From IMG/VR virus record IMGVR_UViG_3300004463_000043, positions 1 through 41,907 of that record: 41,907 nucleotides of DNA, one strand, 5' to 3'. Positions 1 to 41,907 of this stretch are shown here, piece after piece (within the stretch, counting starts at the first letter, position 1; every line of letters begins with the position of its first letter). A model generated the notes under the pieces. The model was not told where the DNA came from. It saw only the letters and a program-made list of their open reading frames with translations, and did not search any database. Source of the stretch: a virus. Position numbers and translations under genes: made by a program.

Positions 1-312
1 GTCTTATTACCTGTTAGTATCTATAGATATTGTGTTGAGTATAGTTTATTTAGATATCATGTAGTATAGTCTGTTTGATCTTATGTATAGCTGTTTGATA
101 TCTATAACCACATCCTTGCATACTGTCCTAATATAGTATAGAACGCTTAAGGTTGCTCTCAGTTGCACGATCTCATAGACAGTGGTGGTAGGCATAGGGT
201 CTACTGATCGTTGATCCTAAGCGAAGCTATAGCCCTTATAACACGACTATTGTTAGGGCTTAAGCGAACTATGAAGGTCTGGTAGGTAAATACTACTCTA
301 CAGAGGTACGTC
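1..312. other. Non-coding, repeat-rich left end
   Basis: No convincing gene was seen on either strand. The first 110 bases are AT-rich and hold a perfect 12-bp palindrome TATCTATAGATA (18-29), a 9-bp inverted copy TATAGATAT (22-30) / ATATCTATA (98-106), and a direct repeat CTGTTTGAT (71-79 and 91-99). Further right, CGCTTAAG (144-151) is the inverse of CTTAAGCG (259-266), and 232-259 can form a hairpin (GCCC...TAACA / TGTTA-GGGC). A near-direct repeat CTAAGCGAA / TTAAGCGAA occurs at 217-225 and 260-268. The region could hold an origin, packaging or regulatory function; the sequence does not decide. Confidence 0.4.
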
Positions 313-414
313 ATGGGGGGTTTTTCTACTTTAAAGTTTATAGTTACGGGTGACTCCAAGCTTTATAAAACAGAAAACACAATAATTACGCTACCTGCTA
401 CCGAGGATTCATAA
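313..414 (+). CDS. Possible 33-residue peptide
   Basis: A short open frame starts with ATG seven bases after a good AGAGG ribosome-binding site and ends at a TAA. The predicted 33 residues (start MGGFSTLK, end ATEDS) have no motif I recognise, no membrane segment and no cysteines. The good ribosome-binding site is the only support; it may be a leader peptide or chance. It lies between the non-coding left end and the endonuclease VII gene. Confidence 0.3.
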   Translation: MGGFSTLKFIVTGDSKLYKTENTIITLPATEDS

Positions 415-481
415 TTCGGTAATATCTCTATAGAAATCAAACAGTTAATTATGATACTTGCCGTCTAAAAATACGAGGATT

Positions 482-826
482 ATGAGACAAAGACAGCGTG
501 TAATTAGAATCCAAAAAGCTAAAGGCCGGCGCCTGAAAAAATTACGGGCCAGGGATAAACATTATCAGAAAAAATACGGAATTACTCTCCAATTATATGA
601 TAAATTACTACAGCTACAGAATTATAGATGTATGGTCTGTGAAACTATGCACGAAGAGTCTTATAGAAAACGACTATCTGTAGATCACTGTCATGCTACA
701 GGTCAAGTTCGTGGTTTGTTATGCCGTAATTGTAACTTGGCACTAGGGTTTGCTAGAGATAACCCTGACATACTTAAAAGATTAGCTATATACGTTGAAT
801 TCGATTTAAAACGACTTAGGAAATAG
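482..826 (+). CDS. Recombination endonuclease VII family HNH nuclease
   Basis: The protein has the endonuclease VII pattern known from phage T4 gp49: YGIT near residue 33, a first zinc pair CMVC, then VDHCH-x-TG-x-VRGLLC-x-x-CN with the second zinc pair and the metal-binding DH. Family members resolve Holliday junctions and branched DNA before packaging. A long basic N-terminus precedes the domain. I chose ATG at 482, which follows GAGG, although the spacing is tight; an upstream in-frame TTG at 458 has no ribosome-binding site and would add eight residues. A second member of the family is at 32293-32619 on the other strand. Family assignment is firm, exact biological role inferred. Confidence 0.85.
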   Translation: MRQRQRVIRIQKAKGRRLKKLRARDKHYQKKYGITLQLYDKLLQLQNYRCMVCETMHEESYRKRLSVDHCHATGQVRGLLCRNCNLALGFARDNPDILKRLAIYVEFDLKRLRK

Positions 827-883
827 GCCGCCAAATATGGACATTTTCAGACGGGTGGTAGCGAAATAAAAAAGAGAAGATAG

Positions 884-1462
884 ATGATTAAATTTATATA
901 CAGATTAGTGAAAGAAATACTGTCATTTTTATGCATCCAGCTCCCTCTCCAGCTCTTAGGGGCTGTGATTCTGCTCCCAGTCTGCTACTTCTATAAGATC
1001 GGGAAGCTTCCTCGGGTCTTAAGATGGTTTGATAGTGCAGACCCCTTCGTAGGTAGAGATACGTCTGTTATAGACAGACTTAATGATTATCCAGAGACTT
1101 CACCTTATTTTAGATATTCGGCTTACTGGACACGTTATAACTGGTTAGCTTGGAGGAATCCGTTGAATTACTTTGGTTATAAATACCTCGGCTATTACTT
1201 TACAGGCCAGGAGAAGTATAAGATTACAGGTAACCCGGATGTAGGAGACTCTCGTGGGTCCAGTCCTGGACTCAAGATCATAGAAGTCAAGGTAGACGGG
1301 ATAGTCAAGGCTTATGAATACTATTATATCCATAAGTGGTCTGATACGACCTGCTTTCGCTTTAGACTCGGGGTTAAAATAGGGGATTGGAATAACCCGA
1401 AAGGAACCTTTGCTCAAGGCGTCTTCGTAATCTCACCTTACAAGAGTTACTCAGGGGTTTAA
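884..1462 (+). CDS. Membrane-anchored phage protein, DUF7338-like
   Basis: 192 residues. An N-terminal hydrophobic segment (about residues 12-37, rich in Leu/Ile with LQLLGAVILLP) is followed by LPRVLRWFDSAD and GRDTS, then a Tyr/Trp-rich stretch with WLAWRNPLNYFGYKYLG. This layout resembles, from memory, the DUF7338 phage family, whose function is unknown. The rest is probably cytoplasmic and beta-rich. A GAGAAGATAG ribosome-binding region precedes the ATG. It is a good gene by length and composition; the family name is a recollection and not a search result. Confidence 0.6.
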   Translation: MIKFIYRLVKEILSFLCIQLPLQLLGAVILLPVCYFYKIGKLPRVLRWFDSADPFVGRDTSVIDRLNDYPETSPYFRYSAYWTRYNWLAWRNPLNYFGYKYLGYYFTGQEKYKITGNPDVGDSRGSSPGLKIIEVKVDGIVKAYEYYYIHKWSDTTCFRFRLGVKIGDWNNPKGTFAQGVFVISPYKSYSGV

Positions 1463-1490
1463 TGAAAGTAGTTAATACAGGACAATTAAC

Positions 1491-1649
1491 ATGAAATACC
1501 GAGTCCGATATGAGCTAGAAACTAACACAACTAACGTCATAATCGAGCTTGGATGCAAAGATAAGGCTGAAGCAGACGCTTTATACGAACAGCGTCGATG
1601 TCGTAGTGACTTGAAAGATTGTAAGATTATAGAAATCCCAGAAGAATAA
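1491..1649 (+). CDS. Small hypothetical protein, 52 residues
   Basis: Starts MKYRVRYELET, contains a DALYEQRR box near the middle and ends in the acidic KIIEIPEE. No known domain is visible. The order (basic/aromatic beta-strand start, an LY box, acidic Ile/Glu tail) resembles the family of tiny proteins on the minus strand (26161-26532 and 35740-40617), so it may be a distant plus-strand relative; the Trp is missing and the link is weak. It ends just before the promoter at 1672. Confidence 0.6.
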   Translation: MKYRVRYELETNTTNVIIELGCKDKAEADALYEQRRCRSDLKDCKIIEIPEE

Positions 1650-1671
1650 AAAATATATTTTCATCTACCTA

Positions 1672-1700
1672 TTGACAAAACTTGATTTATGGTGTATAAT
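1672..1700 (+). promoter_or_regulatory. Near-perfect sigma70 promoter
   Basis: TTGACA at 1672-1677 and TATAAT at 1695-1700 are separated by exactly 17 bases, matching the bacterial housekeeping consensus in both hexamers. It lies in the gap between two genes and points right. Transcription would begin near 1707, at the start of a GC-rich structured segment leading into the zinc-ribbon gene and possibly on to the holin, terminases and capsid genes. Confidence 0.85.
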
Positions 1701-1706
1701 AAGGTT

Positions 1707-1816
1707 AGAGGGATGCTCCGCGTGTTCGCTGTCGCAATGACAGCATCAGCCCCGAGGACGTCTTAGGGCAGGTCGCCGGCACCTTCTATGAGAAGCCGGC
1801 ATGATTTGAGGTCTGT
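1707..1816 (+). other. Structured 5' leader RNA
   Basis: Between the promoter and the ATG at 1817 is a GC-rich segment that contrasts with the AT-rich surroundings. It contains GCTGTC-gcaat-GACAGC, which competes with GATGCT/AGCATC pairing of the same strand, and a strong hairpin closed by GCCGGC on both sides with an inner CTTCT/AGAAG stem just before the GAGG ribosome-binding site. No long T-run follows, so it is not a plain terminator. It could be a regulatory leader or small RNA; no known riboswitch class was recognised. Confidence 0.45.
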
Positions 1817-1981
1817 ATGCCAATTTTTGATTACGAATGCCCAGAATGCAAGATCCAGAGAGAGTTCTTAGTTAATAAGAATACTCATGTAATATGTGAA
1901 CTATGTAATAGCGATATGATAAAGCTACCTTCTGCTCCAAGAGGTAAAGTCGTTGGTTCAGATAACCCAGTCAAACAATAA
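1817..1981 (+). CDS. FmdB-type zinc ribbon protein
   Basis: 54 residues beginning MPIFDYECPEC, the classic start of the FmdB regulatory zinc-ribbon family, with a second knuckle C-E-L-C near residues 27-30, so four cysteines to bind one zinc. The tail LPSAPRGKVVGS is also typical. In bacteria these small proteins are often of unknown role; in phages they appear as possible transcription or assembly modulators. A GAGG site lies five bases upstream of the ATG. It is the first gene after the strong promoter. Confidence 0.75.
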   Translation: MPIFDYECPECKIQREFLVNKNTHVICELCNSDMIKLPSAPRGKVVGSDNPVKQ

Positions 1982-2159
1982 AATTATTAAGAATACCCAA
2001 GCTACGCCTTAACCGGCAGGTCGGAACTTCCCGGCTTTGCCTGTTGTACCGGGGGTATCAAACAATAGGCAAAAACAATAAACCCCTGTTAAACGGGAAA
2101 CGGAAACTCACAATAACAGGTTCGTCAGTCTACCACAGGGGACTCATTCAGTAAGTGTT
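1982..2159 (+). other. Non-coding segment with alternative RNA pairings
   Basis: No gene was seen. The segment is locally GC-rich. Its right half contains CCCCTGTTA, which can pair with TAACAGG or, using overlapping bases, with ACAGGGG about 50 bases downstream; the two pairings exclude one another. The left half holds CCGGCAGG, CCCGG, GCCTG and CCGGG blocks able to pair in several ways. The outer stem has seven base pairs but the enclosed length (59 bases) does not fit a tRNA. It ends directly before the ATG at 2160. Confidence 0.4.
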
Positions 2160-2378
2160 ATGTATTGGAAATCAAAAACAGAGATTATAGACGGGGTATT
2201 AGCTCATACATACTCATTCTTTCATCTGACTCATAATAGTAATCTTCCTCGACGTTTCTTTAATTCTGCATCGAATAAGATAGAGCATGCAATTCAATAC
2301 GAAATGCAAGTCCAAGACAGAGTCTTCCCTTCTGAGATGGACTTCCTTGAGTGGTATCACCGTAATAAGACAATATAA
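2160..2378 (+). CDS. Hypothetical protein, 72 residues
   Basis: Starts MYWKSKTEIIDG and contains aromatic and His residues (YSFFHLTHNS) and a C-terminal EMDFLEWYHRN. No domain recognised, no membrane segment, no cysteine pairs. No strong ribosome-binding site is visible; the start is placed at the first in-frame ATG, immediately after the structured segment, so its translation may depend on that RNA. Confidence 0.5.
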   Translation: MYWKSKTEIIDGVLAHTYSFFHLTHNSNLPRRFFNSASNKIEHAIQYEMQVQDRVFPSEMDFLEWYHRNKTI

Positions 2379-2441
2379 GAACCGTCTGTTTTCTACAGAA
2401 GTCTAAGAAAACAACCCCTATAAATCAACAGAAGAGTTAGT

Positions 2442-2843
2442 ATGGATCCTGTATCCGCAATAATTGGTCTAGTCTCTACCGTCCTTAATAAGGTCTGGGG
2501 CAATAAAGACGATCAACTTAAAAGACAATTTATCCTTGAGCTTCAAGAAAAGCTTGGGGAATTAGATTTAGCTAAAGCACAAGTAGCAGTAAATGCTGAA
2601 GAAGCTAAACATGAAAGCCTTTGGGTAAGTGGTGCAAGGCCGTTTATCATGTGGGTTTGTGGTTGTTCTTTCGCTTGGCAATTCTTAGTACAACCTATAG
2701 TAACATATGTTGTGGTCATTACAGGTTATCCTGCTCCAGTTTTGCCGGTATTTGATTTTTATGCTCTGAATACAATCCTGATGGGTCTTCTCGGGCTTGG
2801 AGCGTTAAGATCGTATGAAAAAGTAAAAGGCGTCAACAAATAA
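2442..2843 (+). CDS. Holin, three-transmembrane gene-transfer-agent type
   Basis: 133 residues. A short hydrophobic start (PVSAIIGLVSTVLNKV) and charged linker are followed by the ARPFIMW motif and two clear membrane segments (about 66-92 and 100-119), a layout typical of the Holin_3TM family used in gene-transfer-agent and phage release. Holins form lesions in the inner membrane that free or activate the endolysin. It is placed next to the terminase genes and far from the minus-strand endolysin (26534-26944). Family assignment from architecture and the W-x-x-ARP-F-x-x-W pattern. Confidence 0.75.
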   Translation: MDPVSAIIGLVSTVLNKVWGNKDDQLKRQFILELQEKLGELDLAKAQVAVNAEEAKHESLWVSGARPFIMWVCGCSFAWQFLVQPIVTYVVVITGYPAPVLPVFDFYALNTILMGLLGLGALRSYEKVKGVNK

Positions 2844-2858
2844 TAATAGGTCTTATGA

Positions 2859-3107
2859 ATGTCTTGGGAATCTATAGTTGTAATCGGTGCAACCATCCTC
2901 TCTCTTATATCCGCTCCGTTTTTATACGTCTGGAAGGGTCACGTGAAGCGTCTTGAGAAACTAGAAGATATGATGCAGACTAAACAGACAGAACAAGATG
3001 TCCGTACGCTGTTAGATGATAAGCTCGAGCCGGTTCGGAGTGATTTACAAGAAATAAAAGAGCGTATTAATCATCTTTTAGATACAATTATAAATAAGAA
3101 TCAATAG
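2859..3107 (+). CDS. Small membrane protein with coiled coil
   Basis: 82 residues: one N-terminal membrane segment (about residues 5-24) followed by a charged, heptad-like stretch (RLEKLEDMM through KERINHLL) predicted as coiled coil. This is the shape of an inner-membrane spanin or a holin accessory protein, and it directly follows the holin. No outer-membrane lipoprotein partner was found next to it, so the spanin idea is only a suggestion. Confidence 0.65.
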   Translation: MSWESIVVIGATILSLISAPFLYVWKGHVKRLEKLEDMMQTKQTEQDVRTLLDDKLEPVRSDLQEIKERINHLLDTIINKNQ

Positions 3108-3113
3108 AGTTAT

Positions 3114-3599
3114 ATGGCACGCTTATCAGAGTATAAAGCAGAGTATACTAAGACTCTTTTAGATTGTATGTCTAAAGGAATGTTAGATTGTGAGATCTAC
3201 GAAGTCCTAGACTGTGCTAAGACTACCTTTAATAGATGGAAGAAAGAATACCCTGAGTTTAATGAAGCTTATGAGAAAGGAGATGCTCGTTGTGAAGCTT
3301 GGTGGGTTAGGAAGATGCGAGAGAAGTTTGAAGCAGGAGATGATAAAGGATATAAGTATTGTATGGCGATAGTCTCAAAGCGTTGGGGTTATGGTCAAAC
3401 ACAAGCACCTGCGGTTACTCAGAATAAGCAGATTAATATATACGGTAATGCTAATCTAATAGATTCTGATGCGACTGACCAAGAACTGTTAGATATCTTT
3501 AATACCAGAGCAGATCAAATTAAATCTAATCCAATCGCTGGGAATTATAACATAATCGATATAACTCCAGAGGATCAAGATGGATCAGACACCAAATAA
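3114..3599 (+). CDS. Terminase small subunit
   Basis: 161 residues. The N-terminal part (about 15-55) reads as a helix-turn-helix: MSKGMLDCEIYEVLDCAKTTF then RWKKEYPEF, followed by EAWWVRKMRE and SKRWGYGQ, common in phage small terminases. These proteins recognise the packaging site and load the large subunit. The gene overlaps the start of the large terminase by 20 bases, as is usual for the pair. The C-terminal third is acidic and low in pattern, probably the contact with the large subunit. Confidence 0.8.
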   Translation: MARLSEYKAEYTKTLLDCMSKGMLDCEIYEVLDCAKTTFNRWKKEYPEFNEAYEKGDARCEAWWVRKMREKFEAGDDKGYKYCMAIVSKRWGYGQTQAPAVTQNKQINIYGNANLIDSDATDQELLDIFNTRADQIKSNPIAGNYNIIDITPEDQDGSDTK

Positions 3600-5139
3600 T
3601 ATCAACAGACAAGAGCTTATAAAAGCTATTGAAGCTGCTGATGCACTTCTCCTGAAGTGGAAGTATAATAAATATCTGTCTTACTTTACAGATAACGGAC
3701 CAAACGCTAGGTCTAATTACCCGAAGCAGATGGAGCTAATGAAAGCAGGAACTAGACACCGAATCAGAGCATTGATTGGTGGAAATGGATCAGGAAAATC
3801 AGTATATAATTCGTATGAGTCATTCCTGCATCTGACAGGACGTTATCCAGAATGGTGGACAGGGCATAGATTCGTAGGACCAATAGACGCATGGATGTGC
3901 GCTCGAGAAGCTAAGAATCTTCGAGAAGGTCTCCAAGAAATTCTATTCGGTGGGATTGGAGATGAAGATTTCGGGACAGGGATTATACCTAGAGAAGATT
4001 TAGTAGACGATCAAGGACGCCTACAGAAGTGGGCAATGACAGGAACACCGAACTGTATAGGTATGTTTAGATGCCGTCACTATGATAAGAATGGAAAGTT
4101 TGATGGCTGGTCTAAGTGTGAGTTCAAGACATACGCCCAAGGCTGGGCAGAATTTCAAGGCCCTACACGACAATGGATTACGTTCGATGAAGAACCAGAT
4201 GATGCAAAGATCTTAGCAGAGTCGCTAGCACGTCTCCGTGGTAAAGATGGTAAACCACCCGGACACTTTCTAGCTACTTTTACTCCGACAGAAGGGTTCA
4301 GAGACACATACCTGACGTTTGTACCTAACGGTGTATTTCCTCATGATGGTACACATCCAGAAGATCCTTCTAAGTATACACAGCGTATAGGTTGGACAGA
4401 TTCACCGCATTTAGACGATGAATGGAAAGCAAGCTGTATAGCTAACTGGAAGATTACTGACCCTAATAATATAGAAGCACGTACCGAAGGGTATGCAGCT
4501 ATGGGTTCAGGCAGAGTTTATCCAATAGACGAAAGCTTTGTAATAGTACCAAGAACTAAGATCCCAGAGTACTGGCTTAAGTGTTATGGAATGGATCCAG
4601 GACACGCTAACTTTGGTGTAGTCTGGATTACACAAGATCCTAATACTCAGACGTATTATGTATATGATGAGTATAAGCATGGTAAGGTAGTTTATCTTAT
4701 GCATGCAGAAGCAATAAAGAATAGAGGGCTATGGATAGGCGGTGGTATCGATCCTCATGAAGCCGTAAAACCTCGTGATACTGGCGAGACTATCCAAGGA
4801 TACTTTGAAGCTCAGGGACTGAATCTGATGGCAGCTAAAGGTGATCCTGATGCTCTCCGAGTCAGAATCCGAGCAATGTTTGAATCAGGCGCACTTAAGA
4901 TTATGGATAACTGTCAAGGCCTGATTAATGAAATAAGAACTTACCGATATGATCCTAATGATCCGACTAAGATTGCAAGGAATCAAGAAGATCATAGATG
5001 TGATGCAATGATGTACGCAATCTGTGTATTTGAGTATATGTCGAAGTCTTTCTTAGAACACGAAGAAGAAGAATACTCTGAGAAGAACCCGAGACATGAT
5101 GATTCTGAAGATCAGAGAAATCCATTTACAGGTTACTAG
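3580..5139 (+). CDS. Terminase large subunit
   Basis: 519 residues. Walker A GGNGSGKS at about 67-74 and Walker B WITFDEE at about 199-205 define the packaging ATPase. The C-terminal RNase H-like nuclease begins at YGMDPGHANFG (Asp near 339), with GGGIDPHE downstream and HRCDAMMYA near the end supplying further acidic residues. The protein pumps DNA into the prohead through the portal and cuts it at the end of packaging. Length is normal for the family. It follows the small subunit and precedes the portal. Confidence 0.93.
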   Translation: MDQTPNNINRQELIKAIEAADALLLKWKYNKYLSYFTDNGPNARSNYPKQMELMKAGTRHRIRALIGGNGSGKSVYNSYESFLHLTGRYPEWWTGHRFVGPIDAWMCAREAKNLREGLQEILFGGIGDEDFGTGIIPREDLVDDQGRLQKWAMTGTPNCIGMFRCRHYDKNGKFDGWSKCEFKTYAQGWAEFQGPTRQWITFDEEPDDAKILAESLARLRGKDGKPPGHFLATFTPTEGFRDTYLTFVPNGVFPHDGTHPEDPSKYTQRIGWTDSPHLDDEWKASCIANWKITDPNNIEARTEGYAAMGSGRVYPIDESFVIVPRTKIPEYWLKCYGMDPGHANFGVVWITQDPNTQTYYVYDEYKHGKVVYLMHAEAIKNRGLWIGGGIDPHEAVKPRDTGETIQGYFEAQGLNLMAAKGDPDALRVRIRAMFESGALKIMDNCQGLINEIRTYRYDPNDPTKIARNQEDHRCDAMMYAICVFEYMSKSFLEHEEEEYSEKNPRHDDSEDQRNPFTGY

Positions 5140-5141
5140 AT

Positions 5142-5303
5142 ATGAAATTCAAACTCGGGGATATAGTAGAGTATAAAAAATCCGGGTTGGTTGGTGTAGT
5201 AATACAAGATCCTGATTTTCCTGACGAGCTAGTAGTCAAGATACATCCATATATTTATGCTGATATAATTGAAGATGACTGGAAATTAAAAAATGTCAAG
5301 TAG
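5142..5303 (+). CDS. Small hypothetical protein, 53 residues
   Basis: ATG three bases after the large terminase stop; ends overlapping the portal start by 11 bases, so it is probably translationally coupled to both. The start MKFKLGDIVEYKKSG and VVIQDPDFP look like a small SH3/KOW-like beta-barrel of the type that begins with a GD-x-V strand. No function can be assigned. Its tight packing argues that it is a real gene. Confidence 0.65.
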   Translation: MKFKLGDIVEYKKSGLVGVVIQDPDFPDELVVKIHPYIYADIIEDDWKLKNVK

Positions 5304-7320
5304 TTCTATCAAGAAACTAAAGAAATATGCCGGCTCTGTCAATATAGCCCATGATTTAGATGAAGAACAATTACGTGCAATAGGTGATCGAGTACTTCGC
5401 GGTTATCAAGAAGATAAGAACTCTATGTCTGAATGGTTATCGGATGTAGATGAAATCGAAGAATTAGCATCATTGAAGTGTGTAAAGAAGTCTACTCCGC
5501 TTCCAAACTCTTCAAATGTAAAGCTTCCTATCATTACGAATGCCTGTATCCAATTCTCTTCAAGAACATACCCAGCTATTTTTAAGGATAGGCAGTTAGT
5601 AAAAGCGGCAATCATCGGTGATGATGATCCGCAATATAATAAAGCAAAGCAAGGAAAGCGAATTGCTGATTACATGAATTACCAGTTATTGTTTCAATAC
5701 CAAGATTGGGAAATTGAACAAGACAGACTGTTATTTTTACTTCCATTGATCGGGTTTATCTGTAAGAAGACGTACTACGATCCAATCAAGGGTAAGAATA
5801 TATCCAGATTGTGTGATTATAAGAAGATTATCATCAATGCTGATACACCATCTTTAAAAGATGCTGTCAGAGTCACTGAAGTCATCAGCCTTAAACTTAA
5901 CGATGTAATGGCTCGTAAGAATAAGAAGATAGATGACCAATCAGTGTTTTTAGAAAGCTGTGTAGATGCATTATACGAATTACATAAACTTGATGATCTG
6001 AATAAAGATATCGAGTTCTTAGAACAGCAAGTAGATTTAGATTTAGACGAAGATGGTATTTCAGAACCTTATATTGTTACTGTCTTGAAAGAAAACGGCG
6101 AAGTATTCCGTATAGTCCCTAGATTCCATGAGAAGGGGATTATGGAAGAAGACGATAAAGTAATCTGTATATATCCAATTGACATATATGTAGACTATCA
6201 CTTCTTACCAAGTCCAAAGGGTAAATTCCAGTCTGTAGGCTTTGGTGTCCTGCTTCTGCATCTTAACCAAGCTATTAATTCAGTATTAAATCAGCTTATA
6301 GATGCTGGCCAGCTAGCTAATATGAAAGCTGGGTATATGGATGCAAGACTTAAAGTCCTTCCATCTACTGATTCTAGGCACGATCAAGGCGAATTTAAGT
6401 TAGTCAAGGCACTTCCGGGTGTAGCTCTTAAAGACGGTATAGTACCACTTCAGTATGGCGAGCCTTCAAATGTTTTATTCTCTTTATTGGGTTTATTGAT
6501 ACAGCATTCTGAACAACTTTCGTCTTCTACAGACTTACAGAACGGCACACAGAACTCACAGAATGCAAAGACCGGAGCAACACTCGCTCTTATGCAGCAA
6601 GGTCGAGCAACATTCGACTCTATTCAAAAGCGCGTCTATCGCTCGTTATCACAAGAATTTAGACAGTTATTTAAACTTAATGGTACGTATTTAAACGAGT
6701 CTGAGTTTGCTGAATATGAAGGTGGAGCTGTCCGAGTCACTAAAGACGACTTTGATGAAAAGAATGTCCGTATTGTACCAGTAGCTGATCCTAATCTTGC
6801 TTCTGATACCGAAAGACTTGCGAATGCAGCGTTTGTTCAATCTATAGCTTTAGCTCCAGGCATTGATCCAGTAAAGGCTACGAGGTTTATTCTTGCACAA
6901 ACAAATATTCCGAATATTGAAAGCATATTATCTGATCCTAAAGAACAGAAACCACCTTCTCCAGAGATTCTCCAAATCCAAGCAGATATGGAAAAATCAG
7001 CTCAAGAGCTAAATATAGAAGGCGAAAGACTCCAACAGAATGAAAAAGAGATTCAGATTAAATCAGCAGTAGCACAAGCTGATATTGTATTAAAGAAAGC
7101 ACAAGCAGTCGCATTGTTAGCAAAAGCAGAATCAGAAGATGCTAAGCTGTCATTAGAGCATTATAAAACACAGCTAGACGCTATTAGTCAGACACTTGAG
7201 CATTCAATGCGTGCATCAGAAATGGAACATGAACGCGCTATGATGGATTTAGAGCAACAGAACGAAATGCAGCTTATGCAACAAGAACAGCAGCAACCAT
7301 CTACTCCAACAGGTGAGTAA
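5293..7320 (+). CDS. Portal protein
   Basis: 675 residues, immediately after the terminase. The N-terminal part resembles podovirus portals: EWLSDVDEIEELASL, then PLPNSSNVKLPIITNACIQFSSRTYPAIF. The core has the portal stem pattern (LHLNQAINSVLNQLIDAGQLANMKAGYMD), and the C-terminal 150 residues form a long Gln/Glu-rich coiled coil (NIEGERLQQNEKE onward) matching the barrel helix known from P22-like portals. Twelve copies form the DNA entry and exit ring. Recognised by order and pattern. Confidence 0.88.
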   Translation: MSSSSIKKLKKYAGSVNIAHDLDEEQLRAIGDRVLRGYQEDKNSMSEWLSDVDEIEELASLKCVKKSTPLPNSSNVKLPIITNACIQFSSRTYPAIFKDRQLVKAAIIGDDDPQYNKAKQGKRIADYMNYQLLFQYQDWEIEQDRLLFLLPLIGFICKKTYYDPIKGKNISRLCDYKKIIINADTPSLKDAVRVTEVISLKLNDVMARKNKKIDDQSVFLESCVDALYELHKLDDLNKDIEFLEQQVDLDLDEDGISEPYIVTVLKENGEVFRIVPRFHEKGIMEEDDKVICIYPIDIYVDYHFLPSPKGKFQSVGFGVLLLHLNQAINSVLNQLIDAGQLANMKAGYMDARLKVLPSTDSRHDQGEFKLVKALPGVALKDGIVPLQYGEPSNVLFSLLGLLIQHSEQLSSSTDLQNGTQNSQNAKTGATLALMQQGRATFDSIQKRVYRSLSQEFRQLFKLNGTYLNESEFAEYEGGAVRVTKDDFDEKNVRIVPVADPNLASDTERLANAAFVQSIALAPGIDPVKATRFILAQTNIPNIESILSDPKEQKPPSPEILQIQADMEKSAQELNIEGERLQQNEKEIQIKSAVAQADIVLKKAQAVALLAKAESEDAKLSLEHYKTQLDAISQTLEHSMRASEMEHERAMMDLEQQNEMQLMQQEQQQPSTPTGE

Positions 7321-7322
7321 TT

Positions 7323-7586
7323 ATGAAGATGAAGGACTTAGAGGACTGGCTAGCATCGCCGGTTACTCGAGAGTTTCAAGAATTGTTACAAGAGCATAGA
7401 GAAGCTCCTTATCAATACATTACTGAAGCTATTATTAATGTTCAGAATGTCAAGGATCTGGATTTACATAAAATCTCAGAATTTAGAGGACAGGTTCATA
7501 CATTTGACATGTTATTAAAACTAGATGAATTTATGAAAGAGAGGGTTATAGACGATGCAAAAGAAGCACAGAGTAATGATGGATAA
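7323..7586 (+). CDS. Hypothetical helical protein between portal and GroES-like genes
   Basis: 87 residues, mainly charged and helical (DLEDWLASPVTREFQELLQEHREAP). Resembles the short proteins often found next to portals, but no family is certain. It starts two bases after the portal stop and overlaps the next gene by 32 bases, indicating translational coupling in the head-assembly block. Confidence 0.65.
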   Translation: MKMKDLEDWLASPVTREFQELLQEHREAPYQYITEAIINVQNVKDLDLHKISEFRGQVHTFDMLLKLDEFMKERVIDDAKEAQSNDG

Positions 7587-7890
7587 TGTTTTAATCCAGA
7601 TGGAGACTGGAGAGATTACTAAAAATATTACACGCAATGATGGTACTACAATACAGATGATAGTTGCTGCTGAGAATACTCGAGAAACAATGGCTAGAGA
7701 AGAAGCAGTCATTGAGCAATTAGGCTCTCAAGCATTCATAGACTATCCAGAACACGAAAGACCTAAAGTAGGTGATCGAGTAGTTATTGCAAGATATGCC
7801 GGTAAAACGCTAGGTAAGTATGCAGATGATAAAGAACGTCGAGTAATACAAGATAGCGGTATATTAGCAGTAATTGAAGAAGTTAATTAA
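7555..7890 (+). CDS. GroES-like co-chaperonin
   Basis: 111 residues. The start DNVLIQMET and the second half (VGDRVVIARYAGKTLG, then RVIQDSGILAVIEE) follow the chaperonin-10 beta-barrel: a first strand V-L-I, the conserved GD-x-V plus YAG, and the closing ILAVIEE. Some phages encode such co-chaperonins (T4 gp31 is the classic example) to help GroEL fold capsid protein. Its position between portal and scaffold fits capsid-protein folding. The central segment, where the mobile loop should be, is divergent, so partner specificity cannot be judged. Confidence 0.75.
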   Translation: MQKKHRVMMDNVLIQMETGEITKNITRNDGTTIQMIVAAENTRETMAREEAVIEQLGSQAFIDYPEHERPKVGDRVVIARYAGKTLGKYADDKERRVIQDSGILAVIEEVN

Positions 7891-7905
7891 ACCAAAGAGG
7901 TTATT

Positions 7906-8850
7906 ATGTCAGACAATCAAGAGAATGATAAAGTAGAAACCGAAGTAGTCAGAACAGAAGAGCAAGTCAAGGGCGATTTGAATGAGCTTTTATTCCAAAA
8001 GCAGGTTCAAGAAGAAGCCGAGAAATTAGGATTAGTTAAGAAAGAAGAGGTTAAGGATGATTCAGCTAGTTCCAAAACGGAAACAACTGAACCTCAGTAT
8101 TCAGAGATAGAACAGGAAGCTATTGAAATGGGATGGGATCCAGCACATAAAGGAGAAAACTTCGTAGACGCTAAGGAATTTGTCCGAGTAGGGCAGATTA
8201 TGGAAGCAAAGCGTAAGGCTACTAAACGTGCAGTAGCAGCAGAAGAAAAGATAGACGGACTACAAAAAGCAGTAAATCAACTATTAGAACATAATAAGAA
8301 AGTTGAACAGATTGCATACCAAAAAGCTATTAAGGAAATACAGGATCGTAAAGATGCAGCTATCATGGAAGGTGATGTTAGTGGAGTTAGAGCAGCAGAG
8401 ATAGAAGCAGAAGCGTTAAAAAATTCTCAGCCTGTCGTACAACCACAACAGCAGCAGTATACACAAGAACAACTAGATTTTGCTAATCGTAATAAAGATT
8501 GGTTTAATCCAAATAATCAGGATTTAGTAGATACAGTCTCAGTAACATATGATTTTTTAAAAGCTCAGGATATTAAACAAGGAGTAAATAGACCAGAAGT
8601 AGAGCTTCTTAAAGAAGTAGAAGATACTGTAAAAGCAATTCCTAGATTTGCTAAAAAGTTTGTTAAGACTGGAGTAGAGAAAGCTAAGGAAGCTAAGGTT
8701 TCATTAGTAGAGACTCCTTCTCAGTCAGTAACAAAACAGTCTGTAACTTTATCTATGGATGATAGAATACAGCTTAAACAAATTCAATTAGCTGATCCGT
8801 CATTTAGCGAAAAAGACTTCGTTAAATTAAAAGGCCAGTTAACTAAATAG
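7906..8850 (+). CDS. Scaffolding protein
   Basis: 314 residues, strongly acidic and helical, no cysteine. The segment EIEQEAIEMGWDP followed by AKEFVRVGQIMEAKRKA matches the MGW region common in phage scaffolds that precede the major capsid gene. Residues about 98-175 form a coiled coil; a Gln-rich linker follows and the C-terminus is basic and helical (DDRIQLKQIQLADPSF), probably the capsid-binding end. It directs prohead assembly and leaves before packaging. A consensus AGAGG site precedes the ATG. Confidence 0.82.
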   Translation: MSDNQENDKVETEVVRTEEQVKGDLNELLFQKQVQEEAEKLGLVKKEEVKDDSASSKTETTEPQYSEIEQEAIEMGWDPAHKGENFVDAKEFVRVGQIMEAKRKATKRAVAAEEKIDGLQKAVNQLLEHNKKVEQIAYQKAIKEIQDRKDAAIMEGDVSGVRAAEIEAEALKNSQPVVQPQQQQYTQEQLDFANRNKDWFNPNNQDLVDTVSVTYDFLKAQDIKQGVNRPEVELLKEVEDTVKAIPRFAKKFVKTGVEKAKEAKVSLVETPSQSVTKQSVTLSMDDRIQLKQIQLADPSFSEKDFVKLKGQLTK

Positions 8851-8874
8851 TAGAAACCAACCAAAGAGGTCAAT

Positions 8875-9375
8875 ATGTCAAAATCGAATTCAAGTAACAA
8901 ACCAGAAGTGAACGAATCAGAGGTAGTTAAAACAGAATCAAAGAAAGAAATGACTCCAGAAGAGTTAAAAGAATATAAAGCTAAGAAGAAGCAAGAGCGA
9001 CTTCGCGCACAAAAATCAAGAGATGTGCTAGCATTAGATGACAAATACGTTAAACCAGGTAAAAAATACAGATTATGTAATTTAACTCCTGGTAACATTG
9101 AGGCTCGAAAAGCAGATGGCTGGACGATGGTCGAAGGTCCTATACATGTAGGCGACGGCTCGTTACAAAATCCAAAGACAGCAAAAGGCTGTGTTGAAGT
9201 TACAGTAGGTAAAGTAACGGATTTGAAAGCAGTCTGGATGGAAACTGACGAAGAAAACTACGAAATCTTAAGAGAGATTGAAGCCGATAAAGCGAAAGCT
9301 CAAATGGCTCAAGTAGATGCATCAGAAATTCCAGAAGAATCTCAATACAACAACAAAATCAAAGTAAGTAAGTAA
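8875..9375 (+). CDS. Head-region hypothetical protein
   Basis: 166 residues. A low-complexity charged N-terminus (Ser/Glu/Lys to about residue 50) is followed by a compact domain: VKPGKKYRLCNLTPGNIEARKADGWTMVEG, a pattern seen in conserved phage proteins placed just before decoration or capsid genes. The function is unknown; minor head protein or assembly factor is the likely range. It shares the AGAGG ribosome-binding style of its neighbours. Confidence 0.65.
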   Translation: MSKSNSSNKPEVNESEVVKTESKKEMTPEELKEYKAKKKQERLRAQKSRDVLALDDKYVKPGKKYRLCNLTPGNIEARKADGWTMVEGPIHVGDGSLQNPKTAKGCVEVTVGKVTDLKAVWMETDEENYEILREIEADKAKAQMAQVDASEIPEESQYNNKIKVSK

Positions 9376-9413
9376 TTATTTACTATTAAACAAATTAAAA
9401 GAGGTTTTTATTT

Positions 9414-10004
9414 ATGGCAACTGGTTATGGCCTACAATTAGTAGGCAGACTGGATGGCAAAACTCCTTCTATTAATGCCTATAATGTCCCATCAACTGAT
9501 TCTACAGCACTATTTATTGGTGATGTAGTTAAACTGGTTGATACGACAAACGCAATGGATGCAACTGGTAAATTTATTAATGTTACCAGAGCAGTTGCAG
9601 GGGATGTAACAAAATTAGGCGTTGTGGTTGGTTTTGAACCAAATCCAGCTCAATTACTCGTAGCAAATTACAGAGCTGCATCAACTCAACGTACAGTTCT
9701 AGTTTGTGATGATCCAGAAGCAGTCTATTCAGTACAAGAAGATGCAGTAGGCGGCTCTGTTGCACAGGCCGATATTGCAGCTATGAAAAATGCTGATATT
9801 ATCGTTGCTTCAGGTTCAACTGTAACAGGTAAATCAGGCACTATGCTTGATTCAAATACAGCTACTGCTTCTGCTGCTGACCTTAAAATTATTGGTGTCG
9901 TCCAAGAACCAAATAATGCCGGTGCGCAGTCTGGCGGTGCTAAACTTCTCGTTAGAATTCTTAACGCTGAAAGTTCACTTGTTGCTGCTGACTCACAAAT
10001 CTAA
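9414..10004 (+). CDS. Head decoration or minor capsid protein
   Basis: 196 residues. Begins MATGYGLQLVGRLDGKTPSINAY and carries DSTALFIGDVVKLVD, the pattern of the structural protein that many podo- and siphoviruses encode directly next to the major capsid gene. It is Ala/Val/Thr-rich and beta-rich, with an IIGVVQEP segment near the end. Probably binds the capsid surface. A good AGAGG site lies upstream and the capsid gene follows after 15 bases. Confidence 0.75.
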   Translation: MATGYGLQLVGRLDGKTPSINAYNVPSTDSTALFIGDVVKLVDTTNAMDATGKFINVTRAVAGDVTKLGVVVGFEPNPAQLLVANYRAASTQRTVLVCDDPEAVYSVQEDAVGGSVAQADIAAMKNADIIVASGSTVTGKSGTMLDSNTATASAADLKIIGVVQEPNNAGAQSGGAKLLVRILNAESSLVAADSQI

Positions 10005-10019
10005 TCGAGGAACTAAATT

Positions 10020-10925
10020 ATGTCTTATATTAATACAAGTTCCTTCGAGTCAGATTTACTCCCTGGCCTAATTCAAAAATGGTACGGTGAGTATAAAGAT
10101 GTTCCAGAAGTGTATAAAAATTATATGCAGATGGAAACGTCCGATCAAGCCTATGATATCATGGGTACTCTGACTCCGATGGGAGCTGCACAAAGGAAGA
10201 CACAGGGCGCTGCTCTGCGACTTGACACTGCTCAAGAAGCTCAGAAGCCTGTCTTCTTAAATCTAACATATGCGTTAGGTTATGAAATTACAAAAGAAGC
10301 AAGACGTGATGGTCATGCATTTAAAGATGCTAAACGATTCACTGAAATGCTAAAGCGTGGTGTAAGGGTTGCTCGAGAAATCGTAGCTGCTGATATTCTA
10401 AATAATGCAGGAACTTCTGGGTATGTAATGACCGGCGGTGATGGCGTGATTTTAGCTTCAGCTTCACATCCAACAGCATCAGGCAATCAATCAAATATCC
10501 TCGGTTCAGCGGCAGATCTTTCTGAAGCTGCTATCGAAGCTCTGTACATTCAGATTATGGGTGCAACAGACAATCGTGGTATTAAAGTTGATATTATGCC
10601 AGATGCATTGGTAATCTCTCCTACACAGTTACCTGATGCTCACAGAATCTTGAAAACAGATAAACGTGTTGCAACTGCTGATAATGATGCCAACTTCCTT
10701 GCGGATCATGGTATTGTTAAACGTATTGTTGTCAATCGTTATTTGACTTCAACGACTCAGTGGCAGTTAACAACCAACGTTAAAGATGGTTTGATCTTCA
10801 AAACCCGTCAAGGTGATGAAATCGACACCGATAACGTGTTCATGACGAAAAATTCACAGGTTTCTGTGGATGCTCGTTTCTGTGCTGGTTGGGGTGACTT
10901 CAGAGGCGTTTACATCTCTCTGTAA
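10020..10925 (+). CDS. Major capsid protein
   Basis: 301 residues with HK97-fold capsid traits: an N-terminal segment ending in the TQGAALRLDTAQEAQ loop, the ALGYEITKEARRD spine-helix region, DILNNAGTSGYVMTGGDGV, ASASHPTASGNQSNI and a C-terminal RFCAGWGDFRGVYIS. The ASASHP and DALVISPTQL motifs are typical of the gpT-like/P2-unlike capsid group in phages of this gene order. A strong GAGGAACTAAATT site precedes the ATG, and a hairpin follows the stop, consistent with the most highly expressed virion gene. Confidence 0.9.
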   Translation: MSYINTSSFESDLLPGLIQKWYGEYKDVPEVYKNYMQMETSDQAYDIMGTLTPMGAAQRKTQGAALRLDTAQEAQKPVFLNLTYALGYEITKEARRDGHAFKDAKRFTEMLKRGVRVAREIVAADILNNAGTSGYVMTGGDGVILASASHPTASGNQSNILGSAADLSEAAIEALYIQIMGATDNRGIKVDIMPDALVISPTQLPDAHRILKTDKRVATADNDANFLADHGIVKRIVVNRYLTSTTQWQLTTNVKDGLIFKTRQGDEIDTDNVFMTKNSQVSVDARFCAGWGDFRGVYISL

Positions 10926-10944
10926 CAAACTAAACTTGATGGAT

Positions 10945-10966
10945 AGGGCAGCATGGCCGCTGTCCT
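10945..10966 (+). terminator. Hairpin after the capsid gene
   Basis: AGGGCAGC (10945-10952) and GCTGTCCT (10959-10966) pair over eight positions, with one G-U, around a six-base loop. The following bases TCCTTCATT are pyrimidine-rich but not a pure T-run, so it may be a weak or partial terminator, or an mRNA-stabilising 3' end, that raises capsid over downstream expression. Confidence 0.4.
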
Positions 10967-11053
10967 TCCTTCATTAAGTCAATAATGTATATTGCGACGC
11001 AAATCGACGTAAATGGAGAGACGACACAATATAATAATATAGGTATATAAAAT

Positions 11054-11845
11054 ATGAGTACATCTCATTTTTCAGGTAAAGTTGATTCCGTAGCTGGTTT
11101 TTCGGTCAATGGAACTGAAGTAATTAATAGTTCAGCTCAAATTGCTAATACACAAACAGCTTTGACAGTAACTACTTTAACTGCTCCTACGGTTAATTCA
11201 ACAAACGTAGATGCAGGAGCTTCAGGAACAGCCGGTACAGTCGACGTATTTCCAGCAACTGCTGCTAATGGTAAATTAATTGTATCCGCTACTAATGCTG
11301 GCGGTGCTTTTAATACCACAGTAACAAATTCAACTATGGGCCAATCATCTGTAATCAGCATTCCTGATCCAGGTACGGCTACTAGTAAGTTTGTATTGCA
11401 AGATGGTACAAATACTACTGCTACAATTACCACTATTACAGCAACAACTGTCAATGCAACTACCGTTGATGCTACTACGTTAGAAATTAATAACGTGGCT
11501 GTAGGCTCTACGGCTGCTGAAATTGATCGTCAATGTGACATCTCTCTTCAAACAGAGACTATTGCAGAAGGTGGTGTAGTTTCAGTAACTAAACGAGTAA
11601 CTAAAATTGTAAGTACAGGTGCCGGTGCAGTTACAATTGCTGCTCCTGATGCTTCTAGTTTAGGTCAAGTTAAAGTTATTGAAATGACTGGCGGCGAACA
11701 TGATGTTACACTAGCATTAACCAACGTGCAAGGCGGTTCAGCCGCAACAACTGCAACCTTCAGTGATATAAACGACACTCTCGTTTTAGTTGCTGGAACT
11801 CTTAAATGGAACGTTGTAAGTGAAGCTGGCGTAGTTTTATCTTAA
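11054..11845 (+). CDS. Beta-rich virion-associated protein
   Basis: 263 residues, very rich in Thr, Ala, Val and Ser, with repeated short strands (TTLTAPTVNSTNVDA, TATITTITATTVNAT). The N-terminus MSTSHFSGKVDSVAGFSVNG is typical of phage structural proteins in this genome position, and the C-terminal 80 residues (KIVSTGAGAVTIAAPDASS onward) resemble a compact beta-sandwich. Likely a capsid fibre or decoration protein. No catalytic motif. Flanked by hairpins on both sides. Confidence 0.65.
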   Translation: MSTSHFSGKVDSVAGFSVNGTEVINSSAQIANTQTALTVTTLTAPTVNSTNVDAGASGTAGTVDVFPATAANGKLIVSATNAGGAFNTTVTNSTMGQSSVISIPDPGTATSKFVLQDGTNTTATITTITATTVNATTVDATTLEINNVAVGSTAAEIDRQCDISLQTETIAEGGVVSVTKRVTKIVSTGAGAVTIAAPDASSLGQVKVIEMTGGEHDVTLALTNVQGGSAATTATFSDINDTLVLVAGTLKWNVVSEAGVVLS

Positions 11846-11850
11846 TATCT

Positions 11851-11876
11851 TGCTGGCGGATATAAAACGGCCAGCA
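11851..11876 (+). terminator. Intergenic hairpin
   Basis: TGCTGGC (11851-11857) and GCCAGCA (11870-11876) form a seven-base-pair stem with a 12-base loop in the gap between two virion genes. Only CTAATTCTTAA follows, so termination would be weak; processing or stabilisation of mRNA is equally possible. Confidence 0.35.
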
Positions 11877-11901
11877 CTAATTCTTAATAAAGGTAAATAA
11901 A

Positions 11902-12297
11902 ATGGCAGACGCAGTAGCATCTAAAGTAATATTCGAAAGCCCTAGTAAACTAGTTATGCAGTTTATTAATCTTTCAGACGGCACTGGTGAAAGTGCTGTA
12001 GTTAAAGTTGATAAATCAACACTTACATGTACAAATGGTCTTGAACCAACTTCTCTTCGTGTTGATAAAATTGAAGGGGATGCATCTGGTATGGAAGTAG
12101 CAGTAATATGTGATCGTACTACTGATCTGACTATCGCTAGAATAGGTGGGTTAGGTAAATTCTGCTATGATTATTCTAAGCACGGTGGTTATGAAACTAA
12201 TACGGCTGGTGATACTGGCGATATTCAGTTCACGACTAATGGCCATTCATCTGGTGATAGTTATAATATAATTATCCATATGACGAAAAAGGAATAA
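11902..12297 (+). CDS. Virion-associated hypothetical protein
   Basis: 131 residues, beta-rich, beginning MADAVASKVIFESPSKLVMQF and with LTIARIGGLGKFCYDYSKHGGY near the middle. It resembles the short conserved proteins that follow capsid genes in large podovirus-like phages. No enzyme motif. Starts 26 bases after the hairpin with an AAAGG site and ends two bases before the next gene, so it belongs to the structural operon. Confidence 0.6.
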   Translation: MADAVASKVIFESPSKLVMQFINLSDGTGESAVVKVDKSTLTCTNGLEPTSLRVDKIEGDASGMEVAVICDRTTDLTIARIGGLGKFCYDYSKHGGYETNTAGDTGDIQFTTNGHSSGDSYNIIIHMTKKE

Positions 12298-12298
12298 A

Positions 12299-12622
12299 AT
12301 GATTATAGACTGCCCTGTTTGTACATGTCATTATGACATTTCAGATACTATTCCGGCTCATAAAATAGGAATATTAGTTTGTTCTGAATGCCATACAGAA
12401 GTTTCTGTCAAGAAACAAGTCGTTGACTGTCAAATAGTACCTCAAGTCTGTGTCAGAGGACAAGAGGTAATAGAACCAATAGCTCCGTCTATAACCCCTC
12501 CTGCTATACTTTCTTTACCTCAAATTAAAAAAACTAGAAAGCCTAGAGTTAAAAAAGAAAAGACTGTTGTTGCAGAAAAGAAATCTCTCTGGCAACGAAT
12601 CAAGAATTTTATATTTTATTAG
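12299..12622 (+). CDS. Zinc ribbon protein with basic tail
   Basis: 107 residues. The first 35 residues form a zinc ribbon: CPVCTCHYDISDTIPAH then LVCSECHTEV, very like the MJ0042/zinc_ribbon_5 pattern. A Pro/Ile-rich linker follows, then a strongly basic segment (LPQIKKTRKPRVKKEKTV) and an aromatic end. Could contact nucleic acid or a virion partner. No clear role known in the structural block. Confidence 0.65.
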   Translation: MIIDCPVCTCHYDISDTIPAHKIGILVCSECHTEVSVKKQVVDCQIVPQVCVRGQEVIEPIAPSITPPAILSLPQIKKTRKPRVKKEKTVVAEKKSLWQRIKNFIFY

Positions 12623-12628
12623 GATTAT

Positions 12629-13744
12629 ATGGCTAAATTTGCAAGAGCTGCGCAGTTATTTAGGCTCTTTAAACAGACTAGTACTCCAACAGTCTCACAA
12701 GGATTGACAGTCGGAGATATATGGGTAGATACAGACGCAAGTCCTATTACCCAATATGTTTGTTCTGCGATATCTCCTGTGACTTTTATTACAGTCGGTT
12801 TAAGTACTGTTGCTGATACTGATGTGACTTTTACAGATGTTACTACTAATAATGCTAGTACAACTAAACACGGATATGCTCCTAAGGGCGAGAATACAGG
12901 TACTAAGTTCTATAGAGATGATAATACGTGGGCAACCCCTGCGGGATCTAGTAGTCCTCTTACAACTAAAGGCGATCTTTATACTTATACATCAGTAGAT
13001 GCTAGATTAGCAGTAGGCACTGATGGGCAACATCCTGTAGCAGACTCATCTGCTAGTGCAGGGCTTTCATATGACTGGCCAGCACCTATACTTAAACGCT
13101 CAATCAACATGTCTTTAGATTTCCTTAATGGTCTGTCTAATGAAGGGGTACTTACAAGCAGTGTATCTGGAACAGCCGCAGCTAATGCCGCAGCTACTAC
13201 AGTAACTGATGGAACTGCTGAAGGCGAGCTTGAGATGTATATGGGAACTACTACAACAGGCAGATGTTCTGTCAGATTAAATGGAAGTGGTTCATTATTT
13301 CCCGGTGGCGGTCAGCTAGTATTCGAATGTAGAGTAAAAATACCTACACTAAGCGATGGTACAGACACATTCGCTATTAACGTCGGGATGATTTCTGGAT
13401 TTAGTAATATAGCTACAGCAGACTCAACATATTTCTCTTATACACACAGTGCAAGTTCAGGGCATTGGGAAGGAAAGACGGATAATGGCGGCTCTATTAC
13501 GACCGTAGACACTGGTATAACTGTTGCTATAAATACATACTACAATCTAAAATTAGTTGTTAATGCTACTAATACTTTAGTTACCTTTTATGTAAATGGT
13601 ACGTCTGTTGGTACAAGCAATTCTAATTTAAGCACCGCAGGAAACTTTCCTGTACTCATGATCAAGAAATCAGCCGGTACTGGCGATAGGTTTATGTATG
13701 CTGACTATTTATCAGTCAGAAAAGATTTTACTACAGCGAGATAA
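12629..13744 (+). CDS. Tail fibre-like protein with LamG-like domain
   Basis: 371 residues. The start (KFARAAQLFRLFKQTSTPTV, then GDIWVDTDA) is a common collar/fibre opening. Residues about 65-110 contain FTDVTTNNASTTKHG and the TWATPAG ending, a module repeated in the fibre at 17864. The second half (from about 160) reads as a concanavalin/LamG-like jelly roll (LVFECRVKIPTLSDGTD, NTYYNLKLVVNATN, VTFYVNGTSVG), a carbohydrate-binding fold. Probably a host-surface binding appendage. Confidence 0.7.
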   Translation: MAKFARAAQLFRLFKQTSTPTVSQGLTVGDIWVDTDASPITQYVCSAISPVTFITVGLSTVADTDVTFTDVTTNNASTTKHGYAPKGENTGTKFYRDDNTWATPAGSSSPLTTKGDLYTYTSVDARLAVGTDGQHPVADSSASAGLSYDWPAPILKRSINMSLDFLNGLSNEGVLTSSVSGTAAANAAATTVTDGTAEGELEMYMGTTTTGRCSVRLNGSGSLFPGGGQLVFECRVKIPTLSDGTDTFAINVGMISGFSNIATADSTYFSYTHSASSGHWEGKTDNGGSITTVDTGITVAINTYYNLKLVVNATNTLVTFYVNGTSVGTSNSNLSTAGNFPVLMIKKSAGTGDRFMYADYLSVRKDFTTAR

Positions 13745-13746
13745 AC

Positions 13747-13944
13747 ATGATTTTTTTATACAAGACTGACAATAATAAATACCAAGTTATTAAAGACGAT
13801 AATGCAGTAGAAACAGTAATAGGCGAGTATTTAGATGAAGAGTCCGCAGTCATTCAATTTAATGAGACAGTAGCCGAACAACGAAAAACTACTCTCATGG
13901 AATGGAATGGTAAGACTGTCATAGATTATCGTGAAAATAAATAG
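13747..13944 (+). CDS. Small hypothetical protein, 65 residues
   Basis: Starts two bases after the fibre-like gene. Sequence runs [19 protein letters not shown], then [13 protein letters not shown] and a C-terminal [13 protein letters not shown]. Compact alpha/beta composition, no cysteine, no membrane segment, no family recognised. It sits between two fibre-type genes and could be a fibre-assembly helper; that is a guess from position. Confidence 0.6.
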
Positions 13945-13952
13945 AGGTTGTA

Positions 13953-15074
13953 ATGGCCGCACTTAATGAAACAAATAATGGTTATCTAGCACAGAACTAT
14001 AAAGACTTTGTCTGGACTAATAACAATAATCAGGGTGTATTCTCTACCCTTACAGCATTATACGACGGTGCAGGTAATGCACTCCCTCTTAAGGTTTCTA
14101 GTACCCAAGTAGGTGTAGATAATCTTTTATTTGACGGTAATACTGTCAGTACAAGTACAGGTGCAATTACAGTCAATAGCTCTTCTGGTGTATGTAATTA
14201 TGGTACAGCTAGTGGATCAACAGTTACTTTAGGGAATGCAAGCGGTACTACTACTATTAACGGTACAGTATCATTTGGTGGTGGACTGTCTTTTACTGAT
14301 TTAACCATCAGTGGTACAGCTACAGTCGGTATTATGGCAGCAACTACTATAACTATAGGTGGTAATGCATTTACACGTAGTGGTAGTCATGCATTGACTC
14401 TAACTACTACTGGTGTAACAAACGTAACACTTCCTACTACAGGTACACTCAGTACTCTTGCTGGTTCTGAAACCTTTACAAATAAAACTCTTACTTCTCC
14501 TACTCTCGTTACTCCTGCTCTTGGTACACCTGCTTCTGGTGTTGCTACTAACTTAACTGGTCTGCCTCTTACTACAGGTGTTACTGGTGTGCTTCCACTT
14601 GCTAATGGCGGATCTGGTTATGCTAACAGTCAAGCCTTAGTTCAGAGAGTGATATCATCGGCTATAAATTCTTCAGGAACTTCTACTATTCCTAATGATA
14701 ACACCGCTCCTCAAAACACAGAAGGGTCTGAAGTTGCAACAGTAACTATTACTCCTAAACATACTAGTAATAAACTACGTCTAAAATATAGCGGGGCAAC
14801 AGGAAATACTGGAGGATCTGGATCATTGAATATATACGCTATATTTCAAGACAGTACAGCTAGTGCATTAGCAACAACTTCTAAAGCATTTCGTGGAACA
14901 GATGATACTATGACTTGGGAATATGAAATGGCAGCTGGTACAACCTCTAGTACAACTTTTAAACTTCGTATTGGAACAACATCAGGTACTTGGGTTATAG
15001 GAGCAGCAGGAGCTTCGGTTACATTTGGTGGGACAATGGTAGGTTTATTTACAGTTGAAGAATATACACCATAG
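13953..15074 (+). CDS. Tail fibre or head fibre protein
   Basis: 373 residues, Thr/Ser/Gly-rich with short beta repeats. The central part carries the fibre-shaft module [20 protein letters not shown] and [16 protein letters not shown], also present in shortened form in the fibre at 17864. The C-terminal 140 residues (from [17 protein letters not shown]) look like a separate beta-sandwich head domain, probably the receptor-binding tip. Its N-terminus ([17 protein letters not shown]) would attach to the virion. Assignment from composition and repeats. Confidence 0.7.
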
Positions 15075-15082
15075 AGTAGATT

Positions 15083-15424
15083 ATGCATAACTCCAATTAT
15101 TATAAACGTGATAGCCATAATGTGTTTTGTGACGTTTGCGGAAAGAAACGTAAACGTGAATCTGTTCGTAAAACTTGGCAAGGATATATGGCCTGTATTG
15201 ATAAAGGCTGTTATGATCCTAAACATCCTAATGAAAAACCAAGAAAGATAATTCCAGATGCATTACCAGTCGCTAATGCTAGAGATCGTAATGTAAGTTA
15301 TATTACTCCACCTTCTTATACTAAAGTAACAGACATGGTGTTGTTTGTTGATCCTGATATTAGATTCGATGATGATAAAAGTCAGGGCGGTATTAAGATT
15401 GGTGCAACAAGAATTGAATACTAA
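15083..15424 (+). CDS. Zinc-finger phage protein upstream of gp4-like gene
   Basis: 113 residues. An N-terminal zinc knuckle FCDVCGKKRKRESVR, then a second pair in MACIDKGCYDPKHPNEKPR. This Cys pair plus DPKHP pattern is found in short phage proteins that sit directly before the gp4-like tail factor. The C-terminal half is plain alpha/beta. Function unknown; position suggests a head-completion role. Confidence 0.65.
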   Translation: MHNSNYYKRDSHNVFCDVCGKKRKRESVRKTWQGYMACIDKGCYDPKHPNEKPRKIIPDALPVANARDRNVSYITPPSYTKVTDMVLFVDPDIRFDDDKSQGGIKIGATRIEY

Positions 15425-15442
15425 GTCCACAAGTTGTGGACT
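15424..15442. repeat. Near-perfect palindrome
   Basis: AGTCCAC (15424-15430) and GTGGACT (15436-15442) form a seven-base-pair stem around AAGTT; the arms can be extended to AGTCCACAA/TTGTGGACT with a one-base centre. It overlaps the stop codon of the zinc-finger gene and lies in a 42-base gap. It could be a protein-binding palindrome or an mRNA hairpin; no T-run follows. Confidence 0.5.
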
Positions 15443-15466
15443 ATATGAACATTAAAGGTATAGCTA

Positions 15467-16411
15467 ATGGCAGTTTCGTCGTCCTCAGACTTCACCCAAA
15501 CAAGAGATCAGCTTATCGCCGATTCACTATCACTGATTGGTGTCTTACGTCCTGGTAATACAGCAAATTCCAATGATGTCTCGATCTGTTCTAATATTCT
15601 TAATAAGATGATTAAGCATTGGGAAATGATAGGTATACATATATGGACTGAAGTTGAAGGAACTATGTTTCTGACTGATGGTACTAATAAATATACACTA
15701 TCATCATCTACAGCTAACTCAGCCGGTGATAATACAATCAAGACTACATTGTCTGCTGCTGGTTCTAGTACCAGTCTGACATGTACTACAGTAACCGGAA
15801 TGGCTGTCTCTGATAATATCGGAGTAGTATTAGATGCAGGTACTATCCATTGGACTACGATTACAGCAATTGACACATCTACTAAGGTAGTTACAATCAA
15901 TTCAGCTATTACAAGTGCTGCAAGTTCAGGTGCTGTAGTATATACCTATACAAGCACATCAGTAAAACCTCTGAATATATCAAGCGTACGATTCTCTAAC
16001 TCCTCTGGTACTGAAAGATTAGTCAGATTAGTAGGCCGAGATGAGTTCATGTCTATGCCAGTCAAGACTAACGAAGGGAAGGTGCATACTGTATTTTATG
16101 TAGCTGGACGTGATTCCGGTACGATGTATGTCTACCCTACACCTGATTCTAGCTCTGATAGTCTTAACTACTCTTATACTAGAACAATATATGACTTTGA
16201 TGCTGCTGGAGACAATCCAGACTTTCCACAAGAGTGGTTATATGCACTGACTGTAAATCTTGCAGTCAAGGTAGCTCCTATATACGGTAAAAACCTTCCT
16301 AAGATAATGCCTCAGCTTCAACAAGAAGCAGAAAGAGCTTTACAAGAAGCTCAACTTTGGGATGTTAATTCAGGTTCTGTTAAAATCGTACCAAACGACC
16401 GGGATGAGTAA
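15467..16411 (+). CDS. P22 gp4-like tail accessory factor (adaptor)
   Basis: 314 residues. The N-terminal 60 residues (TRDQLIADSLSLIGVLRPGNTAN, then ILNKMIKHWEMIGIHIWT) match the helical adaptor pattern of P22 gp4-type packaged-DNA stabilisation proteins, which bind under the portal and close the head. A beta-rich insert follows (about 70-165), and the helical C-terminus (EWLYALTVNLAVKVAPIYGK) is also family-typical. The gene ends overlapping the gp10-like gene by one base, the same order as in P22. Confidence 0.82.
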   Translation: MAVSSSSDFTQTRDQLIADSLSLIGVLRPGNTANSNDVSICSNILNKMIKHWEMIGIHIWTEVEGTMFLTDGTNKYTLSSSTANSAGDNTIKTTLSAAGSSTSLTCTTVTGMAVSDNIGVVLDAGTIHWTTITAIDTSTKVVTINSAITSAASSGAVVYTYTSTSVKPLNISSVRFSNSSGTERLVRLVGRDEFMSMPVKTNEGKVHTVFYVAGRDSGTMYVYPTPDSSSDSLNYSYTRTIYDFDAAGDNPDFPQEWLYALTVNLAVKVAPIYGKNLPKIMPQLQQEAERALQEAQLWDVNSGSVKIVPNDRDE

Positions 16412-17862
16412 TGATACTAGATCTTCTGACTCAGTATACTGTAAAAAGTTCTACTGATCAAAATCAAGCTACACTCGAGAATATGTTTCTTGAAGAAGAG
16501 CAGAAGACACCACTTCGTCAAGATCCTAGAGCGTATATCCAAGATGAGTATCAGTTAACTGCATATCCGACATTCGGATTGACTACATTCAGTACTACTG
16601 GTGAATCTAACGTCAGAGCATTGTATAATCATAATGAAACGCTTTATGCAGTAGCTGGTAATAAATTCGGATCTGTCAATTCAGGCGGTACTTTTAGTCA
16701 ACTCGGATCTAATCTTAATACAAGCTCAGGCTATGCAAAGATAGTATCAATTACAGGTGGCAGTAATACTAATAATCAATTAGTTATTATAGACGGTACT
16801 AATGGTTATAGTTACAATACTGGATCTAGTACTGGCGAGTTTCCTATCGCAGATTCAGATTTTCCGGATACCGCTTCCGATATTACAACCCTAGATGATT
16901 ATGTTATAGTTCTTCAGAATAGTAGTATTTCATATCAGCTTAATACAGTCAGTGATAGTCTTACTTGGTCAGCACTAGATTTTGCATCTAAGACTCGTAA
17001 ACCAGATAAGATTGTAGGAATACATGTAGTAGGTGGGGAATTAATGCTGCTTGGTAATACAACCGGAGAAGTCTGGATTAATACTGGTAATGTATCATTT
17101 CCTCTTGAACGTAGACCTGATGTATTTATTGAACAGGGGTTAGCAGCTAAACGCTCTTTAGTAGTAGTAGCCGGTGTTCTAATGTATTTAGGACAGTCTA
17201 GAACAGGCGGGTATGGGATAGTCCAAGTAGAGAATTATATACCTAAAGTAGTATCTACTAAAGCTATTATGAATCTGATTAACTCATTTTCTACAGTCAG
17301 TGATGCAATAGCTTATGGGTATGCAAAAGATGGTAATGAGTTTTATGAAATTACCTTTCCTACAGCAGACAAGACACTGACTCTTAATGTCAGTAACGGT
17401 AGTTGGACTATCAGAAATTCTAATATCTCGGGGACTTATGGTAGATTTAAAGCAGATTGTGCTGCTTTCTGTTACGGTAAGTGTCTGATAGGCGATAGTC
17501 AGTCAGGTGTTATCTTTACTCAAGATAATGCAGTTTATACTGAAAATGGGACTGCAATTCGACGTAGATTTGTTACTCCTAATATATATCTTGAAGGGAT
17601 GTATTTTACAATCAATTACCTTCAGATTGATGTACAATCGAATGTAGGGTCTAGTAAGACCTTTCTGCTTGAGATGTCTCTTGATCGTGGTAATACGTGG
17701 AGTACAGTCGGTACTTATACAGTTCCTACTGCTGGCGATAATCGTATCAGAATAGATGCATTAGGTGGTTCTAATGTCTTTACATTCAGAATTACTACTA
17801 CAGATAATTATAAGTTTGTAATTCGTGGGTTCTTAGCAGATGTGACGGTCGGGGCATGGTAA
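16411..17862 (+). CDS. P22 gp10-like packaged DNA stabilisation/tail hub protein
   Basis: 483 residues, nearly all beta. The start (LLTQYTVKSSTDQNQATLENMF) and repeated blade-like segments such as LYNHNETLYAVAGNKFG, LTTLDDYVIVLQN and GIHVVGGELMLLGNTTGEVW suit a beta-propeller hub, as known for P22 gp10. RPDVFIEQGLAAKRSLVVVAGVLMYLGQ is a strong family-type stretch. It binds the gp4-like adaptor and closes the tail tube. Immediately downstream of the adaptor, in the P22 order. Confidence 0.82.
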   Translation: MILDLLTQYTVKSSTDQNQATLENMFLEEEQKTPLRQDPRAYIQDEYQLTAYPTFGLTTFSTTGESNVRALYNHNETLYAVAGNKFGSVNSGGTFSQLGSNLNTSSGYAKIVSITGGSNTNNQLVIIDGTNGYSYNTGSSTGEFPIADSDFPDTASDITTLDDYVIVLQNSSISYQLNTVSDSLTWSALDFASKTRKPDKIVGIHVVGGELMLLGNTTGEVWINTGNVSFPLERRPDVFIEQGLAAKRSLVVVAGVLMYLGQSRTGGYGIVQVENYIPKVVSTKAIMNLINSFSTVSDAIAYGYAKDGNEFYEITFPTADKTLTLNVSNGSWTIRNSNISGTYGRFKADCAAFCYGKCLIGDSQSGVIFTQDNAVYTENGTAIRRRFVTPNIYLEGMYFTINYLQIDVQSNVGSSKTFLLEMSLDRGNTWSTVGTYTVPTAGDNRIRIDALGGSNVFTFRITTTDNYKFVIRGFLADVTVGAW

Positions 17863-17863
17863 G

Positions 17864-19636
17864 ATGATATTAGGCCCACCACCAGTCAATACTCCGATGT
17901 ACACTGAAAGCGGTCAGATGGAAGATGTCTGGAAACGTTGGTTTGATGCTCAATATAGAATATTAGGCGGTGCTACTGCTGAATTTGCACCATCAGATGT
18001 AAGTTATATCGTACAAACAGCTTCTGATGGTTTATCTAATGAACAGGCATTATCTTCATTACAAAACGGATATACCTTTGTAACTCTTGGGACAGGTGAA
18101 TTAAACTCCCGAGTAATGACAGGGACTGCTGATCGTATTACGATTACTTATGGTGATGGTATCCTTGGTAATACTACATATGATATAGCAAGCACTTATG
18201 TAGGTCAGACAAGTATAACAACATTAGGTACTATAACTACAGGGACTTGGAATGGTACAGCTCTAATAACTACTTATGGTGGTACAGGACTTACTACCTA
18301 TACTCAAGGCGATATAGTTTATTATACATCTGGTACGACACTAAGTAAACTAGCTAAAAGTACTTCCGCTACCCGATATCTAAGTAATCAAGGAACAGAT
18401 AATGCACCTAGCTGGAATCAAGTCAATCTCACTAATGGTGTAACAGGGACTTTACCAGTAGCTAGTGGTGGGACAGCAGTAACAAGTCTTGGCGATCTGA
18501 CTAAAGCAGATGATACTAATATAACCCTGACACTCGGTGGTACTCCGACAGGGGCATTAATAACATCAGCTTCTATTACAGCCGGATGGACTGGTACACT
18601 TGCAGTCGCTAGAGGCGGTACAGGTACAGGCAGCGCTGGTATAACAGCTTTTAATAATATTACTGGTTATACTGCTGCTGGTGCTACTGGCACTACAAGT
18701 ACAAATCTGGTATTTAGTACAAGTCCAACATTAGTTACACCTTTATTAGGTACACCAACTAGCGGTACATTAACTAACTGTACTGGTTATGTTGAAGCAA
18801 ATGTAGTCTTTACTGATGTAACTACAAATAATTCCAGTACATCTAATCATGGTTTCTTAAAGAAATTAAGTAATACTGCTACAGAGTATATGGATGGTAC
18901 AGGTAATTGGAGTACCCCAGCAGGAGTAGGTAGTGGTGTTACAGTAATCGCTACTACAGTATATACTTCAGGAACTAATAGTTTTACACCGAATGCAAAT
19001 ACACTATACGCTATTATAGAATTAGTTGGTGGTGGTGGTGGTTCTGGTGGTGTTACTAATGGCGGTGGAAATTATACTCCTGTGACGGGAGGTGGTGGTT
19101 CTGGAGGATATTCTAGACGAGTAGTCTCTAGAGCAACTTTAGTAGGTGCAGGAACTCAGGCTGAGGTTATTATAGGCGCAGCAGGAGCAGCAGGTTCAGC
19201 TGGTAACAATGCTGGTGGGACAGGTGGAAATAGTACCGTTAAAGCTAACAATGGTGCAGGTTCTACATTAATGACTGCTAATGGAGGGGTAGGAAGTGCT
19301 GGTAATGGTACAACGTCCTCTACTGGAGGATATGGCCCCGGAGGTGCTGGTGGAACTGCTTCTAGTGGAGATGTAAATACATCTGGACAGGCTGGTGGTA
19401 ATGGTTCCTCTATAGTAACTAGTGTGATTATGGCTAATGGTGGATTTGGTGGCAGTAATCCTCTAGGTAATGGCGGAATCGGCGAAGTAGATTTTGGTGG
19501 TACTATTACGGCAGGTGGTGTAGCAGTAGGATACGGCTCTGGTGGTGGTGGTAAGGTCGGAGATGCTAGCAGTAGTTTGGCAGGTGTTGCTGGAAATGCT
19601 GGGGTGTGTATCATAACAGAATATAGAAGTAGTTAA
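17864..19636 (+). CDS. Tail fibre/needle protein with glycine-rich C-terminus
   Basis: 590 residues. A short virion-binding start (GPPPVNTPMYTESGQMEDVWKRWFDAQYR) precedes a Thr/Gly shaft with repeated modules (GTGLTTYTQGD, ARGGTGTGSAGITAFNNITG, SPTLVTPLLGTPTSGT). Then comes FTDVTTNNSSTSNHG with TWSTPAG-like NWSTPAG, a module shared with the protein at 12629. Residues about 385-590 are a Gly-rich beta domain (GGGGGSGG, GGGGSGGYSRR) of the glycine-rich fibre-tip type. Likely receptor binding at the tail tip. Confidence 0.75.
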   Translation: MILGPPPVNTPMYTESGQMEDVWKRWFDAQYRILGGATAEFAPSDVSYIVQTASDGLSNEQALSSLQNGYTFVTLGTGELNSRVMTGTADRITITYGDGILGNTTYDIASTYVGQTSITTLGTITTGTWNGTALITTYGGTGLTTYTQGDIVYYTSGTTLSKLAKSTSATRYLSNQGTDNAPSWNQVNLTNGVTGTLPVASGGTAVTSLGDLTKADDTNITLTLGGTPTGALITSASITAGWTGTLAVARGGTGTGSAGITAFNNITGYTAAGATGTTSTNLVFSTSPTLVTPLLGTPTSGTLTNCTGYVEANVVFTDVTTNNSSTSNHGFLKKLSNTATEYMDGTGNWSTPAGVGSGVTVIATTVYTSGTNSFTPNANTLYAIIELVGGGGGSGGVTNGGGNYTPVTGGGGSGGYSRRVVSRATLVGAGTQAEVIIGAAGAAGSAGNNAGGTGGNSTVKANNGAGSTLMTANGGVGSAGNGTTSSTGGYGPGGAGGTASSGDVNTSGQAGGNGSSIVTSVIMANGGFGGSNPLGNGGIGEVDFGGTITAGGVAVGYGSGGGGKVGDASSSLAGVAGNAGVCIITEYRSS

Positions 19637-19637
19637 T

Positions 19638-19796
19638 ATGACTGATGCTGAGTTAGTTAAAATCTACGAAAATTGTAAAAACACTAATGTAATTAATGCT
19701 TCAGTTAATAACAAAGGATCTGGAGAGATATTAACTATATCCTTTACCGATTTAGTTCGTATTGTACAACTAATACAATCTGGCAAAATTACATGA
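19638..19796 (+). CDS. Small hypothetical protein, 52 residues
   Basis: Begins MTDAELVKIYENCKNTNVIN, one base after the fibre gene stop, and ends with ATGA overlapping the next gene. The middle (SGEILTISFTDLVRIVQLIQSG) is alpha/beta. No family known. The tight ATGA linkage to the acetyltransferase-like gene argues for a real coupled gene. Confidence 0.65.
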   Translation: MTDAELVKIYENCKNTNVINASVNNKGSGEILTISFTDLVRIVQLIQSGKIT

Positions 19797-20203
19797 ATTT
19801 AGTAGAAACTAAAAATATTACTAAGATCCAGAGTATTTACCACCTAATGCCTGATTTGATGCATACTTGGTTAATTATAAATAAAGATGATCAGAGTATA
19901 GGAATGTTTGAGTTACAGGAGTTGACTAAAGTAACTGCTATTATACACATGCATATTAAATCAGAATATCAAAATCTAGGATATGCAATTAGAAGTTATA
20001 GACCTTTAGTTAAGTATATTAAAGAAAATACAGAATATCAAAGTCTTATGGCTCCAGTCCCACAGAATAATAAAAGAATGCTACGAGTCTTGACTAAAAC
20101 AGACTTTAAATGTTGTGGAGTAGTACCATCAGGTATAGTCTACGATAATCAACAACAGAATTTATTGTTATTTGAATTAAATGTAAATGAGGTTCAATTA
20201 TGA
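19793..20203 (+). CDS. GNAT-fold-like phage protein
   Basis: 136 residues. The pattern HTWLIINKDDQSIGMFELQEL, then IHMHIKSEYQNLGYAIRSY and LRVLTKTDFKCCGVV resembles a small GNAT acyltransferase fold, where the strand-helix after the central sheet normally holds the R/Q-x-x-G-x-G/A acetyl-CoA loop; here only QNLGYA is seen, so activity may be lost. Phages of P22 type encode a protein of this kind (gp14/DUF2824 group, recalled) next to the ejection proteins. Likely an assembly helper. Overlaps both neighbours by four bases. Confidence 0.55.
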   Translation: MNLVETKNITKIQSIYHLMPDLMHTWLIINKDDQSIGMFELQELTKVTAIIHMHIKSEYQNLGYAIRSYRPLVKYIKENTEYQSLMAPVPQNNKRMLRVLTKTDFKCCGVVPSGIVYDNQQQNLLLFELNVNEVQL

Positions 20204-21546
20204 GCATGGGGGGAGGCGGTGGTGGCGGCGGTGCTGTAGTTCAGTCTACAGATCCAAAAGCCGCATATTTAGCAGGTCATTTAGGTGCTGATGCAGCACT
20301 TCAAGCTAGTCAGTTAGCGTCTGGTCAGATTCAGACAGCTATTAAATCGCTGAATGATAGTTACAGAGCAGCTACAGCTAGTCTTAGACCTTATACACAA
20401 ACTGGTATTGAATATCTTGATAAGTTAAATCAATACCTAGGTGCTGATCCTTATCGTCCAGCTAAAGCTCCTGATGCTCCTACACTCGAAAATCTAGCAG
20501 CTAAAATTACACCATCTCAAGCACGTGATTATATCATGCAGAATATGCAACTTGGAAACAATCCGGGATCTAAAGTTAAAGGTGTACATTATAGTGGATA
20601 TGGTACTGAAGGATCAGATCCTAAGCGTGATTGGTGGTCTAACTTAGGAGATGTGCCTGTAAATGAACAAAGTTCAATAGCAGCAGCACAGCAATTATTT
20701 GCTGATCCTAATATTGCTAAACTATCTAGAATAGGTGCTGCTAAAGAACAATTAGCAGGTGCAGAAGAACAATACGCTATAGATAAAGCTAATTACGATC
20801 AACAAATGATGTGGGCTGAGAAGTACGGCACACCTCTGACAACCCAACAGATTTCAGAAAATATATCTAATCAACCGGGATATCAAGCAGAATTAGAACA
20901 AGGTATTGATGCTATCGCTAAGAATGCAGCAGCACGTGGTTATATAGGATCTGGTGCTATTCTTAAAGATTTATCTAGATATGGCCAAGGTACTATGTCT
21001 AAATACTATGGTGAGCATCTGTCTAGACTTGCTGCTATGGTTGGTGCTGGTCAACAAGCCTCTACTTCACTTGCAGGATTACAATCTAATCAAGGTCAAC
21101 AGATTGCTAGTCTTTATGGATCACTCGGTGATATACAAGCTAATGCTCAATTATCTGCTGGCAATAGTCTGATGAATGCTATGATTACAGCTAACCAGAA
21201 GTTTGATGTCGTTGGTGGGGGTGATAGTGGCGGTGGCGGTATGGCTGGTATAGGACAGGCTCTTGGTGGTATAGGTAGTCTTGTATCTGCATTTTCTAGT
21301 AAGAAGCTTAAAGATCATAACGAGAAAGTCTCTAAAGCTGATATCCTTGAAAGAGTTAATCAGTTAGATATCGAGAAATGGCGATATAAAGATATTCCAG
21401 TCACTCATATCGGGCCATATGCAGAGCAGTTTAAAGAAGTCTTTGGTGTTGGCGATGGCCGAAGTATTAATCTTATAGATGCAGTTGGTATTCTTTTAGC
21501 GTCTGTTCAAGAGCTTTCACGTAAACTAGATGAGGTGAAAAAATAA
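20200..21546 (+). CDS. Internal virion (ejection) protein with C-terminal chaperone-like domain
   Basis: 448 residues. A Gly-rich start (MSMGGGGGGGGAVV) leads into an Ala/Gln-rich helical body typical of podovirus ejection proteins (AGAEEQYAIDKANYDQQMMW; IAKNAAARGYIGSGAILKDL). The last 85 residues read SSKKLKDHNEKVSKADILERV, HIGPYAEQFKEVFGVGDGR and LIDAVGILLASVQELSRKL, which follow the intramolecular-chaperone (peptidase S74) pattern. In that family the domain trims itself off just before the Ser; here SSKKLK marks the expected site. It begins the three-gene ejection cluster. Confidence 0.75.
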   Translation: MSMGGGGGGGGAVVQSTDPKAAYLAGHLGADAALQASQLASGQIQTAIKSLNDSYRAATASLRPYTQTGIEYLDKLNQYLGADPYRPAKAPDAPTLENLAAKITPSQARDYIMQNMQLGNNPGSKVKGVHYSGYGTEGSDPKRDWWSNLGDVPVNEQSSIAAAQQLFADPNIAKLSRIGAAKEQLAGAEEQYAIDKANYDQQMMWAEKYGTPLTTQQISENISNQPGYQAELEQGIDAIAKNAAARGYIGSGAILKDLSRYGQGTMSKYYGEHLSRLAAMVGAGQQASTSLAGLQSNQGQQIASLYGSLGDIQANAQLSAGNSLMNAMITANQKFDVVGGGDSGGGGMAGIGQALGGIGSLVSAFSSKKLKDHNEKVSKADILERVNQLDIEKWRYKDIPVTHIGPYAEQFKEVFGVGDGRSINLIDAVGILLASVQELSRKLDEVKK

Positions 21547-21547
21547 T

Positions 21548-23014
21548 ATGGCTATTGACTGGGGACAGCTAGGAAAACAAACAATGCCTACAGGTGGAGT
21601 AGTTGCTACTCTTCCGAATCAACCTGGTAATAATGTAGGAGATCTTGGTAGTGGTTTGATGCAAGGTCTTGCACAAGGTCAGGCTATAGTAGGTCAGGGT
21701 ATCCAGAATGAACGTAATCAGTTAGCTTTAGGACAAGAGAAGCAGGCTGTTCAAGATTCGAATGCTATCCGAGCAGCAGCTAAGGATGGTGAAGCAGCTG
21801 TTTTACAAGAATATGCTAATCAAGGTAAAATAGAGGCTGTTCAAAACTATAAAAATCTTCAAGCAAATTATGATCAAACGATGTCTGCTATTGCATTAAA
21901 TGCTGCTCAAACAGAGCATGCTAAAGCTCAGACTAAAATTCTCGGGCCGCAGGTTGTAGAAGCAACTCAAATAGCATTTGGTGGTATAGCACAATCAGCA
22001 CAAGCTGTAGCAGAAAAACACGGTCTTGAAGCTGCACAAAAACAATATCAATTTCTATTATCTAACCTATCTTCAGAACAACAACAGATTGCTAAACAGG
22101 CTGGTTATGGAGAATATTCAGAGCCTGTTGTTGTTAAACTAACTACAGGTGCAATGGAAGCTGAGGCTAATAAAAGAGAAAGAGAAGAAAAAGAAAAGAT
22201 GTCAGATACTAAGAAAGTATCTACCGAAATGGCTAAACTACAAAAGAAAAAGAAAGATGGAACATTGTCCGAAGAAGATGATATGGTCTTACGTAATATG
22301 GAAAAAGCTAAAGACAGATCATCAATGTATCGCCCAGCTAATGAAGAAATAGGTATTAAAGTAGCTACTGAGCGTTTAAATAAAACTAATGAAGATGCTA
22401 AAGTACATAGATCTAATTTAGATACTGCAAGACTTATGAAGTCTATTGCTGACTCTACTGATAGTGGTTCATTAGCTAAGTTTAAGACTAATTTATATAC
22501 TGCTGCTAATAGTGCTTTTGGTATAGAACTTCCTAAGTCGATACCATTCAACGAAGGTTTTAATGCTATAGCTAAACAATTCCAAGTCAATGCACAGTCG
22601 CTGATGAAAGGCCAAACATCTGATCGTGATATGAAGATTATGCAAGAATTAGGTCCTCAACTAACTAATACAGCAGCTGGTAAACGCTTAATGGCTGATA
22701 TTATTGAATACTCTGCTAATACAGGATTAAATAGAATTGCATTTGAAAATGCTTGGGTAGCTGAGCACGGTTCTATAAATAGTATGGATACAGCATGGGA
22801 TAATTTTTTACAATCTCGAACTGACGTTAAAAAGACTAAAACAGGGTATACCTTCAATAAGGTTAACGAAAAAGACTGGTCTCCTTATATAAATAAAGAC
22901 TATCAAGCTCCAGCTCAGACTACAGCTCCATCTACTCCTGAATCTACAGAACCAAATCCAGAATTGATCAATGCAGCTAGACAAGAAGCTATCCGACGTG
23001 GATTAATAAAATAA
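21548..23014 (+). CDS. Internal virion (ejection) protein
   Basis: 488 residues, Ala/Gln/Lys-rich, mostly helical (LAQGQAIVGQGIQNERNQLAL; NLQANYDQTMSAIALNAAQ). The start IDWGQLGKQTMPTGGVVATLP is shared with the protein at 24672, suggesting a common virion-targeting signal. A charged coiled coil (KREREEKEKMSDTKK) lies near 200-245. Such proteins enter the host with the DNA and help form the channel across the envelope. Ends one base into the next start. Confidence 0.75.
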   Translation: MAIDWGQLGKQTMPTGGVVATLPNQPGNNVGDLGSGLMQGLAQGQAIVGQGIQNERNQLALGQEKQAVQDSNAIRAAAKDGEAAVLQEYANQGKIEAVQNYKNLQANYDQTMSAIALNAAQTEHAKAQTKILGPQVVEATQIAFGGIAQSAQAVAEKHGLEAAQKQYQFLLSNLSSEQQQIAKQAGYGEYSEPVVVKLTTGAMEAEANKREREEKEKMSDTKKVSTEMAKLQKKKKDGTLSEEDDMVLRNMEKAKDRSSMYRPANEEIGIKVATERLNKTNEDAKVHRSNLDTARLMKSIADSTDSGSLAKFKTNLYTAANSAFGIELPKSIPFNEGFNAIAKQFQVNAQSLMKGQTSDRDMKIMQELGPQLTNTAAGKRLMADIIEYSANTGLNRIAFENAWVAEHGSINSMDTAWDNFLQSRTDVKKTKTGYTFNKVNEKDWSPYINKDYQAPAQTTAPSTPESTEPNPELINAARQEAIRRGLIK

Positions 23015-24669
23015 TGGCTAATGACGTTTCTCAAATGTCCGACGATGAATTACTGTCTTTAGTAAACTCATCTAAATCTACTAATGTCTCTAAGATGTCT
23101 GATGAAGAACTTATGTCTGTTCTAAATCAAACTCAACAGCAATCACAATCTCAAACTCCTGTCTCAGAAGAAGAGTCTTATCCTATAGCTGATAGAATTA
23201 ATGCTGTAGGTGGCGGGATTGCATCTGGATTAGTAAAAGGCGGAGCTGCTTTAGGGGGTCTTGTTACTGATCCGTTACCTCAAAGTATTAAAGAGCCTAT
23301 ACGTGCTGCTGGACGTGCTGTAGGATCTGTCTTAACTCCTACGCCTGATAGTATTTCAGGGCAGGCTATGGAACAGCATCCGGGGCTTGCAACCACCGGT
23401 GAAGTAATAGGACAAGTAGCGCCTTATGCCATTCCCGGGCTTGGAGCTAGTCGTGCTGCTAATTATGTATTAAGTGGAGTAGCAGGAGCTGCTCAAACAG
23501 AAGATGGTTTAGTTAATCGTGCTTTAGGAGCAGGGGTAGGTATTGCAGCACAAGGTATAGTAGAAGGTGCTTTATCATTAGCACAATCAGGTATATCTAT
23601 GTTGAGATCTACCAACGTAGTTAAAAAAGTCAGTAAATATGTCGCTGATAAAGCAGTAGAGTTAAATAAAACCTTACAAGGAACATTCAGAGAAGTTGGT
23701 GCTAAATCAGCAGCAAATGTTTATAATCTTACTAAACAAGCTGATGATGAAATGTTTACAGCATTCCGAGAAGCTAAAGGTAATTTTGCGCCTGAGATAA
23801 GACAAGTCAAACGTACTATAGAAGATGCTGTAGACAATTACGGTCCTTCTATGTCTAACCAACAAAAACAAATACTACAGAAAGCTACTGAAATGCTGGA
23901 TGGTAATTATACATTAGCAGAATTACATGATGTCCGAAAAGTTTTAGCTAAAGGATATAAAGCATTTAGCCCACAAGAAGGTCAGATTGTTTCAGATGCA
24001 TTTAATACAATCAAACATAATTTAGATAATCAAATGAAAGTAGTAGCAGAAAAAGCAGGTGTTTTAAAAGAATATTTAGCTGCTAATAAACACTATAGTG
24101 AAAAACTACTTCCTTTAATAAATGCAGGTACAGACGATGTATCGCGTGCATTAGATCCTAAAATTGCTTCTAAAGATCCAGCACAAGCTGCTAAAGTATT
24201 AGATGGGTGGGTTGATCAAAATATTCGCTTTGATAAGCCCAACGAAACTAAATCTTTTTTAAATACTCTAGATCCTGTAGGTAGAAAAGCAGTAGAACTG
24301 AGAGCTTTAGAAAAGGCAGTACAATCGACTACTGATGCAGTAGATCCCGGTAAAGCTTTTAGAGTCTATATGAATAAACTCCGAAGTACAGGCATTGAGT
24401 TATTTTCGGGAGATAATAAAAAATTAGCAGATGGTACTATGAGAGTCTTAAATGAAGCTAAACCACTAGTGGAATCACTGCCTAATTTCGTAACTAATTT
24501 AGCTACTAAAGCTGCTGACAATGTTCCTACACAGTTTATGCTTAAATTAATAGGCGATCCATCAACTCCTAGGTCTGTCGTCAGAGAATTTATAGTTAAA
24601 GGTGGTGCAATACTAGGTGGTATGGCCGCGAATCAATTCCAACATGAGCCTGAAAAAGGTCAAGAATAA
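23014..24669 (+). CDS. Internal virion (ejection) protein with glycine/alanine-rich core
   Basis: 551 residues. Two copies of a short motif open the protein (MSDDELLSLVN, MSDEELMSVLNQ), a known repeat style in phage injection proteins. Residues about 60-195 are hydrophobic Gly/Ala-rich (GGGIASGLVKGGAALGGLV; GVAGAAQTEDGLVNRALGAG), likely membrane-active on entry. A long helical domain follows (LHDVRKVLAKGYKAFSPQEG), and a second Gly-rich patch closes the C-terminus. It overlaps the previous gene by one base. Confidence 0.75.
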   Translation: MANDVSQMSDDELLSLVNSSKSTNVSKMSDEELMSVLNQTQQQSQSQTPVSEEESYPIADRINAVGGGIASGLVKGGAALGGLVTDPLPQSIKEPIRAAGRAVGSVLTPTPDSISGQAMEQHPGLATTGEVIGQVAPYAIPGLGASRAANYVLSGVAGAAQTEDGLVNRALGAGVGIAAQGIVEGALSLAQSGISMLRSTNVVKKVSKYVADKAVELNKTLQGTFREVGAKSAANVYNLTKQADDEMFTAFREAKGNFAPEIRQVKRTIEDAVDNYGPSMSNQQKQILQKATEMLDGNYTLAELHDVRKVLAKGYKAFSPQEGQIVSDAFNTIKHNLDNQMKVVAEKAGVLKEYLAANKHYSEKLLPLINAGTDDVSRALDPKIASKDPAQAAKVLDGWVDQNIRFDKPNETKSFLNTLDPVGRKAVELRALEKAVQSTTDAVDPGKAFRVYMNKLRSTGIELFSGDNKKLADGTMRVLNEAKPLVESLPNFVTNLATKAADNVPTQFMLKLIGDPSTPRSVVREFIVKGGAILGGMAANQFQHEPEKGQE

Positions 24670-24671
24670 TT

Positions 24672-26135
24672 ATGCCGATAAACTGGTCAGGTCTCCAACA
24701 ACAATCATTCCCTCAAGCGAGAGTCGTCGCTAATCTTCCGTCATCAGGTGGCGGTGAAGGTGGAGGGATTGGTGAGCTATTTGAAGGTCTGTCGAGTCTT
24801 GTAGGTGCTTTTAAAGGAACAGGTCAGACAGGCGGTCAAGCGACTCCTGTCAGCTCTCCTACAGCAGGGACTGGTCAGAATGTCGTTAACTCTATGATGG
24901 GTGTCAGAGGTCAGCAGGGTGGGTTACAAGGACAGTTACAGCAGAGTACTACTTTAGGTAATCATGATAATTTCTTTGATTCTGCACTTAAACAAGTTGG
25001 ATTAAGAGAAGGTTCGCCAGTCCTTAATAGCTATCTTCAAAAAGCTAATCCTAATTTAGATCCTAAAACAACTCCCTGGTGTGCTGGGTTTGTAGGATCT
25101 GTATTGAATGCAGGCGGTATTAAAGGTACTGGTAGTTTGATGGCTAAATCTTATCTGAATTACGGCCAACCAGTAAAACAACCATCTCGTGGTGATATTG
25201 TAGTATTTAATGACATGTCTGGTAGTAATAATCCATCTAAAGGTCATGTAGGATTTGTAGACCGTGTAGAGAATGGGCAGGTCTGGACACTTGGTGGAAA
25301 TCAAGACAATGCAATTAGTTTAAAACCTTATTCTATGAATCAGGTAGCAGGGTTTAGACGCCCTCCTTCAGGACAAGAAGTACAGCAATATGCACAACAG
25401 CATCAGATTCAATCTCCGATGCAGTTAGCTAGTATTACTAAAGAACCACAACAGCAATTAGCAGCTAATTCACATCCTAGCTTACAAGCTACTATGAATG
25501 GTATCGCACATGTAGAGTCTAGTAGTGCTAAGAATCCCTATGCTTTGATGTCTAAACCTTCTCGTAACGGTGATAGAGCTTATGGTAAATATCAGATTAT
25601 GGGTAATAACATACCTAGTTGGACTAAAGCTGCTACTGGCCGTGCAATGTCTAAACAAGAGTTTTTAAATAGTCCCGAAGCTCAAGATAAGACAGCAGGG
25701 TATTGGTTACAGAAGAGTCTGGATAAATATGGCAATCCAGAAGATGCAGCAGCAGTTTGGTTTACTGGCCAGCCTAGAAAGAATTATAAAGGGGCTAAAG
25801 ACGTATACGGGACAGACTTACCGTCTTATCTTAAGAAATTTCAGAAAGGGATGAAGCAGAGTTTAGATACTAACGAACGTCCTTTATTACCTCAACAACT
25901 TCCTCCTAAACCCCCTATCCAGACAGCTTCTATGCAGGGGTTAGATCAGTCTTATCCAGGTATACAGCCTAAAACATATAGCCCAACTCCTGTCTTACAA
26001 CCTCAATTTCAATCTAATATGCCTATGCTGAATGATATAGAAGAGCCTCAAGGCTCTCAGATGTCTATGACTCGGGGGATAGATTGGTCTAGACTTATGG
26101 CTATGCTAAATCAGACGTCAGGTAGACAGGCTTAA
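24672..26135 (+). CDS. Bifunctional peptidoglycan-degrading ejection protein
   Basis: 487 residues. Residues about 95-235 form a CHAP/NlpC-like amidase of the TIGR02594 type: PWCAGFVGSVLNAGG (Cys137), GDIVVF, GHVGFVDRV (His192) and LGGNQDN. Residues about 268-375 resemble a transglycosylase (HVESSSAKNPYALMS, GDRAYGKYQIMG, Glu282 the likely acid). The start (INWSGLQQQSFPQARVVANLP) repeats the pattern at 21548. It probably opens the cell wall for DNA entry. The C-terminal 110 residues are Pro/Gln-rich linker. It is the last plus-strand gene. Confidence 0.8.
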   Translation: MPINWSGLQQQSFPQARVVANLPSSGGGEGGGIGELFEGLSSLVGAFKGTGQTGGQATPVSSPTAGTGQNVVNSMMGVRGQQGGLQGQLQQSTTLGNHDNFFDSALKQVGLREGSPVLNSYLQKANPNLDPKTTPWCAGFVGSVLNAGGIKGTGSLMAKSYLNYGQPVKQPSRGDIVVFNDMSGSNNPSKGHVGFVDRVENGQVWTLGGNQDNAISLKPYSMNQVAGFRRPPSGQEVQQYAQQHQIQSPMQLASITKEPQQQLAANSHPSLQATMNGIAHVESSSAKNPYALMSKPSRNGDRAYGKYQIMGNNIPSWTKAATGRAMSKQEFLNSPEAQDKTAGYWLQKSLDKYGNPEDAAAVWFTGQPRKNYKGAKDVYGTDLPSYLKKFQKGMKQSLDTNERPLLPQQLPPKPPIQTASMQGLDQSYPGIQPKTYSPTPVLQPQFQSNMPMLNDIEEPQGSQMSMTRGIDWSRLMAMLNQTSGRQA

Positions 26136-26160
26136 TCCTTTAAAACCCATCAAATCTGCT

Positions 26161-26385
26161 CTAGGATCGACGATCTCTAGAAAGGGCTGGTGTAGGGTAG
26201 GCTAAATTATCGTTTAACCTAGAGGCTTCTGAGAGGCTTTTAAAGCCTTCTTCTATAATGACTGCTGATAGCATACTAGGATAGCTCAAGGTAGATCTGT
26301 TAGCAGACATCGTCAAGACTCTTTCATATAAAGTCTCATCTGCCCACGATATTAGCTGATCTAGACTATAGTATGTATACCACAT
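26161..26385 (-). CDS. Tiny LY-box family protein, last gene of the minus-strand operon
   Basis: 74 residues starting MWYTYYSLDQLISWADETLYERVL and reaching AVIIEEG, then an extra 27-residue tail of different composition. The core (aromatic start, W, LY box, Ile-Ile-Glu-Glu) is the family pattern described for 26386-26532. No gene follows on the minus strand, so the tail may be read-through beyond the usual family end. The ATG abuts the stop of its neighbour (TAGATG). Function unknown. Confidence 0.65.
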   Translation of the reverse strand: MWYTYYSLDQLISWADETLYERVLTMSANRSTLSYPSMLSAVIIEEGFKSLSEASRLNDNLAYPTPALSRDRRS

Positions 26386-26532
26386 CTAGACCTCTTCTAT
26401 TATACTTGTCTTAATAATGAAGTTCATGTAGTCTAAACCCCTATTTTCTAATACCCGACTTAAATGAAGTACTCTTTTGTATAGATCAGATTGTCTCCCA
26501 CTAAAACCCCACGTATAGGATATTCGCCACAT
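26386..26532 (-). CDS. Tiny LY-box family protein
   Basis: 48 residues: MWRISYTWGFSGRQ, the box SDLYKRVLHLS and an acidic end KTSIIEEV. Together with 26161-26385 and members at 35740-40617 it defines a family with an N-terminal aromatic/basic strand, an [S/N/D/T]LY-x-x-V/L box and an acidic Ile/Glu tail. The codons of IIEEV (ATA-ATA-GAA-GAG-GTC) give AGAGG as ribosome-binding site for the next ATG, 7 bases on. Too short for a standard ORF list but in-frame, coupled and conserved in pattern. Confidence 0.65.
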   Translation of the reverse strand: MWRISYTWGFSGRQSDLYKRVLHLSRVLENRGLDYMNFIIKTSIIEEV

Positions 26533-26533
26533 A

Positions 26534-26944
26534 CTAAATCCTCAGCTCCACGTGTGCTACATCTACGAAGTATTTAGTCTTACCTAAGAGATAATTTAAA
26601 TATCTTTGATACCCCTTTCCCCAAGTTCCTCCCCACTGTAAGCCTTTGTTTTGTTTAGCTAATTCTTCTACGATAGCTCCTTGATCCTTCCAATACTGAT
26701 GACTTAATGGTATATTCCACATATACCGAACATCACAAATGTCTGCTGCCATTCCAGTCAGATGATAACTTCTCATAGTCTTAGAGTAACCTTTCTTGAC
26801 CTTTTCTTTCTGTTGTGCAAGAGTACGCCGACCTTCTATAACCTGCGGTTTCCAACCCTTAGTCTCAAGCCGTGTCATAATCTCAAGTACAATAGGCTTA
26901 AATCTATTTTCTAATGATTCAAACGCTTTATTTTTTACTGGCAT
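26534..26944 (-). CDS. Endolysin, M15 family peptidase (VanY-like)
   Basis: 136 residues. The M15 signature is clear: GRRTLAQQ near residue 39, SYHLTGMAADICDVR giving the zinc ligands His and Asp, then GLQWGGTWGKG and DVAHVELRI with the second His and the catalytic Glu/His region. Such L-alanyl-D-glutamate or D-Ala-D-Ala peptidases cut the peptide bridges of peptidoglycan at lysis. No signal peptide is seen, so it needs a holin for release; the holin at 2442 or the small membrane protein at 27501 could serve. Confidence 0.85.
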   Translation of the reverse strand: MPVKNKAFESLENRFKPIVLEIMTRLETKGWKPQVIEGRRTLAQQKEKVKKGYSKTMRSYHLTGMAADICDVRYMWNIPLSHQYWKDQGAIVEELAKQNKGLQWGGTWGKGYQRYLNYLLGKTKYFVDVAHVELRI

Positions 26945-27200
26945 CTTTATTCCTCTCTTCTCTGAGTTTCTGTAATGCTTTAAGGTACTTTACAAAACAC
27001 GTCTTGCAGTAAGATGGATCTGTCCCCCAAGCTCCTGAATATCTTAAATGAAATCCCCAGATCTTCTTACCTTTAATTATAGGATATAGAGTATCGTGTT
27101 GAGTCAGGACAGCTCCCTTGACTTTAAGTAAACACTGACAACACATAAATGTAGTACTCTTGTCTACTATAGGCAACGCCTGTGTCTTATTATCGACCAT
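26928..27200 (-). CDS. Zinc-binding hypothetical protein
   Basis: 90 residues from ATG at 27200; I chose this start because a longer frame would overlap the neighbour's last codons far more, while ATG here overlaps its stop by 11 bases. Four cysteines in two knuckles, FMCCQCLLKV and YCKTCFVKYL, with an aromatic middle (IWGFHLRYSGAWG). Likely one structural zinc. No family recognised. It overlaps the endolysin start by 17 bases. Confidence 0.6.
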   Translation of the reverse strand: MVDNKTQALPIVDKSTTFMCCQCLLKVKGAVLTQHDTLYPIIKGKKIWGFHLRYSGAWGTDPSYCKTCFVKYLKALQKLREERNKDASKK

Positions 27201-27504
27201 ATTTTTTAAGTATTTCTTCAAACGTAAGTCCGTGACACTGATCTGGTTTTTGTTTCCTAAGTCTACATACATTTAATAAATCCCGCTCAGATTCTAACTG
27301 CCTGATTTGGCGTGTTAATTCAACCTCTGGATAGCAGTCTACACAATATACCGGAACTTCATAAACAATCCACTCTTCATTTCGTAGAGCACTTAAATCA
27401 CTTTTCATTATAGATCGATAAGCGGTTTTAGACAAATCTTCTTTAACTTTAGATTCATCGACATTATGAAAATCATATCTACAATTATATTGTGTTTGTT
27501 TCAT
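27190..27504 (-). CDS. Hypothetical protein, 104 residues
   Basis: Starts MKQTQYNCRYDFHNVD with ATG overlapping the previous stop (ATGA). Contains YCVDCYPEVELTRQIRQLESERD, one Cys pair followed by a coiled-coil-like segment, and ends in LTFEEILKKYGR. Further Cys residues at the N-terminus and near DQCHGL could complete a zinc site. No function assigned. Placed in the lysis cluster. Confidence 0.6.
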   Translation of the reverse strand: MKQTQYNCRYDFHNVDESKVKEDLSKTAYRSIMKSDLSALRNEEWIVYEVPVYCVDCYPEVELTRQIRQLESERDLLNVCRLRKQKPDQCHGLTFEEILKKYGR

Positions 27505-27647
27505 TTAAATGTCTCATTAATAAGCCCACTACCTAAAGCTATAAGAAGATAGACAGGCACCAGCTCTGCTCCAGGTGCTAAGAAGTCTCCTAGCAATACT
27601 CCAGAGAATATAATCAGACAGCCTGTGACTCTACCAAATATAATCAT
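27501..27647 (-). CDS. Small two-segment membrane protein, possible holin
   Basis: 48 residues with two hydrophobic stretches (FGRVTGCLIIFSGVLLGDF and LVPVYLLIALGSGLI) joined by a short acidic-proline turn, the size and shape of a small class II holin. ATGA overlaps link it to both the trypsin-like gene before it and the next gene after it. It lies close to the endolysin. Holin is inferred from shape and place; another holin candidate is at 2442. Confidence 0.55.
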   Translation of the reverse strand: MIIFGRVTGCLIIFSGVLLGDFLAPGAELVPVYLLIALGSGLINETFK

Positions 27648-28345
27648 TCTGGTACTCCACACATCCATACGACAGTATTCGATTCTACTAAGTTATTATA
27701 AAAGCTATCGTCTGATAACTGATTTAGCTTCGGCTCTGCATACTCATACCTAACAAAATACTGATCGGCTAGATTTTTAATAGCTTCTGCTGTTGTTCCC
27801 CATCCGAAGTTAAAAAAGTAAATTGTAGTTGTAATCAAACCTACTACTCCGGATTTAGGATCTATGATAGGACCTCCGCTAGTCCCTGGTATGACCGCAT
27901 CTTCGACTTTAATCTGAGTGGTACCTGATAAAAAATTAAAGCCTTTAGATGCATACATAACAGACTGCTTTAGAGACATTCCATATTTCTCAGGATCTGG
28001 GTATCCGTAAAGTAAAATCCAACCTTCATCGAATTGCCTTGATAATCTTAAATAAGCTGTATTAGGTATTTGGCTATGAAGAATGGCTACATCCTTTTGT
28101 GTATTTCTAGCTACTACATCAGCGGGATAATACTGACCTTTAAATAATACGGCCATAGTCTTAGATTTACTTACTACATGATTAGCAGTCACTATATATC
28201 CGTCGGAGTTAATAAAAAACCCAGATCCACACATAATAGGGCTGACATTAACTAATTCAGCACGGAAGAATAAACATAGCCATAATAATAATGTTACTCT
28301 ACATATACTTAATAATATAGATTTAATACTAGCTTTACTTAGCAT
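27644..28345 (-). CDS. Exported trypsin-like (S1C) serine protease
   Basis: 233 residues. An N-terminal membrane or signal segment (about 9-30) precedes a DegP-like fold: SGFFINSDGYIVTANHVV with His56, QKDVAILH with Asp85 and IPGTSGGPI with Ser156, a complete triad. No PDZ domain follows. The C-terminal tail carries LSDDSFYNNLVESNTV, also found in the exported protein at 28997. It probably acts in the periplasm. Linked to the ClpP-like gene by an 11-base overlap with an embedded AGAGG site. Confidence 0.8.
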   Translation of the reverse strand: MLSKASIKSILLSICRVTLLLWLCLFFRAELVNVSPIMCGSGFFINSDGYIVTANHVVSKSKTMAVLFKGQYYPADVVARNTQKDVAILHSQIPNTAYLRLSRQFDEGWILLYGYPDPEKYGMSLKQSVMYASKGFNFLSGTTQIKVEDAVIPGTSGGPIIDPKSGVVGLITTTIYFFNFGWGTTAEAIKNLADQYFVRYEYAEPKLNQLSDDSFYNNLVESNTVVWMCGVPE

Positions 28346-29000
28346 TATTTAACCTCTTGTTCAACTCTTCTCCTGAAATATATAAAGTTTTTCCTGATAT
28401 AATTAAATACTTCTCATCGTAAGTCAAACCAGGCATAGCCTCTAAAACATTATGTATTAGCGTCTGGCTATTATCTATCATTTGTTGACACGATTCAGTA
28501 ATAGTTTGGCTTCGGTCCATACCTTCAATTAAATTACAATGTGCATCTACAGCCGAAGTAGTATGAAACATTAAAAAGGTGTTAGGAAGGAATATGAATT
28601 TATTAGTAGATAGTGCTATAAACGCATGTCCAGAATAATTATTACCTTCTATAATAGCCGTAGTCGTAGCCTTAGTAGCTTTAATTTTATTTATTAAATA
28701 AACACTAGTGTCTACTGCTCCACCAGATCCAGCTAGATGTATATTAATCGAATCTTCTTTAGTAGCTACATCTAATAACCTTACAAAATCTCTATAGCCA
28801 AATATAGAATCTGATATTACTTCTGTTAGATATACATCATAAATCTGCCCTTTTTTAAATATAGAGGAGTTATTAACAATTGTTGTTTTGTTAGTAAGCT
28901 CTGGAGGAAGGTGTAGATTATGCTGAAAGTTAATAGTAATACGTCCAGACATCAAAGTCAATACAACACTCATAGCTATAATTAACATTACATACTTCAT
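28335..29000 (-). CDS. Exported ClpP/crotonase-fold serine protease-like protein
   Basis: 221 residues. A signal-type hydrophobic start (about 3-18) is followed by a ClpP-like core: INIHLAGSGGAVDTS (oxyanion loop), EGNNYSGHAFIAL with the candidate Ser123 and LPNTFLMFHTTSA with His146. The usual third acidic residue is not obvious in the segment SGKTLYISGEEL, so activity should be doubted. ClpP itself is cytoplasmic; an exported copy in a phage is unusual. ATGA overlap with the gene before. Confidence 0.7.
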   Translation of the reverse strand: MKYVMLIIAMSVVLTLMSGRITINFQHNLHLPPELTNKTTIVNNSSIFKKGQIYDVYLTEVISDSIFGYRDFVRLLDVATKEDSINIHLAGSGGAVDTSVYLINKIKATKATTTAIIEGNNYSGHAFIALSTNKFIFLPNTFLMFHTTSAVDAHCNLIEGMDRSQTITESCQQMIDNSQTLIHNVLEAMPGLTYDEKYLIISGKTLYISGEELNKRLNNAK

Positions 29001-29296
29001 TGAATTACCCCGCTCGGATAACTTTTAGTTATAGCCAGTCCAGTATACAACAACACACACTCTGATTTTGCTGCTAGAATAACAGTATTACTTTGTAACA
29101 AGCTATTTCTAAAAGGATCGTCTGATAAATAATAATATGTTAAGTCTTGATAAACTAAATAACTTCTTGTAGATGCTGTTGTTTGGCCTATAGGCGTACA
29201 AGATACAATCACTTCTTTGTATATTGCTGATGATGTAACAGCATAGCTGACATTCATAAATAACATTAACATTATAGTACTAATTATTTTTATCAT
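28997..29296 (-). CDS. Small exported protein
   Basis: 99 residues with a clear signal peptide (about 1-19, likely cut after SYA). The mature part has two cysteines (VSCTPIG, KSECVLL) that could form a disulphide, and contains LSDDPFRNSLLQSNTV, nearly the same as the C-terminal tail of the trypsin-like protease two genes on. Could be a substrate, inhibitor or partner of that protease. A GAGGTAATA site precedes the ATG. No known family. Confidence 0.65.
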   Translation of the reverse strand: MIKIISTIMLMLFMNVSYAVTSSAIYKEVIVSCTPIGQTTASTRSYLVYQDLTYYYLSDDPFRNSLLQSNTVILAAKSECVLLYTGLAITKSYPSGVIQ

Positions 29297-29303
29297 TATT
29301 ACC

Positions 29304-29732
29304 TCAGTCGTTTAAATCGTCTGCACTCTTTACTTCAAACATTTCTAGTGTATTAGTTCTTACAATATCCTGACCATCAACAGTTACAAAACTTACAGGA
29401 ATGTTATTCTTTAAAGCATATTTAACTTCACCTCGAACTCCTAGACTCTCCTTCCATCCATCTAATAGCATTACATAAATCTCATCACATCTTGAGAGCT
29501 GATTAAGATCCTTCCCTCTCCAATCCTCCCACGTAGTCCCTGACATCCCGCCGAGTTCTACAAATCCATGTGTCTCAGAAGCTGGACTATAGATATCTAC
29601 CTCTCCCCGACTCTGGAGATGAACAGCACATCTAGCGTGCGCTCTGATACGCTCGAGATACAACTCTGGCTTATCTTTAGGGGGTGTGATCGGCCCAGCA
29701 AGATATATGAGTTTTTTATGTCTGTATTTCAT
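29304..29732 (-). CDS. DUF1937/nucleoside 2-deoxyribosyltransferase-like protein
   Basis: 142 residues. The start IYLAGPITPPKD with RIRAHARCAVHL, then DLNQLSRCDEIYVMLLDGW and GVRGEVKYAL, follows the nucleoside 2-deoxyribosyltransferase fold, in which the substrate-binding helix and the late Glu catalyse transfer of deoxyribose between bases. The DUF1937 group in phages is close. A nucleotide-salvage or base-modification role is plausible beside the methyltransferase. It overlaps that gene by 17 bases. Confidence 0.7.
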   Translation of the reverse strand: MKYRHKKLIYLAGPITPPKDKPELYLERIRAHARCAVHLQSRGEVDIYSPASETHGFVELGGMSGTTWEDWRGKDLNQLSRCDEIYVMLLDGWKESLGVRGEVKYALKNNIPVSFVTVDGQDIVRTNTLEMFEVKSADDLND

Positions 29733-30663
29733 TTAAACCTCTAAATATATGTGCAAGCACATCAACTGTCCATCCATTACCTAACATCTTATATCTCTGG
29801 TGATTGCTTACACCTGCTGTATAATTATCCGGCAGAGTTTGTAAACGCTCGCATTCGACAGGAGTTAGTTTTCTAAAATTTAGGGTTTCATCTAACACTA
29901 TATGCTCGCAAGTTAACGAGGTTGTTAATGTATTGCATTTATTATCTGTTCTAGGTACTAACTCTTTAGCTCGGCGTGGACTAAAATCTACACCTGCTTT
30001 ACTATACTCTCTTCTAATAGCCTTGGCTTCTGCTGTTCGACGTTCAGTAAATACTAGTTGCCTACTTCCATAATCAAAATATCTCTTTAAATTACCGCCG
30101 CGATAATAATTAGCATCTATACAATAGCTTTTATCTCGATCAACTACACCTGATTCTAATACATCTCTTAGTACAATTCTTTTATCAACAGGTTGAGTTA
30201 GGTTTGGAATGTTAGTCCAATAAAGTCTTTTTCTATTCTGAGCTGATACTAACGAACTGTTAATCTCTACAGGCTCTACTTTTAAATACTGAGAAATAAT
30301 ATTCTGATACTCTCTCTTCATCTTTACATTTTCTAATAAAAAATACTTAGGTTTAATTTCACCCAGCAGTCTAATATACTCAAAGAATAACTTGCTTCTA
30401 GGATCATCAAAAGCTAACTGCTTACCTGCAAAACTAAACCCTTGGCAAGGACTTCCTCCGATAACTAAATCTGTGTCTTTAAAGTCACATCCTTTAAGAT
30501 CACAAATATCACCGACGTGTATAATATCAGGATAGTTCTTTTGAGATACTTGTATAGCATATTTATCTACTTCACTAGCATAATAAAATTCTACAGGAAT
30601 GCCTGCTCGCTCTAAAGCTAATCTTCCACAGCTCATACCGTCAAAGAGACTTAATACCTTCAC
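29716..30663 (-). CDS. DNA (cytosine-5-)-methyltransferase
   Basis: 315 residues from a GTG at 30663, chosen because GGAG lies seven bases upstream and the conserved KVLSLFDGMSCG then starts at residue 2; a longer frame adds 21 unrelated residues. Motifs: FDGMSCG (SAM, I), GGSPCQGFSFAG (catalytic Cys, IV), ENVKM (VI), SAQNRKRLY (VIII) and YKMLGNGWTVDV (X). The target domain near 160-260 is variable. It likely marks phage DNA against host restriction. No partner restriction enzyme is seen. Confidence 0.9.
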   Translation of the reverse strand: MKVLSLFDGMSCGRLALERAGIPVEFYYASEVDKYAIQVSQKNYPDIIHVGDICDLKGCDFKDTDLVIGGSPCQGFSFAGKQLAFDDPRSKLFFEYIRLLGEIKPKYFLLENVKMKREYQNIISQYLKVEPVEINSSLVSAQNRKRLYWTNIPNLTQPVDKRIVLRDVLESGVVDRDKSYCIDANYYRGGNLKRYFDYGSRQLVFTERRTAEAKAIRREYSKAGVDFSPRRAKELVPRTDNKCNTLTTSLTCEHIVLDETLNFRKLTPVECERLQTLPDNYTAGVSNHQRYKMLGNGWTVDVLAHIFRGLNEIQT

Positions 30664-30791
30664 TATACTACTCCGAAGACATGTAATAACATCATACCAA
30701 CTAACACGACTTGAACAATAGCACAAAGGGTTCTGATTAATGCAAGATCGTCTAGATCTGCTAATAATCTGTTATTATTCTTTTTCTTCAT
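30663..30791 (-). CDS. Tiny membrane protein, 42 residues
   Basis: From ATG at 30791: MKKKNNNRLLADLDDLALIR, then a membrane segment (LCAIVQVVLVGMMLLHVFG). Stop TAG overlaps the methyltransferase GTG by one base. A longer frame from 30857 would overlap the upstream gene by 83 bases and is less likely. GAGAAG lies before this ATG. Function unknown. Confidence 0.5.
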   Translation of the reverse strand: MKKKNNNRLLADLDDLALIRTLCAIVQVVLVGMMLLHVFGVV

Positions 30792-31257
30792 TATTCTTCT
30801 CTTCTTTATTACATCTGCATTTATTATTCTGACAGACATATGATCTAGGAAATTCATGAGATCTTAACTCTTCTATAAAGCCTGCATCCGATGTAGTCCA
30901 GATTCCACTGCCTCCGCTATCATCATACAAACCTAGCTTCTTAGACTCTATAGCTAGTTTACTATCATCAGGGTGTACTAAACTACGCTTCTTTCTTGTA
31001 TATCCCATAAGTGCACGACATGCAAGATGTAATTCTGGTGCTAATCCTGATTGTTCGTCTTCAGCTACACCTGCTCTGACATCTAATAAATGATGTGCCA
31101 TAGACTTAGAGTTAGAAGAAATAGACTGCTTAGAACCGTCAGCTTTCAGCCAGTTCTCATCTCCATGTTTTTTAGCTCCAGCAATCAAGACTTCAATGAA
31201 GTCAATCATCTCAGGGTACTTTAATAATACTTGTAGTTTCTTTTCAAAAGTATTCAT
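30775..31257 (-). CDS. dATP/dGTP diphosphohydrolase-like protein (DUF5664 type)
   Basis: 160 residues. The pattern FIEVLIAGAKKHGDENWL, then SMAHHLLDVRAGVAEDEQSGLAPELHLACRALMGY matches the DUF5664/MazG-like group: GAKK-x-G-D-x-N-W, an H-H-L helix with acidic metal ligands and HLACRAL. Related enzymes split dATP/dGTP and, in Z-genome cyanophage S-2L, MazZ adjusts the dNTP pool. No PurZ is in this window, so 2-aminoadenine DNA is not supported. C-terminus adds a Cys-rich, charged tail. Confidence 0.65.
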   Translation of the reverse strand: MNTFEKKLQVLLKYPEMIDFIEVLIAGAKKHGDENWLKADGSKQSISSNSKSMAHHLLDVRAGVAEDEQSGLAPELHLACRALMGYTRKKRSLVHPDDSKLAIESKKLGLYDDSGGSGIWTTSDAGFIEELRSHEFPRSYVCQNNKCRCNKEEKNNEEKE

Positions 31258-31266
31258 ATAATCTCT

Positions 31267-31482
31267 CTAGTGTACCTGCTTATTGCCTATATTGTCGTCG
31301 TCATTATCATCAGTCTCAGAAAACGGTTCTTTAAGACTTGCTGCTGCTCTAGTAAATAAATCTTTAAGTCGTCTAGTCTGATATTTAATTAAAGCGTATT
31401 GTATACAGATATACATCAAATCTGCTAGTGTTCTACCTATCATAATAGCTAATACTAATAATAAGAAAATCGTGATTGTCAT
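31267..31482 (-). CDS. Small membrane protein, 71 residues
   Basis: One strong membrane segment (about 3-30, MTITIFLLLVLAIMIG onward) and a cytoplasmic basic then acidic tail (KYQTRRLKDLF; ETDDNDDDN). No family known. It fits in a gap between the exonuclease and the DUF5664-like gene. Confidence 0.6.
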   Translation of the reverse strand: MTITIFLLLVLAIMIGRTLADLMYICIQYALIKYQTRRLKDLFTRAAASLKEPFSETDDNDDDNIGNKQVH

Positions 31483-31483
31483 A

Positions 31484-32296
31484 CTATTTAACCTTTATAT
31501 ATTTAGAAGACATGCAGCTCTGGCACTCTGGTTTACCGTCTATAGTCTTAATATCACGAGATGGTCTGTGTTTATCTCGACAATTTTGACAGTATCGGAC
31601 AGAAAATGACATATTATTGACAAAACTTAATATAACCTTTTCTACATTTACTGGTAGATCTTTATAGTAAGGAAGTTCCTTCATACATAGCTTTTCAGTA
31701 TCAGTTGTATCCTTAAGACCATAAGGAACCATCTTCTTTTCTACTGGTACATTACGTTCTTCTACGTCTACCCAATCATCGTCTACCATCCTGAGCTTAC
31801 CACCAAGTCCTTGTTGTTCTGATCTATAATCTAGTTTATGGCTAGCAGCTCGGAACGATTTACGACTCAGCTTCAGAATATCTATAGATGGTTTATTATC
31901 CAGACTTCCTATCTGTAAAGCTTTAGCTCTTTCATTCAATACAATAAAATCAAATTTATCGCCGTTTTGTGTAATGACTATATCAGCTTTAGATAAGACT
32001 GTATCATTAAACTCTCTAATCATTTCAGAATCATCAAAGTTTCTTGAATCATCATACTTATCATTAGTCTTATCCCATGATAAATACTTGGCTTTCTTTT
32101 CATGCATCCATTTATACTGTATGGTAATTACTTTATTAGGAACCTTGACTTGTCGATGCTGAATACTTACTTTATTACCTATATAAAAAGTCCTGACTAT
32201 CATATGACTAGTTTCAGTATCATACGTCAAGACCTTCATACCATTCTTGACAGCTTTCTTGATTAGCTCATATCTGAGGTTAGACGGTATTCTCAT
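31484..32296 (-). CDS. RNase H-like 3'-5' exonuclease with zinc ribbon
   Basis: 270 residues. The exonuclease signatures are YDTETS (Asp/Glu pair, residues about 25-28), ITQNGDKFDFIVLN (ExoII) and YGLKDTTDTEKL (ExoIII, DEDDy-like Tyr). This matches the DnaQ/PolB-type proofreading fold as a free-standing protein. The C-terminal 45 residues form a zinc ribbon (RYCQNCRDKH, PECQSC). Likely works in recombination or host DNA breakdown. Overlaps the endonuclease VII gene by four bases. Confidence 0.8.
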   Translation of the reverse strand: MRIPSNLRYELIKKAVKNGMKVLTYDTETSHMIVRTFYIGNKVSIQHRQVKVPNKVITIQYKWMHEKKAKYLSWDKTNDKYDDSRNFDDSEMIREFNDTVLSKADIVITQNGDKFDFIVLNERAKALQIGSLDNKPSIDILKLSRKSFRAASHKLDYRSEQQGLGGKLRMVDDDWVDVEERNVPVEKKMVPYGLKDTTDTEKLCMKELPYYKDLPVNVEKVILSFVNNMSFSVRYCQNCRDKHRPSRDIKTIDGKPECQSCMSSKYIKVK

Positions 32297-32619
32297 AGTT
32301 CGCCTTTAAGTGCGTATTTTAAAAAGTATCTGTAAGTACCGTCTAATTGCTGGCGGTTTCTCTTTCCATCTTTGGTTTTCTCAAAGGCTTTAAATCCAGT
32401 ATTACACATAAAACAAGCAGCTCCACGAATATACTTTCTCTTATCTTCAGCACTCATTTTCTTAAATCCTAGAACGTGGATATGATCAACGCATAACCGC
32501 CCATCCTTTCTTCCACAAACCTCACAACCGTTTTTACTTAATTCTTTCCACTCATCAAGGGTTATACCGTAAGTTTTACGGAGTCTCTGATCCTTCTGCT
32601 GTTCCTTGGTTTTTTTCAT
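32293..32619 (-). CDS. Recombination endonuclease VII family HNH nuclease (second copy)
   Basis: 108 residues: TYGITLDEWKEL, the zinc pair CEVC, LCVDHIHVLGF, and GAACFMCNTGFKA. The family order is kept but an insert (KKMSAEDKRKYI) separates the DH motif from the second zinc pair. It belongs with the plus-strand copy at 482, though the two differ greatly in sequence. Likely cuts branched DNA in replication and packaging. AAGG lies before the ATG. Confidence 0.82.
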   Translation of the reverse strand: MKKTKEQQKDQRLRKTYGITLDEWKELSKNGCEVCGRKDGRLCVDHIHVLGFKKMSAEDKRKYIRGAACFMCNTGFKAFEKTKDGKRNRQQLDGTYRYFLKYALKGEL

Positions 32620-32797
32620 TCGCAGCCTTTATGATTTTATAACACTCTTTGAATGTCAACTGTGCTCGTCTATTCTTGACAGTCTCGGCGAGTTCTAGAT
32701 ACTTTTCAGCCCCTAGACTACGATCTCCGTCTTTTACGGCCTGTAGCATTTTTGCGAGTTCTTGTCTGTGCTTGAACGGCTTTTGTGTTTTCTTCAT
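32576..32797 (-). CDS. Hypothetical protein, 73 residues
   Basis: Basic, helical: MKKTQKPFKHRQELAKMLQA, then EKYLELAETVKNRRAQLTF. No motif recognised. The start at 32797 overlaps the neighbour by 80 bases; a later ATG at 32749 would reduce that to 32. Overlaps the endonuclease VII start by 44 bases. Moderately supported by composition and packing. Confidence 0.5.
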   Translation of the reverse strand: MKKTQKPFKHRQELAKMLQAVKDGDRSLGAEKYLELAETVKNRRAQLTFKECYKIIKAANEKNQGTAEGSETP

Positions 32798-32951
32798 TTT
32801 CTACTCGGAATTTAATTCTATTGATTACATAACTATCTGTATTACCTATACTTGCTTTCAGAACTTTGAGTTTTTTAATAATCTCAGATATAGTCAGATA
32901 TCTACCTTTAGGTCTTCGGATAGTCAGATTAATCTTTAATCTATACTTCAT
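32718..32951 (-). CDS. Hypothetical basic protein, 77 residues
   Basis: Starts MKYRLKINLTIRRPKGRYLTISEIIKKLKVLK, a beta-strand then helix, and ends in a strongly basic tail (TRTRKNATGRKRRRS), which may bind nucleic acid. No family is recognised. ATG overlaps the preceding stop by one base. Confidence 0.55.
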   Translation of the reverse strand: MKYRLKINLTIRRPKGRYLTISEIIKKLKVLKASIGNTDSYVINRIKFRVENEENTKAVQAQTRTRKNATGRKRRRS

Positions 32952-33118
32952 CAGAGCTTACCGCCTAACGCCCACGGTGGTACGTCTTGGTTCTTAAATT
33001 CCTTATCTATAAGATGTGTCTCAAGATTAAAGATAAGGCTATTAATCATCTCATCAGTCCATTGGCTGGTAATCTTTTCTACTTCTTTGGCGACTAAAAT
33101 AATATCAGTATCATTCAT
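32951..33118 (-). CDS. Small hypothetical protein, 55 residues
   Basis: From ATG at 33118, preceded by AGGGG seven bases upstream: MNDTDIILVAKEVEKITSQW then INSLIFNLETHLID. Acidic helical protein. A longer frame adds five residues (from 33133) without a better site. Overlaps the previous gene by eight bases. Confidence 0.55.
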   Translation of the reverse strand: MNDTDIILVAKEVEKITSQWTDEMINSLIFNLETHLIDKEFKNQDVPPWALGGKL

Positions 33119-33293
33119 CTTCGTTCCCCTCATCTAGCAAACCAGCTTGTTCTCTGAAGTCAAATTCAGACTCTACATTCATCAAGATATAATCTAGTTC
33201 TACAAGACTTAGATCAGGAAGAGTGTATATTAATAAATCTACCAGATCTTTCTGACTCAATCCAACTTCTTGTAATATCTGTCTGCTGTTCAT
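33111..33293 (-). CDS. Small hypothetical protein, 60 residues
   Basis: MNSRQILQEVGLSQKDLVDLLIYTLPDLSLVEL and an acidic end (LLDEGNEDE). The helix-rich pattern is loosely like the following gene (32951-33118), so the two could be a small duplicated pair. No known function. Confidence 0.55.
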   Translation of the reverse strand: MNSRQILQEVGLSQKDLVDLLIYTLPDLSLVELDYILMNVESEFDFREQAGLLDEGNEDE

Positions 33294-33299
33294 ATAGTC

Positions 33300-34043
33300 C
33301 TAGACTTCAAAGGCACATTCAAAATTGTTTACTAACTTCCAGTATTGCATCAAACTTCTAAACATATTCAGACCCTTCTGTAAATCTTCTTCTGAGTGCT
33401 TATGAAGATAAACGACTTCTGGGTTGATTACTGATATCAGAAGATTATAACACTCGGCTGTTGGATTAATAGCATTTCTATAAGCAGCTAATTGCATAAT
33501 ATAATCTACGTATATACTCTTTTCATTTAACTGACTTCCTTGCTTAGTTTTAAAATCAACTATAGCCATCCGATCAAATTTAGATAAGATTAAATCTATC
33601 TTACCACCATACCCTTCTTCTGAAGCAAAGCTTGGTTCTGGATCGTACATATCAAAGCCTAGATTATTAATCTGTAAGATAGCTGGCATCAGCCGTCCTT
33701 CATCTTCATCTGATATAGTACCGTCTATAAAATACTTCTCTAGTTTATCATGTACTTCTACACCGACAGTAGAATAAACTGAAGTCTCTTTCTTATAATC
33801 ATCCCAGACTCTTGCTTTAAATATCTCAAACTCTGCCATCAGACGATTTCGATGTGCTGCATCTAATAGCTGATTCATTTTCCAGTTTTCTAGTTGGGGC
33901 TTTGCTACCTGTCCTATGATAGTAGTAACAGAAGGCAATAGATTCATCTTCCGTGCATCTGCAAGCGTAGTTGGACGCTCTTTACCATTCTTAGCAGTTA
34001 CCGTATAACGACAATTGCCGTCTCTATCGTACCAATGTGACAT
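33300..34043 (-). CDS. PD-(D/E)XK nuclease (RecB/Cas4-like)
   Basis: 247 residues. The nuclease core reads GVEVHDKLEKYF (helix with His), SEEGYGGKIDLIL (Asp), MAIVDFKTKQG (the D-x-K of the motif) and YIMQLAAYRNA (Q-x-x-x-Y). This order is typical of phage RecB-family exonucleases for recombination. The N-terminal region (GNCRYTVTAKNGKERPTT, LPSVTTIIGQVAKP) is characteristic of the same phage group. Coupled by TAATG with the SSB gene. Confidence 0.85.
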   Translation of the reverse strand: MSHWYDRDGNCRYTVTAKNGKERPTTLADARKMNLLPSVTTIIGQVAKPQLENWKMNQLLDAAHRNRLMAEFEIFKARVWDDYKKETSVYSTVGVEVHDKLEKYFIDGTISDEDEGRLMPAILQINNLGFDMYDPEPSFASEEGYGGKIDLILSKFDRMAIVDFKTKQGSQLNEKSIYVDYIMQLAAYRNAINPTAECYNLLISVINPEVVYLHKHSEEDLQKGLNMFRSLMQYWKLVNNFECAFEV

Positions 34044-34492
34044 TATTTACCTTCTACAAGACTGGGGGCTTGATAAGCTACTAAAGACGTCAACTCAATC
34101 TTATTCAATCCGAGTAACTTAGCACCGCCCTTACCTGCCTTGATATTAGCTGCTGAGTTGTCATATAAACTGACTGTAATCGTAGCAGTAGAGCCATTAC
34201 CAATCAATGGAATCTCAGATTCTGTCAACAACACTCCATCGGGAGTGACGACCTTCGGCTGATAGTTCTTACTCTTAAGCGTAACGAAATTACCCTTCTC
34301 ATCACCTTTATTCTTGACTTGTACACCAATAGCTTCCAGCTTAGCTTTATGTGCATCATCAATACTTAAATCTAATTTATATGCATTAGTCGGATATAAT
34401 CCCTTCGTATCACGTTCCTTTACGTGTGCATAAAATATAGTGCCTGTGATTGTAAAAAATTTTGGTGTCTGTGTCGTGTCTTTATTACTCAT
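34043..34492 (-). CDS. Single-stranded DNA-binding protein, gp2.5-like
   Basis: 149 residues. The opening FFTITGTIFYAHVKERD, the LDLSIDD stretch and KSKNYQPKVVTPDGVLLTESEIPLIGNGS, then KGGAKLLGLNKIELTSLVAYQAP follow the beta-barrel of T7 gp2.5-type phage SSBs (also DUF2815). It lacks the very acidic C-terminal tail of T7 gp2.5, ending in APSLVEGK. Binds single strands during replication. It lies between the nuclease and the OB-like hypothetical gene. Confidence 0.75.
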   Translation of the reverse strand: MSNKDTTQTPKFFTITGTIFYAHVKERDTKGLYPTNAYKLDLSIDDAHKAKLEAIGVQVKNKGDEKGNFVTLKSKNYQPKVVTPDGVLLTESEIPLIGNGSTATITVSLYDNSAANIKAGKGGAKLLGLNKIELTSLVAYQAPSLVEGK

Positions 34493-34760
34493 TCTTGCCT
34501 CCGGTCATTGATTCTTCTTTCAGTCGTTTAAAGCTAATTATTGAATTAAATGTCTCGCCATTCTTCTTAGTCCTGATTTGGAATGTCATGTCTATCATAT
34601 CCCCAATCTTAGGTACGATAGTATCTGTATTTATATACCCGCCGAATATTTCATCGTCTGTGCTGATTAGATTCAGTGTCTCATACTGTCTAGTACCGTC
34701 TTTAGATACTCTCTTTTCTCGTCTTACGTCCGAAAGCATGATTATTTTATTCTCTGCCAT
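34485..34760 (-). CDS. OB-like hypothetical protein
   Basis: 91 residues, beta-rich: MLSDVRREKRVSKDGTRQYE, FGGYINTDTIVPKIGDMIDM and TFQIRTKKNGETFNSIISF. It may be a second small OB-fold protein linked to SSB, but this is a guess. GAGGTGAAGA precedes the ATG and overlaps the stop of the DUF6899-like gene. Confidence 0.55.
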   Translation of the reverse strand: MAENKIIMLSDVRREKRVSKDGTRQYETLNLISTDDEIFGGYINTDTIVPKIGDMIDMTFQIRTKKNGETFNSIISFKRLKEESMTGGKNE

Positions 34761-35016
34761 TCTTCACCTCTGTATATACATCGCCATTCTCTTTTATCTT
34801 TTTATCTTCATAATCTACTACAATACGTCGAGTAAATTCGCTGGCTACACAAGATAATGCACCTATCACATCGTTGATAGCTTGGTAGTTCTTTGTAGTA
34901 TTATAAAAATAGTCTTTGCATATCGTGGTCAGAAGATAATTCAATTCGCCAGCATTTTCAGGTTGTTTAGTCCCGGCTAAAATTCTATACCTTTCTGATA
35001 CTATGATATATGGCAT
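34747..35016 (-). CDS. DUF6899-like protein
   Basis: 89 residues. The sequence MPYIIVSERYRIL, GELNYLLTTICKDYF, YQAINDVIGALSCVASEFTRR and YEDKKIKENGDVY matches the pattern I recall for DUF6899: an MPYI start, GELNY, IN-x-x-IGAL and a closing YEDKKI-x-ENGDVY. Function unknown; common in phage replication operons. ATG overlaps the polymerase stop (TAATG). Confidence 0.7.
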   Translation of the reverse strand: MPYIIVSERYRILAGTKQPENAGELNYLLTTICKDYFYNTTKNYQAINDVIGALSCVASEFTRRIVVDYEDKKIKENGDVYTEVKNGRE

Positions 35017-35753
35017 TATAATTTATCCCAGCTATCAGCGACTGTTATTTCTGCTTTTGGAGTGACTAAAAGTCTCTCAGAGTAAACATTATAGCACATG
35101 TCTGGGATTTTTGCAAGTATTTCATTCAAATCTTTTTTAGCATCTTCTACGTATTCCGGCCTGCAATCAAGCATAATACTATCATGTACAGTATTAATTA
35201 ATAAGTATTTATCCCTATTATGCAGGGCTTTCTGTCTCATAAAAGCCGATAAGAATAGCGATAAGATTATAAAGGCTGTATGCTGTACAGGGTAGTTCTT
35301 GATCTCTGTTGATTTATACCCTTCCTTAAACCAACAGCCGTATTCTTCTGAGAACATCTTCGGATATCTCTTAAACTGGAGATAAATACCACTAAACATC
35401 TTAAGCTGTCCTGTCTGTCCGACTGATTTAATCCATCTATCATGTAAATCTTTAACCTTAGGAAATTGACCATAAAAAGAATCTATAAAACCCCTACACC
35501 ATTCTTCTGTATTACCTGTTTCTTCAGCTAGTGCCTTGACTCCCCGGCCATAAGACATCCCGAGAATAGGAACTTTCAGACTATTACGCTCTTCTGGTGT
35601 TACGTCTTCTTCTTTTTTATCGTACATAATCGCTGCAAAGTATTTATATATATCTGTCCCACGATTCAACAGTTCTATAAAGCCCGGATCTTTAGAAAGA
35701 GTCGCTAGTACCACGACCTCAATTTGCCGTAAATCGCAGTTAATTAGAGGCAT
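35016..35753 (-). CDS. DNA polymerase I, fragment 4 (palm/fingers)
   Basis: 245 residues holding the family A catalytic core: motif A INCDLRQIE (Asp7), the O-helix RNSLKVPILGMSYGRG (Arg56, Lys60, Tyr68; the E. coli Phe762 position is Leu64), NYPVQHTAFII and motif C TVHDSIM (His190, Asp191). It starts at MPLINCD exactly where a one-piece enzyme would continue after the VKEMFISRY of fragment 3. The start overlaps a tiny LY-box gene that supplies its AGAGG site. Fragments 1-4 total about 660 residues. Confidence 0.88.
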   Translation of the reverse strand: MPLINCDLRQIEVVVLATLSKDPGFIELLNRGTDIYKYFAAIMYDKKEEDVTPEERNSLKVPILGMSYGRGVKALAEETGNTEEWCRGFIDSFYGQFPKVKDLHDRWIKSVGQTGQLKMFSGIYLQFKRYPKMFSEEYGCWFKEGYKSTEIKNYPVQHTAFIILSLFLSAFMRQKALHNRDKYLLINTVHDSIMLDCRPEYVEDAKKDLNEILAKIPDMCYNVYSERLLVTPKAEITVADSWDKL

Positions 35754-35913
35754 CGTCTACCTCTTCTATAATTAAATATTTTAGTTGATGTGTTCTAAAA
35801 ATCATAGAATACTCAATATTAACACGCATAGCTGTATATAGTTCTTTAAAGTTAAATTGGGCTTTATTATAATCGATGGTATCAAAATCTATATTAGTAT
35901 ATCCTACCCACAT
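35740..35913 (-). CDS. Tiny LY-box family protein inside the polymerase gene
   Basis: 57 residues: MWVGYTNIDFDT, FNFKELYTAMRVNIEYS and the acidic end YLIIEEVDDASN. It lies between polymerase fragments 3 and 4 with the zinc-ribbon gene. The codons for IIEEV contain GAAGAGGT, placed six bases before the ATG of fragment 4, so this gene carries the ribosome-binding site of the catalytic core. Overlap with fragment 4 is 14 bases. Function unknown. Confidence 0.65.
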   Translation of the reverse strand: MWVGYTNIDFDTIDYNKAQFNFKELYTAMRVNIEYSMIFRTHQLKYLIIEEVDDASN

Positions 35914-35920
35914 AAATCAC

Positions 35921-36085
35921 CTACTTAGTTGTATCAATAATAAACAATTTTGGAGGTTCTATTTTAATACATTTATCACACAAATAGAATTTCCACGTAC
36001 TAAGTCCGTACCCAGCTAAAGAATCTTTATAACATTCTGTAGCATATCCTAACAAAATCTTAGCACATGTTTGACAACACTTCAT
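35921..36085 (-). CDS. Zinc ribbon protein between polymerase fragments
   Basis: 54 residues: MKCCQTCAKILLG, and later KFYLCDKCIKIEPP, two CXXC knuckles for one zinc. It begins with ATGA overlap on the stop of polymerase fragment 3 and ends seven bases before the LY-box gene at 35913. Zinc-ribbon proteins are frequent in phage operons, but one between catalytic fragments of a polymerase is odd. It might bind DNA or the polymerase. No family recognised. Confidence 0.65.
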   Translation of the reverse strand: MKCCQTCAKILLGYATECYKDSLAGYGLSTWKFYLCDKCIKIEPPKLFIIDTTK

Positions 36086-36330
36086 ATATACCTACTGATA
36101 AACATCTCTTTGACCTTAGCTTTCTTAACGCTCGGTGTTTGTTGAAAATCTCCTGAGAGTCTACCTGTGACGGTACTACAGTGATGAAAGCTTAACCTGA
36201 CACATCCGTCTGGATAGATTTGATCTTCTAGTCTGATATAATAAGTCGATAGCATTTTATTCAATCTTCTGACTTTAATTAAAGTCTGGATGAATTTGAC
36301 TGAATCATCAGAGAGTTTATTCTTTATCAT
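36082..36330 (-). CDS. DNA polymerase I, fragment 3 (thumb tip to palm start)
   Basis: 82 residues: VKFIQTLIKVRRLNKMLSTYY, then CVRLSFHHCSTVTGRLSG and SVKKAKVKEMFISRYI. This is the family A stretch before motif A, with the TGRLS motif that contacts template and primer. The last residues SRY normally lead into a short loop and motif A; here a stop follows and fragment 4 starts with motif A. It overlaps the tiny gene before it by 14 bases. Confidence 0.82.
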   Translation of the reverse strand: MIKNKLSDDSVKFIQTLIKVRRLNKMLSTYYIRLEDQIYPDGCVRLSFHHCSTVTGRLSGDFQQTPSVKKAKVKEMFISRYI

Positions 36331-36511
36331 TGTATGCTATCCATGTCTGTCCATTGTTATAGTAGTTATTCTCTTCTCTAAATTTGTCTGTGTCCAATAT
36401 AGCATGCTTAGTGATCTTAAAAAGCCCAACACCTAACTCAGAGTATAGTACAAACACTCTTAAAGTAGTGTATAGATCTGGGTTACAATTATACCAATTT
36501 TTAATCTTCAT
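36317..36511 (-). CDS. Tiny LY-box family protein inside the polymerase gene
   Basis: 64 residues: MKIKNWYNCNPDLYTTLRVFVLYSE, with the W and DLY box near the start and an extra tail (FREENNYYNNGQTWIAYNDKE) that might be a second degenerate copy. It is not a polymerase segment: fragment 2 ends GERDED and fragment 3 starts at DDSVKFIQ, which join in a normal enzyme. The start is preceded by GGGGAAAGAG, encoded by the last codons of fragment 2. Overlaps are 11 and 14 bases. Confidence 0.62.
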   Translation of the reverse strand: MKIKNWYNCNPDLYTTLRVFVLYSELGVGLFKITKHAILDTDKFREENNYYNNGQTWIAYNDKE

Positions 36512-36794
36512 CTCTTTCCCCGATAATAAGACTTAAGACTTTAAAATTAGTCTGAAAGACTCCTTCATTCTTAGTCGCCCAGCTAGCTTTCGGTTGTATC
36601 CCAAGACCTTTAATATTCACTTCTTTCACGACAGTCTGCATCTTTACTTGTCCTTGTCTGTCTCCAGTCTTGAATGTATAAAGAGTCCCATCTGGATTAA
36701 ATACAGGTTGTTTAGTCTCTACTTCTAGTTTACCACCGTACAGAAGTAAGGAGAGGTGTTTAGGACTATTTATATTAAATTCTGGTAATTTCAT
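36501..36794 (-). CDS. DNA polymerase I, fragment 2 (thumb)
   Basis: 97 residues from ATG at 36794, which overlaps the stop of fragment 1 (ATGA). MKLPEFNINSPKHLSLLLYGG is the classic F-N-I-N-S-P-K-x-L start of the family A thumb/palm, followed by YTFKTGDRQGQVK and NEGVFQTNFKVLSLI. A TTG at 36803 would also fit and would be the product of a -1 shift on fragment 1. Without the overlap this would be one gene with fragment 1. Confidence 0.82.
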   Translation of the reverse strand: MKLPEFNINSPKHLSLLLYGGKLEVETKQPVFNPDGTLYTFKTGDRQGQVKMQTVVKEVNIKGLGIQPKASWATKNEGVFQTNFKVLSLIIGERDED

Positions 36795-37498
36795 ACTTTC
36801 CAATACCTTTCTATTAAACCTTTCAGATCTTGTTCATGCTGTGCTAATTCAGCCTGCAACTCCGTCTTATTTCGTACAAGTGTATTTTTATTGACTTTAA
36901 ATCCATTATACTCCATCTCAATCGTACTCAAGAGTAGATCATTCTGTATCTCGATAGTCCGTCTGAACTCTTTTCCTCGAATATCTGTCTCTTTCTGCTG
37001 TTCTATATAAATCTTATATGTATCTAAAACGTCATTCTTTACATCTTCTAAGACTAAATCTTCTGGTATATCTGAAGTATCTATACCCTGCTTCCAATAC
37101 TCTTCCATCTTCTTCTCTCGGACTGGGCAGCCGTATTTAGTCGTAGCTAACTCTCGAAGTGCTGCGAATTGAGTCTGGTAGTTTGATAGATAATATTCAG
37201 CTAATTGTGTACAGTAAATCTTACCGCCCTTCCTAAGCCAGTCTTGTATCTTGTCATACTCCCAGAGATATAGCATCTCGAACTTAGCATTATGTGCAAC
37301 AATCAAATCATGTCTGCATAACTCTGTAACCAAATCTTCTATATATTCTGATCTTAAGGAAGAATCGGTATAGTGTGTCTCCTGTCTCTGACTGTCTTTT
37401 ATAGAATAGGCGACTATGTCGTTATAAAGAAAATTCGCCGTACGATTATACCGACTGTCTGTATTAGTTTCGATGTCTAGTATAATGAAGTTAGTCAT
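36791..37498 (-). CDS. DNA polymerase I, fragment 1 (3'-5' exonuclease and thumb base)
   Basis: 235 residues. ExoI LDIET (Asp8, Glu10), ExoII LIVAHNAKFEMLYL (Asn70, with Glu74 where Asp is common) and a weak ExoIII EDVKNDVLDT (Asp156; the Tyr expected four residues earlier is Asp152). The end, STIEMEYNGFKVNKNTL, is the start of the polymerase domain. Proofreading may be altered by the missing Tyr. A tiny gene overlaps its start by four bases (ATGA). Confidence 0.85.
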   Translation of the reverse strand: MTNFIILDIETNTDSRYNRTANFLYNDIVAYSIKDSQRQETHYTDSSLRSEYIEDLVTELCRHDLIVAHNAKFEMLYLWEYDKIQDWLRKGGKIYCTQLAEYYLSNYQTQFAALRELATTKYGCPVREKKMEEYWKQGIDTSDIPEDLVLEDVKNDVLDTYKIYIEQQKETDIRGKEFRRTIEIQNDLLLSTIEMEYNGFKVNKNTLVRNKTELQAELAQHEQDLKGLIERYWKV

Positions 37499-37644
37499 AG
37501 GTCGTAAATGTCTAGCTTTGTATTATATCCTTCGTGCCTTATAATTTCTACTAGTGCTGAGTATAGTGTGGTATTATGTAACCATCGTTGGTGTATACTA
37601 TTTGCCTGTCCATATCTCCAGATTATAATGTTTTTATTCATCAT
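37495..37644 (-). CDS. Tiny LY-box family protein
   Basis: 49 residues: MMNKNIIIWRYGQ, the box NTTLYSALVEIIRHEGYN and an acidic end LDIYDL. It follows two similar genes and precedes polymerase fragment 1, joined by ATGA. The aromatic start, LY box and acidic tail match the family. No standard motif. GAAGGA before the start lies about ten bases away. Confidence 0.6.
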   Translation of the reverse strand: MMNKNIIIWRYGQANSIHQRWLHNTTLYSALVEIIRHEGYNTKLDIYDL

Positions 37645-37771
37645 GTATAATAAATCCTTCATCTTCTCCAGACCTGTTTACTAATTCAAGTATAATTGTA
37701 TAAAGATTTGAATGAGTATTCCAGTTCAAATATGGCTTTTCTGTAGTGCCGTAACTCCAGAATTTACTCAA
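37634..37771 (-). CDS. Tiny LY-box family protein, TTG start
   Basis: 45 residues: (M)SKFWSYGTTEKPYLNW, then SNLYTIILELVN and the acidic end FIIHDE. The start codon is TTG, sharing bases with the TGA of the previous gene (TTGA). Family resemblance is in W, LY box and acidic tail. It overlaps the next gene by 11 bases. Confidence 0.55.
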   Translation of the reverse strand: MSKFWSYGTTEKPYLNWNTHSNLYTIILELVNRSGEDEGFIIHDE

Positions 37772-37920
37772 TCTGATATCTCGATATAATACAACCAGTG
37801 TATTTGCTCACTATTCCAGTCGACACACCTTCTAATCAGATGGTATAAATAATTGTCTCTTATTCCTGATGAACTATACCTACCAGTGACGTGTTTGTAT
37901 TTGTATGTCCACTTACTCAT
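37768..37920 (-). CDS. Tiny LY-box family protein
   Basis: 50 residues: MSKWTYKYKHVTGRYSSSG, then NYLYHLIRRCVDW and YYIEISD. Starts eight bases inside the end of the exonuclease gene (37913). Aromatic/basic start, LY box and acidic tail fit the family. No catalytic motif. First of three consecutive tiny genes that fill the gap before the polymerase. Confidence 0.6.
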   Translation of the reverse strand: MSKWTYKYKHVTGRYSSSGIRDNYLYHLIRRCVDWNSEQIHWLYYIEISD

Positions 37921-38455
37921 CTTTAAACTTCTCTAAAAGCCGTCTATATAGCAAAAATGTGTTAATTGCATCATATTTAGCATCATGCTTACGGCCTTGA
38001 AACTCTAATCCCATCCGCTGCATACTCTTACCTAATCCTGACTGGTGCTTAAGACCTAGTGCAAAACATCTGCTGACGAAACAAGTTTTAGCATCTATCC
38101 ATCTACGACCAAAGATATATTTCTCATTGTCTAATCTTAAAGCCCTTCTAAGATCGTCTGAATCTCCTCCACCCCATGTTAAACAATTCCTGAAGCATTT
38201 GTATTCTGTATGTAATTGACAGATATGCTGATAAGCTTCTTCGAGACTAATTCCTTCTTCTTCGATATGCTGGTCTGTAATGCCAGTAAGTCCTACAATA
38301 AACTCTGATATCTGTTCATTGACTTTAATATAATAACTAGCAGATTCTAGTATGACTCCAGTCTGAAGATTGCCGACAGCTATACCGATCTGTATAATAG
38401 ATTGACTTGGCTGATTATATTCCATGTCTAGACTCATTATATTCTGGTCAATCAT
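37913..38455 (-). CDS. DnaQ/RNase T-like DEDDh 3'-5' exonuclease
   Basis: 180 residues. ExoI MSLDMEYNQ (Asp, Glu), GLTGITDQHIEEEG, then CLTWGGGDSDDL (ExoII-like) and HDAKYDAINTFLLYR (H-x-A-x-x-D-A, ExoIII of the DEDDh type). IDAKTCFVSR lies before it. These enzymes trim single strands or RNA. It overlaps the AAA+ gene by eight bases, so the two are translated together. Clear family, precise substrate unknown. Confidence 0.85.
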   Translation of the reverse strand: MIDQNIMSLDMEYNQPSQSIIQIGIAVGNLQTGVILESASYYIKVNEQISEFIVGLTGITDQHIEEEGISLEEAYQHICQLHTEYKCFRNCLTWGGGDSDDLRRALRLDNEKYIFGRRWIDAKTCFVSRCFALGLKHQSGLGKSMQRMGLEFQGRKHDAKYDAINTFLLYRRLLEKFKDE

Positions 38456-39389
38456 CTAAGAATCCCATCTTTTTAGTCTTACTGAAAGCTTTCTTAGATA
38501 GCTGTATATGCTTCTTATTTTTCTGTATAGCTTCTTCAAACGATAGTCCATCTCTTTTAACCAGTAATAGTAATTCCTTAAGCTGTGCAATAGTAAGTTC
38601 TTTAAGCTCTAAGAGACATGGCTCTACTTCGACATTGAAATGCTTTAAATACTTCCTAATGTCATCTTCTTCTAGGTTGGCAATCTCATAAAACTTATCG
38701 AATCTACCAGGTCTGTTTGTTATATTCTGCGGTAGTCTTTCTGGATAGTTAGTAGATGCTATAGTAAATATATTAGATAGTGCTGTCTCGCCATCAAGGA
38801 AGTCTAGCATATTAGAATCAGCTTCCCAATCAGATCTAAGAGAATTAGTAAATTCTTCAAATATGAATATCTTAAGTCTTGGATCAGTATGCCATGCCTT
38901 TACATAAGACATACTAGGCACTTTATCATTACAGAATATAACTATCATGTCATCTTCCTTAATAGATTGCACTAGCTTCCTTATAAGCATACTTTTACCA
39001 GATCCCGGTGGACCATATAACAAGATAGCTGATCTATATGGCATGTTATCGAGATCTTTATAGACTTTCTTTGCAGCTTTAAACTTCTCAAAGTCTTTTA
39101 TTATCTCTTCATTCGTCGAGAATGTCAAGACTGTTTCTTTCTGCTCTAGTTTAAATTCTACTAAGACTCGACTATCATTTACTGTCTCTTGTCTATATAA
39201 TCCTGATGGAAGATGTTCTATAGTTCCTGATACGGCCTCTTCATAATATCTATCAGAGTTATACAGGATATTATATTTATCAGGATCTTCATTTATCTTC
39301 TGATGTGTCTTGTCAGTAATAGGGTGTATTAAATACCGTTTATGTGGACTCCAGCATACTAAATTACCTACTTCTTTACGAATCCACAT
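38448..39389 (-). CDS. AAA+ ATPase (BCS1/FtsH-like core)
   Basis: 313 residues. LLYGPPGSGKSMLIRKL (Walker A), RLKIFIFEEFT (Walker B), TIASTNYPERLP (sensor 1) and NITNRPGRFDKFYEIANL (arginine finger and the classic AAA second region of homology) are all present. The N-terminal 100 residues (WIRKEVGNLVCWSPHKRYL) are specific to this phage type. It probably remodels a protein or loads a replication factor. A GGAG site coded in the end of 39393-39560 precedes the ATG. Confidence 0.85.
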   Translation of the reverse strand: MWIRKEVGNLVCWSPHKRYLIHPITDKTHQKINEDPDKYNILYNSDRYYEEAVSGTIEHLPSGLYRQETVNDSRVLVEFKLEQKETVLTFSTNEEIIKDFEKFKAAKKVYKDLDNMPYRSAILLYGPPGSGKSMLIRKLVQSIKEDDMIVIFCNDKVPSMSYVKAWHTDPRLKIFIFEEFTNSLRSDWEADSNMLDFLDGETALSNIFTIASTNYPERLPQNITNRPGRFDKFYEIANLEEDDIRKYLKHFNVEVEPCLLELKELTIAQLKELLLLVKRDGLSFEEAIQKNKKHIQLSKKAFSKTKKMGFLDD

Positions 39390-39392
39390 CAG

Positions 39393-39560
39393 TTACTCCG
39401 TGTTTTGACCGATTAAAATAACATTACTATAACTATCTCTAAAACACTCATGATTAAAATTAATGGCTATCGTAGCTTTATATAAATTACCGTATCTGGA
39501 ATATGGCCTACAACTAGTGGCACATATGTCTAATTGATTATCACAATCAACTTTCCACAT
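39393..39560 (-). CDS. Tiny LY-box family protein
   Basis: 55 residues: MWKVDCDNQLDI, then SRYGNLYKATIAINFN and NVILIGQNTE. Start overlaps the stop of its neighbour by one base (TGATG) and uses AGAGG coded in that neighbour's IIEEI. Its own last codons carry GGAG for the AAA+ gene. Shares MWKV with the member at 40459. Three bases separate it from the AAA+ start. Confidence 0.65.
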   Translation of the reverse strand: MWKVDCDNQLDICATSCRPYSRYGNLYKATIAINFNHECFRDSYSNVILIGQNTE

Positions 39561-39721
39561 CAGATTTCCTCTATAATTCTATCTGTTATACCGTCGTGAG
39601 TTGTCATAAAGCATACTGCCTCGTATAAACTACAATGCCACTCTACCGATATGTGTTCTGAAGATAGTACTCCGACATATCCGCTTGAACGATGTCTTGT
39701 AGATACTCTAAACTGTTTCAT
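39560..39721 (-). CDS. Tiny LY-box family protein
   Basis: 53 residues from ATG at 39721, which has GGGA six bases upstream: MKQFRVSTRHRSSGYVG, then HCSLYEAVCFMTTHDG and the acidic end DRIIEEI. A longer frame from 39745 adds eight residues and lacks a ribosome-binding site. Start overlaps the previous stop by 14 bases, and the end TGATG links to the next gene. A typical family member. Confidence 0.65.
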   Translation of the reverse strand: MKQFRVSTRHRSSGYVGVLSSEHISVEWHCSLYEAVCFMTTHDGITDRIIEEI

Positions 39722-39848
39722 GAAATTCCCAGAATTCTCTGACATGTGTATGATTAGCTAATGGAGCAATTATCTTTACTAAGTCATATAAAGACTCAGC
39801 ATCTATTAAATATCTATGTGTATGTGTATCGTATAGTTTATAATTCAT
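39708..39848 (-). CDS. Tiny LY-box family protein
   Basis: 46 residues: MNYKLYDTHTHRYLID, AESLYDLVKIIAPLANH and a Trp/His end (EFWEFHETV). The LY box and hydrophobic helix are present, but the acidic Ile/Glu end is not. It is the first of a run of three small genes before the AAA+ ATPase and follows the gap at 39849. Confidence 0.55.
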   Translation of the reverse strand: MNYKLYDTHTHRYLIDAESLYDLVKIIAPLANHTHVREFWEFHETV

Positions 39849-40109
39849 AAGGCCTTTATACGGTAAAAAGTACCAGAGCCAAGATTTTAGTATGAATAAC
39901 TAGACAGCACTGCTATCTTATTATCCCAAGGCTCTGGATTTCAGAATCTAGGCTATTTTCCCTGTACACAACTTCAGAGTCATTTTTAAGTGTTTTTATA
40001 AAGACTTCCACTAATGTCTTATAGTCTCATATGTACAAGTATCGTCACCTTCTTATTAGTCAGCTGTAAAACTCCGCAGAATCAATCAGCCGTCAATCCA
40101 AGCAGACGA
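39849..40109 (-). other. Gap with a large stem-loop
   Basis: No well-supported gene. CCAGAGCC (39873-39880) and GGCTCTGG (39930-39937) make a perfect eight-base-pair outer stem, and the loop holds an imperfect hairpin (AGACAGCA/TGCTATCT). Read on the minus strand, the stem is followed by TACTTTTTAC, so this could be a terminator or RNA processing site after the gene at 40110. A 33-codon frame from GTG at 40011 (minus) lacks a ribosome-binding site, and a plus-strand ATG at 40014 opens a lipoprotein-like peptide; neither is called a gene. Confidence 0.4.
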
Positions 40110-40484
40110 CTAGTCTGCTGTCCGTTGGATCTTATTCAGGCGATGTTCGACTTGGATCGTTACTACTGCATCGGACTCGGCTGGAATAATAAAAGCTTCG
40201 TGCTCTTCGTGTGTCAGAGGTACTTCTTGCGCTGTCTTAAGATACTTGACAGTCTCTTGTACATCTTTATTGCATAATAAAGTGGCTGAATTATCCTTAA
40301 GCTTGTGTTCATGTCCGCTGACTTCTCCATAAGCTAGTATAATCCGTCCTTCCTTCTTAAAGTCTACCTTCGTCTTGAGATTTAAGCCAAACAACCTTGC
40401 TTTAGTTTCAGGTCTTAACTTTAGATGATCCTTTCGTGTAATAAGTACATCACCCTGTCTACCTTGTGTTTTCATCTTCTTCAT
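40110..40484 (-). CDS. Conserved hypothetical partner of the DUF6745 gene
   Basis: 124 residues: TQGRQGDVLITRKDH, then RIILAYGEVSGHEHKLKDN and EHEAFIIPAESDAVVTIQVEH. The QGDVL opening and AYGEV-x-GHEH loop recall, from memory, the small proteins often placed near DUF6745 genes in bacteria and phages; a His-rich metal site is possible. The function is unknown. Its start (ATG with GAGG six bases before) overlaps the end of the tiny gene at 40459. Confidence 0.65.
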   Translation of the reverse strand: MKKMKTQGRQGDVLITRKDHLKLRPETKARLFGLNLKTKVDFKKEGRIILAYGEVSGHEHKLKDNSATLLCNKDVQETVKYLKTAQEVPLTHEEHEAFIIPAESDAVVTIQVEHRLNKIQRTAD

Positions 40485-40617
40485 TCTTCACCTCATAATT
40501 AATATCGTAATCAACACCTGTCGTTACTAAATAAGCACTATGTCTTACACTACTATATAAACTTTTATCATAAAACCATCCAGTATCTCTTGTTTTTAAA
40601 GTAGATACTTTCCACAT
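40459..40617 (-). CDS. Tiny LY-box family protein
   Basis: 52 residues from ATG at 40617, chosen because MWKV is a shared family start and this ATG lies just after the DUF6745 stop: MWKVSTLKTRDTGWFYD, KSLYSSVRHSAYLVTT and an acidic end (NYEVKNEEDEN). A longer frame from 40698 would overlap the DUF6745 gene by 62 bases. Its codons for YEV contain GAGGTGAAGA before the next ATG. Best member for comparing with 39393. Confidence 0.65.
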   Translation of the reverse strand: MWKVSTLKTRDTGWFYDKSLYSSVRHSAYLVTTGVDYDINYEVKNEEDENTR

Positions 40618-40636
40618 ACCGTGTTTCCCATTTCGA

Positions 40637-41907
40637 TTAAGTCTCGACATCAGGGCAGTACTCATCTCCATATAACCCGTGTGTACTAGAGACAGCATTA
40701 TGACACGTCATCTCTTGTGGTTCTCCATATCCTAATACCAGATCTCCATCTCTGTCAAGCTCTCCTGTAGCCCACATCGGTCTCAATTCAGGATGTACTT
40801 GTAAGAAATACATTTTATAAACTGGGTTTCCTTTTTCATCTAGATCTACGATAAACTTCCCCGATTCCTTGATATTCCTGACAAACGTCTTACCATCCTT
40901 AGAGACTAAATCTCCTGTATTCCTGTACTTTCTCTTAATATCTGCTTGTTGTACGTCTGAATAAGTATCTAAAGCTCTCCATTCTATTTCTTCCTTTTCA
41001 TACCTGCCATTAGGTGTAGAGTTAGTAACAAATACACCTGTGAGTGTTTCTCCATCAGGTAAAGCTTTTCTGACTAGCTTACGAAGTCTTCCCATAGAAT
41101 CGAAGTCAGTATGTAAGACAGTAACACGAGAGTCTTCCATATATTTCTGAATACCGAATATTTCTAGTGCTGCACGCTGTACTTCTTGATTCTGGATGCT
41201 ATCTATATAATCTGCTGTTAATGTCTCTGGTTTATGAAATAGACGCTCACATACATCCTTCGGAAGATTTGCCTTAACTGCATACTCATCATGTGGAATA
41301 TGCAATCCATGCCAGTAATACAGCTTCATATAATTCTGACCTTCTATAATCTCTTTAAGATCAGTCTCTATAATCTCAGTCTCAAGTGCAAAACCTGTAT
41401 CCGAGTGTAGACGCTGATTAAAGTCTAGTTTATAATTAGGATTGATTCTAAGCTTGTTCATATCTTTTGTATCCTCTCTATTATAATGTATAGCTGGTCC
41501 ATTCTCTGAATGGAGTCTTCCGTTAAAATCTAAATTAATCTTTGACGGCCTATCTGTCATGAATACTACACCTTCCAAACACCAATAATACCCTGAACTT
41601 TGATTTAATTCTAAGTAATTCCTGTCTATCTCTATACCACAAACTTCATTAAAATAATCTGCCCAACTACTATACCAACACCATAAACTACCTCCAAAGT
41701 ATGCACGTCCAGCACTATATACGGCACTATCTACGGCACTATTGACGGCACTATTGACGGCACTATATACGGCACTATTGACGGCACTATTGACGGCACT
41801 ATTGACGGCACTATTGACGGCACTATTGACGGCACTACCTACGGCAATATTGATGGCACTATATACGGCACTACCTACGGCACTATCTACGACACTACCT
41901 ACGGCAC
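40637..41907 (-). CDS. DUF6745 protein with N-terminal tetrapeptide repeat, 5' end outside window
   Basis: 422 residues are visible and the frame is open at the right edge, so the N-terminus is missing. The first 65 residues are VNSA-type tetrapeptides. Then follow YFGGSLWCWYSSWADYFNEVCG, LEGVVFMTDRPSKIN, GRLHSENGPAIHY, LYYWHGLHIPHDEYA, EIFGIQKYMEDS and GVFVTNSTPNGRY, the order I associate with DUF6745, also found after similar repeats in bacteria. Function unknown. The TTG at 41578 is internal, not the start. It precedes a conserved small neighbour. Confidence 0.82.
   Translation of the reverse strand, partial: AVGSVVDSAVGSAVYSAINIAVGSAVNSAVNSAVNSAVNSAVNSAVYSAVNSAVNSAVDSAVYSAGRAYFGGSLWCWYSSWADYFNEVCGIEIDRNYLELNQSSGYYWCLEGVVFMTDRPSKINLDFNGRLHSENGPAIHYNREDTKDMNKLRINPNYKLDFNQRLHSDTGFALETEIIETDLKEIIEGQNYMKLYYWHGLHIPHDEYAVKANLPKDVCERLFHKPETLTADYIDSIQNQEVQRAALEIFGIQKYMEDSRVTVLHTDFDSMGRLRKLVRKALPDGETLTGVFVTNSTPNGRYEKEEIEWRALDTYSDVQQADIKRKYRNTGDLVSKDGKTFVRNIKESGKFIVDLDEKGNPVYKMYFLQVHPELRPMWATGELDRDGDLVLGYGEPQEMTCHNAVSSTHGLYGDEYCPDVET
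41711..41902 (-). repeat. Sixteen tandem 12-bp coding repeats
   Basis: Sixteen uninterrupted 12-base units run in frame in the DUF6745 gene, plus a partial unit at the window edge. Read on the minus strand, the common unit is GTCAATAGTGCC (VNSA), with variants giving VYSA, VDSA, VGSA, VGSV and INIA. Five identical VNSA units stand together. Only the third and fourth codon groups vary, so the pattern S-A-V-x is kept. Likely expands and shrinks by slippage. The array continues beyond the edge. Confidence 0.9.

Follow-up and report, generated by a model that had tools for sequence, protein, structure and literature searches.

A viral family A DNA polymerase gene apparently cut in steps into four cistrons

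Results

One family A DNA polymerase laid out over four frames

The stretch of viral DNA analysed here, hereafter the window, is 41,907 nucleotides long and corresponds to positions 1 to 41,907 of the IMG/VR record IMGVR_UViG_3300004463_000043. On its minus strand, from 37498 to 35016, one family A DNA polymerase occupies four successive frames of 235 + 97 + 82 + 245 = 659 residues, which carry in order the exonuclease and thumb base, the thumb, the TGRLS segment and the palm/fingers. The reading that we favour, and hold to be rather probable, is that a PolA gene was cut stepwise into four cistrons of one operon, the pieces being translated separately and the chains forming a working polymerase. 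Two-gene phage PolA is already known, but the sequences and papers searched contained no family A polymerase in four pieces, so the four-gene form is apparently new. A replicative enzyme would be expected to withstand fragmentation, and a bacterial-virus polymerase encoded by four genes would show how far such an enzyme can be cut and yet kept.

All pieces and inserts lie on the minus strand. Piece 1 (P0001; 36791-37498, 235 aa) holds the 3'-5' exonuclease domain and the thumb base and ends in ERYWKV and a stop; piece 2 (P0002; 36501-36794, 97 aa counted from the ATG at 36794) is the thumb, with FNINSPKHL; piece 3 (P0004; 36082-36330, 82 aa) is the TGRLS segment; and piece 4 (P0007; 35016-35753, 245 aa) is the palm/fingers, with motif A (DLRQIE), the O-helix R/K/Y and motif C (HDS). 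In PHROG profile searches, pieces 1 and 2 match phrog_9556, a DNA polymerase, at 1.9e-40 and 1.2e-5, and pieces 3 and 4 match phrog_17 at 2e-13 and 2.5e-43, piece 3 also matching Pfam DNA_pol_A at 8.3e-8; these E-values for exonuclease, thumb, TGRLS segment and palm exclude chance matching. The matches are collinear over the pieces, at 2-245, 253-323 and 366-431 for phrog_9556 and at 12-50, 63-148 and 152-380 for Pfam DNA_pol_A. Piece 4 keeps the invariant R56, K60, H190 and D191 and nearly all near-invariant residues, among them D7, E12, Y68, N153 and Q157, its AF2 model is confident (pLDDT 94.9, pTM 0.89), and Foldseek aligns it with Taq and Klenow structures (E about 1e-14, TMq 0.73-0.77). 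Family A membership is supported by these structural matches, by the retention of D7, R56, K60, Y68, H190 and D191, and by a Pfam DNA_pol_A match at 2.9e-31. The preliminary description of this DNA had proposed four collinear minus-strand frames of about 660 residues, broken between conserved blocks, and both points stand; the breaks map near residues 268, 375 and 468 of T7 gp5, which is likewise a family A phage polymerase but a single chain.

That description had also placed whole tiny genes in two of the breaks. The two breaks hold, but the inserts number three: insert 1 in break 2 (36317-36511, 64 aa), and in break 3 both insert 2a (35921-36085), a Cys-rich ORF of 54 aa with two CxxC pairs, and insert 2b (35740-35913, 57 aa). 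None of the three matched a known family above chance in PHROG or Pfam. Their G+C content (0.27-0.32) is below that of the polymerase pieces (0.35-0.37).

Junctions and translation signals

There is a start codon at every junction and most junctions overlap, in agreement with the earlier claim that each piece has its own start with a stop/start overlap. Break 1, between pieces 1 and 2, is a 4-nt ATGA overlap; insert 1 overlaps its two neighbours by 11 and 14 nt; insert 2a is preceded by a 4-nt overlap, insert 2b by a 7-nt gap and the palm piece by a 14-nt overlap. Because most neighbouring genes of this operon overlap (at 30 of the 41 junctions between listed minus-strand genes), the overlaps within polA match the style of the genome.

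Piece 2 is preceded by an AAGG Shine-Dalgarno sequence located within piece 1, and the 3' end of insert 2b bears both the GAGGT Shine-Dalgarno sequence and the start codon of piece 4. For piece 3 the Shine-Dalgarno scan returned no clear candidate, and coupled reinitiation is therefore its likely route. We infer that translation is coupled along the operon, each piece probably being translated separately through stop/start-coupled reinitiation.

Break 1 is shared with the nearest relative

In searches for relatives, from which near-identical records were excluded, the nearest polymerase was that of L001 (IMGVR_UViG_3300049846_000972), a 48-kb IMG/VR contig. Single-protein scans gave no other near relative for the polymerase and none for the ATPase; by terminase the nearest is L008 (62%), a fragment that lacks a polymerase, and no close relative was found among the genome contigs.

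The exonuclease of L001 is also a separate ORF, 44% identical to piece 1, and the two exonuclease ORFs stop at the same residue (ERYWKV in the window, GRYWLV in L001). The thumbs are 47% identical. L001 differs from the window in that thumb, TGRLS segment and palm form a single ORF of 421 aa, which has no nearby ATG and for which a TTG start is proposed. The offset to the next frame after break 1 is -1 in the window and +1 in L001, and the slippery heptamer X XXY YYZ is absent from the window's break 1 overlap; on these grounds a programmed frameshift at break 1 was rejected. A break at the same residue but with another frame offset argues for a real gene split and not for a conserved frameshift, and we read break 1 as an old split inherited by both the window and L001. 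It aligns near residues 264-268 of T7 gp5, a neighbourhood that in T7 contains the thioredoxin-binding insertion, so the site tolerates insertion.

Break 3 recurs in many phages

At break 3, piece 3 ends in MFISRYI and a stop, and piece 4 begins MPLINCDLRQIE. The window shares with split phage PolA of the Zobellviridae type a polymerase in at least two ORFs, cut immediately ahead of motif A. The split recurs across dozens of viral contigs, as well as in the isolated phages MEP401, VP41s3, Rostov-5342 and ICP2; when all fetched contigs were searched with a profile, most relatives had two ORFs, of about 390 and 243 aa, parted just before motif A. The premise that split polymerases are rare thus fails at break 3, the arrangement being frequent in one group of phages and previously described for MEP401 and MEP402 (PMC10580990).

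In these two Methylophilales phages (Zobellviridae) the polymerase is encoded by ORF13 and ORF15 with the small ORF14 between them, and the authors left the involvement of an intron open (PMC10580990). As in the window, the cut in a family A polymerase falls after the TGRLS segment and ahead of motif A, at an identical residue position and with a tiny gene between the halves; unlike the window, they have two pieces only and sit on a separate branch of the tree, and the 77-aa protein encoded between the two pieces shows no evident resemblance to the window inserts. The first ORF of MEP401-type contigs ends in LF.SRYGE and a stop and the second starts M[LI]LNADAK.LEW, which is the position of the window cut. 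A second group, comprising VP41s3, Rostov-5342, ICP2 and contigs L046-L050, is cut about a dozen residues earlier. The three Vibrio phages of this group (VP41s3 and ICP2 belong to Zobellviridae) resemble the window in having a family A polymerase cut before motif A, here into two genes, and differ from it in the earlier cut and in an unbroken exonuclease and thumb; at the cut they carry an 86-aa gene (VP41s3), an HNH endonuclease (ICP2) or no insert (Rostov-5342).

Break 3 spacers without any gene, of 3-9 bases, were seen in L046 and Rostov-5342 (9 nt), and others range from single tiny genes up to 1.86 kb with several genes, some of which encode an oxygenase-like protein or HNH-like endonucleases, as named from their sequences. 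The 9-nt gap of Rostov-5342 together with the multi-gene spacers favours true separate genes, and cuts that persist without any insert separate gene fission from invasion by an intron or endonuclease. In MEP401-type relatives the tiny ORF beside the palm gave dN/dS values of 0.03-0.33 for pairs with enough synonymous changes, which points to purifying selection on most of these ORFs.

Three further observations concern the same region. The multi-gene spacers (L137:5486-7344, L145:3435-4935, L147:2800-4021) look like a recurrent cargo site within polA. A gene for a small protein of the pattern EEA...EFS..IL..G...VL..L..A..EL.. adjoins the palm gene in L066-L126, L139-L147 and L127:7276-7509, and this palm-adjacent protein of the MEP401-type phages may partner the split polymerase. 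Finally, the palm ORF at L086:289-1050 is seemingly cut again, by an in-frame stop that falls between positions 522 and 546 of the profile.

Tree of the polymerases and order of the cuts

Break 2, whose spacer of about 170 nt is occupied by the overlapping ORF of insert 1, has no counterpart in any relative compared. The same splits occur elsewhere only in part: break 1 in L001, break 3 in many relatives, break 2 in none.

A tree of 63 polymerases joins the window to L001 (support 0.92) and this pair to the uncut AlteroR8W, L044 and L045 (support 0.964), with the MEP401 and VP41s3/Rostov groups placed elsewhere. With the window and L001 beside uncut relatives, break 3 of the window is best taken as independent in origin and not as one split event shared with the MEP401 or Icepovirus group; by the positions of the split groups, the tree calls for three or more origins of the cut before motif A. 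The loop before motif A has thus been cut repeatedly and independently, and the breaks have separate histories. The cutting of the gene into separately encoded pieces is well supported, and these comparisons also show the history of the breaks: polA would have been cut, one step after another, into four cistrons that share one polycistronic operon. Break 1 probably came first, in the common ancestor with L001, and breaks 2 and 3 later, in the lineage of the window, where tiny phage genes now occupy both. Taken with L001, the two-piece phages and the relatives that are uncut, the window completes a graded series of one, two and four pieces, and the tree gives an order of cuts that reconstitution could test.

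Discussion

State of the enzyme

The preliminary description held that no catalytic block is lost. This is true of the core polymerase residues, which are present; however, PNLQN, which should follow the retained TGRLS, is gone, the Asp of exonuclease motif II is Glu (the D and E of motif I and the D of motif III are kept), and the O-helix Phe is Leu. The PNLQN block and the O-helix Phe/Tyr are conserved, not catalytic in themselves. Among columns at least 90% conserved in the relatives, the joined chain of the window keeps 52 of 73 (71%); L001 keeps 66 of 74 such columns (89%) and the others, two distant outgroups aside, 76-100%. None of the 21 lost residues falls in the thumb piece. Given this unusual loss, partial decay of the polymerase is possible.

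Decay is the main rival to assembly of a working enzyme: the polymerase would be degenerating under relaxed selection, with replication carried out by the host or by a polymerase encoded outside the record. The missing conserved residues and the changes in PNLQN and exonuclease motif II fit such a state, as do two further 3'-5' exonucleases in the genome, at 37913-38455 (RNase_T) and 31484-32296 (PolB-exonuclease-like). These enzymes might, as a speculation, supply proofreading. The record is moreover linear and probably incomplete, its right end falling inside a gene, so another replication gene could be missing from it. Against decay, every piece remains open despite great divergence, with a start codon at each junction; the invariant and nearly all near-invariant palm residues are kept in a confidently modelled palm; and the record yielded no second DNA polymerase, whether of family A, B or C. 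On balance we regard decay as unlikely.

We favour the assembly of a working enzyme, in which the four chains would probably bind along the original fold, the cuts lying at exposed loops. Split phage polymerases have a precedent in gp43A/gp43B of Aeromonas phage 25, which co-purify and are active (PMC2988022), and it is because of this precedent that reassembly of the window pieces into an active enzyme seems probable. As in the window, the polymerase is cut into separate polypeptides; unlike in the window, the enzyme is of family B and in two pieces, and is associated with a seg endonuclease or an untranslated spacer. The literature searched contained no papers on reconstituted split Taq or Klenow. 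A further variant, in which the interposed tiny proteins, encoded alongside the pieces in one operon, serve as extra subunits or fillers of a four-subunit polymerase, holding the pieces or replacing lost contacts such as PNLQN, strikes us as improbable.

A whole chain or an artefact?

Could a whole chain still be made, the inserts being spliced out as introns or bypassed by the ribosome, or the frames joined by programmed frameshifting? Group I introns are known from phage polA genes, as cited in PMC10580990, and the ICP2 record annotates its polymerase as joined across the HNH gene. Nevertheless, Rfam gave no intron match at gathering or relaxed threshold and the inserts belong to no endonuclease family in PHROG or Pfam, on which grounds interruption by a group I intron or homing endonuclease was rejected. 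The spacers are also short and filled by overlapping ORFs, the frame offsets at break 1 are unlike in the window and L001, the gap in Rostov-5342 leaves an intron no room, and the ORFs interposed in relatives are mostly under purifying selection; we consider a whole chain quite improbable. That one or more breaks arose by assembly or sequencing error, or in a chimera, is very improbable. The contig derives from a metagenome, break 2 stands alone, and the exclusion of near-identical records from the searches adds to the doubt; yet independent contigs and isolates also show breaks 1 and 3, the start codons of pieces 3 and 4 overlap the preceding stop, insert 2b sets the Shine-Dalgarno sequence ahead of piece 4, and the pieces are similar in G+C. 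With no intron signature, two of three splits shared or repeated and the breaks in loops, division into four polypeptides, as first proposed, is still the best reading.

Other tiny genes of the window

Insert 2b has a predicted beta-beta-alpha-beta fold (AF2 pLDDT 75), and its model resembles numerous uncharacterised proteins, about 50 aa long, from phages, at E-values short of significance. It is related to several other tiny genes of the same phage (shuffle test z=3.0); insert 1 is not significantly related to them (z=-0.05) and is therefore not counted in a tiny-gene family. Tiny genes of about 45-75 aa are dispersed among the other genes (26161-26532, 35740-35913, 37495-37771, 40459-40617) and look like a diverged family, with an M.W start, a central LY and an I-E-rich end. 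As a set, eleven of them gave z=4.6 in the shuffle test, with about six individually supported, insert 2b included. A single family for all eleven, suggested by the LY shared by eye, was rejected: leave-one-out HMMs back few members, dipeptide sharing is unremarkable and pairwise shuffling backs about six. At 41664-41905, within the gene truncated by the right end, lies a twelve-base tandem repeat (GCACTATTGACG-like), which codes for a VGSAVNSA-type repeat.
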